Source of the DNA: Terriglobia bacterium
GTDB lineage: Bacteria > Acidobacteriota > UBA6911
Length of the DNA stretch: 64,000 bases
Assembly: GCA_020072565.1 (NCBI GenBank)
Contig: JAIQGI010000005.1
Coordinates: 124,001 to 188,000, forward strand
Direction: 5' to 3'
Of this stretch, positions 1 through 64,000 are shown piece after piece; position 1 is the first letter of the stretch; every line of letters begins with the position of its first letter. The notes beneath the pieces were generated by a model. That model saw nothing but the letters and a program-made list of their open reading frames with translations, ran no database searches and had not been told where the DNA came from. The position numbers and the translations under genes were made by a program.

Positions 1-2
1 AC

Positions 3-542
3 ACGGAGTATTCAGGGCCTATCGAAATCAAGGCTACAGCCGAATTCCCCAGGAGTGGTTTATGGGATGTTCACGGGGACTTTCAGGTGGAAGCGCACTA
101 TGCAACCGGTGTGACCATGCTGATCAACGGCAGCTATCCGAACGGCATCCGCTTTGAGGGCTCGGATGGGTGGATCTTCGTGACCCGCGGCGAGTATAAG
201 GTCACCCCCAGCGACCCCAAAAGCAACGCTGCCAATGGGCAGGCACTTTCTGCCAGCGATCCGAGGATCCTGAAGTCGCCGATCGGCCCTGACGAGATTC
301 ACCTGTACCGGAGCGCCGACCACCACCTCAATTGGCTGGAGTGCATACGAACCCGACAGGCGACAATTTGCCCGGTCGAGGTCGGTCACCGGGGCTGCAC
401 GACGTGCCTTCTCGGTCACATCGCAATGAAACTGCCTCGCAAGCTGTATTGGGATCCCGTGAGGGAGAGATTCAAGAACGATGACGAGGCCAACAGCCAC
501 CTCGCCCGCGCACAACGCTGGCCGTATCAGACAGGCTCATGA
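3..542 (+). CDS. Gfo/Idh/MocA-family oxidoreductase, C-terminal part (cut by window edge)
   Basis: The frame is open from the first bases of the window to the TGA at 540-542, so only the last ~179 residues are present. The fragment matches the C-terminal substrate-binding half of Gfo/Idh/MocA oxidoreductases of the 'bacterial-type C-terminal domain' kind. It shows a beta-sheet segment ending in VEAHYATGVTM, a FEGSDGWIFVTRGEY stretch, and the late HHLNWLECIRTRQ and VGHRGCTTCLLGHIAMKL segments typical of that subgroup. These enzymes usually oxidise or reduce sugars or inositols with NAD(P), and many have a Tat signal, but the Rossmann half that would prove cofactor use lies outside the window. 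A long inverted repeat follows the stop. The family is fairly sure; the substrate is unknown. Confidence 0.75.
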   Translation, partial: TEYSGPIEIKATAEFPRSGLWDVHGDFQVEAHYATGVTMLINGSYPNGIRFEGSDGWIFVTRGEYKVTPSDPKSNAANGQALSASDPRILKSPIGPDEIHLYRSADHHLNWLECIRTRQATICPVEVGHRGCTTCLLGHIAMKLPRKLYWDPVRERFKNDDEANSHLARAQRWPYQTGS

Positions 543-589
543 TCACTTCGGAAAGGAGCGTTTCAGCCCGGATTCCGATATTGCTGATA

Positions 590-681
590 CTGAATCCGTG
601 AAATCCGTGGCGTTTTTTTCGGTACTGTTGAACGGATCCGGTTGAAAAGCAATAACGCCACGGATTCCACGGATTTCACAG
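590..681. repeat. Intergenic inverted repeat between convergent genes
   Basis: Left arm 590-614 and right arm 654-681 are near-perfect reverse complements. Arm core: AATCCGTGGCGTT against AACGCCACGGATT, extended outward with about one mismatch. The phrase GAAATCCGTGG recurs within each arm. The element lies between the 3' ends of a plus-strand gene (542) and a minus-strand gene (703), so it could act as a two-way terminator or be a dispersed palindromic element. A T-run (612-618) follows the left arm. Confidence 0.7.
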
Positions 682-702
682 ATCTTTTGAGGTTTTTGGA
701 AT

Positions 703-1740
703 TCAATTCGCCGGCGCTCGTTTTTTGAAGGTTCTGGAGACTCCGGTCCGACCGTTCGTTACGGTAAACGTTCCGCTCTTTTCCACCGATACCTTGATCC
801 ATTTTCCGTCCGGAGAGTCTCGCAGGTTGGCGATCCACTCGTCGGGCGGGTTGTCCTCGGGCGCGTTCTCGGACCAATGAAGCTGATAGGCAGCCGCCAG
901 TCCCGGCGAAGATTTGACGGTTTTAAGAACAACCGGCGCGCCGGTTTTCCGCGCGCCGTTGTTCATGATGGTCACTCTCGGACGCACGGCGTGGATCAGG
1001 GCAGGCGAATTGGAGAGATCGTTGCCGTGATGGCTGACCATCAGCAGGTCCACCGTTCCGATTGGATTTATCGGGCACATCAGCTCGATTTCCTTGTTCC
1101 AGACCAGGTCAGCAAGGTCGAGCATGCGGAATTTCCCGAACGTGTACAGGAGGCCGACAGATGCCGCGTTTTCCGCTTTGTCCACCCTGTCGTTGGCCGG
1201 TTTCGCAGGCGAGCTCTGGCAGACAGGATTTACCGCGCCTCCGCCCTTCACTGCACTTTTGATTACTTGCGTTGCCGAGGTCACAACCAGCACATCCACA
1301 CCTTGGAACGGGATTCTGTCGCCCGGTTTCACAATGATCCGTTTGGCCCTGGCTGCGACATCGAGGTAGGCGGCGACGGCCTTGGCGGTGTTTGGATCTC
1401 CCACAATCGGCGGGCCGTGATCGATAAAAGTGGCTACCGGGATCTTCGCAACCGTCGCGGGCACATTGTTGACGTGATCCAAGTCATAATGGGTCACGAC
1501 CAGAAAATCGAGTTTCTTGACGCCGGCGGCCCGGACGGCTTCCACGATCCGGTTTGTATCGCGATCGTTGTTTCCGGGAAATCCCGTGTCCACCAGCATG
1601 CTCCGGCCTGCAGGAGAAACGATCAGCAGCGATTTCCCCCCCTCGGTATCTATGACGTAGATCTCCAGCGTTTTCGCTGCTTGCAGCAGCGCCGGAAACA
1701 TCAGCAGAAGGAAAACAGAAAATAAATGGTCTTTTTTCAT
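703..1740 (-). CDS. Secreted metallo-beta-lactamase-fold hydrolase (ComEC/Rec2-like MBL domain)
   Basis: The 345-residue protein starts with a Sec signal peptide (MKKDHLFSVFLLLMFPALLQAA), so it is predicted to act outside the cytoplasm. The metal-binding signature HYDLDH is at residues 84-89, preceded by the conserved MLVDTGF strand-turn. A later MVSHHGND segment supplies a further histidine, and NNGARKTG lies near the end. This arrangement fits the ComEC/Rec2-type MBL group, whose free-standing members are found widely next to secreted enzymes. Known members are phosphodiesterases or lactonases, but no substrate can be read here. It stands alone, convergent with the oxidoreductase at 542. 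On its upstream side the sequence AGATAGAAT lies about 15 bp before the ATG and could be a -10 box. Confidence 0.75.
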   Translation of the reverse strand: MKKDHLFSVFLLLMFPALLQAAKTLEIYVIDTEGGKSLLIVSPAGRSMLVDTGFPGNNDRDTNRIVEAVRAAGVKKLDFLVVTHYDLDHVNNVPATVAKIPVATFIDHGPPIVGDPNTAKAVAAYLDVAARAKRIIVKPGDRIPFQGVDVLVVTSATQVIKSAVKGGGAVNPVCQSSPAKPANDRVDKAENAASVGLLYTFGKFRMLDLADLVWNKEIELMCPINPIGTVDLLMVSHHGNDLSNSPALIHAVRPRVTIMNNGARKTGAPVVLKTVKSSPGLAAAYQLHWSENAPEDNPPDEWIANLRDSPDGKWIKVSVEKSGTFTVTNGRTGVSRTFKKRAPAN

Positions 1741-2005
1741 GGTCCCACCATCATTCTATCTTTCAAGGCACTTCACTTCGCATGGCTTTGGGCATCTCTG
1801 ACATTTCTAAATTGACCTGCCGCAGCCGGCAAGGAAATTGTTGCGTTCATGAGACGCTCACTCCGCCAGGTTGGCTGCATTTGCTGCCTGTTCCAGTGTC
1901 AGTCGGGCGGCCGGCGATTCGGCCTGCGATGATCCAGCAGGCAACGGCGCGTGAGCCGAAGTATTCCGGCCAAAGCCTGCATTGAATCCTGACGGCCGGA
2001 TGAAG

Positions 2006-2584
2006 CTACTTACGTGCCGGTAAAATCTCAATCCCGTTGATTTCCGGGTTTTCGATATTGGGGGTGAAGATGACGGTCAACTTACCGTTAGTTACGCTGA
2101 CGTCGAAGGTCTTGACCAGGGCCTTGCCGAAGCCGACCTCGGCGAAGATATCAATATCCTTCAGTTCCTTGTCCTGAACCTTGACGGAGAAGACGCGCTG
2201 GCCCTTGTCCGCGATACCGTCGAAGGTTTCGGCGAAGTGGAGTTTAACCGTGTAATCGCCGTTGGGGAGGGCCTGGGTAAAGCGGGTCATGCTGTAGTGT
2301 TCCGTTCGATAAATGGGGGCCATGTCAGTACTGGCGATCGGAAGGTCACCTCGATCGATGGTGTTGCCGTCTTCTATGCCCGTATCGGGGGCCCAGACGT
2401 TGCCGCGGGGGTCGATGTAAGGCTCGAAGGCCCCGAAGTTTATGCGGATCGGCTTGAACACCTCGGTTCCTCCGGACGCGGCGGCGTCTGCCTGGCCGGC
2501 GCGGATGCTGCCGGCTGCCGCCAGGAGCAGGAACAGGGAAGTCAGAACGACACAGAGGCTACGAATGGAGTTGATCAAACGCAT
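2006..2584 (-). CDS. Secreted malectin-like domain protein
   Basis: The 192-residue protein has a signal peptide (about residues 1-30) and then a single carbohydrate-binding-type domain of the malectin fold. Evidence is the run RINFGAFEPYIDPRGNVWAPD, then YSMTRFTQALPNGDYTVKLHFAE and the end IENPEINGIEILPA, which are the characteristic strands of malectin/DUF4986-type modules usually fused to glycoside hydrolases. Here the module is free-standing and secreted. The ATG is preceded by GAGGTCTCTT, a plausible ribosome site. No catalytic residues are expected; a role in binding wall glycans is inferred. It is divergent from the gene at 2740. Confidence 0.75.
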   Translation of the reverse strand: MRLINSIRSLCVVLTSLFLLLAAAGSIRAGQADAAASGGTEVFKPIRINFGAFEPYIDPRGNVWAPDTGIEDGNTIDRGDLPIASTDMAPIYRTEHYSMTRFTQALPNGDYTVKLHFAETFDGIADKGQRVFSVKVQDKELKDIDIFAEVGFGKALVKTFDVSVTNGKLTVIFTPNIENPEINGIEILPARK

Positions 2585-2739
2585 AAGAGACCTCGTTTTT
2601 CCGTGATATTTGGCGTCAAGTGTAATGCGGCGCGGCCACCGTTCGCAAGAGGTAGCTTAGGGGTCTGGCTTGGCGCTTGGCCGTGCTCTAGCGCATACTG
2701 CAGTACCAGTTATTATTCGGCGGCTCGGTGGAGGGATAA

Positions 2740-3855
2740 ATGAAAACCCGTATTGTTCTTGTGGGCTTATCTTGTACTTTGGTTTTCGCCTCTGTACGGC
2801 AGGAAAATTGGGCAAGAACGCCCAACCCAGGGCAGACGACGGTGAGTATTCGCAGGGAGCAGTTCTTTATCAACGGAAAACCTACGTATGAGGGGCGGCA
2901 ATGGAGAGGCTTTCGAATCGAGGGATTGCTCATGAATTCCCGGATGGTTCAGGGTATTTTCGATGACCTTAATCCTCAGACCGCAGGCAGATGGTCATAT
3001 CCAGACACGGGAAAATGGGACCCGCAACGCAACGTCGATGAGTTTGTCGCAGCCATGCCCTTGTGGCGCAAGCATGGGTTGCTGGCCGTCACCGTCAATT
3101 TTCAGGGAGGATCGCCGGAAGGATATTCTAAAGGACAACCCTGGTTCAACACCGCCTTTGAGCCCGATGGTGCCATGCGCCCAGCCTATCAGGAGCGCAT
3201 GAAAAAGATCCTCGATCAGGCCGACAGACTCGGGATGGTCGTGATCGTCGGATATTTCTATTTCGGCCAGGACGAACGTCTCACCGACGAGGCCGCGGTC
3301 ATCAAAGCCGTGGACAATGCAAATCTCTGGCTGCTGAAGGGCGGTTGGCGTAACGTGCTGGTTGAGATCAACAACGAATGTGACGTCAGTTATGATCATG
3401 CAATCTTGAAACCTGCCCGGGTTCACGAACTGGTAAGCCGCGTGAAGAATCAGACGTACGACAACAGACACCTTCTCGCCAGCGTGTCTTATGGGGGAAA
3501 CATATTGCCAGGCGAGGACATCGTCAATGTGGCGGATTTCATTCTGTTGCATGGCAACGGTGTAAAGGATCCGAAGCGTATCGCTGAAATGGTGCGACAG
3601 ACGCGCGCAATCGCAGGGTATATGCCCAAGCCGATCATCTTCAACGAAGACGATCACTTCGACTTTGACAAGGCCGAAAACAACTTTGCCGCCGCAATCA
3701 GCGAGTATGCCTCATGGGGCTACTTTGATTACCGGTTCCAAGGAGAAGGCTACAACGAGGGAAATCAATCGATTCCCGTGAACTGGGGCATCAGTTCGGA
3801 ACGAAAAAAGGGATTTTTCGCTCTGCTTGCTGAAATCACAGGAGCGGCGAAATGA
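2740..3855 (+). CDS. Secreted (beta/alpha)8 glycoside hydrolase-like protein, clan GH-A type
   Basis: The 371-residue product has a short signal peptide and an N-terminal segment carrying FFINGKPTYEGRQWRG, the 'what the body carries' strand seen at the start of many clan GH-A barrels. Two acidic positions fit retaining enzymes: NECD in VEINNECDVSYDH (acid/base candidate, after strand 4) and NEDDH in PIIFNEDDHFDFD (nucleophile candidate, after strand 7). WGYFDYRFQGEGYNEG follows as the last barrel strand. I cannot assign a numbered GH family. It is preceded by GGAGGGATAA and followed within ~125 bp by the DUF4038 protein in the same direction, so the two may be co-transcribed. Confidence 0.6.
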   Translation: MKTRIVLVGLSCTLVFASVRQENWARTPNPGQTTVSIRREQFFINGKPTYEGRQWRGFRIEGLLMNSRMVQGIFDDLNPQTAGRWSYPDTGKWDPQRNVDEFVAAMPLWRKHGLLAVTVNFQGGSPEGYSKGQPWFNTAFEPDGAMRPAYQERMKKILDQADRLGMVVIVGYFYFGQDERLTDEAAVIKAVDNANLWLLKGGWRNVLVEINNECDVSYDHAILKPARVHELVSRVKNQTYDNRHLLASVSYGGNILPGEDIVNVADFILLHGNGVKDPKRIAEMVRQTRAIAGYMPKPIIFNEDDHFDFDKAENNFAAAISEYASWGYFDYRFQGEGYNEGNQSIPVNWGISSERKKGFFALLAEITGAAK

Positions 3856-3978
3856 TGTGGGCCTGGATTGTCACTCTACGATCTGAACAAATTCGATTAA
3901 TCAAATGCTCGTATCCCAATCCTCTACTTGTGATTAAGATTGTCTGTATCTGATCAGAAATCCAAGAAGGAGAGTGTA

Positions 3979-5988
3979 ATGGCAACGTTCAAGCCGGCGG
4001 CATTACTTAAAAAGATGGAAAATGTCAAAGTATCCTTCATGTCACTGTCTGGTTCTTTGCCGCAAATCATGCCGCAAAACAATGATGAGGAGGCTCCATT
4101 CAAATGGGCGCGGCTGGCTACTTGGGTGGTTGGAGCCGTGGGGGTCTGGCTACTATTCTGCTGTGAATCGATCTCACCGGCCGAATCGAACATACACATC
4201 TGGGAACTGCACGAAATTGAATTGCACGCCTCAAAGTCCTATGCAAATCCCTATATTGATGTGGAGACCTGGGTGGAGTTTACCGGCCCCGGTTTCGCAA
4301 AGCGTGTGTACGGTTTCTGGGATGGAGGGGACTTGTATCGGGTGAGAATCGTCTCAACGGCTCCCGGGACGTGGAGTTGGATCAGCGGCTCCAACCAGCC
4401 GACTGACATGGGCCTGAACGGCAAGAGGGGCCGTTTCACTGCGCATGACTGGACAGATGAGGAGAAGCGAGCGAATCCCAACCGCCGCGGATTCCTGCGC
4501 CCAACCTCCAACGGCCACGCCCTGCAATATTCGGACGGCACTCCTTTTTTCCTGCTCGGCGACACCTGGCTCGGCGCGGCCACCTGGCGTCTGCCGCTGA
4601 CGGACGCACCCGTGGAGCCGGCTTACGAAGCGGCGCCCGGCGTCACCTTCCAGCAGGCAGTGGCATGGCGGAAGCGACAGGGATTCAACTCGGTAAGCAT
4701 GATCGCAGCCTTTCCGACCTGGGCATCAGATCAGTACCCGAACACCTATGCAGACAAGAAAGGCATTTTCTATCGTAATGCCTGGGAGGAATTTGGCGTG
4801 ATGGTGCCGGGCGATAAGCCCACGGCGAAATCCATGCACGACGAGCGGGGCTACCGTCCCTTCGAGATCCTTCCCGACCGGGAGGGGCTGCCGGATTATG
4901 ACCGGATCGTACCTCAATTCTTCCGGAGCCTCGACCGCAAGATGCAACTGCTGAACGAACAGGGATTCATCGCCATGCTTGAGACCGTCCGCCGCGACGT
5001 CGCCCCGCCGTGGAAGGCCTATTACAATTTCGACGAGTCGTTTTCGCGGTTCGTCGAGTACATGGTCGCGCGCTATGGTGCCTACAACCTGATCTTCAGT
5101 AAGATCCACTTCGATATCTACCTGCCCAACCTCAGCCTCACCGCCGATGAATTCAATCGGGCGTTGAATTATCACTATAAGAAATTCGGACCGATGCCGT
5201 TCGGCCAGCCGGTCACTTCCCTGATCGATCACGCCACCGATACGACATTCGGCACGGGCGAGAAAGCCTCGTGGATCACCATGCACAGCACCGGCAATAA
5301 GCCTCGTGATCATGGGATCTATACCGATATGGAGCGGCAGTTTCAGCTTTCTCCGGCGATGCCGACCGCCGACCTGGAACCGCACTATACGGGATGGGTG
5401 CACGGGAACAATGTGGTAAACGGAGAGCAGGCGGAACCCGGTTCAGATCGGGATAACTACTTCTCACGAGCCCAGATGTACGGGTGTGTACTTTCGGGTG
5501 GGTTGGCCGGTCACGTCCACGGGACGGGCGCTTATGACGTTACGAGTGCCTCGGAACCACGCGGGGGGCGGCCCTATTTCTGGGAGGCGCTGCGCTACCG
5601 TTCGGCCGAATACATGCGAGGGCTGGGCGACTTCATGCTCTCAGAAGGAACCCGCTACCGCGATCTCGAGCTCGCCTCTGATTCCCTGGAACCACGCAAG
5701 GCCACCGGCAGCTCAGAACAGGGATTGGACGGCTGGTCGTTCCTGATGCGTACACCCTCACGCGACTTGGGTTTCTTCTACTTCGAAAACCGGACAAAAC
5801 AGCCGTTCACCTCGGGCTGGAAACCAAACACCCATTATCGTTTCACCTGGTTCGATCCTCGGACCGGCAGATGGGGCGAAACCATCGAACTCATCACTGA
5901 CGACCGCGGTGTCATCAAGCTGCCGGCATTCCCCGGAAATGAAGCCGTAGCAAGTACAGACTGGGCGGCGAAAATCCTCGCCCGATGA
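3979..5988 (+). CDS. DUF5060 / DUF4038 (apiosidase-like) glycoside hydrolase with N-terminal membrane segment
   Basis: The 669-residue protein has, in order, a ~45-residue hydrophilic start, one membrane-spanning helix (WARLATWVVGAVGVWLLFCC), a DUF5060 beta-sandwich (ELHASKSYANPYIDVETW to FTAHDWTDEE), a DUF4038 TIM barrel (GTPFFLLGDTW, LETVRRDVAPPW, YNLIFSKIHFD) and a C-terminal collagen-binding-like sandwich (GFFYFENRTKQPF to the end). I chose the ATG at 3979 because AAGGAG lies just upstream; an in-frame TTG at 3940 lacks one. DUF4038 proteins are related to apiosidases of GH140 and act on complex pectin or arabinan side chains; the substrate here is unknown. The long cytoplasmic-looking N-terminus before the membrane helix is unusual for this family. 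Confidence 0.75.
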   Translation: MATFKPAALLKKMENVKVSFMSLSGSLPQIMPQNNDEEAPFKWARLATWVVGAVGVWLLFCCESISPAESNIHIWELHEIELHASKSYANPYIDVETWVEFTGPGFAKRVYGFWDGGDLYRVRIVSTAPGTWSWISGSNQPTDMGLNGKRGRFTAHDWTDEEKRANPNRRGFLRPTSNGHALQYSDGTPFFLLGDTWLGAATWRLPLTDAPVEPAYEAAPGVTFQQAVAWRKRQGFNSVSMIAAFPTWASDQYPNTYADKKGIFYRNAWEEFGVMVPGDKPTAKSMHDERGYRPFEILPDREGLPDYDRIVPQFFRSLDRKMQLLNEQGFIAMLETVRRDVAPPWKAYYNFDESFSRFVEYMVARYGAYNLIFSKIHFDIYLPNLSLTADEFNRALNYHYKKFGPMPFGQPVTSLIDHATDTTFGTGEKASWITMHSTGNKPRDHGIYTDMERQFQLSPAMPTADLEPHYTGWVHGNNVVNGEQAEPGSDRDNYFSRAQMYGCVLSGGLAGHVHGTGAYDVTSASEPRGGRPYFWEALRYRSAEYMRGLGDFMLSEGTRYRDLELASDSLEPRKATGSSEQGLDGWSFLMRTPSRDLGFFYFENRTKQPFTSGWKPNTHYRFTWFDPRTGRWGETIELITDDRGVIKLPAFPGNEAVASTDWAAKILAR

Positions 5989-6203
5989 AAGAAGCCCCAA
6001 TCGCATCAGAAATCGGTACATGTCCGGGCCTCTCTCATTGCTGATTTCAATACCTTCAGTGCGCCGAGAGAGGACTGGCTGCGTTTTTCGCACACCAATG
6101 GCTTGCGCCGAGCCACATCCAATTTCACGATTCTAACCAACCGAAGAAGTGCTAGAATCGCCGCTGCATTCATCAATTTCTTATCCAAGGAGGACGCAGT
6201 TCC

Positions 6204-7817
6204 ATGCGAACAAGACGGTACTTCTTGAAACACGCTTCTGTTGCGGGCGCCGCATTAGCCGCCGGCCGCTTGTTTGGCAGACTCGCCTCGGCGCAAACGG
6301 AAACATCGGTGACTCGGATATATGTCGATCCCGCGCAGAAAATCGCGCCTCTCGATCGGAAGATATTCGGATCTTTTGTCGAGCACCTCGGCCGCTCGGT
6401 GTACGGCGGAATTTACGAACCCGGCTCGAAGTTGTCCGACCTGGCGACCGGCTTCCGGAAGGACGTGCTGGAAGAAGTGAAAAAACTGCACGTCCCAATC
6501 ATCCGCTATCCCGGAGGCAATTTCGTTTCGGGCTACAACTGGCTCGACGGCGTCGGACCGAAAGACAAGCGTCCTACCGTCTTGGACAGGGCATGGAACA
6601 CCATCGAGCCGAACCAGTTCGGGACGAACGAATTTATGCAATGGTGCCGAGCCGTCAATGCCGAACCGCTGTTGGGATTGAACCTGGGAACCGGCACCGC
6701 CGATATGGCCGCCGCGCTCGTGGAGTACTGCAACCAGGAGAAAGGGACGAAGTGGAGCGAGCTGCGGCGCCAGCATGGCATCGAGAAGCCCCACAACGTC
6801 AAGTGGTGGTGCCTTGGCAATGAAATGGACGGCGGCTGGCAGATTGGCCATATGCCCGCGCGCGAATACGGCTTGAAGGCACGCGATTGCGCCAATCAAA
6901 TGCGCATGGTCGATCCGTCCGTCCAGCTGGTTGCCTGCGGATCGAGCGGCCCACTGATGTCGACCTACCTCGAGTGGGACCGGGAGATGCTCGAAGAATG
7001 CTATGAACTGGTAGACGGGATTTCCCTCCACTGCTACTACCGCAACGACGCCGAGGAAACCGGCGCTGCCGGCGACACGGCTAAGTTTTTGACCTTCAAT
7101 CTGGAAATGGAGAGCCAGATTGCAGAGGTGACCGGGGTCTGTGACTACGTACGCGCGCGCAAACGCTCCCGCAAGAAACTCTGGCTGTCGTTCGACGAAT
7201 GGAACGTGTGGTATCGCGCTCGCGGAGGAGATGGCCAACGCAAACTGGCGCCGAAGCTGCTCGAAGAACCTTACAGCCTGGAAGACGCACTGCTGGTCGG
7301 CGGATTCCTAAACTCGTTGATGCGCTCCACCCAGCGCGTGAGGATCGCATGCCTGGCGCAGCTCGTGAACGTGATCGCACCGATCACAACTGGCCCGGAC
7401 GGACTCTTTCTCCAAACGATTTACTACCCGTACGCGTGGGCCCTGCAGTGCGCGCGCGGCGATGTCCTCGACCTCGCGGTGGATTCGCCAACATACGATG
7501 TGCAGGGCATCGCTCCGGTACCGTACATCGACGCGTCGGCAACGATTGACAAGGGAGGCCCGGTGAGCCTCTTCATCTTGAATCGAGATTTGACCAAGCC
7601 GCGCGACGTGGAAATCGTTTGGCGGGAGGGGGCGCCGCAGCGCATCCTGTTCTCGCAGGTATTGACGGGGACAAATTTGAAGGCGTCGAACAGCTTGGAA
7701 AAACCGGAGAATGTGACGCCCCAGGCGTTTGAGCCAGGTAAGACCGGCGCGGGGAAAACGGTGCTCCAAGTCCCCGCTCGCTCCTACACCGTCATCCAGT
7801 GGGGTTCGCTCGCTTAA
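6204..7817 (+). CDS. GH51 alpha-L-arabinofuranosidase, Tat-exported
   Basis: The 537-residue enzyme matches GH51 intracellular-type arabinofuranosidases (~500 residues) plus a leader. The leader TRRYFLKHASVAGAALAAGRLFG is a twin-arginine signal, so the folded enzyme is predicted to be exported. Catalytic markers are visible: acid/base Glu at 207 in WWCLGNEMDG and nucleophile Glu at 332 in LSFDEWNVWY. RYPGGNFVSGYNW (about 101-113) and LDGVGP are classic GH51 strands. The barrel is followed by the usual C-terminal beta-sandwich ending PARSYTVIQW. It hydrolyses terminal arabinofuranosyl groups from arabinoxylan or arabinan oligomers. AAGGAGG lies upstream of the ATG. It is convergent with the GH67 gene, which removes the other main xylan side group. 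Confidence 0.92.
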   Translation: MRTRRYFLKHASVAGAALAAGRLFGRLASAQTETSVTRIYVDPAQKIAPLDRKIFGSFVEHLGRSVYGGIYEPGSKLSDLATGFRKDVLEEVKKLHVPIIRYPGGNFVSGYNWLDGVGPKDKRPTVLDRAWNTIEPNQFGTNEFMQWCRAVNAEPLLGLNLGTGTADMAAALVEYCNQEKGTKWSELRRQHGIEKPHNVKWWCLGNEMDGGWQIGHMPAREYGLKARDCANQMRMVDPSVQLVACGSSGPLMSTYLEWDREMLEECYELVDGISLHCYYRNDAEETGAAGDTAKFLTFNLEMESQIAEVTGVCDYVRARKRSRKKLWLSFDEWNVWYRARGGDGQRKLAPKLLEEPYSLEDALLVGGFLNSLMRSTQRVRIACLAQLVNVIAPITTGPDGLFLQTIYYPYAWALQCARGDVLDLAVDSPTYDVQGIAPVPYIDASATIDKGGPVSLFILNRDLTKPRDVEIVWREGAPQRILFSQVLTGTNLKASNSLEKPENVTPQAFEPGKTGAGKTVLQVPARSYTVIQWGSLA

Positions 7818-7987
7818 GAAAAGGGACGTGACTTCTTGCCACCGGGAAAGCAGCCGCACCTGTACAACCGCGTTGGCTTTGTGGACATTCCGACCCTCAC
7901 CGCGAAAGCCCTGGAGGACGTGGAAATCGTCAGGCAGTGGAAACCCGGAATCGTCGTAGATGAGAAGGCAAAGCGCCGTTCTGCGGA

Positions 7988-10126
7988 TCAGCTTGAGCGC
8001 GGAATAGGACGCTTGCTGAAGCGCCCGAAATATTCCAAGATCTGGTCGCGCCATTTTGCGGCATCCGCGACTTGAATCGCCAGGCGCTCGGCGACTTCCC
8101 GATGCCGACGCGCATCAATTTTGCCGTCGAGCGATTGCCACGTTTTCTGCACCGCAGCGACCTGTTCCACCCCTTGCTGATACTTTCCGCAAAGTTCCTC
8201 CCACAATGTCTTCCCCGACTTCATCCGGTAATCCCACGCGCAACGATGGAACCAGAGAAGATATTTTTCGGGGCAACGCCTGAGGGCATCGAAGCTGTCA
8301 CACACCGGCGGAAAGTATTGCTCGACCGCGCGGCCGCCGCGTTTGGTCCGGTCGTAGCCGATGCCGTCCGCGGAGGCCTGATGGTAATAAGTCGCTGTCC
8401 AATCGGCCCTCGGCGCACGATCGTTCCAGGGCATTGGCGCGTAATGGTCGCCGCCGATCAGGTGATGGAGCCCCAGCGGCATTGTGTAGTCCACGAATGT
8501 TTCGCGCGAGCCCATCATCACATCACGAATGACCACCACGGTTTTGTCGTCGTTGTTGAAGGTCATGCGCGTCCATTCGTCGGCGATTTTCTCGGTGGAC
8601 ATCTCGGGATTCCACGCGAGGCGGCCGAACGCATACCAGTTCGACTGCGAGAAATGATGCCCGCACCAATTCGTGTCCAATCCGGGATTCGTCACGGAGA
8701 CCATTCCCGTGATGCGACTCGTATGAACTTTGCCCGCCAAGACTCTGGCGACGGTAGAGCCGCTACCCTTCGCGTGTGTGTCTGAGTTCAGAAACTCCTC
8801 CCACATCGTGCCGAGATAGACGAGATGTTTTGCCTGGCCGAGATATTCCTGCGTGGCCTGAATTTCCGCGATGACGGGAGTCTGCTTCATTGCGCCGAAC
8901 AACGGGTGAAACGGCTCGCGCGGCTGAAAATCCACCGGACCGTTCTTCACCTGCACAACGACGTTGGGGCGGAATTGTCCGTCAAGCCGCGTGAATTCAA
9001 TGTAGGCGCGCTTGGCGCGGTCCGGATCAATGTCCTCGTCATAAACAAACGCCCGCCACATGACGATGCCCTTGTGCGGAGCGAGAGCATCCGCCAGCAC
9101 GTTTGCCCCCTCGGCATGCGTGCGGCCATAAGTTTTTGGGCCAGGTTGTCCCTCGGAATTCGCCTTGACGAGAAAACCGCCAAAGTCCGGAATGAGACCG
9201 TAAATCTCATCTGCCTTGGCCTTCCACCAATCAATCACGCTCCGGTCCAGCGGATCGGCTGTCGCCAAGCGTCCCAGCTTCACAGGCGCGGAGAAGTTGG
9301 CCGACAAATACATCCGAACGCCGTAAGGCCTCCACACGTCCGCGAGCGCGGCGATCTTGCGGAGCGATTCCGGCGCAAGCACGCGCACGTCGGCATTGAC
9401 GTTGTTGATGACCGCGCCGTTGATGCCGATGGAGGCGCAAGCGCGCGCGTAATCGGCGTAGCGCGGACTCCGTTTTCCCGGCAGTGCATTCCAATCCCAT
9501 ATCGAGCGCCCGGCATAGCCGCGTTCAATCGTGCCGTCGGGATTGTCCCAGTGGTTCATCAGCCGAAGCTGGAGCGCCGGCCGTTCGGCAATGTCAAGCC
9601 GGTCGATTGGCTGGCTGGTTTGCATCAACCGCAGGAAATGAAATACACCATACAGCGCACCGATTTCGCGGTTGGAGGCGATCACCGTCACCCGATGTTT
9701 TGCGTTCGTAGCGGAGCGGATGAGGAAGCCTTCGTCACCCATGGCAAGCAGGTCGGCGGTCCAGTTCAAATCGCGGATAAGTGCCGAATTCTCCGCTGTG
9801 CCGACGATGACCGCGCCGGTCTGCAATTCGCTTTCGTTGAGCGGAACCGCCGCGCCCAACATGGTCGTCGTGGCTGTACGCAATTCATCGCGGATAATTC
9901 CACTCGTGGGCGAAGTGCCTTCCACGCGAATTTGCCGCGCGATGTTGCCATAGTTCTTGGCAGCGTTACCCGGCGGCATATATCGTAGCCAGAGCCTATA
10001 GCCGTCTTCATCCAATAGCTGCGCATGCGGTTCGGCTGCTTGACTGTTTGTCGTGTAACCATCAACATAGAAGCCAGCAGCACTTACCAGGCTTGTCGCC
10101 ACAAACTCCCGTCTGGAAATCTTCAT
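7988..10126 (-). CDS. GH67 alpha-glucuronidase, Tat-exported
   Basis: The 712-residue protein has a twin-arginine leader (MKISRREFVATSLVSAAGF) and the full length of GH67 enzymes. After an N-terminal alpha/beta domain the barrel shows DFGGFLVKANSEGQPGP (general acid Glu), VQVKNGPVDFQPREP (catalytic Asp) and AEIQATQEYLG (catalytic Glu), the three acidic positions known in GH67. The end carries the helical C-terminal domain (LWFHRCAWDYRMKSG). These enzymes release 4-O-methyl-glucuronic acid from the non-reducing end of xylo-oligosaccharides. Most GH67 enzymes are cytoplasmic or periplasmic, so a Tat leader suggests periplasmic action. The gene is convergent with the GH51 gene. Confidence 0.94.
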   Translation of the reverse strand: MKISRREFVATSLVSAAGFYVDGYTTNSQAAEPHAQLLDEDGYRLWLRYMPPGNAAKNYGNIARQIRVEGTSPTSGIIRDELRTATTTMLGAAVPLNESELQTGAVIVGTAENSALIRDLNWTADLLAMGDEGFLIRSATNAKHRVTVIASNREIGALYGVFHFLRLMQTSQPIDRLDIAERPALQLRLMNHWDNPDGTIERGYAGRSIWDWNALPGKRSPRYADYARACASIGINGAVINNVNADVRVLAPESLRKIAALADVWRPYGVRMYLSANFSAPVKLGRLATADPLDRSVIDWWKAKADEIYGLIPDFGGFLVKANSEGQPGPKTYGRTHAEGANVLADALAPHKGIVMWRAFVYDEDIDPDRAKRAYIEFTRLDGQFRPNVVVQVKNGPVDFQPREPFHPLFGAMKQTPVIAEIQATQEYLGQAKHLVYLGTMWEEFLNSDTHAKGSGSTVARVLAGKVHTSRITGMVSVTNPGLDTNWCGHHFSQSNWYAFGRLAWNPEMSTEKIADEWTRMTFNNDDKTVVVIRDVMMGSRETFVDYTMPLGLHHLIGGDHYAPMPWNDRAPRADWTATYYHQASADGIGYDRTKRGGRAVEQYFPPVCDSFDALRRCPEKYLLWFHRCAWDYRMKSGKTLWEELCGKYQQGVEQVAAVQKTWQSLDGKIDARRHREVAERLAIQVADAAKWRDQILEYFGRFSKRPIPRSS

Positions 10127-10278
10127 GATTCGATCTCACGAAAAGTGATTCTGTCAGCGCCGCAGTGAAATCTGCTCAACTCTGCGGTCCGCCGACTTTT
10201 AGATTCGCCGTTACAATGCGGACTTTTGCCTCTGGGCTTCGGGGCCCGTGGCCCACGCAGGCAGCATTTTACATCTGA

Positions 10279-10422
10279 ACAGTGCTCCTGGATCCCCTTT
10301 TTTGGACGCATCTACACCTGATTGCGATGGTCCTCATGATCATAGTTGCCGCCGTTGCCGCGCATATGCCCGCGCGCCGGGCGGCGCGCGTTGTCCCGAT
10401 GGCCGCCCTTCGATGCGAATGA
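10279..10422 (+). pseudogene. C-terminal stub of an FtsX/MacB-type (ADOP) permease
   Basis: In frame 1 a stop at 10276-10278 is followed by 47 codons reading a hydrophobic helix (IAMVLMIIVAAVAAH) and then MPARRAARVVPMAALRCE before a TGA. This is nearly the same ending as the intact permease at 13283-16111, which finishes LPARRAMRVDPIAALRCE. No start or other permease sequence is present, so this is a relic of a once complete gene. It occupies most of the 347-bp gap between the GH67 and dehydratase genes. Confidence 0.75.
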
Positions 10423-10473
10423 CCTGTAGCGGGTGTCCAAGTTATCCGACAGTGCTGGTCCCGTGATGCTCAT

Positions 10474-12282
10474 CTAGTGGTTATCCCGCGGAATGCCTTT
10501 GGTGCGCGCGATCCGCTGGTAGTTGACGGCCGGCTTGAGAACCATACCGTGCGAGAGCTCATCGACCATGCTGCGCTGGATCTCCTGCCACGGTGTTTGG
10601 TTTTCCGGAGTCTTGTATCCGCCCCGTCGCTTCAGAGCCGCCTGGCGGCGCGCATACTCGGCTTTGCCGACGAGGATATTGGCAGTGCGCTTGTTAAGGT
10701 CGATGCGCACGCGGTCGCCGGTCTTCAGGATTGCCAGCCCCCCGCCGGTCGCCGCTTCCGGGGATGCGTTCAAAATGGAAGGCGAGCGAGAGGTACCCGA
10801 TTGCCGCCCGTCGCCGATACACGGAAGCTCGGTAATGCCCTGTCTGATCAGGCTTGCCGGCGGCTGCATGTTCACCACTTCTGCGGATCCGGGATAGCCC
10901 TTTGGCCCGGCCCCGCGGATGAAGAGCAAACAGGTCTCGTCGATCTTGAGCGTGGGGTCGTCGATGCGGTTGTGGTAGTCCTCCGGTCCGTCGAATACGA
11001 TCGCACGGCCCTCGAAGGCGTTGGGGTCCTTCGGGTCTGACAGATAGCGGCTCCGGAACTGCTCGGAGATCACGCTTGTCTTCATGATGGCGCTGTCGAA
11101 CAGGTTGCCTTTCAGGTTCAGGAAGCCGGCTTTTTCCTTGAGCGGACGCTTGTACGGGCAGATCACCTTTTCGTCCAGGATCCCGGTGCACCGGCAGTTC
11201 TCAGCCAGTGTCCTGCCGTTGACAGTGAGCGCATTCTTGCGGATCTTGCCGGCTTTGAGCAGCTCGTTGACCACGGCAGGCACGCCACCCGCCCGATAGA
11301 ACTCCTCGCCCAGGTACTCGCCCGCTGGCTGCAGGTTGACCAGCAGCGGGATGTTGTAGCCGATCCTCTCCCAGTCGTCATTGTCGAGCTTGATACCGAT
11401 GTGACGCGCGATCGCATTGATGTGTATGGGTGCGTTGGTCGAGCCGCCGATTGCGGAGTTCACCACGATGGCGTTTTCGAACGCCGCGCGCGTCATGATC
11501 TTCGATGGGCGCAGATCCTCCCATACCATCTCGACGATGCGCCTGCCGGTTTCGTAGGCCATCTGGGCGCGCCCCTTATTCGGCGCCGGGATCGCGGCGC
11601 AGCCGGGCAGCGACATGCCGAGCGCTTCGGCCAGCGAGTTCATAGTCAAGGCTGTGCCCATCGTGTTGCAATGGCCGGGCGAGGGCGCTGACGAGGCAAC
11701 CATGTCCATGAACTGCTCGCGGTCGATCTCGCCCGCCGCCAGCATCTGGCGCGCCTTCCAGATGATGGTGCCGGAGCCGGCCCGTTCTCCGCGGAACCAG
11801 CCGTTCAGCATTGGCCCACCCGACAGCACGATGGCGGGAATGTCCACCGTCGCCGCAGCCATCAGCTGAGATGGTGTGGTCTTGTCGCAGCCCGTAGTCA
11901 GAACCACGCCGTCGATAAAGTAGCCGTACAAGATCTCGACCAGCCCCAAATAGGCGAGGTTGCGGTCGAGAGAGGCAGTGGGCCGCTTGCCCGTCTCCTG
12001 GATCGGATGCACCGGAAACTCGAAGGCGATGCCGCCCGCCTCGCGGATGCCTTCACGCACACGCTCGGCCAGCTTGAGGTGGTGACGATTGCACGGAGTG
12101 AGGTCCGAGCCCGATTGCGCGATCCCGATGATCGGTTTGCCCGCCTGCAGCTCCTCACGCGTCAATCCATAGTTCATATAACGCTCCAGGTACAGCGCCG
12201 TCATGCCGGGGTTGTCCGGGTTGTCGAACCAGCGGCGCGATCTCAGCTTTGTCGGGTCTTTGGTGAGTTGTTTGTGTGCCAT
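10474..12282 (-). CDS. xylD: IlvD/Edd-family dehydratase, probable D-xylonate dehydratase
   Basis: The 602-residue protein belongs to the IlvD/Edd family. The three iron-sulfur cysteines appear in [19 protein letters not shown] and GHCNTMGTA, the [2Fe-2S] sugar-acid dehydratase pattern. The start [20 protein letters not shown] and the segment [20 protein letters not shown] closely resemble, from memory, the Caulobacter D-xylonate dehydratase, more than IlvD itself. The reaction would convert D-xylonate to 2-keto-3-deoxy-D-xylonate in the cytoplasm; L-arabinonate is an alternative substrate. I place the start at 12282, where GGGAGGAGC precedes the ATG, rather than 26 codons upstream. Its presence in a xylan island suggests an oxidative xylose route. 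No xylose dehydrogenase is in the window, so the pathway is partial here. Confidence 0.85.
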
Positions 12283-12420
12283 GCTCCTCCCTTCTCCTCG
12301 CCACGCTCGCAACGTAACAATATCGCCGATCCCATTGTGCGAGCAAGTCATCGGTTGCACTAAGACAGGTACCTTATTTCATCTCGTTTTTATTAGGCGG
12401 TGTTGGTCCAGTTCCTGCGA

Positions 12421-12654
12421 GCCGCTTACCGGGGAACCGGAGTGTACGCGAAGGATAAGCCGAGGACGAATCTGCGCCTGATTGCGAATATTCAGGACCC
12501 GAGTTATGTTCTGGTAGCAGCCAGGGCGGAGACGGGGATTACCGATCTGTCTCAGATCTGCCAGAAGCGGTGGCCCGTACGTATCCTTACGGCGGGCATC
12601 GGCAGCAATTCGTTCGGCATCCTGGCTCACTTCGGCTTGTCGAGAGAGCAAAGA
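12421..12654 (+). pseudogene. Fragment of a TAXI/NMT1-type solute-binding protein
   Basis: About 78 residues starting AAYRGTGVYAKDKPRTNLR and including LIANIQDPSYVLVAARAETGI, TDLSQICQK and ILTAGIGSNSFGILAHFGLS match the first lobe of TAXI-family TRAP substrate receptors (the 'adsGI..l.Dl..k' signature and the gSgS loop). There is no signal peptide, no second lobe and no transporter neighbour, so it is a decayed internal fragment. The rest of the 597-bp gap up to 12879 holds no gene I can recognise. Confidence 0.5.
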
Positions 12655-12879
12655 ACAAGGCTACATGAAATAGTCCACCGGGTGACTGGGCAAGCGTGAT
12701 TCTTCCGGGTGCTCCAATCTTGAGATCGGGACTTTCCCGGCGTATCATCGTCCCCGTTGGGGACAAGGAGGTCCTATGGCTCGAAGGATATTTCCTACAA
12801 CCGCCCCAGGCTGGCTCACCCTATCGAAATTCCTTCGAACCTTTTGGCTTCTTCTATCGTATTCCGATAAGAGAAATCT

Positions 12880-13212
12880 ATGGGCGCAAGAAAAACCGAT
12901 CTTCTGCGTGGAACTCTTGATCTGTTGGTCCTGAAAGCGCTCGCTTTGGAACCCTTGCACGGTGTCGGCATCTCCCGGCGCATCACGCAACTCACCAAAG
13001 GAGCCTTTCAGGTGAGTTTCGGCTCGCTTTTCCCTTCGCTGCACCGCATGGAGGAGAAGGGCTGGGTGGAGGCCGAGTGGCGCTCATCGGAGAACAATCG
13101 ACGGGCCAAGTACTACCGGCTGACATCGTCCGGGCGCGCACAGCTCAAGGTCGAAGAGCGGGATTGGAACCAGGTGGTCAAGATTATGGCGACTGCCGTT
13201 GGGTCCGCCTGA
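12880..13212 (+). CDS. PadR-family transcriptional regulator
   Basis: The 110-residue protein is a minimal PadR regulator: the N-terminal winged helix (TLDLLVLKALALEPLHGVGI), the recognition region (GSLFPSLHRMEEKGWVEAEW) and the wing (KYYRLTSSGRAQL) are all in the expected positions, followed by a short C-terminal helix. PadR proteins act as dimeric repressors responding to small ligands. It sits directly before the ADOP-type permease at 13283, and this PadR-permease pairing is characteristic of Acidobacteriota genomes. It most likely regulates that permease and itself; no operator was recognised. Confidence 0.9.
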   Translation: MGARKTDLLRGTLDLLVLKALALEPLHGVGISRRITQLTKGAFQVSFGSLFPSLHRMEEKGWVEAEWRSSENNRRAKYYRLTSSGRAQLKVEERDWNQVVKIMATAVGSA

Positions 13213-13282
13213 GTTTAAATGGGACACACCATGCAAAGGAGAATGCTGGCCGTGGAACCCACCTAAGCAGTACGGAGGTGTC

Positions 13283-16111
13283 ATGCCAGGTCTAATCGTT
13301 AGCTTGTTCCGGAACCTCTTCCGCAAAAGCACCGTCGAGCGAGCACTGGACGAAGAGCTGCAATCGGCGGCGGAACTGTTGACAGAGGAGAAGATGAAAG
13401 ACGGGCTTTCGCATTCCGAGGCCCGTCGCCACGCGCTGATCGAAATTGGAGGTGTCGAGCAAGTGAAGGAGAAGGTTCGGGAGATACGGGTGGGGCGCTT
13501 CGTGGAGGACTTCGCTCGCGACCTGCGTTTCGCCGTTCGCACGCTGGCCAAGTCGCCCGGCTTCACCGCAGTGGCTGTGATCACCCTCGGGCTCGGCATA
13601 GGCGCCAATACCGCCGTCTTCGACATTGTGCGCGAGGTCGTTTTCAGTCCCCGGCCTTACCCGCACGAAAAGCAGGTGGTCCAGTTTTACTCGCAGGACA
13701 AGAAGCATCCCGAGAAGTTTCGCCTGTTTTCGCACACGACTTATGCCGACATCCGTAATGCCAGCGCTGTTCGCGCTGTTTTTTCGGACGTCTTGAGTCA
13801 CAACACCCTGATGGTCGGCCTTGGAGAGGGAGTAGGTTCACGTCGCGCATTCGCTGCTGCGATCAGCTCCAACTACTTCCGCACACTCGAAGTGCCTCTG
13901 GCGCAGGGCCGCAGTTTTCTCCCGGAGGAGGAAATACCCGGGAGTGCTGTACCTGTTGTGATCGTCAGCTACTTGTACTGGAAGCACACCGGCTTCGACC
14001 CTCAAATCATCGGCAAGACCATTCGGGTCAATGAGCGACCTTTTACAGTGGTAGGCATCGCGCCGGAGCATTTCACCGGGACAATGATGCTCTTCGGACC
14101 GGAGCTGTATTTCCCGCTCGGCGATTACGATTTGCTGACGAACGGTCCCCCAGCGCAGGCAAAGAACAACCTGGCACGCCGCGAACTCTACGGACTCTTC
14201 GTTGTGGGGCGGCTCAGATCCGGAGTCAGCATGGCGTCCGGCCAAGCTGCAATCCACACCATTGCCGCCAATCTCGAAAAGGCCATGCCCGTCGAGCAAA
14301 AGGACCAGGATTTTCTGATCCGTCCTCTACCGAGGTCGCGAACCAGCTTTTTCCCCACGGACGAGCGCGAACTCACTGTGGCTGGCATCATGCTGTTTTC
14401 GCTGGGCGCTGCCGTGTTGTTCATCGCCTGCCTGAACCTTGCGAGCGTGCTGCTCGCACGAGGCTTGGCGAGGCGCAAGGAGATCTCCATTCGCCTGGCG
14501 ATCGGCGGCGGCCGCGGCCGGATCATCCGGCAACTTCTGACCGAAGGACTTGTGCTTTCTCTCGGGGGTGGTGTCGGCGGATTTCTGATCAGTCTCTTGT
14601 GTTCCGATTGGTCAGCCGCGTCGCTCAGTGCTCATATACCGGTACCCATGACGCTCACCGCCGGCACTAATGTCGCTGCGATCACGGCCACGCTGGGCTT
14701 TTGCGCGCTGGCGACGCTGTTCTTCGCCCTGGGGCCGGCGGTCAAGCTGACCCGAGCCGATCTCGTCGCCGACCTGAAAGAACAGGCGGGCGAGGATCTT
14801 GCTCGGCGCCGGCACCGCTGGTTGCCGCGCCATCCGCTCGTGGTGGTGCAGATCGCGTTGTCGCTCGGGCTGCTCACCGCAGCAGGACTGTTCATTCGCG
14901 GGGCGCTGAAGGCCGGAAACGTGGAAACCGGCTTCCAAACGGCCGACACGGTGCTCGTCGAGGCTGACACGAGCCTCGTCGGCTACGACCAGACCCGAAC
15001 CTTGCAGCTCTACCGCGACGCGAACGAGCGTCTCGCATCGCTGCCTGGAGTGCAGTCGGCCAGCATCGCTTCCACGGTGCCCTTCGGCATGCTCACCATC
15101 AACCGTCCCGTGCAACGCGCAGGGGTGACAGCTGCTCCCGATTATCACCCCGCCACCGCGGCAGAAGGACTCGCCTTCAACGTCCGCTGGAGCAGCGTGG
15201 GCGCCGATTTCTTCAGGGCGATGGGGTTGCCGATGTTGCGCGGCCGCGCGTTCACGAAAAACGAGGCTGAAATTGCCGGTTCCCCGCCCGTGGCCATCGT
15301 CGATGAGGTACTTGCGAAAAAGCTCTGGCCCGAAGGTGACGCGCTCGGCCGGCGCATCCAGTGGGCAGAAACGGGCACTCCCACGGCAGCCGGCGGAGGA
15401 GGCGGCACCATGGGCCGGAGTAACGACGTCCCAAGAAGCCCGCAGGATTCCCCATCGATGGAGATCGTGGGGATCGTTCCCGCCACGCGCTGGGAACTAT
15501 TCCAGTCGGAAATCGGCGGCCAGATCTTCGTGCCCTTCGCGCAGGGGATTCACAGCGACGTTTTCTTCCAGGTGCGCGCCAGGGCTGATGCGCGCGCCGA
15601 CGACGCGACTCTGTTTGATCTCTTGCGCCGCGAGATCCGCTCCGCCGCGCCCGGCGTGCCCGTACTTACCGTGAGAACATTCGGCGAGCACGTCGATACG
15701 AACCCGCAACTCTGGATCGTGCGTTCCGGCGCCGGCATGGTATCCCTGTTTGCCGGCCTGGCGTTGACCCTTGCCGTCATAGGCATCTACGGAGTCATGG
15801 CATACGCGGTGGCGCGGCGCACACGCGAGATCGGAATCCGAAGGGCGCTCGGCGCTGCGCCGGCAGAAGTCCTGCGCATGATCTTGCGCGAAGGTCTCGT
15901 GACGACGTGTGGAGGCATCGCGCTGGGTGTGCTGCTTGCGCTCGGCATCGGCCGCGCCTTCAGCAGCATGCTGTTCGAAGTCAGCCCGCTGGACCCTGTC
16001 GCCTTTACCCTTGCGCCCGCTGTGATCGTCGCCACAGCGCTGGCTGCATGCTGGCTGCCGGCGCGGCGAGCCATGCGCGTGGACCCGATCGCGGCACTGA
16101 GATGCGAATGA
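13283..16111 (+). CDS. ADOP-type FtsX/MacB-like ABC permease
   Basis: The ~942-residue protein has the N-terminal ADOP helper region (LDEELQSAAELLTEEKMKDG), a first FtsX half with LAKSPGFTAVAVITLGLGIGANTAVF, a MacB periplasmic domain, three central helices with RRKEISIRLAIGGGRGRIIRQLLTEG, then a second duplicated half ending RRTREIGIRRALGAAPAEVLRMILREG and LPARRAMRVDPIAALRCE. I choose the ATG at 13283 because GGAGGTGTC lies upstream; a longer frame begins at 13199 inside the PadR gene. These permeases lack a linked ATPase and their cargo is unknown; some relatives export macrolides or peptides. A glycine run (TAAGGGGGTMGRSND, about 15384-15430) interrupts the second periplasmic domain. Confidence 0.9.
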   Translation: MPGLIVSLFRNLFRKSTVERALDEELQSAAELLTEEKMKDGLSHSEARRHALIEIGGVEQVKEKVREIRVGRFVEDFARDLRFAVRTLAKSPGFTAVAVITLGLGIGANTAVFDIVREVVFSPRPYPHEKQVVQFYSQDKKHPEKFRLFSHTTYADIRNASAVRAVFSDVLSHNTLMVGLGEGVGSRRAFAAAISSNYFRTLEVPLAQGRSFLPEEEIPGSAVPVVIVSYLYWKHTGFDPQIIGKTIRVNERPFTVVGIAPEHFTGTMMLFGPELYFPLGDYDLLTNGPPAQAKNNLARRELYGLFVVGRLRSGVSMASGQAAIHTIAANLEKAMPVEQKDQDFLIRPLPRSRTSFFPTDERELTVAGIMLFSLGAAVLFIACLNLASVLLARGLARRKEISIRLAIGGGRGRIIRQLLTEGLVLSLGGGVGGFLISLLCSDWSAASLSAHIPVPMTLTAGTNVAAITATLGFCALATLFFALGPAVKLTRADLVADLKEQAGEDLARRRHRWLPRHPLVVVQIALSLGLLTAAGLFIRGALKAGNVETGFQTADTVLVEADTSLVGYDQTRTLQLYRDANERLASLPGVQSASIASTVPFGMLTINRPVQRAGVTAAPDYHPATAAEGLAFNVRWSSVGADFFRAMGLPMLRGRAFTKNEAEIAGSPPVAIVDEVLAKKLWPEGDALGRRIQWAETGTPTAAGGGGGTMGRSNDVPRSPQDSPSMEIVGIVPATRWELFQSEIGGQIFVPFAQGIHSDVFFQVRARADARADDATLFDLLRREIRSAAPGVPVLTVRTFGEHVDTNPQLWIVRSGAGMVSLFAGLALTLAVIGIYGVMAYAVARRTREIGIRRALGAAPAEVLRMILREGLVTTCGGIALGVLLALGIGRAFSSMLFEVSPLDPVAFTLAPAVIVATALAACWLPARRAMRVDPIAALRCE

Positions 16112-16354
16112 CTCAAGAAAGCGGTCGATCCATGAAGCGGCCTCACGCAGAGCCCGACACGCGGACCGCCACTAGGAATCCGCCGGCTGCTCGTGCCAGG
16201 AAGCGCGGGGCTTTTCGATAGGCAGGTCGGCCCGTCCGGTAGACACGATGTTTCCATGGATGTCCACTATGATAGCCTTGCAGGCCGTGGTACTGCTGTC
16301 CGAGCCGACGACCAGGTCGCTCGAGGTCATACCGGGTACGCCCCGCCTTTCCAT
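16112..16354 (-). pseudogene. FGGY-family sugar kinase (xylulokinase-like), broken 5' fragment
   Basis: The frame begins (likely ATG at 16330, possibly 16354) with SDLVVGSDSSTTACKAIIVD, the ATP-binding start of FGGY kinases, and continues ADLPIEKPRASWHEQPADS. A TAG then interrupts where the family has tryptophan, and the same frame resumes WRSACRALREAASWIDR, matching the conserved 'WW.a...al.e' helix. Homology then ends abruptly at the terminus of the permease on the other strand. So the gene has both a nonsense codon and a 3' truncation. It lies 31 bp downstream of the GH3 gene and was probably the last gene of a GH43-GH3-kinase operon for xylose. Confidence 0.8.
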
Positions 16355-16384
16355 TTGCGGTTGCCGATTTGCGGTCCACGTGGA

Positions 16385-18763
16385 TCAGCTCTCGACTTCG
16401 CAGCGACTTTCCATCCGCCACTCTCGGCCGAGCGTGTGGACCGTTCCCGTTACGTTGACTGTGGCGCGGAGGCGGATGTCGGCGCTGGAGGTTCCGACCT
16501 GGAGCTCGAACTCGCCCGGCTCCACGATGCGCCGACCTTCCATGCCAGTGAAGCACAGCATATCGGATGGCGCCCGGAACGTGACTCGCGCTGAATGGCC
16601 CGCCGGCAGTTCCACCCGGCCGAAGGCCTTGAGCTCCTTCACCGGCCGCACCACGGAAGCAAGCAGGTCCCGCACATAGAGCTGCGGCACGGCTACCCCG
16701 GCGCGGGACCCGATGTTGCGGACGGTGAACCGCAGCCGGATCTCGCCGGAGTGTGCATCCACCTCGTTCGCGTCCAACATCAGGTCGGCAAACTCGAACT
16801 GCGTATAGGCAAGGCCGTGCCCAAAGGGGTAGCGGCTGCCAAAGTGCAGCGCGATAGGCGTGCCTGCGCTCTTCATTTTGTGATTGTAGTAGTATGGGAG
16901 TGCGCCGACGTTTTTCGGCACCGAAACGGTAAGCCGGCCGGACGGCTCAACCTTTCCAGTCAATACATCGACGAGGGCGGTTCCGCCTTCCTGGCCGCCC
17001 GCAAAGGCCATCACAAACGCCGCGACCTTGTCCTCCAGCCCTCCCAGGTTGTATGGGCGGCCGCTTGTCAGCACAACGACGACCGGCTTCCCAGTGGCGA
17101 CCACAGCATCGAGCAGCTGCTGCTGGACGCCCGGCAGGTCGAGCGAATCGGCGTCTGATCCCTCGCCAACCGTGCCGGTATTGAAGAGACCCGATAAATC
17201 TCCGACACACACCACAGCGACGTCCGCTGCCTTGGCGCACTCCACTGCGGGCGGGATGAGATCCACACGTCGGGAAACCTGCGAGGTTTGCATGAGCGTG
17301 GTGCTCTTCTCAACGTCACCCGGGAATACCGGCGAGCCGTACTTGCGCTCTTCGATGATGTGGCAGCCCTTTGCGTAGCTAATCCTCTCAGCTCCGAAGG
17401 CCTCCTCCAGCGCGGCCTTGGGGGTCACAACCTGGCTGGCGGACTCACCTGCCTCGGTCAGGATCAGGTGAGCCGGGAAGCTATATCCACAGAGCAGCGC
17501 GAGCGGATCGTTCGCGGTGGGGCCGATCACGGCAATGCGCTGGCTCCCCTGCAAATCCAGTGGCAACACGCCCCGGTTTTCCAGGATAACGACGGATTGC
17601 CGCGCCACCTCGCGGGCAAGTTCGACGGCATCCGGCGTTTGCAGCGCGATCGCACTCTCGTCCACGTATGGCTTCTCGAACAGCCCCATGCGCATCTTTT
17701 CGGTCAGAATGCGCCTCACGATCTCGTCGATCGTTTCCATCGAGATCAGGCCTCGCCCCACAGCTTCGCCCAGGTGGGAGGCGCAGTCGTCCGCGGGCAG
17801 CTCGATGTCCAGCCCCGCGCTAAAGGCAATCGCGGCCGCCTCGGCTGGATCCTTGGCGATGTTGTGGTGCTGATACAAAAGGCTCACTCCGATGTAATCG
17901 GCCACGATCAGCCCATCGAAGCCCCACTCGCCCCGCAGCACCTCGCTCAACAGGTGGCGGGAGGCGTGGCAGGGCTCGTTGTCAAGGTCGTGGTAGGCCG
18001 GCATCACCGCTCCGGCGTGCGCCAGCTTTACGGCCATCTCGAACGGGAGCAGGAAAACATCGTTCAGCTCCCGCCAGCCCAGATGGACGGGTCCGTGGTT
18101 GCGCGCGCCCTCACTGAAGGAATGGCCGGCGTAGTGCTTCAGCGTGGCCAGCAGATCGCGCTTCTCGCCCTGCAGCCCGCGCACGAAGTGCGTGCCCAAC
18201 ACGCCCACCAGGTAAGGGTCCTCGCCCATCGTTTCCTCGGTGCGGCCCCAGCGGACGTCGCGCGACACGTCGAACACCGGCGCGAGACCCTGGTGGCAGC
18301 CGACGCTGCGGGCCTCACGCCCGATCGCCTGCGCCGTGCGCTCGATCAGGCCCGGATTCCAGGTGGCACTGTAGGCAAGGGCCGACGGAAACAGCGTCGC
18401 GCCGCGCGCCATCAGTCCCACCAGGCATTCCTCGTGCGCAAGTGCCGGGATGCCGAGTCGGGTTTCCTCCCGCAGGAACTTTTGCAGAGAGTTGAGTGCG
18501 CGAACGCCTCGGCGCACATCGACTCCGTGAGTGCCCAGCGGGCGGGTAATCTGCCCCAGGCCGTGGCCCAGCGTTCTCTTCACGGCTTCCGGGTCCGTCC
18601 CCCCCGTGAAGTCGTCCTGGCGCGGCCGGTGCCTGCCGTCTTCGGACAGGATCAACCAGAGCGCATGCATCTGCGCCGTCTTTTCTTCGAATGTCATGCG
18701 TGAGAGCAGATCCTTCACGCGCTCAGCAACGGGTCGGTCGGGTTCCAGATAGGGATATGTCAT
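16385..18763 (-). CDS. GH3 beta-xylosidase/beta-glucosidase, cytoplasmic
   Basis: The 792-residue protein has no signal peptide and the normal GH3 order: (beta/alpha)8 domain with LATLKHYAGHS (209-215), the nucleophile Asp at 289 in GFDGLIVADYIG, an alpha/beta sandwich with VAVVCVGDLSGL and VLTSGRPYNLG, and a C-terminal fibronectin-III-like domain (GVAVPQLYVRD to AGHSARVTF). GH3 enzymes remove terminal beta-linked xylose or glucose from oligosaccharides; the context with GH43 and a sugar kinase relic favours xylose. The ATG lies 4 bp after the stop of the GH43 gene, so the two are translationally close and certainly co-transcribed. Having ADY rather than the common SDW/SDY is a minor variation. 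Confidence 0.9.
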   Translation of the reverse strand: MTYPYLEPDRPVAERVKDLLSRMTFEEKTAQMHALWLILSEDGRHRPRQDDFTGGTDPEAVKRTLGHGLGQITRPLGTHGVDVRRGVRALNSLQKFLREETRLGIPALAHEECLVGLMARGATLFPSALAYSATWNPGLIERTAQAIGREARSVGCHQGLAPVFDVSRDVRWGRTEETMGEDPYLVGVLGTHFVRGLQGEKRDLLATLKHYAGHSFSEGARNHGPVHLGWRELNDVFLLPFEMAVKLAHAGAVMPAYHDLDNEPCHASRHLLSEVLRGEWGFDGLIVADYIGVSLLYQHHNIAKDPAEAAAIAFSAGLDIELPADDCASHLGEAVGRGLISMETIDEIVRRILTEKMRMGLFEKPYVDESAIALQTPDAVELAREVARQSVVILENRGVLPLDLQGSQRIAVIGPTANDPLALLCGYSFPAHLILTEAGESASQVVTPKAALEEAFGAERISYAKGCHIIEERKYGSPVFPGDVEKSTTLMQTSQVSRRVDLIPPAVECAKAADVAVVCVGDLSGLFNTGTVGEGSDADSLDLPGVQQQLLDAVVATGKPVVVVLTSGRPYNLGGLEDKVAAFVMAFAGGQEGGTALVDVLTGKVEPSGRLTVSVPKNVGALPYYYNHKMKSAGTPIALHFGSRYPFGHGLAYTQFEFADLMLDANEVDAHSGEIRLRFTVRNIGSRAGVAVPQLYVRDLLASVVRPVKELKAFGRVELPAGHSARVTFRAPSDMLCFTGMEGRRIVEPGEFELQVGTSSADIRLRATVNVTGTVHTLGREWRMESRCEVES

Positions 18764-18767
18764 AGCT

Positions 18768-20879
18768 TTATTTAGCTTCCTTCCATTTGAAGCACGCGCC
18801 GTCCTTGCGGTCCGGCCGCGGGCCGGTGGCGGAAACCGTGACCGGCCCGGGATTGTTGGGTTTGGTGGCCAGGTAGCGATGATTAGTGAGGGACATGAGC
18901 ATAGTGTCGCCGCGCATCAGGTTGATCCATTGGAAGGATTCCGCATCGCCAGGTGCTTTTCCGGCGAGATCCTTCAATACGACGCTTTCGCCGGCGGCGG
19001 AGACAAATCGGCCATTGCCGGCCTTCAGTGCCGCGCGGCCTTTTCCCAAATCGACGACCTTGAATCGAATATTCCGGGCGGCCGCACCCGGTGCGTCGGC
19101 TGCTACATTGACGAGCGACATGTTCTGATTATCGGCGGCCAGGAAGCTTCCGTCAGCGCCGCTGGCCAGCGTGATGGTCTTGCCCATTGGAATCGTACGT
19201 TCCATGCCCCACGCTCGCGGCTCATCAACCTTAAAGTTGTCGAAGTCGGCAAAGCCGCCGGGCTGGCCCGACGTGTTGAAGTTGAACAGCGAAAACCGAA
19301 CGCCCTGAAACGTCGTGAGCTGATATGCCATTGTGAAAGTGTCGCCCAGCGGAGCGAAGTCCTTGCCGTTGGCGCTCCAACTGAAAACGGCTTTTTCGGT
19401 GTCGAAGTCGCACGCGACACGGAGCCAGACGAGGGTGGATTTCGTAGGCGCTTCGGTGGTCTTGCGATTCGTCTGGTCGACAGTCCGGAAGATCACGCCC
19501 TCAGTGGATTTGACGAGGCCGATCCAGGCGTAGGGCGCATTCAGCAGCGCCAGGCCGGCGGTGTCTCCCGCCGCCAGGCCCGAGGCGTCGAGTCCGACCG
19601 TCGCAATGGATTCGGGTCCGGGGGGCCTTTGGGTCAGGCTGTTGCGAGCCATCCAAAAGTCGGCGGCGGGAAGAGAATGGAGGCGAAGAACACCTGGCTT
19701 TTCCGAGAGGGACCACCTGGTGTCGTCGGGGACGTGGTTCCATTGCCAGACGGGGTTGAGATTCGGCGATTCGAAATTGTCGCTGCGCACGAACAAGGGC
19801 TTGCGATCCTGGGTACGGCCGGTGTTGGGCTTGATCCAGGTATTGGGTGCCTTGCGGAGATTGCCCGGCAGGCCGATGATCGGGAAGTTGCTGTCCCAGG
19901 TGATCGGAACCAGCGCGACCATGCGGCCGATGCTGCCGTGGTCCTGCATGATGATGCTCCACCATTCGCCCGAAGGAGTATCGACGATGCCGCCCTGATG
20001 TAGCGTGAGCCCGCCGCCGACGTTGGGATCGCTCGTCGTGATGGTGAAGGTCGGATTTGCCCCGCGGCCGCCGCGGACGCCGTTTTGCGTGGGGACGCCC
20101 AGGGACTCGTTCTGGACCATGCGTTCGACCTGCCAGGGGCCGTCGATCGAATCGGCGCGCGCGACGACCTGGTCGGTATGGGCGCCGGGGATGGCGGACA
20201 CGTCGAAGTATTTGCCGTTAATCCTGTAAAGATGATGTCCTTCGCCCATGCCCTGGGCGTTCATCTGGCGGTTGGTATTGGCGACGACCTCCGTGATGTC
20301 CTTGTTGAGTTCGACAATTGTCGGGCGGCTAGCGCCGTAGATAGCGTAGATTTTGCCGTCGTCGTCGAAGAGAACGGACAAGTCATGCATGCCGGGGAGT
20401 TGGTTCCGTACCCAGGGACCGTTGGGGGACTTGGAGCGGTAAACCTGGCAGCCGACACCATTGACGTTGGAAAAAACGTAGAACATGCCGTCGTGGTAGC
20501 GGATGCATGGCGCCCAGATGCCCCTCCCGTATACGGTCCCGCCTTCGAGGCGGAAGGCGGGACCGAAGTCGAGGCGATCCATGCAGTAGCTTGCGAGTTC
20601 CCAGTTCACGAGGTCTTTCGAGTGCAGGACGATAAGAGCGGGATTCATATGCATGGTGGTGCCGGCGAGATAGTAATCCTCACCGACGCGGATGACATCG
20701 GGATCCTCGAATTCCTCATAGAACAGGGGATTGGAATAGGTGCCATTGCCGTTGTCGGCGGCCCAACTCCGCGGCGCGGCAGCGGAAGCTGCGGGAGAGT
20801 GCGGCGGTGCAGCGGTGTTGAGACCTACGGCCAGCGCGACCATGCCTACAAACACCAGAAGAAATCGAAAGCATCGCAT
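18768..20879 (-). CDS. GH43 family beta-xylosidase/arabinofuranosidase, secreted
   Basis: The ~703-residue protein has a signal peptide (MRCFRFLLVFVGMVALAVGL) and starts its five-bladed propeller with YSNPLFYEEFEDPDVIRVG (catalytic base Asp). LPGMHDLSVLFDDDGK carries the pKa-modulating Asp and GEGHHLYRINGKYF the general acid Glu. After the propeller comes a concanavalin-like sandwich (FDTEKAVFSWSANGKDF) and a C-terminal lectin-like trefoil (KVVDLGKGRAALKAGNGRF, NHRYLATKPNN). I use the ATG at 20879; one five codons upstream is also open. It heads an operon with GH3 and the kinase relic. A ~435-bp upstream region contains a conserved leader and an inverted repeat, both duplicated at 30656-31052. 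Confidence 0.88.
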   Translation of the reverse strand: MRCFRFLLVFVGMVALAVGLNTAAPPHSPAASAAAPRSWAADNGNGTYSNPLFYEEFEDPDVIRVGEDYYLAGTTMHMNPALIVLHSKDLVNWELASYCMDRLDFGPAFRLEGGTVYGRGIWAPCIRYHDGMFYVFSNVNGVGCQVYRSKSPNGPWVRNQLPGMHDLSVLFDDDGKIYAIYGASRPTIVELNKDITEVVANTNRQMNAQGMGEGHHLYRINGKYFDVSAIPGAHTDQVVARADSIDGPWQVERMVQNESLGVPTQNGVRGGRGANPTFTITTSDPNVGGGLTLHQGGIVDTPSGEWWSIIMQDHGSIGRMVALVPITWDSNFPIIGLPGNLRKAPNTWIKPNTGRTQDRKPLFVRSDNFESPNLNPVWQWNHVPDDTRWSLSEKPGVLRLHSLPAADFWMARNSLTQRPPGPESIATVGLDASGLAAGDTAGLALLNAPYAWIGLVKSTEGVIFRTVDQTNRKTTEAPTKSTLVWLRVACDFDTEKAVFSWSANGKDFAPLGDTFTMAYQLTTFQGVRFSLFNFNTSGQPGGFADFDNFKVDEPRAWGMERTIPMGKTITLASGADGSFLAADNQNMSLVNVAADAPGAAARNIRFKVVDLGKGRAALKAGNGRFVSAAGESVVLKDLAGKAPGDAESFQWINLMRGDTMLMSLTNHRYLATKPNNPGPVTVSATGPRPDRKDGACFKWKEAK

Positions 20880-21142
20880 GGCAATACTCCACAAACAGGA
20901 TTACTACCTCCATGACACGGGCTCGCGCTTCAACAGCACCGACACCCGTTTCTCGCGTCGCGCACTTCGCGGCTGCTGGTGGTCGGCTCAGTGTTCGAAG
21001 CGAAGGATCGTCCGAATAGGCTGCCCCTTGATCAGCCGTCCTTCGCAGACCCGGCTTTGGCCTCTCTGTCTTCTCGCTTTTGATCTTATAAGAAATGCGA
21101 AGTGCCGACCACCAAATGTCGACTCTGACGCGTTTGCATTGT
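20880..21142 (-). promoter_or_regulatory. Conserved long 5' leader of the GH43 operon
   Basis: These ~260 bases between the GH43 ATG and the inverted repeat at 21143 align, by eye, along their length with 30787-31014, where the downstream gene is only a stub. Conserved blocks include CAGGATTACT, CTTCAACAGC, TTTCTCGCGTCGC/TTTTCGCGTCGC and CGTTTGCATTGT. Conservation of a non-coding stretch at a distance where the coding part has decayed suggests it holds promoter or leader-RNA information. No known riboswitch was recognised. Confidence 0.5.
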
Positions 21143-21179
21143 ATGCCAAAACGGCTGAGATCATGCGGCATTTTGGCAT
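21143..21179. promoter_or_regulatory. Candidate operator: inverted repeat ATGCCAAAA-N19-TTTTGGCAT
   Basis: ATGCCAAAA (21143-21151) and TTTTGGCAT (21171-21179) are exact reverse complements separated by 19 bases. The same element with one mismatch is at 31015-31052. It lies between two divergent units, the GH43 operon (minus, ATG 20879) and the secreted-protein run starting at 21315 (plus), so one regulator could control both. The flanking CGGCTGA and TGCGGCA are also conserved between copies. Confidence 0.6.
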
Positions 21180-21314
21180 GGCGCGTGCAGTGGCGGCGAT
21201 TGCAGGGACACTCCCGGTCGAGCTTGCGTAAAGGATTCCATTCCGGGATAAGAGGAAGTATATTGAATTCACACTGAATTGAACAAACGTGTCTTCCTTG
21301 ATAGGGAGCGCTCC

Positions 21315-22034
21315 ATGCTACGACGCTGGACAATCATTCTTCTGCTGGTTCTTCATCCTTCCTGGATTGCAGCTCAGGATTTTTGGGTCAAAAAGAATTT
21401 CGACCAATGGTCGCTTAAAGAGTGCCTGCGCTTGCTTCAGGATTCGCCGTGGACCCGAAGCATGACCTTTACCCGCGTGTACATCCAATCGTCGGCGCAA
21501 GCTGCAGCCGTACCAGGCCGTGAAGAGACTCCGCAAATCACCTATGCGGCACAAATCTGGTCCGCAACGCCGATTCGGCAGGCCGCCGTACAGAAAGCTC
21601 GGTTAAGCAAGCAATATAAGAATCTCGACGCACCGCAGCGCCAGGAGACTGAGTCAAATGCGACTTCTCTCTTGAAAGATACGTTTTCAGACCGTATCGA
21701 AATACGGGTCGAATACTCAACCACCGCCCCCGCCTATGAACAATCCCTGGCTGCGTATTGGCAAAACCGTCCAAGCGCACTTTGGCCGCAAGACACATTC
21801 CTCATCACGTCAACCGGCAAGCATCCTCCAATCCAAGTGCGCAACGTGGGTCTTACTGGCTATTTCGCGCTCGTGTTCCCCCGCACAGTCGACGGACGCC
21901 CGTTGATTAGCGCCACGGACAAAGGCCTTTCTTTGGATTTTTACAGCCCTGCCATCGGGGTATTTCCGAGCGAGCATGTCTTGTTGGAGTTTAAACTGAA
22001 GGACATGACCATTCAGGGAATTCCGGTTTTCTAG
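21315..22034 (+). CDS. Secreted protein of an uncharacterised family (WS..E...LL..SPW motif), copy 1
   Basis: The 239-residue protein has a signal peptide and then FWVKKNFDQWSLKECLRLLQDSPWTRSM at its mature N-terminus, and ends LLEFKLKDMTIQGIPVF. The same two signatures are in the protein at 44505-45257 (QWSNDEVTKMLTKSPWAKS and KFKLKDMEYHGKLEL), so they are distant paralogs. I know of no function. The C-terminal half looks like beta-strands. I chose ATG 21315 (AGGGAGCG upstream) over a TTG at 21279. It is the first gene of a seven-gene plus-strand run of secreted carbohydrate-related proteins and is divergent from the GH43 operon across the candidate operator. Confidence 0.65.
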   Translation: MLRRWTIILLLVLHPSWIAAQDFWVKKNFDQWSLKECLRLLQDSPWTRSMTFTRVYIQSSAQAAAVPGREETPQITYAAQIWSATPIRQAAVQKARLSKQYKNLDAPQRQETESNATSLLKDTFSDRIEIRVEYSTTAPAYEQSLAAYWQNRPSALWPQDTFLITSTGKHPPIQVRNVGLTGYFALVFPRTVDGRPLISATDKGLSLDFYSPAIGVFPSEHVLLEFKLKDMTIQGIPVF

Positions 22035-22118
22035 ACGGTTTATGCGCCGCACCGGGGTTCTCAAACCGGGATTGACGCTCCGGAAAACGATCCGGGAAGG
22101 AACAAGAGCAAGGGAAGG

Positions 22119-24362
22119 GTGAAACCGTTGTTTCGCAAGTGCGTACTAGTTGGATTGTGCCTGGCAGAATCGGCGTTATCCGCGCAACAAGGCGCTCGAG
22201 TGGACCTTGGACGCCTGCAAACAGGTGCAACGGTCTCGTTTACTCGCGCCACGACCGGCGAGTGGGGCATCGAAATCGCGGGAGCGGCAGCTCCGCGCAT
22301 CCTGCAGCCGAAACCCGCCGGGTTTGAGGTCTTTCGCACGGAAGAGGACATCCGTCAGCTTGCCGCCGGATACAAGACAGTCCAAAAGTCGGCAGACGGC
22401 ATAAATGCCCGGGCGGAAATTGCGTATGGCGAAAACGTCGTCTTCCACGTGACGGACCGCTGGAGTCTGAGCGGAGCAGTTCTTTCGGTGCGCAGGCAGG
22501 TGGAAGTAGTCGGAAATGCGCCGGGCGGCTTCTACTCGTCCGTCGTGTTCACGGTCGACCCATCCGTAGGCTGGTCCGACGTGAACTACCTGGCCCCGGG
22601 AGCTCTCTACGGAGATTCCACCTATGACGGCGACCGTTCGCCCGGCGGCACGCAGAACTACGCGGCCCGCCGCTTCCAAATGCGGGAGGATATTCTCCCC
22701 GCGCCTTTGTTCGCACTCTCCTTTAACAATGGCGCTTCGGTGGCTGTCCTGAATCCTTCGCCGCGCGGCGACACGACCGTAGAGGAGACAAGGCTTACCA
22801 AGCCGGTGCTGACCGACGCACGGCTGCAGTTCGGCGCGCTCGGGGTCTGGCAGGCGGACGACAGCCCCATCGAGTTCGGCTTCTGGTTTCCCGGCACGAC
22901 GAGCAGTTACGCGGGCGGCCGCGGGGGGCCGGCGGGACTCAGGTGGATTCGACGCTATCACCCGATCGCTCAGGGGGTGGCCCACACCTACCAGGTGAGC
23001 TTTCGTTTCGGGCAGAGCGAGTCGTTCCGGGACGTGACGCGCAATGCGTGGCGATGGGCGTGGAACACTCTGAACCCTCCCGTCACGTACATTGACGTCG
23101 AGCAGATGCGCCGGGTCTTGATAGACCACATGTTAGCCCAAGCGGCAACCATCGACGGGCGGACCGCCATTCCTTTCGTCCTCAACACCATATCAGACCA
23201 GCTTCAATGGAATTGGACCATGGTGGCGATGGGCTTTGTGGGCAAGAACATCGAATGCGCGGACCAACTGTTGCGAGAAGGCGATCGCGACAAAACCGAA
23301 CGTGGGCAGAAAATGCGCCGGACCGGCCTGGCGATCATCTCGTCCCTGATCAAGGCTCTTCCGACAGTTCCGCTTCAGGGGACCGGTTACGACCTTGCCA
23401 CCGGAAAGCCATGGGATTCCACCGTGAAGCAATCGGATAACAACTGGCTCGCCCCCTGGCTGCGAAACGCCACCGAAGACATGCGCGTGCTGATGCGGGC
23501 ATACCGGCGCGAGCGCTCGCTCGGCCGCCAGCATCCGGAATGGTTCAACTGGGTGAAGACCTACGTGGACTGGCTGATCCCGCAGCAGCGGCCGGATGGA
23601 TCGTTCCCGAGGCGATGGAAACGCGGAAGCAACGAGGTTGAAGAGCCCTCGGGAACGACGAGCTACAATCCCGTGCCGCTGCTCGTCATTATGACCGAAG
23701 AGACGGGCGATCCCAAGTACAAGCAGGCGGCAATTCGAGCGGCCGAATACGTCTGGGCAAACTGGGGGACCCGAGGAGTCTTCATCGGAGGCGCGATCGA
23801 CAACCCGAACATCACGGACAAAGAAGCCGGAATGCTCAGCATGGAAGCTTATCTGAGTCTTTACGACTCGACCAATGAACCCAAGTGGCTGGAACGCGCC
23901 AAGGCTGCCGCGGACTTCGCCGAAAGCTGGATCTGGATCTGGAACGTGCCGATGCCTTTGGATGCGGACGACGCGCAACTCCATTGGAAAAAAGGTGTGC
24001 CGGCCCTGGGATTCCAGGGCATAACGGCAGCGGTCGCCGGCAGTGTCGATGAATACCTGGATTGGGCTGTGCCCTCGTATGCGAAGCTGTACAACCTCAC
24101 GAAGGATCCGCATTACCTGGATGTAGCGCGCGTTCTGTTGCACGACACAAAGTCGATGGTCGCTCTTCCGGGACGCCAGTACGACCTGAAAGGAATTGGG
24201 TGGCAGCAGGAGGGCTGGCGCATGGGGCCGGGAGGGGCCGGGCGCGGCGTAGGGGGCCACCGGTTCTGGCTGCCGTGGATTTCCGCGAACCACCTCTATG
24301 GAATCACGGGCCTGGAGGAGTACGACCCCCTCCTGTTCAAGATGCTATCCATCAGGCATTAG
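22119..24362 (+). CDS. Secreted protein with beta-sandwich plus (alpha/alpha)6-barrel-like domain, function unknown
   Basis: The 747-residue protein starts at a GTG preceded by AAGGGAAGG and has a signal peptide ending near ALSAQQ. Residues ~25-290 look all-beta (GEWGIEIAGAAAPRIL, VLSVRRQVEVVG), and residues ~300-740 look helical with repeated aromatic helices: RDVTRNAWRWAWNTL, WLRNATEDMRVLMRAYRRE, WFNWVKTYVDWLIPQQRPDGSFPRRW, WLERAKAAADFAESWIWIW. This beta-sandwich plus six-hairpin plan is that of several glycosidase and lyase families. The PDGSFPRRW segment resembles those barrels' substrate cleft. I cannot assign a GH or PL family. It is in the operon 21315-30609 and is probably an extracellular glycan-active enzyme. 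Confidence 0.55.
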   Translation: MKPLFRKCVLVGLCLAESALSAQQGARVDLGRLQTGATVSFTRATTGEWGIEIAGAAAPRILQPKPAGFEVFRTEEDIRQLAAGYKTVQKSADGINARAEIAYGENVVFHVTDRWSLSGAVLSVRRQVEVVGNAPGGFYSSVVFTVDPSVGWSDVNYLAPGALYGDSTYDGDRSPGGTQNYAARRFQMREDILPAPLFALSFNNGASVAVLNPSPRGDTTVEETRLTKPVLTDARLQFGALGVWQADDSPIEFGFWFPGTTSSYAGGRGGPAGLRWIRRYHPIAQGVAHTYQVSFRFGQSESFRDVTRNAWRWAWNTLNPPVTYIDVEQMRRVLIDHMLAQAATIDGRTAIPFVLNTISDQLQWNWTMVAMGFVGKNIECADQLLREGDRDKTERGQKMRRTGLAIISSLIKALPTVPLQGTGYDLATGKPWDSTVKQSDNNWLAPWLRNATEDMRVLMRAYRRERSLGRQHPEWFNWVKTYVDWLIPQQRPDGSFPRRWKRGSNEVEEPSGTTSYNPVPLLVIMTEETGDPKYKQAAIRAAEYVWANWGTRGVFIGGAIDNPNITDKEAGMLSMEAYLSLYDSTNEPKWLERAKAAADFAESWIWIWNVPMPLDADDAQLHWKKGVPALGFQGITAAVAGSVDEYLDWAVPSYAKLYNLTKDPHYLDVARVLLHDTKSMVALPGRQYDLKGIGWQQEGWRMGPGGAGRGVGGHRFWLPWISANHLYGITGLEEYDPLLFKMLSIRH

Positions 24363-24442
24363 GCCAGCGGCTTGAGCAAGCGAACTAAAAAGATCGAAGC
24401 ACGGCAGCACATATGAATCCTGAGTTACTTTCGGAGGCAACC

Positions 24443-25747
24443 ATGTTCCATATTCCTTTCCGTGGTTTCGCCGCAGGCCTCTTGACGGCGGTTTCCCTCC
24501 TCGCAACGTCAGCCGGTTACTCCTCACTTGCCGGGACCTCCGCGGCCGCCGGAGCACAATCCGCGCCGGGGGGCAATCCTGCCACCAAGCCTTTCCCCAT
24601 TGTCCGCCGGGCCAACTCCCGTACCCCAGTCGATACCTCGACCATCCGCGGCGCCAACTACTGTTATGCCGAATACGGCGGCCACCCTGGCATGTGGAAC
24701 AACTATTCACCTGCTATCACCGAGCGTGACCTCAACTACGCTCAGCACCTGGGTATCAACCAGATTCGCTGTTTCATCACTTACCAGGCCTATCAGAACA
24801 ATCCCAACCAGTTTCGGCAGAATCTCCTGCACCTCGCGCGCGCCGCTGACCAGCGCGGCATGGGCGTGATGCCGGTCGTCGGATACAACACGCAGATGCA
24901 GGGCGAAGGCCGCCCCGGGGCGGAGGAATGGGCCAAGTTTCTTGTGGACACCCTTGGAAAAGAGCCGGGCCTGGCGTTTTGGGATGTATCCAATGAGCCG
25001 GATTACCCACCCACACCAGCCAGCCGCGTCGCCAGCCGGATCGCGTTCGCGCGGTACATGGCGGGTTTATTCCGCAAGCTCGATGGCCAAACGCCCGTCA
25101 CGATCGGATTTGCCTTTGAATCCACGATGGAACAATACGTTGATGATGTCGATGTGCTGGTCTTCCACAACTATCTGCAAACCCGAAGCGCCGTGCGGGC
25201 CGATATCGAACGCGCCAAGAAAGCCGCCGCGGCGGCGCGCAAGCAGGTCATGGATGATGAAATGGGCTGCGTGGCTCGGGCCAATCCCTATGACGTGACC
25301 ATCCAGGAACACATGAACGCCCACGTCGGTTATTACCTTTGGGAGCTCATGATCGTACAGGACAGCACGGGCCGTGGCTGGGGTAATGTCCACGGCATCT
25401 TCTATCCCGATGGCACCGTCCGCGATCCCTCTATCCCCATGGCCGTCATGGGCATCTTCCGCAACCGCGGCCCGGATGTCGTGCTCGAACAACCCGACCG
25501 TGAAGGCTGGGTCACCCGCGAGATCCAGGAAGCCCGCAAATGGCTGGCCGACTCGAACGGCGACTGGAACTCGGGCCTTGAGATCGCAGAAGTGGCCGCC
25601 AATCTTCTTGAGTCTGCGCAACTCGTGCCGCTGCGTGAATTACCTACCCGCCAGGTCGGGATGCTTCGCCGCGGGAAAGAAGATCGCCAGGCTCTCAGGA
25701 CGCTCCTGGAAAAATACCTTGTCGCGCTCCAACCATATGCACGATGA
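24443..25747 (+). CDS. Secreted clan GH-A glycoside hydrolase (GH5-like)
   Basis: The 434-residue protein has a signal peptide and an alanine/glycine-rich linker, then a TIM barrel starting STIRGANYCYAEYGGHPGMW. LAFWDVSNEPDYPP carries the expected Asn-Glu acid/base pair after strand 4, and KQVMDDEMGCVA a Glu that fits the strand-7 nucleophile. GYYLWELMIVQDSTGRGWGNVHGIFYPDG is the final barrel strand with aromatic cleft residues. The architecture fits GH5 or close clan GH-A enzymes acting on beta-linked glycans, but the exact family is uncertain. CGGAGG precedes the ATG at 24443. It lies between the unknown barrel protein and the first of two GH43 genes. Confidence 0.7.
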   Translation: MFHIPFRGFAAGLLTAVSLLATSAGYSSLAGTSAAAGAQSAPGGNPATKPFPIVRRANSRTPVDTSTIRGANYCYAEYGGHPGMWNNYSPAITERDLNYAQHLGINQIRCFITYQAYQNNPNQFRQNLLHLARAADQRGMGVMPVVGYNTQMQGEGRPGAEEWAKFLVDTLGKEPGLAFWDVSNEPDYPPTPASRVASRIAFARYMAGLFRKLDGQTPVTIGFAFESTMEQYVDDVDVLVFHNYLQTRSAVRADIERAKKAAAAARKQVMDDEMGCVARANPYDVTIQEHMNAHVGYYLWELMIVQDSTGRGWGNVHGIFYPDGTVRDPSIPMAVMGIFRNRGPDVVLEQPDREGWVTREIQEARKWLADSNGDWNSGLEIAEVAANLLESAQLVPLRELPTRQVGMLRRGKEDRQALRTLLEKYLVALQPYAR

Positions 25748-25802
25748 ATTGGTTTGCGCCCGTCATGAGTCTTTCGAATTCCAATTTGAGAGGAGTGTAT
25801 GA

Positions 25803-25840
25803 AGCGACCAACACACGAGCAACTAGAAGGACATACCATG
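25803..25840 (+). promoter_or_regulatory. Leader and ribosome site repeated at 49034
   Basis: AGCGACCAACACACG followed by a GAAGGACA ribosome site and CCATGAAA recurs almost unchanged at 49034-49071 before the first GH54 gene. Both copies end at the chosen start codon, so the shared sequence marks these starts and suggests a copied translation or transcription initiation module. Confidence 0.5.
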
Positions 25841-27472
25841 AAACCAAACCGCCGTACCCGGTCGTCCCTCGATGCAAGGCTTATCATGCTTTTAATGGCG
25901 TTTATTGCTGTTTGGGCAGCAGCCCCGTTCGCGCTGGACGGTGTTGTCCAGATTCACGATCCATCCACCATCATGCAGTGCGACGGCAAGTTCTACACTT
26001 ATGGCACCGGCGGCGGCACGCTGGTCTCCGACGATGGCTGGACTTGGCGTCGCGGCGTCGTACCTGCGCGCACCGGAGCAGCCCCCGACGTCATCCACAT
26101 CGGCGACCGCTACTACATGTATATTTCCGGCGTCACCATGATATGGAGCAAAAGCCTCGATCCGAATTCTCCCGATTATAAATGGGAGATCGGTGGGCCT
26201 ATCGTCGGGAAGGAAGGGCCGGACGACTTCATGAATCCCATCGATCCGGGACTCCTTCTGGATCCCGACGGGAGACTGTGGCTCACTTATGGTTCCTATT
26301 TCGGCTATATCCGTGTCGTCCAACTCGATCCCAAAACCGGCAAACGTGTCGACCCGAACGACAAGCCCGTGAACATCGCGATCAACTGCGAAGCGTCGGA
26401 CATGATTTATCGCGACGGCTGGTATTACCTGCTGGCCACGCATGGCAGCTGCTGTCGCGGCGCCGACTCCGGCTACAACATCCGTGTCGGCCGCTCCAGG
26501 AAAGCGACGGGACCCTTTCTCGATCACACTGGCCTTGATATGCTCCAGGGCGGCGGTAAGCTCGTCATCGGCTCCGGCGGTCGCTTCATTGGCCCCGGCC
26601 ACTTCGGCCTGATCGACCTGGGCGAGGGCGTGCAGAAGTTTTCCATGCACCAGGAAGCCGACCTGGACAGGGGCGGCGCCAGCGTGCTCGACATCCGCCC
26701 GCTGCTGTGGAGAGACGGCTGGCCCATCGCCGGCGAAAACATGAAGGAAGGCACGTATGAAATCGAATCCGTGCGCACCGGCACGGCGATCGAACTCGCT
26801 GTGGAGGGAATGCCGGTCGGCGGCCGGCGCGCCGGCAGGGGAGGCGGGCCGGGGGGAAGCGGAGCCGGCGCACCCGGCGGTGGACGAGGTGGGCAAGGCG
26901 TAACCGGTGAAGCCGGTCAAGCCGTCGCAGCCGGTGGCCGTGGTGCAACTGGTGACACCGGTCAAGCTGGCGCAGCCGGTGGACGAGGCGCACAGGGCGG
27001 TGCAACTGGAGCAGCCGGCGCTGGCGCCGGACGAGGAATGTTCGGAGGTACGGGCAGCCCGATTCCGCCGCAGGATGTCGCCGAGGTCTCGAAGAACTGG
27101 CCTGCCGGCAACATCGACATCCGCATGTCCAACTACATGTGCCAGGCCCAGCAGAAATGGACCATTACACCCGTCGCGAATGCCGGCGGCTACCTCGGCT
27201 CGCCGTATTTCAAGATCACCATCGCCGGCACCGACCGCACGCTGGCCGTGGGAGAGGATGGCGAACTGGTCGCCCTCCCAGCCTTTACCGGCGGGAACCA
27301 ACAGCTCTGGCGTCTCGACCAACTCACCGACGGCACCTGGCGCGTCATGCCCAAATCCGCCTCTGCCGGCAAGGAATCGCTGGCCCTTTCGGCTATCGGC
27401 AGCAGTTTTGCTACGCTGGCCAAGTTCGACCCTAAGAGCGACAAGCAACGCTGGCTATTCAAGACACCCTGA
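25838..27472 (+). CDS. GH43-like secreted arabinanase/arabinofuranosidase with collagen-like insertion, copy A
   Basis: The ~544-residue protein has a signal peptide and a five-bladed propeller. HDPSTIMQCDGKFYTYGTG gives the first catalytic Asp, MNPIDPGLLLDPDGRLWLTYG the second, and INCEASDMIYRDGWYYLLATHG the Glu, as in arabinan-active GH43. Its C-terminal half is a beta-trefoil-like module (KWTITPV to WLFKTP). Between the two is an ~85-residue Gly/Ala/Arg/Gln tract (26809-27060) with repeated G-x-y units such as GAAGGRGAQGG. The tandem paralog at 29143 has only ~20 residues at that place, so the tract is an insertion. I chose ATG 25838 over the in-frame 25799 because of the GAAGGACA site. 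Confidence 0.85.
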   Translation: MKPNRRTRSSLDARLIMLLMAFIAVWAAAPFALDGVVQIHDPSTIMQCDGKFYTYGTGGGTLVSDDGWTWRRGVVPARTGAAPDVIHIGDRYYMYISGVTMIWSKSLDPNSPDYKWEIGGPIVGKEGPDDFMNPIDPGLLLDPDGRLWLTYGSYFGYIRVVQLDPKTGKRVDPNDKPVNIAINCEASDMIYRDGWYYLLATHGSCCRGADSGYNIRVGRSRKATGPFLDHTGLDMLQGGGKLVIGSGGRFIGPGHFGLIDLGEGVQKFSMHQEADLDRGGASVLDIRPLLWRDGWPIAGENMKEGTYEIESVRTGTAIELAVEGMPVGGRRAGRGGGPGGSGAGAPGGGRGGQGVTGEAGQAVAAGGRGATGDTGQAGAAGGRGAQGGATGAAGAGAGRGMFGGTGSPIPPQDVAEVSKNWPAGNIDIRMSNYMCQAQQKWTITPVANAGGYLGSPYFKITIAGTDRTLAVGEDGELVALPAFTGGNQQLWRLDQLTDGTWRVMPKSASAGKESLALSAIGSSFATLAKFDPKSDKQRWLFKTP

Positions 27473-27531
27473 AAGCCAATCGACGATCGGAAACCATTAT
27501 TCAGAAATCGAAATCCAGCAGAGGGCTTCCT

Positions 27532-28227
27532 ATGATTACGCTACGCAACATGTGTATGCCGGCACTCGTTGTCCTGGCCGGCTCAACGTTCCTGGCCATG
27601 GCTGTTGGACAGAGCCAGACAACTCCCAGCCTCGCGCCCTTCCTGGCGCGTCCTGCTTCCGCCGCTAGGGTCCCTGATGCCAACGGATTCATGCAGCGAT
27701 GGCTTATCCTCGAACCCATCCCCGTCAATGGACAGACGGAAAGCGTCGTTCGGGCGGCTGTCAAGACTGAGTATTTTCCCGACCAGTTCACCGTCATTCC
27801 GCACGACGGCGACAAGGTGACGGTCGGCGGCAAGGAACTCGTCTGGCATGCCATCGATACCAACGATTACAATCTCAATCTCTATTACTTCGCCAAGGCT
27901 TTCGGCAAGACGAGCGACAACGCCCTGTTTTGGGCCGTCACCATCGTTAACTGCCCGCAAGATCTGCCCGGCGTGCGCCTGGCCATCGGCTCCAATGCCG
28001 CCTCGGTGTGGTGGGTCAACGGCAAGGAAGTCACCGGCATCTACGGCGACCGGCAGACCGTCATCGACGACGGCGTCTCAAAACGCCTCACGCTCAAAAA
28101 GGGGCCGAACGTCGTGCGCTGCGCCGTCGTCAATGGCAGCGGCGCCAGCGACTTTTGTGCGCGGTTCCTCGACAAGGAGGACAAGCCGCTAAAAGGATTC
28201 ACCTTGAGTGTGGGTGGTACGAAGTAA
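27532..28227 (+). CDS. Small secreted beta-sandwich-like protein, copy A
   Basis: The 231-residue protein has a signal peptide (about 1-26) followed by a single domain. Its recognisable parts are DANGFMQRWLILEPIPV, VIPHDGDKVTVGGKELVWHAID, FWAVTIVNCPQDLPGVRLAIGSNAASVWWVNGKEV and GPNVVRCAVVNGSGASDFCARFLD. The VWWVNGKEV and GPNVV pattern is that of beta-sandwich ancillary domains fused to some carbohydrate esterases and rhamnosidases ('A.vwVNG..v'). Free-standing versions are of unknown role; glycan binding is an inference. It follows GH43 copy A by 59 bp and is paralogous to the next gene, with which it also shares the leader TCAGAAATC...GGGC-TCC-ATGATTACG. Confidence 0.65.
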   Translation: MITLRNMCMPALVVLAGSTFLAMAVGQSQTTPSLAPFLARPASAARVPDANGFMQRWLILEPIPVNGQTESVVRAAVKTEYFPDQFTVIPHDGDKVTVGGKELVWHAIDTNDYNLNLYYFAKAFGKTSDNALFWAVTIVNCPQDLPGVRLAIGSNAASVWWVNGKEVTGIYGDRQTVIDDGVSKRLTLKKGPNVVRCAVVNGSGASDFCARFLDKEDKPLKGFTLSVGGTK

Positions 28228-28355
28228 CCCTTATTTGGTGTGGACAGGTTGATCAAGACACTTGACAATGCGGCACGAATCGCTCACCTTGGTCGCGGCA
28301 AAAATTCGGTGTTGTTTCGCGCACAAAAATCAGAAATCCTATTGAAGGGCCTCCC

Positions 28356-29099
28356 ATGATTACGTTCCGCAACATCGTGATATTAGTATTTGGCCTCCTG
28401 GTTTTATCGGCGTTTCAAGGCTGCTCTGCCGCGATTGGCAGCGATGCTCGCGGCCAAACGACCGGCAGTGCTCCTCGCAGCATCGCGCCCTACTTCACGC
28501 CGGCAACGCCGGGCGCCAAGGCGCCGGATCCCGACGGCTTCCTACAGCGCTGGCTGCTTCTCGAGCCGATCAACAAGCCGAACCGCACCAACACCGTATT
28601 TACCGACAGCTACGTCCGGAACGCCTTCAATACCGAGTACTTCCCCGACCAGTTCACTGTCATTCCGCGCCACGGCGACAAGGTGAAGGTCGGCGACCAG
28701 GAACTCGCATGGCATGCTCTGGATTCCGCCAATTGGAACGTCAAGCTTTTTCGCTTCGCCTATGGCCTGAACAAACCGACGTACGGCGTGATCTTCTGGG
28801 CCGTTACCATCGTCAACAGCCCGCGCGAGACTATAAACGCTCGCATGGCGGTTGGCTCAAATTCGGCGTCCATGTGGTGGCTCAACGGCAGGGAAGCCGT
28901 CATCCTCTCCGGCGACCGGCGCATGGTCATGGATGACTGCGTCTCCAAACGTCTCACGCTCAACAAGGGCCGGAACGTCATGCGCGGCGCCGTCATCAAC
29001 GGCCCCGGCTTAAGTGATTTCTGCGTCCGCTTTGTCGACGAGAGCGGCAAACCGATCAAGGATCTTACCCTAAGCCTTGAAAACGCTGGAAAAGAATGA
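28356..29099 (+). CDS. Small beta-sandwich-like lipoprotein, copy B
   Basis: The 247-residue paralog of the preceding protein shares most of its landmarks (DPDGFLQRWLLLEPI, VIPRHGDKVKVGDQELAWHALD, FWAVTIVNSPRETI, SMWWLNGREAVILSGDRR, SDFCVRFVDESGKPI). Unlike copy A its leader ends AFQGCSAAIG, a lipobox-like end with Cys, so it is probably lipid-anchored where copy A is soluble. It precedes GH43 copy B by 43 bp, giving the order GH43A-sandwichA-sandwichB-GH43B. Function is unknown; pairing with GH43 suggests a helper or binding role. Confidence 0.65.
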   Translation: MITFRNIVILVFGLLVLSAFQGCSAAIGSDARGQTTGSAPRSIAPYFTPATPGAKAPDPDGFLQRWLLLEPINKPNRTNTVFTDSYVRNAFNTEYFPDQFTVIPRHGDKVKVGDQELAWHALDSANWNVKLFRFAYGLNKPTYGVIFWAVTIVNSPRETINARMAVGSNSASMWWLNGREAVILSGDRRMVMDDCVSKRLTLNKGRNVMRGAVINGPGLSDFCVRFVDESGKPIKDLTLSLENAGKE

Positions 29100-29142
29100 G
29101 TCGTGCTATTTCGGTCTATATCGTCTTGTGCTCGGAGCCTTT

Positions 29143-30609
29143 ATGAAACCCCATATTCTGGCCGCAGCGGTTCTTTTGGGAGCAGCGGTTCCCACTCTGT
29201 TTTCTTTTCAGTCTCGTCCGGCACCGGCGCTGGACGGCGAACCCTATATCCACGATCCCTCGACCATCATGCAGTGCGATGGCAAGTTCTACACCTTCGG
29301 CACCGGCGGCGGAGGCTTGATCTCCGACGACGGCTGGACCTGGCACAGCGGGGCCGTGCGTCCCGGCGGCGGAGTGGCCCCCGACATCATCCACATCGGG
29401 GATCGCTTCTTCGTGACCTATGCCAGGGGAGGAGGCGGATTGGCAGGTGGACATGCCAGCGGTGTCCACATCATGTGGACCAAGACGCTCGACCCCAAAT
29501 CCCCCGACTTCGGATTCAAAGACGACACCATCGTCGCCTCGTCTGACGGCATAGAGGACTGCGATGCCATCGATCCGGCGTTCCTCCTCGATCCCACCGA
29601 TGGCCGATTGTGGCTCACCTACGGGACCTACTTCGGCTACATCCGCCTCGTCGAGCTCGATCCCAAAACGGGTCTGCGCATGCCCAAAAATAGGCCCCTT
29701 AACATAGCCATCGACTGCGAAGCCACTGCCATGATGTATCGTGACGGCTGGTACTACCTATTGGGCACTCACGGCACATGCTGCGACGGCGCCAACTCCA
29801 CCTACAATATCCGCGTGGGCCGCTCCAAGAAAGTGACGGGCCCCTTCCTTGACAACATAGGCATGGACATGCTCAAAGGCGGCGGCAAGTTCCTTGTGGG
29901 GGCCAGCGGTCGTTTCGTCGGGACGGGCCATTTCGGTCTGCTGGACCTGGGCGACGGCGTGCAGAAATTCTCCTGCCATTACGAGGCCGACCTGGACCGC
30001 AGCGGCCGTAGCGTGCTGGACATTCGCCCGTTGCTTTGGAAAGACGGGTGGCCTGTTGCCGGCGACAACTTCAAGGAAGGAACCTATGAGATCCAGTCCG
30101 AACGCAGCGGCTATGCGCTGGAACTGGCTGTGGATTTCGTGCGGATGGACCGCGGCGGACGCGGTGGTTTCGGCGCCCCTGCCGGCCCCGTGATTCCAGT
30201 TGCGGCCCAGGAGCTCGCCCAGGTGTCAGGGAACTGGCCGGCCGGCAACATAGAGATTCGCATCGGCGACTACATGTTCCGTCCCCATCAGAAGTGGACG
30301 ATCACGCCCGTCGCCGGTGTCGGCGGTTATCCCGGCTCGCCCTATTTCAAGATCACGATCGCCGGCACGGATCGTACGCTGGCTGCCACCTCAGGCGCCG
30401 AGGTTGTGGCGGTTCCCAGCTTTACTGGCAATCCCGAACAACTGTGGCGCATCGACCAGCTGACCGATGGCACTTACCGCATCATGCCCAAGGCTGTGCC
30501 CAATTCCAAGGAATCCCTGGCCCTGACCGCGGTCGGCGGCAGCACGCCGACCCTGACCAAGTTCGACCCCGAGAGCGACAAGGCGCGCTGGAACTTGAAA
30601 ACGCCGTGA
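29143..30609 (+). CDS. GH43-like secreted arabinanase/arabinofuranosidase, copy B
   Basis: The ~488-residue paralog of the gene at 25838 has a signal peptide (MKPHILAAAVLLGAAVPTLF), the propeller motifs HDPSTIMQCDGKFYTFGTG, CDAIDPAFLLDPTDGRLWLTYG and IDCEATAMMYRDGWYYLLGTHG, and the same C-terminal trefoil-like module (KWTITPVAGVGGYPG to ARWNLKTP). It lacks the long collagen-like tract of copy A, having only MDRGGRGGFGAPAG. It differs in the loop after blade 1, where it carries ARGGGGLAGGHASG. I use the ATG at 29143; an upstream in-frame start at 29077 would overlap the previous gene. It is the last gene of the run beginning at 21315. Confidence 0.85.
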   Translation: MKPHILAAAVLLGAAVPTLFSFQSRPAPALDGEPYIHDPSTIMQCDGKFYTFGTGGGGLISDDGWTWHSGAVRPGGGVAPDIIHIGDRFFVTYARGGGGLAGGHASGVHIMWTKTLDPKSPDFGFKDDTIVASSDGIEDCDAIDPAFLLDPTDGRLWLTYGTYFGYIRLVELDPKTGLRMPKNRPLNIAIDCEATAMMYRDGWYYLLGTHGTCCDGANSTYNIRVGRSKKVTGPFLDNIGMDMLKGGGKFLVGASGRFVGTGHFGLLDLGDGVQKFSCHYEADLDRSGRSVLDIRPLLWKDGWPVAGDNFKEGTYEIQSERSGYALELAVDFVRMDRGGRGGFGAPAGPVIPVAAQELAQVSGNWPAGNIEIRIGDYMFRPHQKWTITPVAGVGGYPGSPYFKITIAGTDRTLAATSGAEVVAVPSFTGNPEQLWRIDQLTDGTYRIMPKAVPNSKESLALTAVGGSTPTLTKFDPESDKARWNLKTP

Positions 30610-30655
30610 AGGGGATAGATCAAAGCAAAATCGGGACAGGCACCATTTTTCGCTT

Positions 30656-30786
30656 CCGTTGTCGGCGGCCCAACTCCGGGCTGCAGCAGCAGTGGCCCCG
30701 GAAGAACGCGGCGGTGCGGCGGTGTTATCACCCACGGCCAGCGTGATCAGACTTGCAAGCGCCAGAAGAGTTTGAAAGCGTCGCAT
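30656..30786 (-). pseudogene. 5' stub of a second GH43 gene (signal peptide only)
   Basis: From an ATG at 30786 the frame reads a signal peptide and mature start (MRRFQTLLALASLITLAVG, NTAAPP, AAAARSWAADNG) that parallels the GH43 protein at 20879 (LAVGLNTAAPP, SWAADNGNG). Homology ends just before the first propeller blade. The rest of the gene is absent; the plus-strand GH43 copy B ends 46 bp away. The upstream leader and operator have been kept (see 30787-31052), so the duplicate lost its enzyme but not its control region. Confidence 0.8.
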
Positions 30787-31052
30787 GGCGATAGTCCTCG
30801 AACAGGATTACTGCTCCAATGACACGAGCGAGCACTTCAACAGCGCAGACAGCCACTTTTCGCGTCGCACAGTTCGCAGCTGCTGGGCGCCGGCCAGGTG
30901 GTCCGAGTGAGGGATAGTCCGGATAAGTTGCCTCTTGGGAATCTGCCCCTCGCAGGCCAGGCTTGGGCTACCAGTTACCTTGTATGACGTAGGACTTTGA
31001 CTCGTTTGCATTGTATGCCAAAACGGCTGATATGGATGCGGCATATTGGCAT
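30787..31052. promoter_or_regulatory. Duplicate of the GH43 leader and inverted-repeat operator
   Basis: These bases align with 20880-21179. The terminal inverted repeat ATGCCAAAA (31015-31023) and TATTGGCAT (31044-31052) has one mismatch and a 20-base spacer. In between, blocks such as CAGGATTACT, CAACAGC and CGCGTCGCA are shared. It now faces the Gfo/Idh gene at 31329 on the plus side, which may have inherited the control element. Confidence 0.55.
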
Positions 31053-31196
31053 AGCTCCGCCTCGATTGGCGGTTCGCACAGCCTTTTGAAAGGGTCGCCC
31101 GGATCAGTGCCCAAAAGCCGTATTCAGTGAGGCGCTCTCAGTGTAGAATCCAGCGGTGGCGGAGAGTTCGATCCCGAGGTTTGCATATCGTTTTTG

Positions 31197-31250
31197 GGAG
31201 GAAGGGGCCCCCGAAGGATGCAGCCATGCGAAATGGCAGCCACTTCTTCC
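31197..31250 (+). ncRNA. Candidate structured leader element, copy A
   Basis: An outer stem GGAGGAAG (31197-31204) with CTTCTTCC (31243-31250) encloses GCAGCCATGCGAAATGGCAG (31220-31239), whose GCCAT/ATGGC arms form a small hairpin with a GCGAA loop. Seventeen or eighteen of those 20 bases recur at 42184-42203 before the GH10 gene. It lies ~80 bp before the Gfo/Idh ATG and ~50 bp after a TAGAAT box at 31144. I do not recognise it as a known riboswitch. Confidence 0.3.
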
Positions 31251-31328
31251 AATCCTTCGAAATCCGAAACAGATTCAACATGAATTGCAGCGGATAACGG
31301 CACAAATCATGCAACAGGAGAATCAACC

Positions 31329-32519
31329 ATGTCTCAAATGCCTCTCAATGTCGGTCTGGTTGGCGGCGGCAAGGGCGCCTTCATTGTCCACCCGCATCAA
31401 AGAGCCATCCATTTTGACGGCACGCGCCGCGTGGTTGCCGGCGCGCTGTTTCCCGATCCAAAGGTCGCGCTCGAAGAAGCCGCCAACTGGCCCTACCCGA
31501 TCAAGGGTTACGGCTCCTACGACGAGATGATTGCCGCCAACGCCAAACTGCCCGACGACCAAAAGCTGGACTACATCCTGATCGTTACCCCGAACAACGT
31601 GCACTACGATCCGGCGATGAAGGCAATGAAGGCAGGCATCGCGGTGTTCTGCGAGAAGCCACTGTGCCTGAACCTGAAGGAAGCCGCCGATCTTGTGAAG
31701 ACCTCTCGCAAGCTCAACATTCCTTTCGGGGTCGCCCATACCTATGTCGGCCACTGGACCAGTCGGCTCAGCCGTCACATTGTGCGCAGCGGATTGATCG
31801 GCGACGTGCGCTGGGTGGACAGTTATTACATTCAGGGCTGGCTCGCCACCAAGCTCGAAGACATGGGCCAGCAGCAGGCTTCCTGGCGCGTGGATCCGAA
31901 GCGCGCCGGCGGTTCGGGCTGCGGCGGCGACATCGGCACGCATGCACTCATGCAGCTTCGCTACGTCACAGGACTCGACGTTGCTAAGGTCAGCGCCCGG
32001 CTTGAGACCTTCGTCCAGGGCCGCCGCCTCGACGACCATTTCACGGTGTACTGCACGCTGAGCAACGGCGGCAAAGCGCTTGTCCGCGCCTCGCAGATTT
32101 GCATCGGCCACAAGAACGACCTTGGCATCGAAGTCGCCGGCACCAAGGGAACGCTCGTCTGGCGCCAGGAAGAATCCGAGTCAGTTACCATCATGCTGCC
32201 GGGCCAGCCCGATCGTGTCTATTGGCGCGGCGCCGTCACCCCGGGCGACGGATTCCTGCCCAAGGATGTCCCCGCTGACCTGATGGCCGAGCCGACGATC
32301 CCTTCGGGCCACCCCGAGGCATTCCACGATGCCTTCGCCCGGCTGCATCGTGGCTTCGAGGCCGACGTGCGGTTATGGAAAGCAGGCAAATCCTTCAAGT
32401 GCGATGGGATCAAATACGCCAACGTCGAGGACGGCTGGATGGGCATTGCCTTCATCGAGACCTGCGTCAAGAGCAGCGCTAAGAAGGGCGGCTGGACGTC
32501 GATGCCCAAAGCGATCTGA
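31329..32519 (+). CDS. Gfo/Idh/MocA-family NAD(P)-dependent oxidoreductase
   Basis: The 396-residue protein has no signal peptide. The Rossmann start [19 protein letters not shown], the [12 protein letters not shown] motif with the catalytic Lys, and [17 protein letters not shown] with the usual Asp and His define the family. The C-terminal sheet domain is complete ([14 protein letters not shown] to EAFHDAF). Such enzymes act on sugars, inositols or keto-sugars in the cytoplasm. The very short glycine loop and the [11 protein letters not shown] segment put it with the group often found beside xylose or glucoside use genes; the substrate is unknown. It stands between the duplicated GH43 control region and an inverted repeat after its stop. 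Confidence 0.88.
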
Positions 32520-32538
32520 TTCGAGGAAATGGTGGACG

Positions 32539-32602
32539 CTCACCTATTTCCATACGACGGTGCAGCATCCCAGAAGTGGATGCCAAGCAGGAAATAGGTG
32601 AG
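32539..32602. repeat. Intergenic inverted repeat after the Gfo/Idh gene
   Basis: CTCACCTATTTCC (32539-32551) and GGAAATAGGTGAG (32590-32602) are perfect 13-base inverted arms around 38 bases. It lies 20 bp after the oxidoreductase stop; no T-run follows, so a mobile or REP-like palindrome is as likely as a terminator. The remaining gap to 32849 holds no gene I recognise. Confidence 0.65.
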
Positions 32603-32849
32603 CATTCCCCGATGCCCGAGCCTGCCCTTCAGCAACGCCGACGGTCGGCAGCCTTGCCGGCACGCGCCCAAAACGCATCCTGGTCGCGAATCCGTGGCCG
32701 GAAGAGTGTCGGGCTTTGCCTGGCGTCTCCCCTACAGTTTGCCGCCCACAAAAAAACATGACCCCTCATAGCAGAAACTGATCCTGTTCGGATTGACTTG
32801 ATGGCGCCAGCTTCCTTAGGATGCTGCATAAAGAAGGGAGGATTGAGGA

Positions 32850-33185
32850 ATGAGCAAGAGAATTCGCCACATGGGGATGACCATGACCACAGAAGAACAC
32901 GAACGTTGGCATGCAAAGCACCCGACACTTACTCCCAAGCAGCACGACGCCCTCATGAAAAAGCTGGGGGTGAACAAGGGGCAGGACGAGGAATGGCACC
33001 GCACCCATCAAACCCCCGACGAAGAGCGGCTGAAAGGGACCAAGAGTATCAATCGGCTTGCCGTCGGCGGCGGATTTCTCGCATGGTGCGTCAAGCGAGG
33101 TTGGCTGGTCCTGCAGGGCAATCAATACTTCGCCACGCCCAAGGGTGTGCGAGAACTGCGTGAGCAGTTCGACATCAAGCTTTAG
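32850..33185 (+). CDS. Small conserved-looking hypothetical protein with winged-helix-like C-terminus
   Basis: The 111-residue protein begins MSKRIRHMGMTMTTEEHERWH and is rich in His, Lys and Glu in its first half (TPKQHDALMKKLGVNKGQDEEWHRTHQTPDEERLK). The second half, FLAWCVKRGWLVLQGNQYFATPKGVRELREQFDI, has the helix-strand-helix spacing of a small winged-helix domain. A ribosome site (GGAGGATTGAGGA) precedes the ATG by a few bases, which supports a real gene. I do not recognise a family; a DNA-binding role is only a guess. Confidence 0.55.
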   Translation: MSKRIRHMGMTMTTEEHERWHAKHPTLTPKQHDALMKKLGVNKGQDEEWHRTHQTPDEERLKGTKSINRLAVGGGFLAWCVKRGWLVLQGNQYFATPKGVRELREQFDIKL

Positions 33186-33229
33186 CCGGTTATTCCATTC
33201 CTGCGTTATACTCGACGCAAAGAATTCTA

Positions 33230-33709
33230 TTGCGGGGGACAAATATAAAAATCAAATTGGCAGCGCTGATTTGCCTCCTCGCCGGCATGGCAGCCGGAAC
33301 GAATCCGGATCGTGGATGGGTGGCCGATACAGGAGCGTCGCGCCTCGCCGGGCTGGAGCTGGACTCGGGCAAGTCGGGCGACGCGCTTTTGCCGTCGGCC
33401 CGGGCCGTAGAATTCCGGATGACTGGCAAAGCGGATGCGCCTCAATCGACTCTCAGTCTCTGGTATCGCGAGCCGGCCGCAATATGGGAGGAAGCGCTGC
33501 CGGTCGGCAACGGCTTCCTCGGAGCTATGGTGTTTGGCGGTGTGCCGACCGAACGTGTTCAATTCAATGAGCACACTGTCTGGACTGGCCGGCCGCATTC
33601 GTATGCACACGATGGAGCTGTAAAGGCACTGCCGGAAATGCGCCGGTTGCTTCAGAAGATGCGGCAACTTGAGAACAAAGAATACCGCGTTCCGTCCAGC
33701 TCCGCGTGA
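33230..33709 (+). pseudogene. GH95 alpha-fucosidase, N-terminal fragment
   Basis: Codons after 33250 read a signal peptide (KIKLAALICLLAGMAAG), a linker, and then LSLWYREPAAIWEEALPVGNG, FLGAMVFGGVPTERVQFNEHTVWTG and ALPEMRRLLQ, the first ~70 residues of a GH95 domain as in the intact enzyme at 58708. Homology stops after MRRLLQ and the frame ends at 33709. The first codon of the natural signal peptide is ATA (ATA AAA ATC AAA), suggesting a lost ATG; the only usable start is a TTG at 33230. A relic of a second GH95 gene, next to the fucose-type operon. Confidence 0.8.
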
Positions 33710-33832
33710 ACGGAGAGGTCAAGACCTTGATGGCGGCAAAGGGATAAGGAGCGAATGCGAATGAAAGATCCTGCACAAAAGCTGCCCGTTGTGGAAAAGG
33801 TCGGCTACGGTGTGGGCGATAGTGAGCTCCAT

Positions 33833-34384
33833 TTATCCCTCAAGCGCGGCGAAGACGAGACGGTAGAAATCCGGATGCGATTGCCAGGTCTGGGCCGTAA
33901 TAATGCGCCCGTCACGCACGGCCTCGTGACGGTCCCAGGTTCCGCCGGCCTGCACCACCTCGAAGCGCACATTTTCATAGCAGGTAACGCAGCGGTCCTT
34001 GACCAATCCCGCCGCGACCAGGATCTGAATGCCGTGGCAGATCGCGAAAACCCATTTTTTCGACACCTCGAAAGCGCGGACCAGCTCCAGCAGCCTCTCG
34101 TCGTGGCGCAGATACTCGGGTGCGCGCCCGCCAATCAGCAGGATGGCGTCGAAGTCCTCGACTCGCGCTTCGGAAAAAGCGAGTGCTGCGTCAAGGCAGT
34201 AGCCGGGGCGCTCGATGTAGGTATCCCATCCCGGCTCAAAGTCGTGCATCACCAGATGCAGGCGGCGGCGCGCGGGCGCGGCAACCGTTACAGTGTCGCC
34301 TGCTTCCCGGAAACGGTGCACGGCGTAAAGCGTCTCGTACGATTCTCCGGCATCGCCGGTGACAAGCAGGATGCGTCGGTTCAT
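33833..34384 (-). CDS. DJ-1/PfpI-family protein
   Basis: The 183-residue cytoplasmic protein has the DJ-1/PfpI fold signatures: RILLVTGDAGESYE at strand 1, FDAILLIGGRAPEYL, and the nucleophile elbow KKWVFAICHGIQIL with Cys116 followed by His117. DGRIITAQTWQSHPDFY closes the domain. Members of this family include glyoxalases, deglycases and amidotransferase-like proteins, and the exact reaction cannot be read. It is the last gene of the minus-strand run AKR-lactonase-dehydrogenase-DJ-1, 69 bp after the dehydrogenase, which hints at handling a reactive carbonyl product of that pathway. Confidence 0.85.
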   Translation of the reverse strand: MNRRILLVTGDAGESYETLYAVHRFREAGDTVTVAAPARRRLHLVMHDFEPGWDTYIERPGYCLDAALAFSEARVEDFDAILLIGGRAPEYLRHDERLLELVRAFEVSKKWVFAICHGIQILVAAGLVKDRCVTCYENVRFEVVQAGGTWDRHEAVRDGRIITAQTWQSHPDFYRLVFAALEG

Positions 34385-34453
34385 GGCCCCTCTCTTAACG
34401 CAGTGAAGTAAACGTAATCAAGTTGTTTATTCGAGATACGTCTCGGAACCTTT

Positions 34454-35506
34454 CTACGCCTCATGGACATTCAACACGACTTTGATCGTGTTTGGATCTT
34501 CGCTGTCAACCTTTGCAAAAGCGGTTGCAACATCCTTCAAAGCCATCTGGTCGGTCACCAGCTTATCGGGGTGCAGCAGACCCTTGGACATAAGCCGGAG
34601 GGCGCGAGGAAACTCCCCCAGCGTTACGCGTGAGGCAATGATCTGTGCCTCCTTGATGACCAGGGTCTTGAAATGCACCGCGGAAAGCTGTTCTCCCAAT
34701 CCTGCCGTGACGATCCTTCCGGCGGTGCGGATCATCTTGACGGCCTGCGCCAGTGGCGCCTCCTGCCCCTCGATCGCGTGATAGTGTCCGACGCATTCGA
34801 TCACGCAATCCACACCGATACCCTGAGTGGTCTCCATCACGTGTTCGACCGGATCCTCCTCCGCGATGTTGATGACGTAATCAGCGCCGAGCTTGGCGGC
34901 TGTTGCCAGACGGAACGGTTGCAGGTCGGTAATGATGGTCCGGGCCGCGCCGGCACTGTGGCAAAGCACGTCTAGGACCGAAAGCCCGAGTTTGCCGGCG
35001 CCCAGAATGACGACCGTTTCGCCCGGCTGTACCTGCCCGCGCTGCAGCACGTGATGCCCCAGCCCGTACATTTCCACCATTGGGGCAAACGTCATGGGGA
35101 CATTCTCGGGCATGGGAAAAACATGGCTGGCCGGCGCGGCCACGTATTGTCCGAATCCGCCGTCGAGGTCCACTCCAAGCAACTTGAGGGTGCGGCAGGC
35201 GTTGAGATGGCCCGTAAGACAGGCAGGACAGCTGTGGCATGAGATGATCGGATCCACGGCTACGCGGTCGCCGGCCTTGAAGTTTTTTACTTCTTTTCCC
35301 ACCGCTTGTATGATGCCGCCGAACTCATGTCCGGTAATCGCGGGGTATTTGACGCGTTCGTGAAACTCGCCGCGGAATATGTGAAGATCCGTGCCACATA
35401 TGCCGGCATATCCGGTTTCCACCAGTACCTCGTCGGGTCTGAGTTCCGGATCCGATGCTGTTCCCAGGCGAATATCCCGGTCGTTGTAGAGTATCGCTGC
35501 TTTCAT
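34454..35506 (-). CDS. Zinc-dependent medium-chain alcohol/sugar dehydrogenase
   Basis: The 350-residue protein is a complete zinc MDR dehydrogenase. GICGTDLH and ITGHEFGG supply the catalytic zinc ligands, CHSCPACLTGHLNAC the four structural-zinc cysteines, and VVILGAGKLGLSVLD the NAD(P)-binding loop. Relatives include sorbitol, threonine and 2-keto-3-deoxy-fuconate type dehydrogenases. I place the start at 35506: its ATG overlaps the TGA of the lactonase gene by one base, a coupled arrangement. In this operon it would act late in deoxysugar oxidation, or on the 3-deoxy acid; this is inference from context. Confidence 0.88.
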   Translation of the reverse strand: MKAAILYNDRDIRLGTASDPELRPDEVLVETGYAGICGTDLHIFRGEFHERVKYPAITGHEFGGIIQAVGKEVKNFKAGDRVAVDPIISCHSCPACLTGHLNACRTLKLLGVDLDGGFGQYVAAPASHVFPMPENVPMTFAPMVEMYGLGHHVLQRGQVQPGETVVILGAGKLGLSVLDVLCHSAGAARTIITDLQPFRLATAAKLGADYVINIAEEDPVEHVMETTQGIGVDCVIECVGHYHAIEGQEAPLAQAVKMIRTAGRIVTAGLGEQLSAVHFKTLVIKEAQIIASRVTLGEFPRALRLMSKGLLHPDKLVTDQMALKDVATAFAKVDSEDPNTIKVVLNVHEA

Positions 35507-36357
35507 CAATTCACTCCTTCTTCCTGCGGGTAAATCCGGTAAAACGTGAGTGCGTTCTTCCCCAGCACCCTCTTCTGCTCGTGATCCGATAAGCGCCTGA
35601 CGTAGTCCATAGCCATGGACATCACCCGATGAAAAGGGGCAGAAACCGTGCACACCGGCCAGTCCGACCCGATCATGATTCGATCCGCGCCAAAGGCCTC
35701 GAATACGACATCAAGATAAGGCGTGAAATCATCGGGCTTCCAGTTGTGCCAATCGGCTTCTGTGACCATCCCGGAGATTTTGCACGCTACATTGGAGAAG
35801 TGCGCTAGTCGCCGTATATCCTCAACCCACGGTTCCATGACGCCGTCTTTAACATGCGGCTTGGCAATGTGGTCGAGTACGAATCGTTGCCGGGAATGTC
35901 GCGCCACCAGGTCAGCGGCGGGCCGCAGGTGCCTGGGAAACAACAACAGGTCATACGCCAAATTGAATTCCGCCAAAAGCCCGATGCCGCGACTGAAATC
36001 CTCGCGCAGCATGAACAGGTCGTCCGGTTCGTCATGAATGACGTGCCGGACGCCGCAGAATTTACCATGCTCCGCAAAACGCTCCAATTGCTGTTTGAGC
36101 TCCGGACCGCACAAATCCAGCCATCCGACCACTCCCCGGATGAAGGCATACTGATCCGCGAGTTCCAGAAGCCAGGCCGTCTCCTGAACACTCTGCCTGG
36201 CTTGCACGGCAATGCTTCCATCAAACCCGATCGACTGAAGGAGCGGGAGAAAATCAGCCGGCAGAAAATCCCTCCGGAGCAACTCCATTCCACGCCCGAT
36301 CCACGGATACTCTTCCTGATTGTAGCGCCAGAAATGTTGGTGTGCGTCGAGCCGCAT
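35506..36357 (-). CDS. Amidohydrolase-2-type lactonase (L-fucono/L-rhamnono-lactonase-like)
   Basis: The 283-residue TIM-barrel protein begins MRLDAHQHFWRYN, the metal-binding His-x-His strand, and shows IGFDGSIAVQARQS, VRHVIHDEPDD, FVLDHIAKPHVKDG and DRIMIGSDWPVC, all typical of COG3618 lactonases that open fuconolactone, rhamnonolactone or galactonolactone. It lies 9 bp after the aldo/keto reductase and overlaps the dehydrogenase by one base, so the three genes form a tight operon converting a sugar to its aldonic acid and further. No signal peptide, so it is cytoplasmic. Confidence 0.88.
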   Translation of the reverse strand: MRLDAHQHFWRYNQEEYPWIGRGMELLRRDFLPADFLPLLQSIGFDGSIAVQARQSVQETAWLLELADQYAFIRGVVGWLDLCGPELKQQLERFAEHGKFCGVRHVIHDEPDDLFMLREDFSRGIGLLAEFNLAYDLLLFPRHLRPAADLVARHSRQRFVLDHIAKPHVKDGVMEPWVEDIRRLAHFSNVACKISGMVTEADWHNWKPDDFTPYLDVVFEAFGADRIMIGSDWPVCTVSAPFHRVMSMAMDYVRRLSDHEQKRVLGKNALTFYRIYPQEEGVN

Positions 36358-36366
36358 GATGACGCC

Positions 36367-37296
36367 TCAGTTATTTTCCGGTCGACCGCTGAGCCATGTT
36401 TGATTACGGACAGGTTCCAGGATTGCGAAGACTTGTGCGTACAGTTCCTGATCCATCGGCTCGTCGAGCCACTGAACATTTCTTTTTAGATTTTCCGGAT
36501 CGGCGGTGCCGACCAGTGTTGTTGCCAGAGCCGGGCAGGAGGTGCTGAACTGGACAGCGAGCCGCGAGATGTCGGCTCCACGTTTGCGGCAAAACTCAGC
36601 CGCACGGGCACAGGCTGCCCTGATTTCTCCGGATGCAGGATGCCATTCCGGTGCCCCTCGATTGGACAGAAGACCCATACTCAGCGGCGAAGCGTTGATG
36701 ATGCCCACCTGTTTTTCCAGGAGATACGGGACCAGTTCCTCCAATGAAGCATCATTCAAACTGTAGTGGCAGTAGGAGAGTATGGTGTCGAGCTCCGCCC
36801 GCTCGAGCACAAGCCGGTGAATGCGGAGCGGCAGTCCGGTGATGCCGACAAATCGGACCTTGCCCTGCTGCTGCAGCTTACGGAGGGCCGGCAATGTTTC
36901 ATCGACAACCTGATCGAGCGAACCGAACTCGATGTCGTGGCACTGGATCACGTCCACATAATCGACGTTGAGGCGGACCAGGCTCTCGTCGACGCTCGCG
37001 GTGACGCGGCGGGCGGAAAAATCGAAATGATCCGCACCGTAACGTCCGACTTTGGTGGCGAGGTAGTAGCGATCCCGGGGTACGCTTTTTAACGCCTTGC
37101 CGAGCACGAATTCGGCCTTGGTCAAACCGTAATACGGCGACACATCGATAAAGTTGATGCCCAGGTCGATGGCGCTGTGTACGGTGCGGATCCCTTCGAC
37201 TTCATCCACATTGCGGAATACCCCGCCTAATGACGACGCACCATAACCGAGCACCGAAACGTGCAACCCGGTCTTCCCTAAAACGCGGTATTTCAT
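36367..37296 (-). CDS. Aldo/keto reductase (L-galactose/L-fucose dehydrogenase-like)
   Basis: From the ATG at 37296 the product has 309 residues with the AKR tetrad: Asp51 and Tyr at 55/56 in FIDVSPYYGLTKAE, Lys82 in YLATKVGRYG, and His in VIQCHDIEF. LGYGASSLGGVF and QFSTSCPALATTLVG complete the family's landmarks. It resembles L-galactose dehydrogenases, which oxidise L-galactose or L-fucose at C1 to the lactone. An in-frame extension to 37470 would run through a long inverted repeat and is not credible. Together with the adjacent lactonase it gives a two-step sugar oxidation, and nearby GH95 genes make L-fucose the most plausible substrate. Confidence 0.85.
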   Translation of the reverse strand: MKYRVLGKTGLHVSVLGYGASSLGGVFRNVDEVEGIRTVHSAIDLGINFIDVSPYYGLTKAEFVLGKALKSVPRDRYYLATKVGRYGADHFDFSARRVTASVDESLVRLNVDYVDVIQCHDIEFGSLDQVVDETLPALRKLQQQGKVRFVGITGLPLRIHRLVLERAELDTILSYCHYSLNDASLEELVPYLLEKQVGIINASPLSMGLLSNRGAPEWHPASGEIRAACARAAEFCRKRGADISRLAVQFSTSCPALATTLVGTADPENLKRNVQWLDEPMDQELYAQVFAILEPVRNQTWLSGRPENN

Positions 37297-37312
37297 ATCA
37301 GCCTGTTCCTTT

Positions 37313-37387
37313 TGAACCGCCAAGACCTCGTAGATCGCAAAGTCTTTCAAAAACTGCCTTTGCGATCTACGAGGTCTTTGCGGTTCA
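37313..37387. repeat. Long 30-bp-arm inverted repeat in front of the aldo/keto reductase operon
   Basis: Arms at 37313-37342 and 37358-37387 are reverse complements over 30 bases with a single mismatch (core AAGACCTCGTAGATCGCAAAG), with a 15-base loop. As RNA this is a very stable hairpin beginning 16 bases before the operon start codon. It could be a mobile palindrome that landed in the leader, or a regulatory or processing structure. Confidence 0.85.
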
Positions 37388-37396
37388 CGATGGGCG

Positions 37397-37498
37397 TTAT
37401 CTCCGCTCCGGCGTGAGCTTGAGGATCGTGAACGAGTTGCCTTCCAGCTCGTATTGAAATTTGCTCTCAACGCACGGCACCCACGTCACACGGGCTCG
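37397..37498 (-). pseudogene. Possible C-terminal stub of a GH51 arabinofuranosidase
   Basis: The last ~33 codons of an open frame read RARVTWVPCVESKFQYELEGNSFTILKLTPERR before a stop. The pattern 'f.Yel.gNSfTiLkL' is the usual ending of GH51 beta-sandwich domains (in which the terminal strand carries a conserved Ser-x-T-x-L). Nothing upstream can be matched, so this would be a short relic. The bases 37499-37640 contain nothing else I recognise. Identification rests on a short motif. Confidence 0.35.
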
Positions 37499-37640
37499 AT
37501 TCCGCCGGTGAGGGCCTTCCGGGCGGCTATCGGGTCCCCGACCACGGCGGCGGCCATCGTCTTGAAGCCCTCGGCCAGCTGCAGCCTTCAGCCCGAATGA
37601 CAATACACAACAACGAACCGAACCGGAGTTCGCTGAATTG

Positions 37641-40517
37641 TCAACGCCCTGGGGTAGCCATGCGAATCGAATAGAGAGAGCTGCGGGCTCCGATGAACAG
37701 CGTGCGGTTGTCCGAGCCGCCGAAGGCGAGGCTGCCGGGACGCTCGGGGGTTACCAGGACGCCGATCTGCTTGCCCTCACGGCTGTAAATATAGACCTGA
37801 TCGCTGGCAATATATACGTTGCCCGCCGCATCGTTTATGACCGATGTGCCGCCTCGTTCCACGAAAACACTGGTGGTCATCTTCTCATCGTTGCCCAGCT
37901 TCACCCGATACGTCTTTCCGTCATCCTCGCTGGTCACATAGTGCTCATCCCCCGGTGAGAACGCCGCGACGTTGGAACTCTGCAGGATCGGACGCCACGT
38001 CCCGCCGGCGAAGATCGCTGTGCGTGTGCCCGACGCGTAGAAATAGCCGCGGTGAGCGTTCTCGACGACGCGGATCACGGCAGTGTTGCTTCCCTGCCGG
38101 TACTCATAGTCCCGATGCTCAATCAAGTCCTTCAGGATCGACAGCATGTTGTGCAGCCCAACCGGAAGCAACAGCACTGTGTCAGGCAACTTCTCCGTAG
38201 TCTCGGCCACCGGCTGCGGCGTCGAATTACTTTCCGCCACATTGAGACTGGAAACGGCTCTTTCATACGCGACGATCAGCAGCGTCGAGGGCTTCACAAA
38301 CCCCATCACCATCGGCTGGCCCTGGGTCGTCGCGATCTGCTCGGCTTTCTTGTCAACTTCATTCCAGCGATAGATCTTGCGCATCGCGGCGTCCGTGAAA
38401 AACAGATGCCCGGCGTCGTCGGTGGTCAGGCCCGATGCGTTGCTTAATCCGCCCACTAGCTTCTCGATCGTGGTGCCCTTGTCGAACACCGCCGGCAATG
38501 CAGACGCCGTCGGAATCTTCATTACCTTTTTGACGATGAAGTTGGTGAAGAACTGCGGCCGCACGGCTACGCTGCTGTCCTCGTCCAGCACGGCATTGTC
38601 GAAGGCCAACCGGGTCTGACTGAACACTTTCACGTTCTCAAAACGGATGTTGTCGGAATTGCGCACCATTACGGCATAGGTCTTCGGCAGTGTGATGCGG
38701 GAAACGCGGTATATATACGTATTTGCAAACAGGAGATTCCGGCAGTTCCTGATTTCGAGTGAAATCGCCTCGTGTCCGGCCGGATTTTCTTCCTCGGTCT
38801 GCAGCGCGTAGAACTCCCAGTTCTGAACGTTGTGGAACTGCGATTCCACGCTCATGTGATGCTCGACCGAGATCTGATACACCTTGCCCTGTACAGCGGT
38901 GTTCTCTATGCGAAGCCCTGCCGTTCTCGAACTCGTGCCGTGAGGCCAATTCCCTCGGAAGATCCCGCCCCCGCCGTCTTTGATCAGCAGATCGGGGCCT
39001 GCTTGGCCGCCGCCGGGCCCGCGGCCGAAGCCGCCACCGCCTCCCGGAAACGACACATCGTCGAGCATCGAATTGGTACCCGCCATCCAGACCATGCTCG
39101 CGGCACGGTTGTTCGCACCCGGCATAATGCTGATTGAGACCACGATGTTTCTGCCGCCCTTTGGCGCGATCAGCACGCCGACAGGGTCGCCTTCGCCCTC
39201 GAACCCTGACGCCCCATTCATCAATGAGATCGACGTATTTCCCGGGTTCATTCCAATCAAGACCGTGTCCGGCTTTAGCTCGATCGAGCCTGACACGCGA
39301 TAGATTCCACTGGGGAAGAACAGCGCCTGGTGCTTCTCGATCGCCGCCCGCAGCGCTGCCGTGTCATCGGTTTTCCCGTCGCCTTTCACGTCCAGGGTCC
39401 GCACGTTCACCCACTGGCTCATGGGGGGCAGCGCCGGAATATCGTTCGCCGCCGTCGGAGCGGGCTGCGTCAGTGCGTGCTCTTGATGCCGCATCGCAAT
39501 CCCACGCTCTCTCCCATCATCACCGATCTCCAGCCCGAGCGTGAACCGATCCACCATGTAGCGCCGGGACGGTGCGGCGACCATCTTGTCGCCCTGATAG
39601 AACTGTGGGACATTGCTGCATGCCACATTCGACAGCGTTACTTCCGAATGTGTATTCCGCACATTGCCTGCCTTCAACGCGACTGAGCTGATGTCCTCCA
39701 TCTGGAGATCGCGACCATAAAGCTGCTCCACCTCCCCCGGCGCAATCTTAAGTGCGATCGGCATGTGCGCGAAACGGACCCGGACGAGCGTGAAGCCGAC
39801 CTCCATCGTATGAATGGCCGACTCGCGCTGTCCTTCAAAGCTGGAATCCATCAACAGGAATTGCCAGACCGGCGCGGTCCTCTTGGTGATGATCCCGAAG
39901 GTGCCGCCGTAGACGTGGATATCGCTGGCCTGATTGCCGATATCCTCCATCGCCGCCCGGCAGGAGCCGACGCGGAAGTCCATGTGTTGCAGAGAACTGT
40001 GTTGGGCCACATGGAAGCGTATGCCGATGGCCGCCGGGTTGCCGTCCTGCATCTCGAAGTCGATATTGCTCATGCCGCTGTAGAACGTCACTTCGCTGGC
40101 GTCGCTGAACGGTCTGTTCGCCATGGGGCGGTATCCCGCGAAATGAACCATGTACTTGCCCGTCCCCTCCTGGAAGCCTGGCGTATCCTTGCCCAACAGA
40201 AACACCGGCCGTTTCTGGCCGTAGCCGATCAGCCGAATCCCCTCCCAGACAAAGACCGTTTTGCTTATCCGGTAGCGTCCTTCGGGAATGAAGACGACGC
40301 CGATGCGCGTCGTCTCCTGCACGCGATCGATTGCCTGCTGTATGGCGCTGGTGTCATCGCCGATCCCGTCAGCGCGCACTTCGAACTGGTCTTTGGTCAG
40401 ATAGACCGCGCGAGGGTCGTCTGGGCGAAGCGGATAATACGAGTCCGCATAGAGTAAATCAGCACAAGCCACGGCCAGGAGTGCGACAGCAACAAAGCAA
40501 AATCGTTTCAAGTGCAC
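37641..40517 (-). CDS. Secreted double pectate-lyase-3 (beta-helix) protein fused to an SMP-30-like propeller
   Basis: From the GTG at 40517, preceded by GGAGG, the ~958-residue protein has a signal peptide and two beta-helix starts with the pectate_lyase_3/GH55 signature: VRADGIGDDTSAIQQAID near residue 45 and VKGDGKTDDTAALRAAIE near residue 385. Each is followed by FIPEGRYRIS or FFPSGIYRVSG. From about residue 690 a different domain begins with repeats such as GLTTDDAGHLFFTDAAMRKIYRW and VINDAAGNVYIASDQVYIY, ending GSLAFGGSDNRTLFIGARSSLYSI, the hallmark of SMP-30/gluconolactonase propellers. A Gly-rich loop FPGGGGGFGRGPGGG lies in the second helix. The fusion suggests an extracellular polysaccharide-active enzyme; substrate unknown. 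Confidence 0.75.
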   Translation of the reverse strand: MHLKRFCFVAVALLAVACADLLYADSYYPLRPDDPRAVYLTKDQFEVRADGIGDDTSAIQQAIDRVQETTRIGVVFIPEGRYRISKTVFVWEGIRLIGYGQKRPVFLLGKDTPGFQEGTGKYMVHFAGYRPMANRPFSDASEVTFYSGMSNIDFEMQDGNPAAIGIRFHVAQHSSLQHMDFRVGSCRAAMEDIGNQASDIHVYGGTFGIITKRTAPVWQFLLMDSSFEGQRESAIHTMEVGFTLVRVRFAHMPIALKIAPGEVEQLYGRDLQMEDISSVALKAGNVRNTHSEVTLSNVACSNVPQFYQGDKMVAAPSRRYMVDRFTLGLEIGDDGRERGIAMRHQEHALTQPAPTAANDIPALPPMSQWVNVRTLDVKGDGKTDDTAALRAAIEKHQALFFPSGIYRVSGSIELKPDTVLIGMNPGNTSISLMNGASGFEGEGDPVGVLIAPKGGRNIVVSISIMPGANNRAASMVWMAGTNSMLDDVSFPGGGGGFGRGPGGGQAGPDLLIKDGGGGIFRGNWPHGTSSRTAGLRIENTAVQGKVYQISVEHHMSVESQFHNVQNWEFYALQTEEENPAGHEAISLEIRNCRNLLFANTYIYRVSRITLPKTYAVMVRNSDNIRFENVKVFSQTRLAFDNAVLDEDSSVAVRPQFFTNFIVKKVMKIPTASALPAVFDKGTTIEKLVGGLSNASGLTTDDAGHLFFTDAAMRKIYRWNEVDKKAEQIATTQGQPMVMGFVKPSTLLIVAYERAVSSLNVAESNSTPQPVAETTEKLPDTVLLLPVGLHNMLSILKDLIEHRDYEYRQGSNTAVIRVVENAHRGYFYASGTRTAIFAGGTWRPILQSSNVAAFSPGDEHYVTSEDDGKTYRVKLGNDEKMTTSVFVERGGTSVINDAAGNVYIASDQVYIYSREGKQIGVLVTPERPGSLAFGGSDNRTLFIGARSSLYSIRMATPGR

Positions 40518-40949
40518 CTGAAGCCTCCATTTCCATGATTCACTTGCTATGCACGAAGGAAACGCCAAACCAGGCGTCAGACTGACCTGCCGCTCCCCAC
40601 GGTTCCCGGACCTTAATGCCAAAGTGACGGCCGGACTTAAAAAAGCAATCCCTCAATTTGGCTTCCGCTGAGCTTGAGCCCAATCATAATTCAAAACAAA
40701 GTTGCAGATTAAAGGATTTTGGGAACACCCCTGTTATCATGTGTGGATTATCTGCGAGCACGCCATCCGCGTGGCCGGTCATCAGTCAACTTCCCACATG
40801 ACCATTTCTGGATAACGTGACGGTTTGCGGGTGCCCGCGATTCTGACAAGTGCTGCGGATTCAGCTGTCCAGAGCCATGGCAGCGGATTATAATGGCGGT
40901 AACTTCAGGTTCTTCTGATTGCATTGCGCGAATCGCCTATGGTATCGGT
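40518..40949. other. Divergent intergenic region, nothing recognised
   Basis: This 432-base gap separates two divergent genes and must hold both promoters. A loose pair AATGCCAAAG/ATTTGGCTT around 40617-40665 recalls the operator at 21143 but has a longer spacer and mismatches, so I do not call it. No RNA gene or terminator is visible. Confidence 0.3.
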
Positions 40950-41585
40950 ATGAAGAAAGCAAATACCAGTTCAAGCCAACGCCCGGAAAAAAAATTTCCG
41001 ACAATCGGAGTATGCGGGCTTGATTGCGGTTTGTGCCCACGGCATTACACCGTCGGGTCATCGAGATGCCCCGGATGTGCCGGCCCCGGTTTCTTTGACA
41101 AGCACCCTTCCTGTTCCTTTATAACCTGTTGCGTCAAGAGAAAGAGCTTTGAAGTATGCGCCGAATGCCCGGATTTCCCCTGTTCAAAATTCAAAAGCGA
41201 GGAAGAATACAGGCAAGTGAAAGAATCTTCATCCTACCCGTCATGTGCAAGATTATTGCCGAACGCGAAATTCATAAGGGAACATGGTATCCATGAATTC
41301 ATGGAACAGCAGAAGAAGCGGATGGCAATGCTTGAGACCATGATAGAGAGATTTGACGATGGCAGATCAAAGAGCTTCTATTGCAGGGCGGCGGCCTTGC
41401 TTGACGTGACGAGTTTAGGAGGCGCATTAGCTGAAGCGGATCGGAAAATACAAACAGATAGAGTCAAACAAGACGATTGGAAGACGAAGGCGAAAATCCT
41501 CAGAACAATCCTTGGACCATCACGCTCCTGCGACACTCGGAGCACCAGAGCCCGGCGAAGCCGTGCTCCGGAAGGCCGCATTTGA
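40950..41585 (+). CDS. DUF3795 cysteine-rich protein, C-terminus altered
   Basis: The ~211-residue product has the DUF3795 arrangement of metal-binding cysteines: GVCGLDCGLCPRHYTV, RCPGCAGPGF, CSFITCCVKRK, CAECPDFPCSKF. This is followed by a helical stretch ending KTKAKILRTILG. After about 41512 the frame runs into the transposase relic on the other strand, giving an arginine-rich tail (STRARRSRAPEGRI) that is not part of the family. DUF3795 proteins likely bind a metal or iron-sulfur centre; their role is unknown. I prefer the ATG at 40950; an in-frame ATG at 40893 is possible. Confidence 0.7.
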   Translation: MKKANTSSSQRPEKKFPTIGVCGLDCGLCPRHYTVGSSRCPGCAGPGFFDKHPSCSFITCCVKRKSFEVCAECPDFPCSKFKSEEEYRQVKESSSYPSCARLLPNAKFIREHGIHEFMEQQKKRMAMLETMIERFDDGRSKSFYCRAAALLDVTSLGGALAEADRKIQTDRVKQDDWKTKAKILRTILGPSRSCDTRSTRARRSRAPEGRI

Positions 41586-41751
41586 GGAACTCCCGGACGA
41601 CCCGCTCAACCGCCGGGCGCAGGGGCCCATGCTGCCGGACGAAGCGGGCGGGCCAGCCGCGCAGCAACTCCCCGAGGTGCTGCTCCACGAGCCGGCCGGA
41701 GGCGGTCGGCGTGAGTCGGCGCTCGTCAACGACCTCAGATACATCGAGCAA
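41500..41751 (-). mobile_element. IS91-type transposase, N-terminal relic
   Basis: An 83-codon frame reads LVEQHLGELLRGWPARFVRQ, GPLRPAVERVVREFLKCG and LPEHGFAGLWCSECRRSVMV, the start of the zinc-binding domain of IS91/IS801-family transposases. It ends exactly before the 'fsCk.r.fCpsC' part. No catalytic domain or terminal sequence follows; the cut edge coincides with the abnormal end of the DUF3795 gene, so a rearrangement joined the two here. Confidence 0.75.
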
Positions 41752-42171
41752 CTATTCATTCCTTTCTCAATCACAGCTGTCAGTTGCTCTGGCAGGATTC
41801 TACACTCGGAAAGACGGCGGGGCAGACAGATCCCCCGTCCGGCCTCTGACCTTGCTACTATCCTACGACCACTAACTAGTTTCTGTCGCGAAACTCGATA
41901 CTGTCCGGATTTTGCCGGTCCCATCAGCGGAGCAACAGGAGTAGATTTTTCTGATGCCGAAGCCGGCATTTCAATCGAGAACAGCTCCTCGACAGGCGCC
42001 TGTGAAACCTGTGCCAGGTGCAGCGCCACGAGGGTATTTGGAATGCATTTGAAATGAGGTGCCTGTCACCGATTTTCCTCTTATTCTGCCCCGTCGTTTT
42101 GAATTATCATCGGGCTCGAGTCTGGGACCAGGACAGTGCGACAAATTGCCTTTGATCAGAATATGGAAGAG
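41752..42171. other. Gap after the transposase relic, no gene seen
   Basis: These ~420 bases hold only short frames without family resemblance. GACAGGCGCCTGT (~41992-42004) is a small palindrome, and GGTGCCTGTCACC (~42059) resembles sequences found beside REP-type transposase genes. The downstream part carries the promoter and leader of the GH10 gene. Confidence 0.3.
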
Positions 42172-42207
42172 GCGCCTGGGCAAGCAGCCACGCGAAACGG
42201 CAGGCGC
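42172..42207 (+). ncRNA. Candidate structured leader element, copy B
   Basis: GCGCCTG (42172-42178) pairs exactly with CAGGCGC (42201-42207), and an outer GAAG/CTTC pair extends the stem. It encloses GCAGCCACGCGAAACGGCAG (42184-42203), which matches copy A at 31220-31239 except for about two positions. The element ends ~33 bp before the GH10 start codon. The outer stems differ in sequence but both can form. Confidence 0.3.
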
Positions 42208-42239
42208 ATCCTTCAATTATTTATGGGAGATCGCCGAAG

Positions 42240-44156
42240 ATGAACCGACTGTCAGCGATGATTCTAAGCGCCGGATGGGCGGCCCTGGCTTGCGCGGCGA
42301 CCGGCGCCGAAAACGGAGCTAAAGGCCTGCTGCCGGCGGATTCTATCACCCTATTCCGGCTCAGCGCCGGCGCGGGCGAATTCGCGAAGATGTCGACTGC
42401 AGAGGTAAAAGGCCAGCCGTTTTCGAAAACGCTGCGCATCGAAGTGACGAAGAAGCCGCAGCGATCTCAGGACGTGCAGATCGCCGTTCCCGTGGATGCT
42501 GCCATGGCCGGCGGTGACGTCCTGATGGTTTCGTTCTGGATGCGCTCCGGCACGGCGGGGGAAGCCACGCTCGATGCGGGATTCCGCACCACGCCGGGAG
42601 CAACTCCGGCTCCGAGGGCAGGAGGGACGCCTGGAGCGCCGGTGCCCCCGGGGGCAGTACCGCCAGGGGCAGCTGGAGTGCCACGGGGCGCGACTGGAGC
42701 GCTGGGAGCACCGGGAGCCAGAGGCAGAGGGATGTTCCCGGGCATGTCGGGCTTCAGCGCGCCTGCCCTGGCTGGAACCGTGTGGAAAAAGGTGCAGTTC
42801 CCCTTTGCGCTGATACGGGCCTACAACAAGGGGGAAGCCGAAGTGTACTTCACCCTTGGATTCCGCGAACAGACCGTGGAGATCGGCGGCATCGCGTTGG
42901 CGAATTACGGGACCAGCAAAAAGGTGGCCGACCTGCCGTTCACCAAGCTTGGATACGCCGGCAGCGAGCCCGGCGCCGCCTGGCGCAAAGCCGCGGAGGC
43001 GCGCATCGAGAAGATCCGGAAGGGCGATCTCACCGTGGTGGTGAAGGACCAGGCGGGCAAACCGGTCCGCGGGGCCGAAGTAGCGGTTCGGATGCGCAAG
43101 CACGCGTTCCTTTTCGGCACGGCGGTCAACGCGACCGCGTTTTCCAGCCAGCGCATGACCGCGGAGAACTTGGCCAGATATAAGCAGGAGATCGTGCAGC
43201 TATTCAACTTCTCGGTGATGGAGAACGAAACCAAGTGGCCGCAGTGGGCCAACGTGGCGTCCCGCCCGGCTACGGTGGCGGTGATAGACTGGCTGCGCGA
43301 GAACGGAGTGCAGGTTCGCGGCCACTGCCTGGTGTGGCCCTCCTGGAACAACGCAAACGTGAAAGCCGCGCAGGATGCCAGAAACGACCCCGCCGCGCTG
43401 GCCAAGGTCATCATCGACCACATCACCGAGACCACCACCGAGTTGCGCGAACGCCTGGTGGATTGGGACGTAATCAACGAGACGTTCACGAATCACGACT
43501 TCATGGACATTCTGGGCCGGCACGCGATGGTGGACTGGTTCAAAGCGGCTCGAGACGGCGATCCGAAAGCAAAACTGTACATCAACGACGTCAACATCCT
43601 GGAAGGCGAGGACCAGGCACACCAGGACGACTACGCTGCCACCATCCAGTACCTGATCGACCAGGGAGCGCCGATGGACGGAATCGGATTGCAGAGCCAC
43701 TTCCCGGCGCGAGTCACGCCGATGGATGAGCTGATGAAGCGGCTCGACCGTTATGCGGCGTTCGGGAAGGAACTGGAGATCACTGAATTTGATATCAACA
43801 CGTCCGACGAGGCTACGCAGGCGGATTACACGCGCGACTTCATGACCGCCACCTTCAGCCATCCTTTGGTGAAGGCGTTTGTCATGTGGGGCTTCTGGGA
43901 GGGCGCCCATTGGAGACCGAGTGGCGCCATGCTGCGGCGCGACTGGTCAGTCAAGCCGAACGGCCAAGTATACAAAGATCTCGTATTTAAGCGGTGGTGG
44001 ACAAATGCCAGCGGCAAGACCGGCGGGCAGGGAACTTTCGCGACGCGCGGTTTCCTGGGCGATTACGAGATCGAAGTGAAAGCCGGCGGCAAGACCAAAA
44101 CAGTGCGCGCGACTCTGTCTAAAGGCGGCGCGAGGATCGAGTGCGTGCTCGATTAG
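42240..44156 (+). CDS. GH10 endo-1,4-beta-xylanase, secreted, with N-terminal binding-type domain
   Basis: The 638-residue protein has a signal peptide, a CBM-type beta-sandwich (about 28-230) interrupted by a Gly/Pro/Ala tract, and a full GH10 barrel. Barrel markers are KHAFLFGTAVNA, NETKWPQWA, VRGHCLVWPSWNN, the acid/base Glu near residue 413 in WDVINETFTNH, GIGLQSHF, and the nucleophile near 516 in LEITEFDIN, ending AFVMWGFWEGAHWRP. A C-terminal strand set (GFLGDYEIEVKAGGKTKTV) follows. It would cut the xylan backbone outside the cell. The inserted tract (42589-42740: TPGAPVPPGAVPPGAAG and following) splits the binding domain between two strands. Confidence 0.93.
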   Translation: MNRLSAMILSAGWAALACAATGAENGAKGLLPADSITLFRLSAGAGEFAKMSTAEVKGQPFSKTLRIEVTKKPQRSQDVQIAVPVDAAMAGGDVLMVSFWMRSGTAGEATLDAGFRTTPGATPAPRAGGTPGAPVPPGAVPPGAAGVPRGATGALGAPGARGRGMFPGMSGFSAPALAGTVWKKVQFPFALIRAYNKGEAEVYFTLGFREQTVEIGGIALANYGTSKKVADLPFTKLGYAGSEPGAAWRKAAEARIEKIRKGDLTVVVKDQAGKPVRGAEVAVRMRKHAFLFGTAVNATAFSSQRMTAENLARYKQEIVQLFNFSVMENETKWPQWANVASRPATVAVIDWLRENGVQVRGHCLVWPSWNNANVKAAQDARNDPAALAKVIIDHITETTTELRERLVDWDVINETFTNHDFMDILGRHAMVDWFKAARDGDPKAKLYINDVNILEGEDQAHQDDYAATIQYLIDQGAPMDGIGLQSHFPARVTPMDELMKRLDRYAAFGKELEITEFDINTSDEATQADYTRDFMTATFSHPLVKAFVMWGFWEGAHWRPSGAMLRRDWSVKPNGQVYKDLVFKRWWTNASGKTGGQGTFATRGFLGDYEIEVKAGGKTKTVRATLSKGGARIECVLD

Positions 44157-44182
44157 CGGATTGGACCTGCTCGATACCAGAC

Positions 44183-44404
44183 CTAATCACTTCGCAGGGC
44201 TGTCGTGGGCTCAACGGACGCAGCTCGCCGCGCGGGAAGGAAACCAGCCAGAGTCCCTGCAGCGAGCGGAATGACGGTCGCGCACGCGATCGTCAGCGGG
44301 TCCGACGGACTCAGACCGAATAAAAGGCTCCGGATCATGGATCCCCAGATCAGGCTTACTTCCACGTTGACGCCGGGACTGCCCGCCAGCACGACGCGCC
44401 CCAT
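44183..44404 (-). pseudogene. C-terminal stub of an FtsX/MacB-type (ADOP) permease
   Basis: An open frame reads IRSLLFGLSPSDPLTIACAT, a hydrophobic helix VIPLAAGTLAGF, and LPARRAASVEPTTALRSD before a stop. This is the standard ending of ADOP permeases ('LLfGvsP.DPltfa... LPARRA..v.P..aLR'), as in the intact one ending at 16111. There is no upstream part, so it is a second such relic in the window, 27 bp beyond the GH10 stop on the other strand. Confidence 0.8.
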
Positions 44405-44504
44405 GTTGTTTTCTTGTGAGGCGCCCTTCCGCCGGTCGCTGCGCGCGTTTCAAACTCAATTCGTAATTGAGGATAGGGTCTTTCATGCAGGTGTGGAATT
44501 CAGA

Positions 44505-45257
44505 TCAAAGCTCCAGCTTTCCATGATATTCCATATCCTTCAATTTGAACTTGGCCTTGGTCGTCACTTCGTCAATGGTGAATTCGACGGTCACTTCATT
44601 GTCGTTGATCCCAATGGTATTTTTTCTGCTGAACAGGAGATACAGGCCCGGACCCTGGTGTGTGCTGACGACCATGATTCGGTCCGGCGGAATGGCTTGC
44701 CTGCCGCTGTATTTGATCGAAGGATTCCGAAGAACCGGCAGACCCGCGTTGGGATTCGCATCCGTCGGAGAGCCGCCAATTCTTTGCTCTTCCTTCGTCT
44801 GGGCGCCTCGCACGCCGGAGCCGGATGCGTCTGATGGGCCGCCGCGTCTGGGGCCGCGAAGCTGGAACCCGGTAAGAGACACCACATAATTCTCCTGCAA
44901 CACCTTTTCAATCTCCGCGGGAAAGGCGAGTCGCTGGCGGGCAAGCGCCGCCCGGACCGGTGCTGCTCCTTCCCAGCGCACGACAATCGGGGGAACCGCC
45001 GGGCCCACGGGCAAACCGCCGCCCATCCCTCTGCCTCCCCTGCCGCCTCCTCCTGCCCCGGCACCTCCGCCCATGCCATCCCCTCCGGCTGGGAATCCTA
45101 CCGTTTGGATCACAAACGACTTTGCCCAGGGAGATTTCGTCAGCATCTTGGTGACCTCATCGTTGCTCCATTGACTCGGATCTTTTGCCTTCCAAAAGTC
45201 TGCGGCGGACAGCGATACTGCGAAGAGGGCGATAGGGCAAAGCGGCAATCGTTTCAT
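44505..45257 (-). CDS. Secreted protein of an uncharacterised family (WS..E...LL..SPW motif), copy 2
   Basis: The 250-residue protein has a signal peptide (MKRLPLCPIALFAVSLSAA), then FWKAKDPSQWSNDEVTKMLTKSPWAKSF and, at the end, AKFKLKDMEYHGKLEL. Both ends parallel the protein at 21315-22034. In the middle, VVRWEGAAPVRAALARQRL matches TYAAQIWSATPIRQAAVQKARL of copy 1. A Gly/Met/Arg tract (GGAGAGGGGRGGRGMGG, 45005-45075) sits between the N-terminal helix and the first strand and is absent in copy 1. GGAG lies before the ATG at 45257. Function is unknown; both copies neighbour arabinofuranosidase genes. Confidence 0.65.
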   Translation of the reverse strand: MKRLPLCPIALFAVSLSAADFWKAKDPSQWSNDEVTKMLTKSPWAKSFVIQTVGFPAGGDGMGGGAGAGGGGRGGRGMGGGLPVGPAVPPIVVRWEGAAPVRAALARQRLAFPAEIEKVLQENYVVSLTGFQLRGPRRGGPSDASGSGVRGAQTKEEQRIGGSPTDANPNAGLPVLRNPSIKYSGRQAIPPDRIMVVSTHQGPGLYLLFSRKNTIGINDNEVTVEFTIDEVTTKAKFKLKDMEYHGKLEL

Positions 45258-45290
45258 GGCAATCTCCTTTCCTCGACAACGAGGCGTATG

Positions 45291-45501
45291 CGGCAAGAAT
45301 AAACGCATCGCAGGGCTTCAAAGTCAAACCATAAATGGCTTCTACAGGCATCAACGGGAATCGCCTGACTTCATGGATCGCTGAGATCAAGCCCCGTGCG
45401 AGGGATCCGCTCTCGGTCACCTTCATGGTGAAATCCGCGCCCGGCACAGACAGAACGGACAGCAGCAGAGCGAGCAGGACGGCATGCGATCGAGTGGACA
45501 T
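45291..45501 (-). other. Short signal-peptide-bearing frame, probably a gene relic
   Basis: From an ATG at 45501 the frame reads a good signal peptide (MSTRSHAVLLALLLSVLSVPG) and a short mature part (DFTMKVTESGSLARGLIS, EVRRFPLMPVEAIYGL), then runs out of frame into the next gene's upstream region. It has no family resemblance. It lies between GH51 (start 47498, stop 45543) and copy 2 of the SPW family and may be the start of a deleted secreted protein. Confidence 0.3.
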
Positions 45502-45542
45502 GAGTCGAATCAACACGGGGAAATACACCTTTCAGCATAATC

Positions 45543-47498
45543 TCACTTTGCGACGATCTCGATGACGGCGACGGTGTAGGGGGGCAGGTCCACCGTCAGG
45601 TCCCGCGCATAAGGGATCATATTTTGAACGGCTTTGATTCTATCTGGATTCTCCAGCGACGGGGCGTCCATAAGTCCGGCCATCACCGTGTAAATCACAA
45701 CCTCAGCGTTCGCGGGGACAGCGGAACCCTGCAGACGGGCGAGCAGGGTATTGCGGTTGCCCTCATAGTTCACCGCCTTGATGACGATCCGCTTGCCGTC
45801 GGCACTACCGGCGGCAATGGCATCGAACGTACCGGGCCGCCAGTCCTCCGGTTTCATCTGCGCGATGTCGTCGAAGAAGGCCTTGCGGTTCGGAATATCC
45901 CGGAAGGTGCCGGATGTGGAGGCAAAGTGCTTCGGCGCGTAGTGCTCGCGGAAGAGTTTCTCGACGACGTAGCCCGAACCGGGGAACCAGGTCATGTGGT
46001 CGTGATAGATGAACGCGCGCCACAGCGGGTCGTCCGTCGTATTTCGCAGAAGCAAAGCGGGACAGCTCATGGCCAGCCCGGGACTGAGCCTCTCGTACAG
46101 CATCAGACTGCCTGCGGTGTGCAATCCGGACCGCCAGTCGTAGGTCCGGCAGAGACTCCATTCCAGGACCGCCAATTTGATTTGCGGGTGCTTCGACGCG
46201 CGGATGTAGTCCCGCAGCTTGACGAGGTATTCTTGAATGCGGAGCAGCCCCGTCTGAAATTTTTCGTTCTCATACTCGTAGTTGTGACAGCCGAGGATGT
46301 CGAAATTGTCGCCGGCCAGATCAATGATCTTCTCGCTCCAGCCCATGTCGTTCGACCGCTTCTGCCCGCACGCGAATATCTTCGCTTCCGGCGCAATCTT
46401 CCGCAGCCGGCTGCCATACACGTTGACGATCTCGGCGTACTGCTCGGGCGTCAGACTGTGGTTCATCGGCTCATTGTCGATCTGGAAGTACTTAACTTTG
46501 TAGGGTTCGGCGTGCCCATTGGCCGCTCGCTTTTTGCCCCACTCCGTCGCCGGCGGATCGTTCAGGTAATGCACCCAGTCCATGGCGTCCTGCACCATTT
46601 CCGGGTCGATACTCGTCGCGGCGAAAACGATCAGCGGCTCGGTGTTGAGCTGCCGGCAGAGTTCCAGGAATTCGTCGGTGCCGAAGCCGTAGTAGTCGGA
46701 GTACCCGCCCCAGATCGTGTTGGGATGGTACTTCCGGGAGACGTGGGGACCGATGCCGTCCTTCCAGTTATAGATGGAGGCGAAGGATCCGCCGGGCCAG
46801 CGGATGAAGGGAGGCTTCAGGCCGCGAAGGGCTTCGACCAGATCGGAACGTAGCATGCCGTTCTTCCGCAGGTCGGCCCGCATCATCGATATGAAGTCCA
46901 ACAGAATGGCCCCGGTGCCGGCAGCGGCGATTTCAACCGTTGCCTGTCCGTCGGTTCTCTTGCAGGAGAACCCGTAGCGGACTTCTTGCCAGGCCGAGCC
47001 GGACGTCGCCAGCGGCACTTCCGCCACGAGCTTGCCATCGGAGCCTTTCACCCGGAAGGCAGTTTTCACCGCGCCCTGTACGGGTTTGATCCAGACGGAC
47101 CCGTTGTACTCGTATCCGGCCTGCACATAGATGCGGCCCTGCCGAATTCCGGCCGTGCCGTCGTTGACTTCGATGCGCGCGCTCCTTTCGCCGTTTTCAA
47201 ACTTCACCTCCGCGAGCTGAACGGCGCCGTGATCTGCGAACGGTTTCCAATAAGTCTCGAAATCCTTCCCCTCGAACCCGCAGCCCTGAATTTGTTCGGC
47301 GAACAGCCCGTCGACCACGGAGTGGTTGATATGTTCGAGGAAGTGGCCGTAGATGGCTTCCTCGATGTTTCCCATCACGCGGTCGGTGTCCACCTGGAGA
47401 ATGGCCACTCCCGGATCCCCCGTCGCCGCACCTCCTGCACTCAAAGACAGCAGCGCGACAGCAAGGAGAATAATACAAGCCACGTTTTTGGATGGCAT
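45543..47498 (-). CDS. GH51 alpha-L-arabinofuranosidase, secreted (long type)
   Basis: The 651-residue enzyme has a Sec signal peptide (about 1-25) and the extracellular GH51 plan with a CBM4-like sandwich (about 85-205) inserted before the barrel. PPFIRWPGGSFASIYNW is the typical strand; the acid/base Glu is at 343 in YFQIDNEPMNH and the nucleophile Glu at 446 in LAVLEWSLC. The C-terminal sandwich ends VDLPPYTVAVIEIVA. It removes arabinofuranose from arabinoxylan or arabinan outside the cytoplasm. It differs clearly from the shorter Tat-type GH51 at 6204, so the two are not recent duplicates. It is followed by the small relic and SPW copy 2 on the same strand. Confidence 0.93.
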   Translation of the reverse strand: MPSKNVACIILLAVALLSLSAGGAATGDPGVAILQVDTDRVMGNIEEAIYGHFLEHINHSVVDGLFAEQIQGCGFEGKDFETYWKPFADHGAVQLAEVKFENGERSARIEVNDGTAGIRQGRIYVQAGYEYNGSVWIKPVQGAVKTAFRVKGSDGKLVAEVPLATSGSAWQEVRYGFSCKRTDGQATVEIAAAGTGAILLDFISMMRADLRKNGMLRSDLVEALRGLKPPFIRWPGGSFASIYNWKDGIGPHVSRKYHPNTIWGGYSDYYGFGTDEFLELCRQLNTEPLIVFAATSIDPEMVQDAMDWVHYLNDPPATEWGKKRAANGHAEPYKVKYFQIDNEPMNHSLTPEQYAEIVNVYGSRLRKIAPEAKIFACGQKRSNDMGWSEKIIDLAGDNFDILGCHNYEYENEKFQTGLLRIQEYLVKLRDYIRASKHPQIKLAVLEWSLCRTYDWRSGLHTAGSLMLYERLSPGLAMSCPALLLRNTTDDPLWRAFIYHDHMTWFPGSGYVVEKLFREHYAPKHFASTSGTFRDIPNRKAFFDDIAQMKPEDWRPGTFDAIAAGSADGKRIVIKAVNYEGNRNTLLARLQGSAVPANAEVVIYTVMAGLMDAPSLENPDRIKAVQNMIPYARDLTVDLPPYTVAVIEIVAK

Positions 47499-47602
47499 TC
47501 TTTCACCACTTCCATTTGCTTGAATTACCCAAGCTCTCAGAGAGAGGCGTCGCCTCCAGCTTCTGGCAAAACGTTGTCCATTTACATTCGCCGCATTGCA
47601 GG

Positions 47603-48580
<978 letters not shown>

Positions 48581-48618
48581 CTAGCAAAGCCCCGTTCGAA
48601 GTGTCAACATGCAACCAG

Positions 48619-48930
48619 GGGTACAAGTCCGAGCCCGGCCGCATCCATCCTGAGACGGTTCCCGCCGAAGCGCCCAACGTGTTCAAGCGTCTCGGGGCCA
48701 ACACCTACGTGTCGCAGTATGATGTTTACGGCGTCCGCCCCAACAACTGGGGTTCAGCGAAACCAGCGACTTCGTGCACTATAAGAATCTGGGGCATTTC
48801 AACGAAGGCGTGATGAAGGGAGCGAACTTCGGACGCCCGAAGCACGGTGCTGTGACCTGCCTGACGCCGGATGAAAATTACAGGCTGCCGCTCAATATTG
48901 GAAGGTGGACATCAAGCAGGAGTGAGGGTA
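48619..48930 (+). pseudogene. Unrecognised gene relic with one frameshift
   Basis: One frame reads GYKSEPGRIHPETVPAEAPN, VFKRLGANTYVSQYDVYGVR, PNNWGS. A shift near 48756 then opens SDFVHYKNLGHFNEGVMKGA, NFGRPKHGAVTCLTPDENYR, LPLNIGRW in the next frame. Both pieces look like protein (aromatic, balanced composition) and join sensibly, unlike the other frames here. I do not know the family. It is 5' and 3' incomplete, and lies in the 614-bp gap before the first GH54 gene. Confidence 0.4.
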
Positions 48931-49033
48931 AAGATGAACGCAAGCCTTGTCCGGACCTCACTTTGTTGGTAGATGATCCCCGATACGATTTGGTAGAATC
49001 CGGTTGTCGCCATAGACTTGCCTTGGTGTTCGC

Positions 49034-49071
49034 AGCGACCAACACACGGCTGGCTGGAAGGACAAACCATG
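49034..49071 (+). promoter_or_regulatory. Leader and ribosome site repeated from 25803
   Basis: AGCGACCAACACACG, a GGAAGGACA ribosome site and ACCATGAAA match 25803-25840 at about 80 percent or more by eye. It fixes the GH54 start at 49069. A TAGAAT box lies at 48998, ~70 bp before the start. Confidence 0.5.
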
Positions 49072-52000
49072 AAAACGAAAATCAATCTTGTGCTAATGTT
49101 CGCACTGGCGCTCACGCTGATTGGCGCCACATTCACGTTGACGTTGGCGACACAGGTCGGAGCGGGAGCCAATGTTCCTCCACCCAGGCCGCAAGGCCCA
49201 TGTGACATCTACGCCGCTGCAGGCGCCCCCTGCGTGGCCGCCCACAGCTCCACGCGCGCGCTGTACGCCTCCTACAACGGCCCGCTCTACCAGGTCATGC
49301 GCCAGTCGGACGGCAAGACCTTAGACATTGGCGTCGTCCAGCCATCCGCGGGGGATGCGGGCGGATACGCCAACGCGGCCGCGCAGGACGCGTTTTGCGC
49401 CAACACGTACTGCTGGATCGCCACCCTCTACGATCAGTCCGGCAAGGGCAACCACCTCACCCAGGCGCCCCGCGGCGGATTCAGCGGCCCGGCCATGGGT
49501 GGGTTTAACAACATCCCGGTCGCCGATATGGCGCCCGTTACAATCATGGGCCACAAGGCCTACGGCGTCTTCATCGCACCGGGCATGGGCCTCCGCCAGG
49601 ACGACCCGAAGGGCACCGCAGTCGACGACCAGGCCGAGGGGCAGTACTGGGTCATTAGCGGCCACCACTACAACTCCGGTTGCTGCTACGACTACGGCAA
49701 CGCCGAGACCGACAGCCGGGACGACGGCAACGGGACCATGGAAACCACCTACTTCGGCAACGCCACCGCCTGGTATCGCGGGCCCGATCCCGGCCCGTGG
49801 ATCATGACCGACCAGGAAAACAACCTGGTGGGTTGCGTCAACGCGGATGGATCCAAATTCTGCAAAGACCTGCCGAGCATCACCTGGCGGTTCGTGACCG
49901 CCATGGCCGATGGCGAACCGCACCACTGGAGATCCATGGGCGGCGACGCGCAGAAGGGCGGCCTGCAGGTCATGTTCGACGGACCGCGCGTCAACGCCAC
50001 CTATGACCCGATGCGCAAGCAGGGAGCCATCCTCCTGGGCAACGGCGGCGACAACAGCAACGGCTCGCAGGGCACCTTCTATGAGGGGGCGATGACGGCC
50101 GCAGGCACCTTCCCGGCACAGGAGACCAACCAGAAAGTGCAGGACAACGTCGTGGCCGCCAAGTACGACGTGCAGCGGCTGAGCCTGGCGCCGGCGTCGG
50201 CAACTGCCAAGCCGCCGGGACTCCAGACGTTTTCACCGGGTTCCTCGCAGGACACTACGGTGACGTTCACCAATACCACGGGGGCGCCCGCGGTGGGAGT
50301 CGAGTTGAGCATTTCCGTGCCCAACAAGCAGTGGACCACCATCGTTGCGGGCACCAGCAAGACGTCGGCGACGTTCGCTGATGCGGTCGCGCCAGGTGCG
50401 AGCGTGAGCGCAAACTTTAAGGTCACTTCGGGGCCGGCGGCCTTCAACGGCAACCTGGTCGGCCGCGCCTCGTGGACAAACCGGACGACCGGCGAGAAGC
50501 AATCCGAGACAACGGTCGAGAAGGTGCGGAACGTCAGCTCGATCAAGATCAACGAGTTCCGCATTAACGCTGGTTCTCCCGCCAACCCGACGGACTCGTT
50601 CGTTGAGCTCTACAATGCCGGCGCCGGCACCGTCGACATCTCCAACTGGACCCTGACCCACCACCCGACCCAGCAGCCGATCTTCTCTTCGGTGAAGATC
50701 CCGGCCGGGACGAAGCTCGCGGCTCGCGGCTTCTACCTGCTCGGCCTGGCCAACTCCGGGCTGGCGGTCCCCGCGCAAAAGGGTGATACAACCATCTACG
50801 TCAGGAGCACGGCCGGCATGTCGGTCGGCGATACGATTGAAATCGACACCGGCTCCGCTGTGGAAACCCGCAAGATCGCAGGCATCGGAACTGCGGCCGG
50901 CAACAGCACGACGCTGTGGCAACCCCTCCCCGACGGTCCAGTGATCACGATCCCCGTCGGTTCGACCATCGTGCCTTTCACCGGCGCGGGCGGCGCTTTC
51001 GGCGGCGGAGGCGGCTTGGCAGTCGAGGTCGGCCAGAAGATCGGCATTGGCTATGGCGCCACCTACCCCGCCGTCGCAAAAGCCGCTGAAAAATACGAGG
51101 TGGTCACGGTCACAGCAGTCGGCAAGCAGGGCACGCAAGCCTGGCTGTCCGCGGACGCGAAAGCCAGCGATACCAACATCAAGGTATCATCCGTCGCCAA
51201 CATCTCCGTTGGTGACAAGATCAGATTGGACATCGACAGCGTTGGACATGGGATCGAGACCGTCACGGTCACGAAAGTCGGCACGCAATCGGCATTCAAC
51301 CCCAACAACGTTCGTAAGGGGGATCCGGGCACAGGCCTTGACCTGGCCGAACCGCTCAAGTTCAACCATGCGGCCAACATCCCCTTCAGCGTAAGAGGAA
51401 CGGGGATCAGCTTCCAGCCGGCCACAGCCTTTGCCCACTCGAGCAACGAGCCCATCCTGCCGCTCGGAACCGGCATCACGCTCGACCAGCCCCTGGCCAA
51501 CGGCCACGCGATCGATGCGGTTGTGCGTGACGAGAAGGTCACGACCGCGGGCTACCAGGGGACGCAGAAGCCCAACCAGTGGTTCGGGGGGCCCGCCCTC
51601 TCCAACGCCGGCAGCATGGTGCTGCGTGACGCCACTGGCCTGGTCGTCGACAGCCTCAATTACGGCGGCCTCGTTGATCCGTGGGCCGCCGAGGGTTACC
51701 AAGCCGAATCCGGATCAGGGAAGAATGGCTGCAGCGTGCCTGCGCCCGGCGGGGGCAGGGGGGGCTTCGGCGGGCGGGGCGGTTCGCCCACCGCCACGCC
51801 CAATAGGAGCGCGGGCCGCTTCCCGGACGGCCTCGACGCCGATAGTAACTGCACCGATTTCCTGTTGCAGGCCGCCACCACCCTGTCGGCCGCTTCGGCC
51901 GCCGGCGCGGACAATATCAAAGTCGCCAGCGTGGCGGACTTTGCCACCGGCCAGGCGATTATGATTGATACCGGCGCGAGCCTCGAGACCGCCGTCATCG

Positions 52001-52224
52001 CGACGGTCGGCACGGCAGGCGCCACCACGGTGGGCGCCGCTACCGTCGTGGGCGCAACCGTGATCCCTGTCGCCGGCGGGATGGGAGAGGCGCCCCTGGA
52101 GGCGGCCCTGGCCGCGGTGGTCCTGGCGGCGGTGCCACCATCACCGTCGCCGTGCCGCTCAAGTCTGCGCACGCGGCGGGCGCACAGGTCTCCGGCACTG
52201 GTATCACCCTCACCGCTGCATTGA
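49069..52224 (+). CDS. GH54 alpha-L-arabinofuranosidase with NEW3, lamin-tail and repeat modules, copy 1 (frameshifted end)
   Basis: The ~1051-residue secreted protein starts with a signal peptide and then a GH54 (AbfB-type) catalytic domain: QGPCDIYAAAGAPCVAAHSS, LYQVMRQSDGKTLDIG, MAPVTIMGHKAYG, GCCYDYGN, TMETTYFGN, GGDNSNGSQGTFYEG. Next are a NEW3-type sandwich (about 375-480), and a lamin-tail domain beginning SIKINEFRINAG whose second half (AGSMVLRDATGLVVDSLNYG) is separated from the first by repeat modules of the form 'TxIxVxSxAxxxVGDxIxIDxGxxxET'. A third repeat follows at 51885. After IPVAGGMG at 52087 the frame becomes implausible, while the +2 frame continues GRGAPGGGPGRGGPGGGATI to a stop at 52310; so the last part is frameshifted. 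Bacterial GH54 is uncommon. Confidence 0.85.
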   Translation: MKTKINLVLMFALALTLIGATFTLTLATQVGAGANVPPPRPQGPCDIYAAAGAPCVAAHSSTRALYASYNGPLYQVMRQSDGKTLDIGVVQPSAGDAGGYANAAAQDAFCANTYCWIATLYDQSGKGNHLTQAPRGGFSGPAMGGFNNIPVADMAPVTIMGHKAYGVFIAPGMGLRQDDPKGTAVDDQAEGQYWVISGHHYNSGCCYDYGNAETDSRDDGNGTMETTYFGNATAWYRGPDPGPWIMTDQENNLVGCVNADGSKFCKDLPSITWRFVTAMADGEPHHWRSMGGDAQKGGLQVMFDGPRVNATYDPMRKQGAILLGNGGDNSNGSQGTFYEGAMTAAGTFPAQETNQKVQDNVVAAKYDVQRLSLAPASATAKPPGLQTFSPGSSQDTTVTFTNTTGAPAVGVELSISVPNKQWTTIVAGTSKTSATFADAVAPGASVSANFKVTSGPAAFNGNLVGRASWTNRTTGEKQSETTVEKVRNVSSIKINEFRINAGSPANPTDSFVELYNAGAGTVDISNWTLTHHPTQQPIFSSVKIPAGTKLAARGFYLLGLANSGLAVPAQKGDTTIYVRSTAGMSVGDTIEIDTGSAVETRKIAGIGTAAGNSTTLWQPLPDGPVITIPVGSTIVPFTGAGGAFGGGGGLAVEVGQKIGIGYGATYPAVAKAAEKYEVVTVTAVGKQGTQAWLSADAKASDTNIKVSSVANISVGDKIRLDIDSVGHGIETVTVTKVGTQSAFNPNNVRKGDPGTGLDLAEPLKFNHAANIPFSVRGTGISFQPATAFAHSSNEPILPLGTGITLDQPLANGHAIDAVVRDEKVTTAGYQGTQKPNQWFGGPALSNAGSMVLRDATGLVVDSLNYGGLVDPWAAEGYQAESGSGKNGCSVPAPGGGRGGFGGRGGSPTATPNRSAGRFPDGLDADSNCTDFLLQAATTLSAASAAGADNIKVASVADFATGQAIMIDTGASLETAVIATVGTAGATTVGAATVVGATVIPVAGGMGEAPLEAALAAVVLAAVPPSPSPCRSSLRTRRAHRSPALVSPSPLH
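51847..52087 (+). repeat. Near-identical 241-bp block shared by the two GH54 genes, copy 1
   Basis: This block and 55276-55516 have the same length and, by my count, about five differences, with the last ~125 bases identical. Flanking parts of the two genes are clearly more divergent. It begins at AACTGCACCGATTTCCTG and ends at GCCGGCGGGATGGGAG, the place where both reading frames break. Confidence 0.8.
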
Positions 52225-52659
52225 CCCGGGCGCATGACAGCGGGGCGCAAGTCGCCAACAATGTTCCCACGCCTGGAGCTTCCAACCAGTATTCCAGCCG
52301 CCGTCGTTGAAGGCGCCTGTGGAACTGGGTAGTGCGCTGAATCCTTGTGACTGACCTGGTGGCGGCCTCGAAAGAATTCCCGGCCGCCACTGGACCACGT
52401 CTTATCTTCCATGAACTGAATTGGACTTGAAGCTCCTAGCGAGGAAGAGGCAGCCAAGTTCCTTATTCTGGTCGAGGCGTTTTGTTGTCAGCGAGAGCCG
52501 GTCTGCCGGTTCTCGCGGCAACTCGGCCGCTTCAATCAGCACCTGGCGCAGGGCCTCTGCGCGGAACTCCTGCGACGACGGCGACGCTCATTGAAATCAG
52601 AAATGGAATAGCATCCCGGGGCTCTAATAAGCAGCCACGGCAAGGCGATCAGGATAAAT
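52225..52659. other. Gap between the GH54 genes, with two hairpins
   Basis: 52225-52310 is the out-of-frame remainder of GH54 copy 1 (GAQVSGTGITLTAALTRAHD and on). GTGGCGGCC (52359-52367) and GGCCGCCAC (52382-52390) form a perfect stem. A larger hairpin spans 52484-52522, with GCGAGAGCCGG against CCGGTTCTCGC around a TCTG loop. Neither has a T-run, so terminator function is uncertain. Nothing else is recognised. Confidence 0.45.
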
Positions 52660-55600
52660 GTGAAAACGAGAATCGATATTGTGAGAATGCTTGTACTGGC
52701 GCTCACACTGGTTGGCGCCACGTTGACGATGGCTACACCGGACGGGGCGGAGCCGCCCCGGCAGCAGGGCCCGTGTGACATCTATGGCGCAGCGGGCACC
52801 CCCTGCGTAGCCGCCCACAGCACCACGCGCGCGCTGTACGCCTCCTACAACGGCCCGCTCTACCAGGTCAAGCGCCAGTCGGACGGCAAAACCTTGGACA
52901 TTGGCGTCGTCCAGCCCGTCGCGTCGCCGGTCCCGGATGCGGGCGGACACGCCAATGCGGCCGCGCAGGACGCGTTCTGCGCCAATACGACCTGCGTCAT
53001 CAACCTCATCTACGACCAGTCCGGCAAGGGCAACCACCTTTACCAGGCGCCCCCAGGCACATTCAAGGGCCCGGCGAAGGGCGGATTTGACACGCAACCG
53101 ATCGCGGATATGGCGCCAATTACGATCGGCGGCCACGAGGCCTACGGCGTCTACATCATGCCGGGCATGGGATTCCGCAACAACAATGCCACCGGCATCG
53201 CGATCAATGACGAGCCGGAGGGCATCTACTACGTCATAGACAGCACACACTACGACAGCGGCTGCTGCTTTGACTACGGCAACTCCTCGACGAACGGCCG
53301 TGCCGTGGGCACAGGCACCATGGAAACCACCTATTACGGCACCGCAACCGCCTGGGGCAGCGGTAGCGGCCCCGGCCCATGGATCATGGCCGACATGGAA
53401 GCCGGCCTGTTCTCCGGATACAACGGGAAGCAGAATATCGCCGATCCGACCATCGATTCCTGGCGGTTCGTGACCGCCGTCGTCGACGGCGGTGGCGGCA
53501 ACAAATGGGATCTCCGCGGCGGCAACGCGCAGAAGGGCGGCCTGACGACCTTCTACAGCGGAATTCGACCCGGCTCACTTACCAACAACAGCTATTACCC
53601 GATGCACAAGCAGGGGGCCGTCCTCCTGGGCACTGGCGGGGACAACGGCAACGGTTCGTCTGGCACCTTCTATGAGGGTGTGATGACGACCGGCTATCCG
53701 ACCGAAGCCACCACAGATGCCGTGCAGGCCAACATCGTGGCTGCCAAGTACGAAGTGCAGCGCGTGGGGCTGTCGCGGGTCACGACGTTCACGCCGAAAT
53801 CGGCGCAGGACGTCACCGAGACTTTCACGAATACCACGGGGGCGCCCGCGGCGGGCGTCAAGTTGAGCATATTCGCGCCCACGGGGTGGACCGCCTTGGC
53901 CTCAGGCGCCACCGGCGCGTCGCTGACGTTCAGCGCCCCGGTCGCGCCGGGTGCGAGCGTGAGCGCGACCTTCAAGGTCGCCTCGCCGGCGACGACCGGA
54001 GCCGGCTTCCTGACCGGCAAATCCGAGTGGACGGACCCGGCGACCCGCAGGACGCAATTTGAGACAACTACTGCGAGAGTGCGGAACGTCCTCCCGATCA
54101 AGATCAACGAGGTCCGCTTCAGCACCAGCACCAACGCGACCAACCAGTTCATCGAGCTATACAACGCCTCCGCCAGCACCGTCGACCTCTCCAACTGGAG
54201 CCTGATCAACACCCAAAGCCAGTGGGCCCCTGTCAAGCTGGCGACGATCCCGGCCGGGACGAAGCTCGCGGGCAACGCCTTCTACTTGCTTGGCCTCTCC
54301 AACTCGGGACTGGCAGCCCCCGCAAGCCGAGGGACGACCACCATCAACGTCAGAAGCACCACCGGCTTCGAGGTCGGCCAGCAGATCGACATCGATGGCG
54401 AGACCTGCACGATCGTAACCGTCGGGACGGCAGCCACGGCCATGACGACGCTGTTCGTGCCCGTGTCCACGGGGCCGTGGATCACCATCCCCGCCGGCTC
54501 GACCAACCTGCCTGTCACGAGCTCGATCGGCTTCGCGGTCGGCCAGAAGATCGGCATCGACATCGGCGGCAACTACGAACTGGCCACAGTCACCGCGGCC
54601 GGCAAGGCGGCCACGCAAACGACCCTGTCGGCGGCGGCGGTCGCGGGGGCTACCAACATCAAGATCGCAGCCAACGCCAACATGACGGTCGGTGACACGC
54701 TGACGGTCGGCACCGGCGGACGCAAGGAGCTCGTCACGGTTGCGAGCGTCGGCACCACCGGCGCGAGCGGCACGGGCGTCGATTTGGCCGCACCGCTGAA
54801 GTTCGACCACATGTCAGGCGTTGACGTGTCCGATGCGGGGACGGGGATCAGCTTCTCGCCGGCTACGAGCTTCCCGCACGTAAGCGGCGACGCGGTACAG
54901 GCGCTGGGAAGCGGCATCACGCTCGACAGCCCCCTGGTCAACGCCCACGCGTACGGCGCGGCCGTGGTCAACCCCCTGGCCACAACGGTAGGCTACCAGG
55001 GGCCGCAGGCGCCCAATCAGTGGTTCGGGAGCAACCTCTCCACCAGGGCCGGCTCGATCGCACTGACGGATGCCGGCGGCGTGGTGGTCGTCGATGCCAT
55101 GGTCTACGGATCCCAGCAGAGCAGCTCGAGCGGTAACGGGACCATCGCCAGCCCCGAGATTGCCACCCTCGAGGCCGACCAAGGCAAGGGTGGCTGCATC
55201 GTGGTGGTGCCCAGCCCGGCCAATGGCGCCGGCAGGAGCCGGGGCCGCTTCCCGGACGGTCTCGACACCGACAGCAACTGCACCGATTTCCTGTTGCAGC
55301 CCGCCACCACCCTGTCGGCCGCTTCGGCCGCCGGCGCGAACAATATCAAAGTCGCCAGCGTGGCAGGCTTTGCCGCCGGCCAGGCGATTATGATTGATAC
55401 CGGCGCGAGCCTCGAGACCGCCGTCATCGCGACGGTCGGCACGGCAGGCGCCACCACGGTGGGCGCCGCTACCGTCGTGGGCGCAACCGTGATCCCTGTC
55501 GCCGGCGGGATGGGAGTGGCGCGAACCAGGAGACGGCGGTTGTCGTCTCCGCCACCGGCGGCAGAGGCGGCGCCACAATCACCGTTGCCGCACCGCTCAC

Positions 55601-55662
55601 TTTTGCGCACGCGGCCGGTGCACAGGTCTCCGGCAGCGGCATCACCCTCACCGCTGCATTGA
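52660..55662 (+). CDS. GH54 alpha-L-arabinofuranosidase with NEW3, lamin-tail and repeat modules, copy 2 (frameshifted end)
   Basis: The 1000-residue tandem paralog starts at a GTG with AGGATAAAT upstream and has a signal peptide. The GH54 domain shows QGPCDIYGAAGTPCVAAHST, LYQVKRQSDGKTLDIG, GCCFDYGNSS, TMETTYYGTAT and GGDNGNGSSGTFYEG. A NEW3 sandwich, the lamin-tail start PIKINEVRFSTSTNATNQFI and three repeat modules follow (GTTTINVRSTTGFEVGQQID, GATNIKIAANANMTVGDTLT, GANNIKVASVAGFAAGQAIM). As in copy 1 the frame fails after IPVAGGMG (55516); the alternative frame reads on (GANQETAVVVSATGGRGGAT, ITVAAPLTFAHAAGAQVSGS) to a stop at 55853. The protein would be secreted and would release arabinose from arabinoxylan. 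Confidence 0.85.
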   Translation: MKTRIDIVRMLVLALTLVGATLTMATPDGAEPPRQQGPCDIYGAAGTPCVAAHSTTRALYASYNGPLYQVKRQSDGKTLDIGVVQPVASPVPDAGGHANAAAQDAFCANTTCVINLIYDQSGKGNHLYQAPPGTFKGPAKGGFDTQPIADMAPITIGGHEAYGVYIMPGMGFRNNNATGIAINDEPEGIYYVIDSTHYDSGCCFDYGNSSTNGRAVGTGTMETTYYGTATAWGSGSGPGPWIMADMEAGLFSGYNGKQNIADPTIDSWRFVTAVVDGGGGNKWDLRGGNAQKGGLTTFYSGIRPGSLTNNSYYPMHKQGAVLLGTGGDNGNGSSGTFYEGVMTTGYPTEATTDAVQANIVAAKYEVQRVGLSRVTTFTPKSAQDVTETFTNTTGAPAAGVKLSIFAPTGWTALASGATGASLTFSAPVAPGASVSATFKVASPATTGAGFLTGKSEWTDPATRRTQFETTTARVRNVLPIKINEVRFSTSTNATNQFIELYNASASTVDLSNWSLINTQSQWAPVKLATIPAGTKLAGNAFYLLGLSNSGLAAPASRGTTTINVRSTTGFEVGQQIDIDGETCTIVTVGTAATAMTTLFVPVSTGPWITIPAGSTNLPVTSSIGFAVGQKIGIDIGGNYELATVTAAGKAATQTTLSAAAVAGATNIKIAANANMTVGDTLTVGTGGRKELVTVASVGTTGASGTGVDLAAPLKFDHMSGVDVSDAGTGISFSPATSFPHVSGDAVQALGSGITLDSPLVNAHAYGAAVVNPLATTVGYQGPQAPNQWFGSNLSTRAGSIALTDAGGVVVVDAMVYGSQQSSSSGNGTIASPEIATLEADQGKGGCIVVVPSPANGAGRSRGRFPDGLDTDSNCTDFLLQPATTLSAASAAGANNIKVASVAGFAAGQAIMIDTGASLETAVIATVGTAGATTVGAATVVGATVIPVAGGMGVARTRRRRLSSPPPAAEAAPQSPLPHRSLLRTRPVHRSPAAASPSPLH
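55276..55516 (+). repeat. Near-identical 241-bp block shared by the two GH54 genes, copy 2
   Basis: Partner of 51847-52087; same boundaries relative to the reading frame and the same terminal GCCGGCGGGATGGGAG. Immediately after it the two genes diverge sharply (GAGGCGCCC against TGGCGCGAA). Confidence 0.8.
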
Positions 55663-55807
55663 CCCTGGCGCATGCCAGCGGGGCGCAGGTCGCCGGCAGC
55701 GTTCCCACGCCCGGCGCGCCCAACAGATATTACATCCCGGTCGCGTACGTAAACCCGCTTGCGCGAGTGTCAGGCTACGCACTGACCCCTACGGTTCCGG
55801 CCGGGCC

Positions 55808-56030
55808 ACCAGCTTTGGTTATAAATCCTATGCGACGATTCTGGATGCGGTGAACCGTGTTAACACGGGCGCAACGGTACACACATCACGGCCGGTACCT
55901 ACGCTGAACACGTGGTCATCGACCGGGACATTACCCTCCAGACCAGTGGCGCGGTTACGCTGCAAGGCTCCGGTGGTGATGGCATTACCATCGCCGGCAG
56001 GAAGGTCCACGTGTTAAGGGCGGACCCCGG
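55808..56030 (+). pseudogene. Beta-helix (pectin-lyase-fold) relic after GH54 copy 2
   Basis: One frame reads ATSFGYKSYATILDAVNRVN, TGATV; after an apparent two-base slip in an ACACAC run near 55882 the next frame gives HITAGTYAEHVVIDRDITLQ, TSGAVTLQGSGGDGITIAGR. This is the opening of a parallel beta-helix ('Y.tI..Av..v..G.ti.i..GtY.E.v.i...itl'). It probably was the C-terminal domain of the GH54 protein or a separate gene, now separated from it by a stop at 55853. It ends where the SGNH gene on the other strand begins to be recognisable. Confidence 0.65.
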
Positions 56031-56846
56031 TCCTGAAATCTTTGATCGGCCTTTTGCGCTGGGGTCGCCGGTGGGAGGCGGCGCCAAATCTTCCTTTGCC
56101 GGCGGACCGAGCAGTTCAGTGAAAAGGGGCTTCAATGCATCGGCCCATATCTGATACCCCTTGATGGCCGGATGGAGCTTGTCCGGATTCATCACTCCTT
56201 CAAACAGCTTGCCCTCACTGTCCGTCAATTTATCCGTAACGTCCAGGAACCGGATCCTCTTGCCGTCGGCGAATTTCGAAATATTCTCATTGATCTTTTT
56301 GATCGTGGGCATCACGGCAATGATGTCGTTTCGGGGAAAAATGCCCATGAGGATGATGGTCGCCTCCGGTGCTTTCGCGCGCATGATGTCCAATATCGCC
56401 CTGATGCCGCGAGTGACATCTTCAACTTTGGCCTCCACATCGGTTGAGACCCTGTTGCCGACATTATTGGTGCCGGCAAGGAGGACGATGATTTTGGGAT
56501 TGATGTCATCCAGTTCCTCGTTATTGAGGCGCCAGAGTATGTTCTGAATATTGTCGGCGCCCCATCCGAAATCAGCGGCATTCCAACCGAAGAAGTTCTG
56601 CTTCCAGTTGGCAAGCAACTCGGGGTAATCGGTCGCTCCCCAGCGGCGCGTAATGGAATCCCCTTCGAAATAAATATCGATGCGGCCCTTCTTTGCCTTT
56701 TCAAGCAATTCCCGGTGAGCAGTCATTGAGTTCTCGTCCGATCGGGCGACAGGTTGATTCGCCGGAACAGTCGGGAATCCTTGGGGGAAGCACAGGAACA
56801 TCCCTGCAGTCAAAAAGAACACAAATGGCAAAACGCATGGTTTCAT
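55899..56846 (-). CDS. Secreted SGNH/GDSL esterase, with read-through C-terminus
   Basis: The 315-residue product has a signal peptide and the SGNH blocks: IYFEGDSITRRWG (nucleophile Ser), FGWGADNIQNILWRLNNEE, VLLAGTNNVGNR (Asn), and NPDKLHPAIKGYQIWADAL (Asp-His). The fold ends near GPPAKEDLAPPPTGDPSAKG. The final ~47 residues (from about 56043 to the stop) are read from the antisense of the beta-helix relic, so the native stop has probably been lost by the same rearrangement. Such esterases often deacetylate xylan or pectin oligomers; the substrate is not known. It is a paralog of the esterase at 61336. Confidence 0.85.
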   Translation of the reverse strand: MKPCVLPFVFFLTAGMFLCFPQGFPTVPANQPVARSDENSMTAHRELLEKAKKGRIDIYFEGDSITRRWGATDYPELLANWKQNFFGWNAADFGWGADNIQNILWRLNNEELDDINPKIIVLLAGTNNVGNRVSTDVEAKVEDVTRGIRAILDIMRAKAPEATIILMGIFPRNDIIAVMPTIKKINENISKFADGKRIRFLDVTDKLTDSEGKLFEGVMNPDKLHPAIKGYQIWADALKPLFTELLGPPAKEDLAPPPTGDPSAKGRSKISGPGSALNTWTFLPAMVMPSPPEPCSVTAPLVWRVMSRSMTTCSA

Positions 56847-57000
56847 AGCACGATATCCTCTGATTCCTCATTGCTGGGTGACCGCAGCGCAGTTTGCGCG
56901 CTTGCTCTCGATAGACCGAGTATAGCGGTGGATCCGCCCTAGGATCAAGTTCAGGCAGGTAGAAACTGCTATTCAGACGTTAATAAATGCAAAATGTCAC

Positions 57001-57063
57001 CACAGATCACGCTGAGGTCGCTGAGAAATCTCCTCCTCAGCGTGCTCTAAGCTCTCTGCTGTG
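57001..57063. repeat. Intergenic nested inverted repeat before the CE15 gene
   Basis: CACGCTGAGG (57008-57017) pairs with CCTCAGCGTG (57035-57044), and an outer CACAG (57001-57005) with CTGTG (57059-57063). It ends 66 bp before the chosen start of the esterase. The phrase ATCACGCTGAGGTCGCTGAGA looks like a dispersed repeat sentence rather than a coding remnant. Confidence 0.65.
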
Positions 57064-57129
57064 ATGCTTTTATGCACCGGAATGGGATATGATCGGATAT
57101 CCAATGACCTATGTACGGAGATTTCGCCT

Positions 57130-58611
57130 ATGAAAAACCACCGATCAGTTTTCCCAATCTGCATCATATTGGCCCTCGTTGCACTGGTCTGGGCCGGGTC
57201 TGCTCTGATCGCTCAGCAATCCAGTGCCGGAGCGGCTCAAAATGCCCAGGCCCCTCCGGCCCCCAAAGGCCCGCCTTCGCAAGCGGAAACACAAAAGGAT
57301 CATCAGAACATGATGGCGCAGCTGGGGATCCGGAAACTCCGTCCGGGCCCGAGCGGAAATGAATCTGCTCCCAATCACGCTAATTATGATGAAGCTCTTG
57401 CAAATCCTTATCCGAATCTGCCGGATGTTTTGACCCTGAAAAACGGCAAAAAGGTCAAGACCGCGAGAGACTGGTGGAACAAGAGGCGGCCTGAAATCGT
57501 CGAGGATTTCGATCGGGAGGTCTTGGGACGAATCCCTCGGAATGTGCCCAAAGTGACGTGGGAAGTCGTCAACAAGACCGAGGCCAAAATCGGCGATCAC
57601 CCAGTGATCGGCAAGCAACTGGTCGGCCATGTCGATAATTCCTCGTACCCGGATATCAAAGTTGACATACAGATGATCCTGGTTCTCCCGGCGGACGCGA
57701 AAGGTCCGGTTCCCGTGATGATGATGTTCGGCGGATTTCAACGGTTGCCTGGGACACCGCCTCCGGCCGGAGCAGCAGGCCGTGGATTCGGCGCTCCTCC
57801 AGCCGGGAGCGACCCGCCGGCAACGCAGCAGCTGATAGCAGACGGCTGGGGTTATGCGGATATAAGCCCGAACAGCATTCAAGCAGATAACGGCGCCGGG
57901 CTTACCAAGGGCATCATCGGTCTCGTGAATAAAGCGAAATTCCGCAAGCCCGATGACTGGGGTTCTCTCCGGGCCTGGGGATGGGGCGCATCCCGTGCGC
58001 TGGATTATCTGGAAACCGACAAAGCGGTGGATGCCAAACATGTCGGGATTGAAGGCGTGTCGCGTTACGGCAAAGCCGCCCTAGTAACCATGGCTTTCGA
58101 TACAAGGTTTGCCGTCGTGCTCGTCGGCTCTTCAGGGGAGGGAGGCGCCAAGCTGCACCGCCGCAATTGGGGTGAGGCTGTGGAAAACCTGACCGGATCG
58201 GGCGAATACCACTGGATGGCTGGAAACTTCCTGAAATACGGTGCCGAAGAAGCCGATTTCGGCAGCAAGAATGCAGGGGACATTCCGGTGGATGCACATG
58301 AACTGATTGCACTCTGCGCACCGCGCCTGACTTTCATCAGCTACGGCGTACCGGAGAAAGGAGATGCAAAATGGCTCGATCACCAGGGCAGCTTCATGGC
58401 GGCTATCGCTGCGGGTCCGGTATTCCGGCTCCTGGGCGCGAAAGACTTAGGACGGTCCGACGATTACAGGACAGAGAAAATGCCGCCCGTGAACACAGGC
58501 CTGCTCGAAGGCCAGCTTGCCTGGCGGCAACACGATGGCGGACACACCGATGGTCCGAACTGGAAATATTTCATTCCTTGGGCAGACAAATTTTTCAAAC
58601 GCACTCGTTAG
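57130..58611 (+). CDS. CE15-like glucuronoyl esterase, secreted
   Basis: The 493-residue protein has a signal peptide and a proline-rich stretch, then an alpha/beta hydrolase domain with the CE15 marks. The nucleophile Ser311 is in VGIEGVSRYGKAALV (family form GcSR.GK), SPNSIQADNGAGLTKGIIGLVN gives the region before it, GSLRAWGWGASRALDYLE contains the conserved Trp-rich helix, and WRQHDGGHTDGPNWKYFI holds the catalytic His. These enzymes cut ester bonds between lignin alcohols and 4-O-methylglucuronate on xylan. A Gly/Pro/Ala loop (PGTPPPAGAAGRGFGAPPAG, about 208-228) sits just after the first strand-turn MMFGGFQR. I chose ATG 57130 over 57061 for the signal peptide fit. Works logically with the GH67 enzyme. 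Confidence 0.88.
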   Translation: MKNHRSVFPICIILALVALVWAGSALIAQQSSAGAAQNAQAPPAPKGPPSQAETQKDHQNMMAQLGIRKLRPGPSGNESAPNHANYDEALANPYPNLPDVLTLKNGKKVKTARDWWNKRRPEIVEDFDREVLGRIPRNVPKVTWEVVNKTEAKIGDHPVIGKQLVGHVDNSSYPDIKVDIQMILVLPADAKGPVPVMMMFGGFQRLPGTPPPAGAAGRGFGAPPAGSDPPATQQLIADGWGYADISPNSIQADNGAGLTKGIIGLVNKAKFRKPDDWGSLRAWGWGASRALDYLETDKAVDAKHVGIEGVSRYGKAALVTMAFDTRFAVVLVGSSGEGGAKLHRRNWGEAVENLTGSGEYHWMAGNFLKYGAEEADFGSKNAGDIPVDAHELIALCAPRLTFISYGVPEKGDAKWLDHQGSFMAAIAAGPVFRLLGAKDLGRSDDYRTEKMPPVNTGLLEGQLAWRQHDGGHTDGPNWKYFIPWADKFFKRTR

Positions 58612-58707
58612 CACATCCACGATTTTGCACAACCAAACCCGGGGTGCCAGCATGAAAAGCAATAAAAACGCCAGAGGAACATTGGCAGCCCATTGGGCGA
58701 TTACATC

Positions 58708-61122
58708 CTACTTGACCACGCCGTCCTTGGGAGGAGCCGGGGACCGCTCGAACTCGATCGTGTAAACGTGCCCCGCTTTCACGCTGAGCCGTGTCGTTGA
58801 GCCGGCCGCAGGCTGCACGCGAATCGACCTGCTGCCCTCCCGGACCGCGCTGATGCGGACACCTGGTGAGATTCGAAGCACGTGCGCGCCATCCACCATC
58901 GGCCTCAGGATCGCGGTGGTGGGCAGACCGCCGCTCCACGCCACGTCGACTTCCAGTCCCCCGCGGGCGCGAATCCCGGTAACCTTGCCGTTGCTCCAGG
59001 CCTTCGGCAGCGCGGGCAGGAACGCCAGTTCGCCGGCGTGGCTTTGTACAAGCATCTCGGCGATCCCGGCGGTGCCGCCGAAATTGCCGTCGATCTGAAA
59101 CGGCGGGTGGTTGTCGAACAGATTCGGCAGCGTGGACTTGCCCAACAGCGCGGCCAGGTTCTCGTATGCTTTATCGCCATCTGCCAGGCGGGTCCAGAAA
59201 TTGATGATCCAGGCGCGACTCCAGCCCGTGTGTCCCCCGCCGTTGGCCAATCGCCGTTCGATCGTAGCGCGTGCGGCTTTGGCCAGTTCGGGCGTTTTGA
59301 ATGGCGTAATCTGGTTGCCGGGGAACAGGGCGAACAGATGGGACATGTGCCGGTGCCCGGGTTCCACCTCGTCGTAGTCTCCCAGCCATTCCTGGATTTG
59401 ACCATAACGGCCGATGCGCAGCGGCATCAGCTTCGCGCGGGTCGCCGCTACCTTCGCCCGGAAATTCGCGTCGGTCTTCAGAATTTCACTGGCCTCGATC
59501 ACGCGCCCGAAGAACGCCTGGAGAATTTCGGTGTCCATCGTCGGCCCCATGGTGAGGACAGCTCTCTCGCCCGAGGGCAGCTGGTATTCGTTCTCCGGCG
59601 ACAGCGAAGGGCCTGTCACCAGATGCCCGCTGCCGTCCGAGACGAGATAGTCGAGAAAAAACTGCGCCGCCTCCTTCATGATCGGGTACGCGCGTTCGGC
59701 GAGGAACTTGCGGTCGCGCGTGAAGTCGTAGTGTTCCGCGAGGTGGAGCGACAGCCAGGCAGCGCCCATCGGCCAGATGCCATAGCGGGCGCCGTCAATC
59801 GGAACGGCGTCTCCCCACAGGTCGGTGTTGTGATGCAGGACGAATCCCCCGGCGCCGTAGTAAAACTTCGCCACCCGCCGGCCGTCTTCGCGCCCATTCT
59901 CGATCAAGTCGAACAGCGGCTCATGCAGTTCCGACAGGTTGCATGTCTCCGCCGGCCAGTAGTTCATCTCGGTGTTGATGTTGATCGTGTACTTGCTCCC
60001 CCATGCCGGCGTCAAGCTGTCGTTCCATTTTCCCTGAAGGTTGGCTGCCATGCTTCCGGGCCGGCTGCTTGCAATCAGCAGATACCTTCCGTACTGGAAA
60101 TAGAGCGCAAATAGATCGTCGTCCGCCGCGCCTTTCTGCACGCGGGCGAGCCGCTCATCGGTGGGCAGGGCGCGCGCGGAGGCGTCCACCGGAAGCTCGA
60201 GCCGCACGCGCCGCAAGAAGCGCTGGTGATCCGCGACGTGCTCGCTGCGCAACGCGTCATAGGCGCGGGAGGCGCCCGCCAGATCGCGCGCGCAGGCGGC
60301 GGTCAGGTCCTTCTCCCGAATTTCAGTCTCGGCGACGAGTGTCAGCGTCACGCTGTGTGCGCCGGTAACGTCCAGATGATCGCCGATGTTTTCCATGCGG
60401 CCGCCGGATACGGCTGCCTTCACCTCGGCGCGAAAGTGAACTCCGATGTTGTTTTCTCCCGGGGCGCGCTTAGGAAGCGCCTGGCCTGTCATGATCAGCC
60501 GCCCCGGCGCCGCTTCAGTTGTGGCGTCGGCAGGCCGGCTCATCGTAGCCCGAAACGAGAGGCTCCCCGGCCGGTCAGCGGTCAAGCGCACGACAATACA
60601 CCTGCCGGCCGGCGCGGAAGCGAAGACTTCGCGCACATAGTGGATTCCGCCGGCCGTGAAGCGCACGGATGCAATGCCGGTGTCCAGGTCAAGCTCGCGG
60701 CGGTAGTCCGTTGCCTCCGGCGCGGCGCCGAAATCCAGCCAGAGGTCGCCGAGAGTCTCGTAGACCGGCAACGCGCGTGGGATGCTGATCATCTTTCGGT
60801 CGGCCAGCGCCTGCGCTTCCGCGGGATGCCCCTCCAGAAGCAGGCGCCGGACCTCCGGAAATGTCTTGGACGCTTCGGGGTTGCTCCGGTCACGTTTCTC
60901 GCCCGACCAGACGGTGTCCTCGTTGAGTTGGAGATGCTCCTTGCGAGGGTCACCGAAGACCATGGCCGCCAGCCGCCCGTTGCCGATCGGCAGAGCCTGC
61001 GTCCACGCGCTGGCGGGCTGCCGATACCAGAGCTTTAAGGCGTTTTGATCCTGGGCAAAACACAACCCCACGCTCAAGAGCACGGTAAGTACCGAGACCT
61101 TGACAAAGGAACGAAGTTGCAT
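58708..61122 (-). CDS. GH95 alpha-L-fucosidase, secreted
   Basis: The ~804-residue enzyme has a signal peptide (to LCFAQ) and full GH95 layout: an N-terminal beta-sandwich (LKLWYRQPASAWTQALPIGN, LAAMVFGDPRKEHLQLNEDT), a helical (alpha/alpha)6 barrel with INTEMNYWPAETCNLSE, HHNTDLWGDAVPID, GPSLSPENEYQLPSG (catalytic Glu region) and FQIDGNFGGTAGIAEMLVQS (Asp), and a C-terminal sandwich. GH95 enzymes release alpha-1,2-linked L-fucose (or L-galactose) from glycans such as xyloglucan or pectin side chains. I placed the start at 61122, where AGGGAGGATTTG precedes the ATG; the frame is open to 61251. It is convergent with the CE15 gene. Confidence 0.92.
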   Translation of the reverse strand: MQLRSFVKVSVLTVLLSVGLCFAQDQNALKLWYRQPASAWTQALPIGNGRLAAMVFGDPRKEHLQLNEDTVWSGEKRDRSNPEASKTFPEVRRLLLEGHPAEAQALADRKMISIPRALPVYETLGDLWLDFGAAPEATDYRRELDLDTGIASVRFTAGGIHYVREVFASAPAGRCIVVRLTADRPGSLSFRATMSRPADATTEAAPGRLIMTGQALPKRAPGENNIGVHFRAEVKAAVSGGRMENIGDHLDVTGAHSVTLTLVAETEIREKDLTAACARDLAGASRAYDALRSEHVADHQRFLRRVRLELPVDASARALPTDERLARVQKGAADDDLFALYFQYGRYLLIASSRPGSMAANLQGKWNDSLTPAWGSKYTININTEMNYWPAETCNLSELHEPLFDLIENGREDGRRVAKFYYGAGGFVLHHNTDLWGDAVPIDGARYGIWPMGAAWLSLHLAEHYDFTRDRKFLAERAYPIMKEAAQFFLDYLVSDGSGHLVTGPSLSPENEYQLPSGERAVLTMGPTMDTEILQAFFGRVIEASEILKTDANFRAKVAATRAKLMPLRIGRYGQIQEWLGDYDEVEPGHRHMSHLFALFPGNQITPFKTPELAKAARATIERRLANGGGHTGWSRAWIINFWTRLADGDKAYENLAALLGKSTLPNLFDNHPPFQIDGNFGGTAGIAEMLVQSHAGELAFLPALPKAWSNGKVTGIRARGGLEVDVAWSGGLPTTAILRPMVDGAHVLRISPGVRISAVREGSRSIRVQPAAGSTTRLSVKAGHVYTIEFERSPAPPKDGVVK

Positions 61123-61179
61123 CAAATCCTCCCTGCGAAACTTCATTTGCAAACGCATGCGACGAGAATCGTGCGTCGC

Positions 61180-61297
61180 CACCGCCACGTATTGCCTTGC
61201 CCTTCGAGAAATAGAACAGGTGGAACCTGTCGCCCAGCTTGGTGACATCACCGTCGATGCCGCCTGTCTCGGAGATACGATCCGGCCTGGTCTGCAT
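61180..61297 (-). pseudogene. Fragment of a GH43-like propeller protein
   Basis: A ~35-codon stretch reads MQTRPDRISETGGIDGDVTK, LGDRFHLFYFSKGKA and then continues without homology into the leader of the GH95 gene. 'GgIDGDvtklgDrfHLFY' is the form of the second blade in GH43 and related five-bladed propellers. Only this short piece survives, so the identification is tentative. It sits between the GH95 and SGNH genes, both on the same strand. Confidence 0.4.
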
Positions 61298-61335
61298 CTT
61301 CGTCCGCGCCCGGGGTCAACAGGGGCACCCGCAGA

Positions 61336-62295
61336 TTACTTGACCCAATCCTTGAACGTGGTGGCAACGGCAGACGCCCAGATCTCATAGCCTTGTTCCA
61401 CGGGATGGAGATTGTCGGTGGGGCGAAAGCCGATCAAGCCGCCTTTTTCGTCGAGGAATTTGGAATTGATGTTCACGAAAAACACGTGTTGTTGGTCGTC
61501 GAGCTTGGCGATGATCCTGTTGGCTTCTTCGACCTTGAGGCGATTGGCATCGGTCGGACCGGCACCCCGCGGGAAGATGGCTAGCAGCAGGATTTTAGCA
61601 TCCGGAAAATCCTTGCGGAGCTCCAGGATAACGGCGCCGATGCCTTCGGCAATTTCCGAGCCGGAGGCGCCGCCTGTGTTATTGGTGCCGATCATGAGCA
61701 TAACGGCCTTGGGCTTGTGGCCCTGTCCCTCACCGTTCTGCAGGCCCCAGAGGACGCCCTGGGTGGTGTCGCCCGAAACGCCGAAATTGGCGACTTTCAC
61801 ATCGCCGAAATACTTATCCAAGACGCGCTTTCCGCCCGGATTGCCCTGCGGATCCGATTCCACGTTCCATAGGTCGGTGATGGAATCGCCGTAGAAGAGG
61901 ATATCGAAATCACCGGTCTTGGCGGTCTCGACGAAGGCGTCGTGCCGACGGGCGCGTATGCCGGCGGCCGGGCGAATGCAGGGATTGTCACGCGGGACTT
62001 GAAGAACCAGGATCGAAGCGTACTTCTTCAACAAGTCCTTGTTGGCAGACGTATTGGTGCTGATGAATTGCTGGATCTCGGCATTGATCTTTGCGACTTC
62101 GTCCGAGGTGGGACGTGGCATTGTGACTTCCGGAGGCACGGGAGCAGGAGGTCCTGGAGGCGCCGGAGGCGCAAACTGACCACGCCCAGAGCCGCCGGGG
62201 CCGATCTGGGATGGAGCGCCCGTCTGCGCAATACATACCGCGGCAGCGCCTAACATGGCACAAGCAACGAGTGTCAGTACCGTTCTTTTTCTCAT
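61336..62295 (-). CDS. Secreted SGNH/GDSL esterase (PAF-acetylhydrolase-like)
   Basis: The ~319-residue protein has a signal peptide (MRKRTVLTLVACAMLGAAAV), a Gly/Pro-rich stretch (GPGGSGRGQFAPPAPPGPPA, 62140-62210), a helical linker, and the SGNH blocks: ILFYGDSITDLWN (Ser), VSGDTTQGVLWGLQNGE, VMLMIGTNNTGG (Asn), and RPTDNLHPVEQGYEIW (Asp, His). The sequence of blocks matches the esterase at 55899, to which it is paralogous. GAGGAG lies before the ATG at 62295. It is divergent from the amidohydrolase at 62406. Likely removes acyl or acetyl groups from glycan oligomers; not proven. Confidence 0.88.
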   Translation of the reverse strand: MRKRTVLTLVACAMLGAAAVCIAQTGAPSQIGPGGSGRGQFAPPAPPGPPAPVPPEVTMPRPTSDEVAKINAEIQQFISTNTSANKDLLKKYASILVLQVPRDNPCIRPAAGIRARRHDAFVETAKTGDFDILFYGDSITDLWNVESDPQGNPGGKRVLDKYFGDVKVANFGVSGDTTQGVLWGLQNGEGQGHKPKAVMLMIGTNNTGGASGSEIAEGIGAVILELRKDFPDAKILLLAIFPRGAGPTDANRLKVEEANRIIAKLDDQQHVFFVNINSKFLDEKGGLIGFRPTDNLHPVEQGYEIWASAVATTFKDWVK

Positions 62296-62405
62296 AATGA
62301 AACTCCTCAATTCGGCGTAGCTATGTAATGCCATTTGAGCAGGGCCCAAGCCCCGAAGTCAACATAGGACTTTCTATCAGCGGCTAGAGAAGGGGCTGAG
62401 CAGGC

Positions 62406-63563
62406 GTGGCCTACAAGGGAAGCGGTATGATAGACAGTCAATCCTTCCCATCGCTGTTGGATGTCCTCAAGGATGTTGCCATCAAGAATGCGGTCGTTGC
62501 CGCCCTTGCCGCCGATATTCCTTCGGACCGCAGCGCTCAGATCATTGATGCCAGGAACAAGCTGGTGACGCCGGGCCTGGTTGATCTGCATGCCCATGTC
62601 TATACGCAGGGCTCGGCGATCGGCCTGCCGGCTGATGAGATCGCACCTGTCACCGCCACGACGACATTCGTGAGTGCCGGGGATGCCGGGGCCAACAATT
62701 TTTCGGCTCTCAAGCATTTCATCATGGCCCAATCACGTTCCCGGATCTTCGGCTTCGTACATATCTCGACAATTGGTCTCGCAGGATATCCTGTGGGTGA
62801 GTGCCTGAACATCGACTATGCACACGTCGATCTCGCGGCCAAAACTATGGCAGAGAACCAGGACGTGCTCCTGGGAATCAAGGTGCGCATGAGCAAGAGC
62901 ATCGTCGGTTCCAATGGCCTGGAACCGATGAAGCGGGCGATCAAAGCCGCTGAACGCTCGGGCACGACGGCCCGGGTCATGGTCCATATCGGAGATGTGC
63001 CGGCTACCCTGGGCGAACTGCTCGACATGCTGCGACCCGGAGACATCGTCAGCCATGTTTTCAGCGGCCAGGGCAACAATATCGTTCAGAACGACAAGGT
63101 CATTTCCCAGGCATTTGCGGCCCAGAAGCGCGGAGTGATCATGGATGTCGCCCACGGCGGGGGAAGCTTCGACTACACCATAGCCGAGCCGGCCATCCAG
63201 CAGGGACTTCTTCCCGATTGCATATCCAGCGACATTCATGGCTACAGCGTCAATACTCCAGGAAAGCCTTTCATGCCGTGGATCATGAGCAAGTTCTGGA
63301 ACATGGGCTTTACCCTCGAGCAGGTGGTGGCTCTGGCAACAGTAAAACCAGCCAAAATCATAGGGAAGCTGGAGAAGCTGGGGACGCTGCAGGTAGGTGC
63401 ACCAGCAGATGTGTCCATATTCGACATCGTGGAGGGGCCGGTACAATTTGCAGATACCGGGAAAAATGTGCGTGATGGCAAGCGGTACCTGAAGCCGGTT
63501 CTGACAATTCGCGCAGGCAGGCCCTTCGGCGGGCCGTACCCTTCCCCCTTTATCTACCCGTGA
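62406..63563 (+). CDS. Amidohydrolase/deacetylase-type metallohydrolase, short N-terminus
   Basis: The 385-residue protein has the metallo-dependent hydrolase set: TPGLVDLHAHVYTQGS (His-x-His), VLLGIKVRMS (Lys that is carboxylated in relatives), RVMVHIGD (His), DIVSHVFSG (His) and CISSDIHGYS (Asp), ending VGAPADVSIFDIVEG. This matches the D-aminoacylase/deacetylase-like COG3964 group. The normal start ('YDLLIKGG.vIDp') is represented only by YKGSGMIDSQS, with a GTG at 62406 and no signal peptide, so ~20-40 N-terminal residues appear missing and the start context is poor. The active site itself is complete. Function and expression are uncertain. Confidence 0.75.
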   Translation: MAYKGSGMIDSQSFPSLLDVLKDVAIKNAVVAALAADIPSDRSAQIIDARNKLVTPGLVDLHAHVYTQGSAIGLPADEIAPVTATTTFVSAGDAGANNFSALKHFIMAQSRSRIFGFVHISTIGLAGYPVGECLNIDYAHVDLAAKTMAENQDVLLGIKVRMSKSIVGSNGLEPMKRAIKAAERSGTTARVMVHIGDVPATLGELLDMLRPGDIVSHVFSGQGNNIVQNDKVISQAFAAQKRGVIMDVAHGGGSFDYTIAEPAIQQGLLPDCISSDIHGYSVNTPGKPFMPWIMSKFWNMGFTLEQVVALATVKPAKIIGKLEKLGTLQVGAPADVSIFDIVEGPVQFADTGKNVRDGKRYLKPVLTIRAGRPFGGPYPSPFIYP

Positions 63564-63800
63564 TGAGGATCAAGGAACCAAACGATGCCTATCAAGTCCG
63601 ACCACAGATGCTCAGGATGCTGGCTCTGTTGCCTGTGAATAAGCCTCTCTCAACCTGTCCATTGCCAAAATCCGGTCCGTATTAAATGAATGATAATCAT
63701 AGTTTCGATTTCAGGTCGGATACGATAGAAAAGGCCCTCATCGTGGGGCATAGACGGCTGAAGGGCCTAAGTAAGAAGCGGAGACGAAGGGAAGAATGCC
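63564..63800. other. Short gap, candidate promoter only
   Basis: The 237 bases between the amidohydrolase stop and the nitroreductase relic contain TGAATGATAATCATAG (near 63686) and TACGATAGAAAAGG (near 63718), either of which could contain a -10 box. No gene, hairpin or RNA was recognised. Confidence 0.25.
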
Positions 63801-63932
63801 ATGAGGGATTTCTTTGAGGTTCTCAGGACGCGTCGATCCGTTCGTTCCTACACCGCCGAGCCCGTTTCTCGGGAAGAAATCCAGGAGTTGATCGATAGCG
63901 CCGTTCTCGCCCCGACCGGGATGAACTTTTAG
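63801..63932 (+). pseudogene. Nitroreductase-family start with premature stop
   Basis: The frame reads MRDFFEVLRTRRSVRSYTAE and PVSREEIQELIDSAVLAPTG, then MNF and TAG. This is the conserved first helix and FMN-binding loop of nitroreductases, which normally continue 'mN.QPW.f'. The next codon after the stop is CCT, so CAG to TAG would explain the break; however the following sequence no longer matches the family. A relic of ~43 codons; the window ends 68 bases later. Confidence 0.7.
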
Positions 63933-64000
63933 CCTCTCAACGCTTCGGCATGATTGCTTTGAACTCCCCCGACGCGTGCAGCACGCACATCATATACAAC

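Follow-up and report, generated by a model that had tools for sequence, protein, structure and literature searches.

An out-of-frame deletion in tandem GH54 genes of a Terriglobia bacterium, probably spread by gene conversion

We analysed a 64,000-nucleotide stretch of a Terriglobia bacterium genome (contig JAIQGI010000005.1, positions 124,001 to 188,000; hereafter the window), whose forward strand carries an old tandem pair of genes, type A (copy 1) followed by type B (copy 2) (Table 1). Both are predicted to encode secreted GH54 alpha-L-arabinofuranosidases and match the full profile of PF09206 (ArabFuran-catal; 1.2e-122 for copy 1 and 2.7e-138 for copy 2). As in the fungal enzyme AbfB (PDB 1wd3 and 6sxt), the catalytic domain is full-length in both copies, with the Glu and Asp aligned with positions 205 and 281 of the 6sxt chain. 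We take Glu221 and Asp297 to be the catalytic pair of AbfB, and the aligned residues are present in both copies. Beyond this domain the likeness to AbfB ends: the rest of each protein gives no convincing match and instead contains a NEW3 domain together with the opening part of a Lamin Tail Domain (LTD). The LTD is split by inserted beta-rich repeats of ~40–50 residues each. An intact, shorter relative (L086) is without the last insert and ends GRFPDGSDTASNCTNFVSAAGASGTPGAPNQSSKR; on this evidence, the LTD of the long forms closes with their terminal PTPGAPNQY. The inserted repeats resemble the Rider domain of a phage K1 capsule lyase (L086:3645-5177, L018:5974-7986); the Rider match in L086 (PF24149, 8.8e-6) falls just under its cut-off, and a Foldseek comparison of the L018 model with 7w1c gave a probability of 1.00 but an E-value of about 0.05–0.2.

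Table 1. Features of the tandem GH54 genes, numbered by position in the window
Feature	Position	Strand	Remarks
GH54 copy 1 (type A)	49069..52224	+	Frame 0, ATG to premature TGA; 1051 aa, last 45 out of frame
GH54 copy 2 (type B)	52660..55662	+	Frame 0 to premature TGA; 1000 aa, last 48 out of frame
Catalytic domain, copy 1	49198..50166	+	Intact; aligned with 6sxt/1wd3: DQENN, GGDNSNG
Catalytic domain, copy 2	52771..53751	+	Intact; catalytic Glu/Asp positions present: DMEAG, GGDNGNG
Lamin Tail Domain first part, copy 1	50533..50793	+	Beta-rich repeats inserted after
241-bp near-identical block, copy 1	51847..52087	+	Five differences; perfect from 51947
241-bp near-identical block, copy 2	55276..55516	+	Perfect from 55376
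Type-A-like segment, copy 2	55240..55745	+	81–96% to C63 and L018 versus ~70% upstream; spans break
Deletion junction, copy 1	52084..52088	+	GGGATGGG^AGAGGCGCC; ~82 nt missing versus L020
Deletion junction, copy 2	55513..55517	+	GGGATGGG^AGTGGCGCG; 31 nt missing versus in-frame paralog C63
+2-frame C-terminal tail, copy 1	52086..52310	+	Outside frame-0 product; native-like stop (after QYSSRRR)
+2-frame C-terminal tail, copy 2	55515..55853	+	Outside frame-0 product; native stop also out of frame

Frame 0 is open in both genes through ...GTCGCCGGCGGGATGGGAG and into GGCGGGATGGG, and closes with a TGA at homologous places (52222-52224 in copy 1, 55660-55662 in copy 2). After GGGATGGGAG, the C-terminus of the family (ITVAVPL or ITVAAPL, then AHAAGAQVSG and PTPGA) lies in the +2 (−1) frame of both. 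An initial annotation of this DNA had proposed that both genes break frame and that the tail continues in +2, and the frame-0 TGAs together with the position of the family C-terminus bear this out. Its estimate of about five differences in a 241-bp block proved exact: we counted five (51871, 51910, 51936, 51938 and 51946, copy 1 numbering), followed by a perfect 141-bp run (51947-52087) and a first mismatch at 52088. Two further claims held in part. The left flank diverges as described (~70% identity), but the right flank does so for ~45 bp only and then returns to 83–86%; these 45 bp differ because the Gly-rich linker of the family is variable and was cut differently in each copy. The breaks, placed at the same base, do share their left edge (52085/55514), but the sequences joined on the right are different (AGAGGCGCC versus AGTGGCGCG).

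Three GH54 genes are present in the genome. The third, a paralog on contig C63, has no break at the site (...VIPVAVGAGFSVGQTITIDSGANQETAVV...PTPGAPNQYYRKGASAKK, then a stop), and its open frame spans 1222 codons. A scan of public genomes yielded 80 loci in Acidobacteriota, Bacteroidota, Planctomycetota and other phyla, giving a frame survey of 87 genes with the C63 paralog counted in. By pattern, 75 of the 87 were scored intact. Five more (L046, L054, L056, L059 and L093) proved intact on inspection, having fallen outside the pattern score because their C-terminal motif varies or sits just beyond the pattern; L086 is the intact shorter form. Of the other six, four are truncated by the end of their contig and the remaining two, both in L085, have frame breaks at other places. 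None of the surveyed genes whose sequence covers the site has a frame break at it, so the long form is the conserved one; relatives in which the short frame is conserved, anticipated as a possible refutation, were not seen, and those surveyed are in the long frame. At L085 (2920-7636), frame breaks elsewhere shorten both GH54 copies of a Bacteroidales genome.

A search for the junction across 38 genomes of the class found no other copy, and the only other genome of the genus examined has no such gene. A close relative of the gene occurs in only one (G031) of the other 37 class genomes examined, and near relatives sit in genomes of peat Acidobacteriota. Horizontal transfer of the pair is possible.

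Compared with their in-frame relatives, both copies lack sequence at the junction. In copy 2, the gap of 31 nt relative to C63 lies directly after GGGATGGG. The gap in copy 1, ~82 nt relative to L020, has the same left edge and extends into the Gly-rich linker. Because 31 and ~82 nt are missing, each length being 1 modulo 3, the break is an out-of-frame deletion inside a repeat unit and not a one-base insertion; the ancestral one-base insertion considered earlier is ruled out by the 31-nt gap relative to the in-frame paralog. The right edges AGAGGCGCC and AGTGGCGCG share AG[A/T]GGCGC (AGxGGCGC) in the same codon register, which suggests that one deletion came first and that resolution of a conversion tract at this short match gave rise to the other. 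As 13% of shuffles contained an equally good match, resolution at this point is something we infer from the edges. In an alternative history, the 31-nt deletion may have been common to both copies, and copy 1 would afterwards have lost a further ~51 nt in frame.

For the greater part of copy 2, identity to copy 1 and to type-A relatives is ~70%; copy 1, by comparison, mostly shows 80–95% identity to C63 and L018. At about 55240 the identity of copy 2 to type-A genes rises, reaching about 90–96% in the block and holding at 81–92% past the break to the 3' end. In a tree of 38 proteins built from the part upstream of RFPDG, copy 2 fell into a clade of second copies (L023b, L069b, L074b, L080b and L088b; support 100) and copy 1 grouped with the type-A genes; this tree replaced an earlier eight-row upstream tree (p-AU 0.196). 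The block tree joins copies 1 and 2 as sisters (98/90), and constraining copy 2 to its upstream type-B clade was rejected (p-AU 0.0235). The tract is thus more alike than its flanks (141 bp identical and five differences in 241 bp, versus ~70% upstream), and the trees of tract and flank are in conflict. Such incongruence supports the earlier suggestion of gene conversion between the tandem genes. The shift in identity at ~55240 and the conflicting trees indicate that the 3' part of copy 2 received its sequence from a type-A gene; a more recent exchange, in either direction, made the 141 bp identical. A tract ending exactly at the break, which had been remarked on as unusual, describes the recent identical part but not the whole, as the type-A likeness runs to the 3' end. 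Because copy-1-type sequence continues beyond the break in copy 2, the tract does not truly end there.

The tandem arrangement of type-A and type-B GH54 genes recurs at L023, L069, L074, L080 and L088, in Acidobacteriota, Bacteroidota and Planctomycetota. Their type-B genes form one clade upstream and are scattered in the 3' block, so the block has likely been exchanged repeatedly among such pairs.

The best explanation, to which we assign a probability of roughly 0.8, is that interparalog gene conversion spread an out-of-frame deletion, leaving an ordinary recombination scar. The first event would have been an out-of-frame deletion in one copy that cut into the last repeat unit (FSxGQTITID..., at least 31 nt, 1 modulo 3). 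Homologous recombination in the repeated 3' block would have transferred that block, together with the deletion's left edge, into the other copy. The last exchange would have ended at the junction, the new strand probably re-annealing at AG[A/T]GGCGC, which would account for the same left edge and lost frame with different right edges. Each gene would now yield an enzyme without its last ~90 residues and with an added run of 45–48 residues.

A close precedent is found in Mycobacterium tuberculosis, where a 12-nt indel and 40 single-nucleotide polymorphisms over a 135-nt stretch moved from one of the tandem genes PE_PGRS17 and PE_PGRS18 into its partner (PMC1762029). In both systems, bacterial genes in tandem have a GC-rich and repetitive coding sequence, and an indel travels in a conversion tract. 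The PE_PGRS17/18 indel is in frame and was seen in many strains, whereas the GH54 deletion is out of frame and inferred from one genome, and its right edges differ. The process is a known one, of which the GH54 pair is a new instance. The pair is a clean natural example, in a bacterium, of conversion passing a damaging deletion from one tandem paralog to another, and the intact third paralog of the genome serves as reference.

The main remaining doubt on the deletion reading is assembly. Repeated 3' blocks could have been mis-joined in a short-read metagenome assembly, the missing bases being real sequence. The blocks are repetitive, GC-rich and near-identical, the genome is in 135 contigs with an estimated contamination of 3.8%, the perfect run stops at the junction and an otherwise intact frame is lost at one base in both copies, all of which would fit an artefact. 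Yet mis-joining would have to produce two separate junctions with different right-hand sequences, in a window whose adjoining genes have long intact frames, and copy 2 has independently undergone a small change at its native stop. We regard an artefact as improbable on balance, while taking it more seriously than any other alternative to a deletion spread by conversion.

At the native stop of copy 2 (55735-55853), the change amounts to a small deletion compared with L018 and L019; it takes the stop off the +2 frame, so that the tail ends in PNRYYIPVAY... where L018 has PNKYYRPRSRM and a stop. Each product loses ~91 C-terminal residues (L018 numbering), replaced by 45–48 residues rich in Arg, Pro and Ser, and annotation pipelines will assign wrong C-termini to both genes. 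Structure prediction for the L018 region (mean pLDDT 75.9, pTM 0.58) places six strands in the lost stretch, in blocks mostly at 74–93 pLDDT. Both products should keep an intact catalytic domain and may plausibly have lost attachment or stability while staying active. A more adaptive account is that the truncated form was selected, conversion having spread the loss of the repeat-bearing end of both secreted enzymes and so altered their attachment or release, a change reversible by conversion from the intact third paralog; we think this very unlikely.

The +2 tails have dN/dS values of 0.2–0.56, within the range among in-frame relatives. This comparison, which the initial annotation had proposed, does not separate recent loss from continued use: either the loss is recent or the tail is somehow still translated. 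The values fit a recent loss and by themselves are no proof of translation.

The other explanation first offered was a real translational frameshift site giving a long and a short form. Programmed −1 ribosomal frameshifting would suit a break common to both copies and a +2 tail that is open, with a protein-like substitution pattern, and at known −1 sites, too, the downstream frame continues the protein. Those sites have a slippery heptamer, special RNA structure and conservation, whereas here there is a deletion. In frame 0, the interval from the last −1-frame stop before the junction up to the junction itself contains no X XXY YYZ heptamer; the nearest in copy 1, at 51759, lies upstream of the −1-frame stop at 51966, and copy 2 has none nearby. 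Folded without pseudoknots, the downstream RNA has no extra stability over shuffled sequences (z = −0.34 and −0.54). Relatives are in frame and without the site, and a frameshifted product would still be without the deleted half repeat. We therefore reject programmed frameshifting on the absence of motif, fold and conservation, and give it hardly any weight; two copies breaking at one base are a pointer to copied damage, not to recoding. Equally remote is a deletion that predates the duplication and was inherited by both copies, as the common left edge and frame would allow, since types A and B are distinct in several phyla and both in frame there, and the block is 97–100% alike versus ~70% elsewhere.

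Downstream of copy 2, the translation of positions 55770-56030 resembles the N-terminal part of a beta-helix protein (ATSFGYKSYATILDAVNRVNTGATVH / THITAGTYAEHVVIDRDITLQ...); this fragment is divided between two frames where a CACACA run occurs, and the genome has no second copy of it. On the minus strand, a GDSL-lipase frame (55899-56846) appears to lack an end of its own and to run on into this fragment, which suggests a further rearrangement scar between copy 2 and the GDSL-lipase gene.
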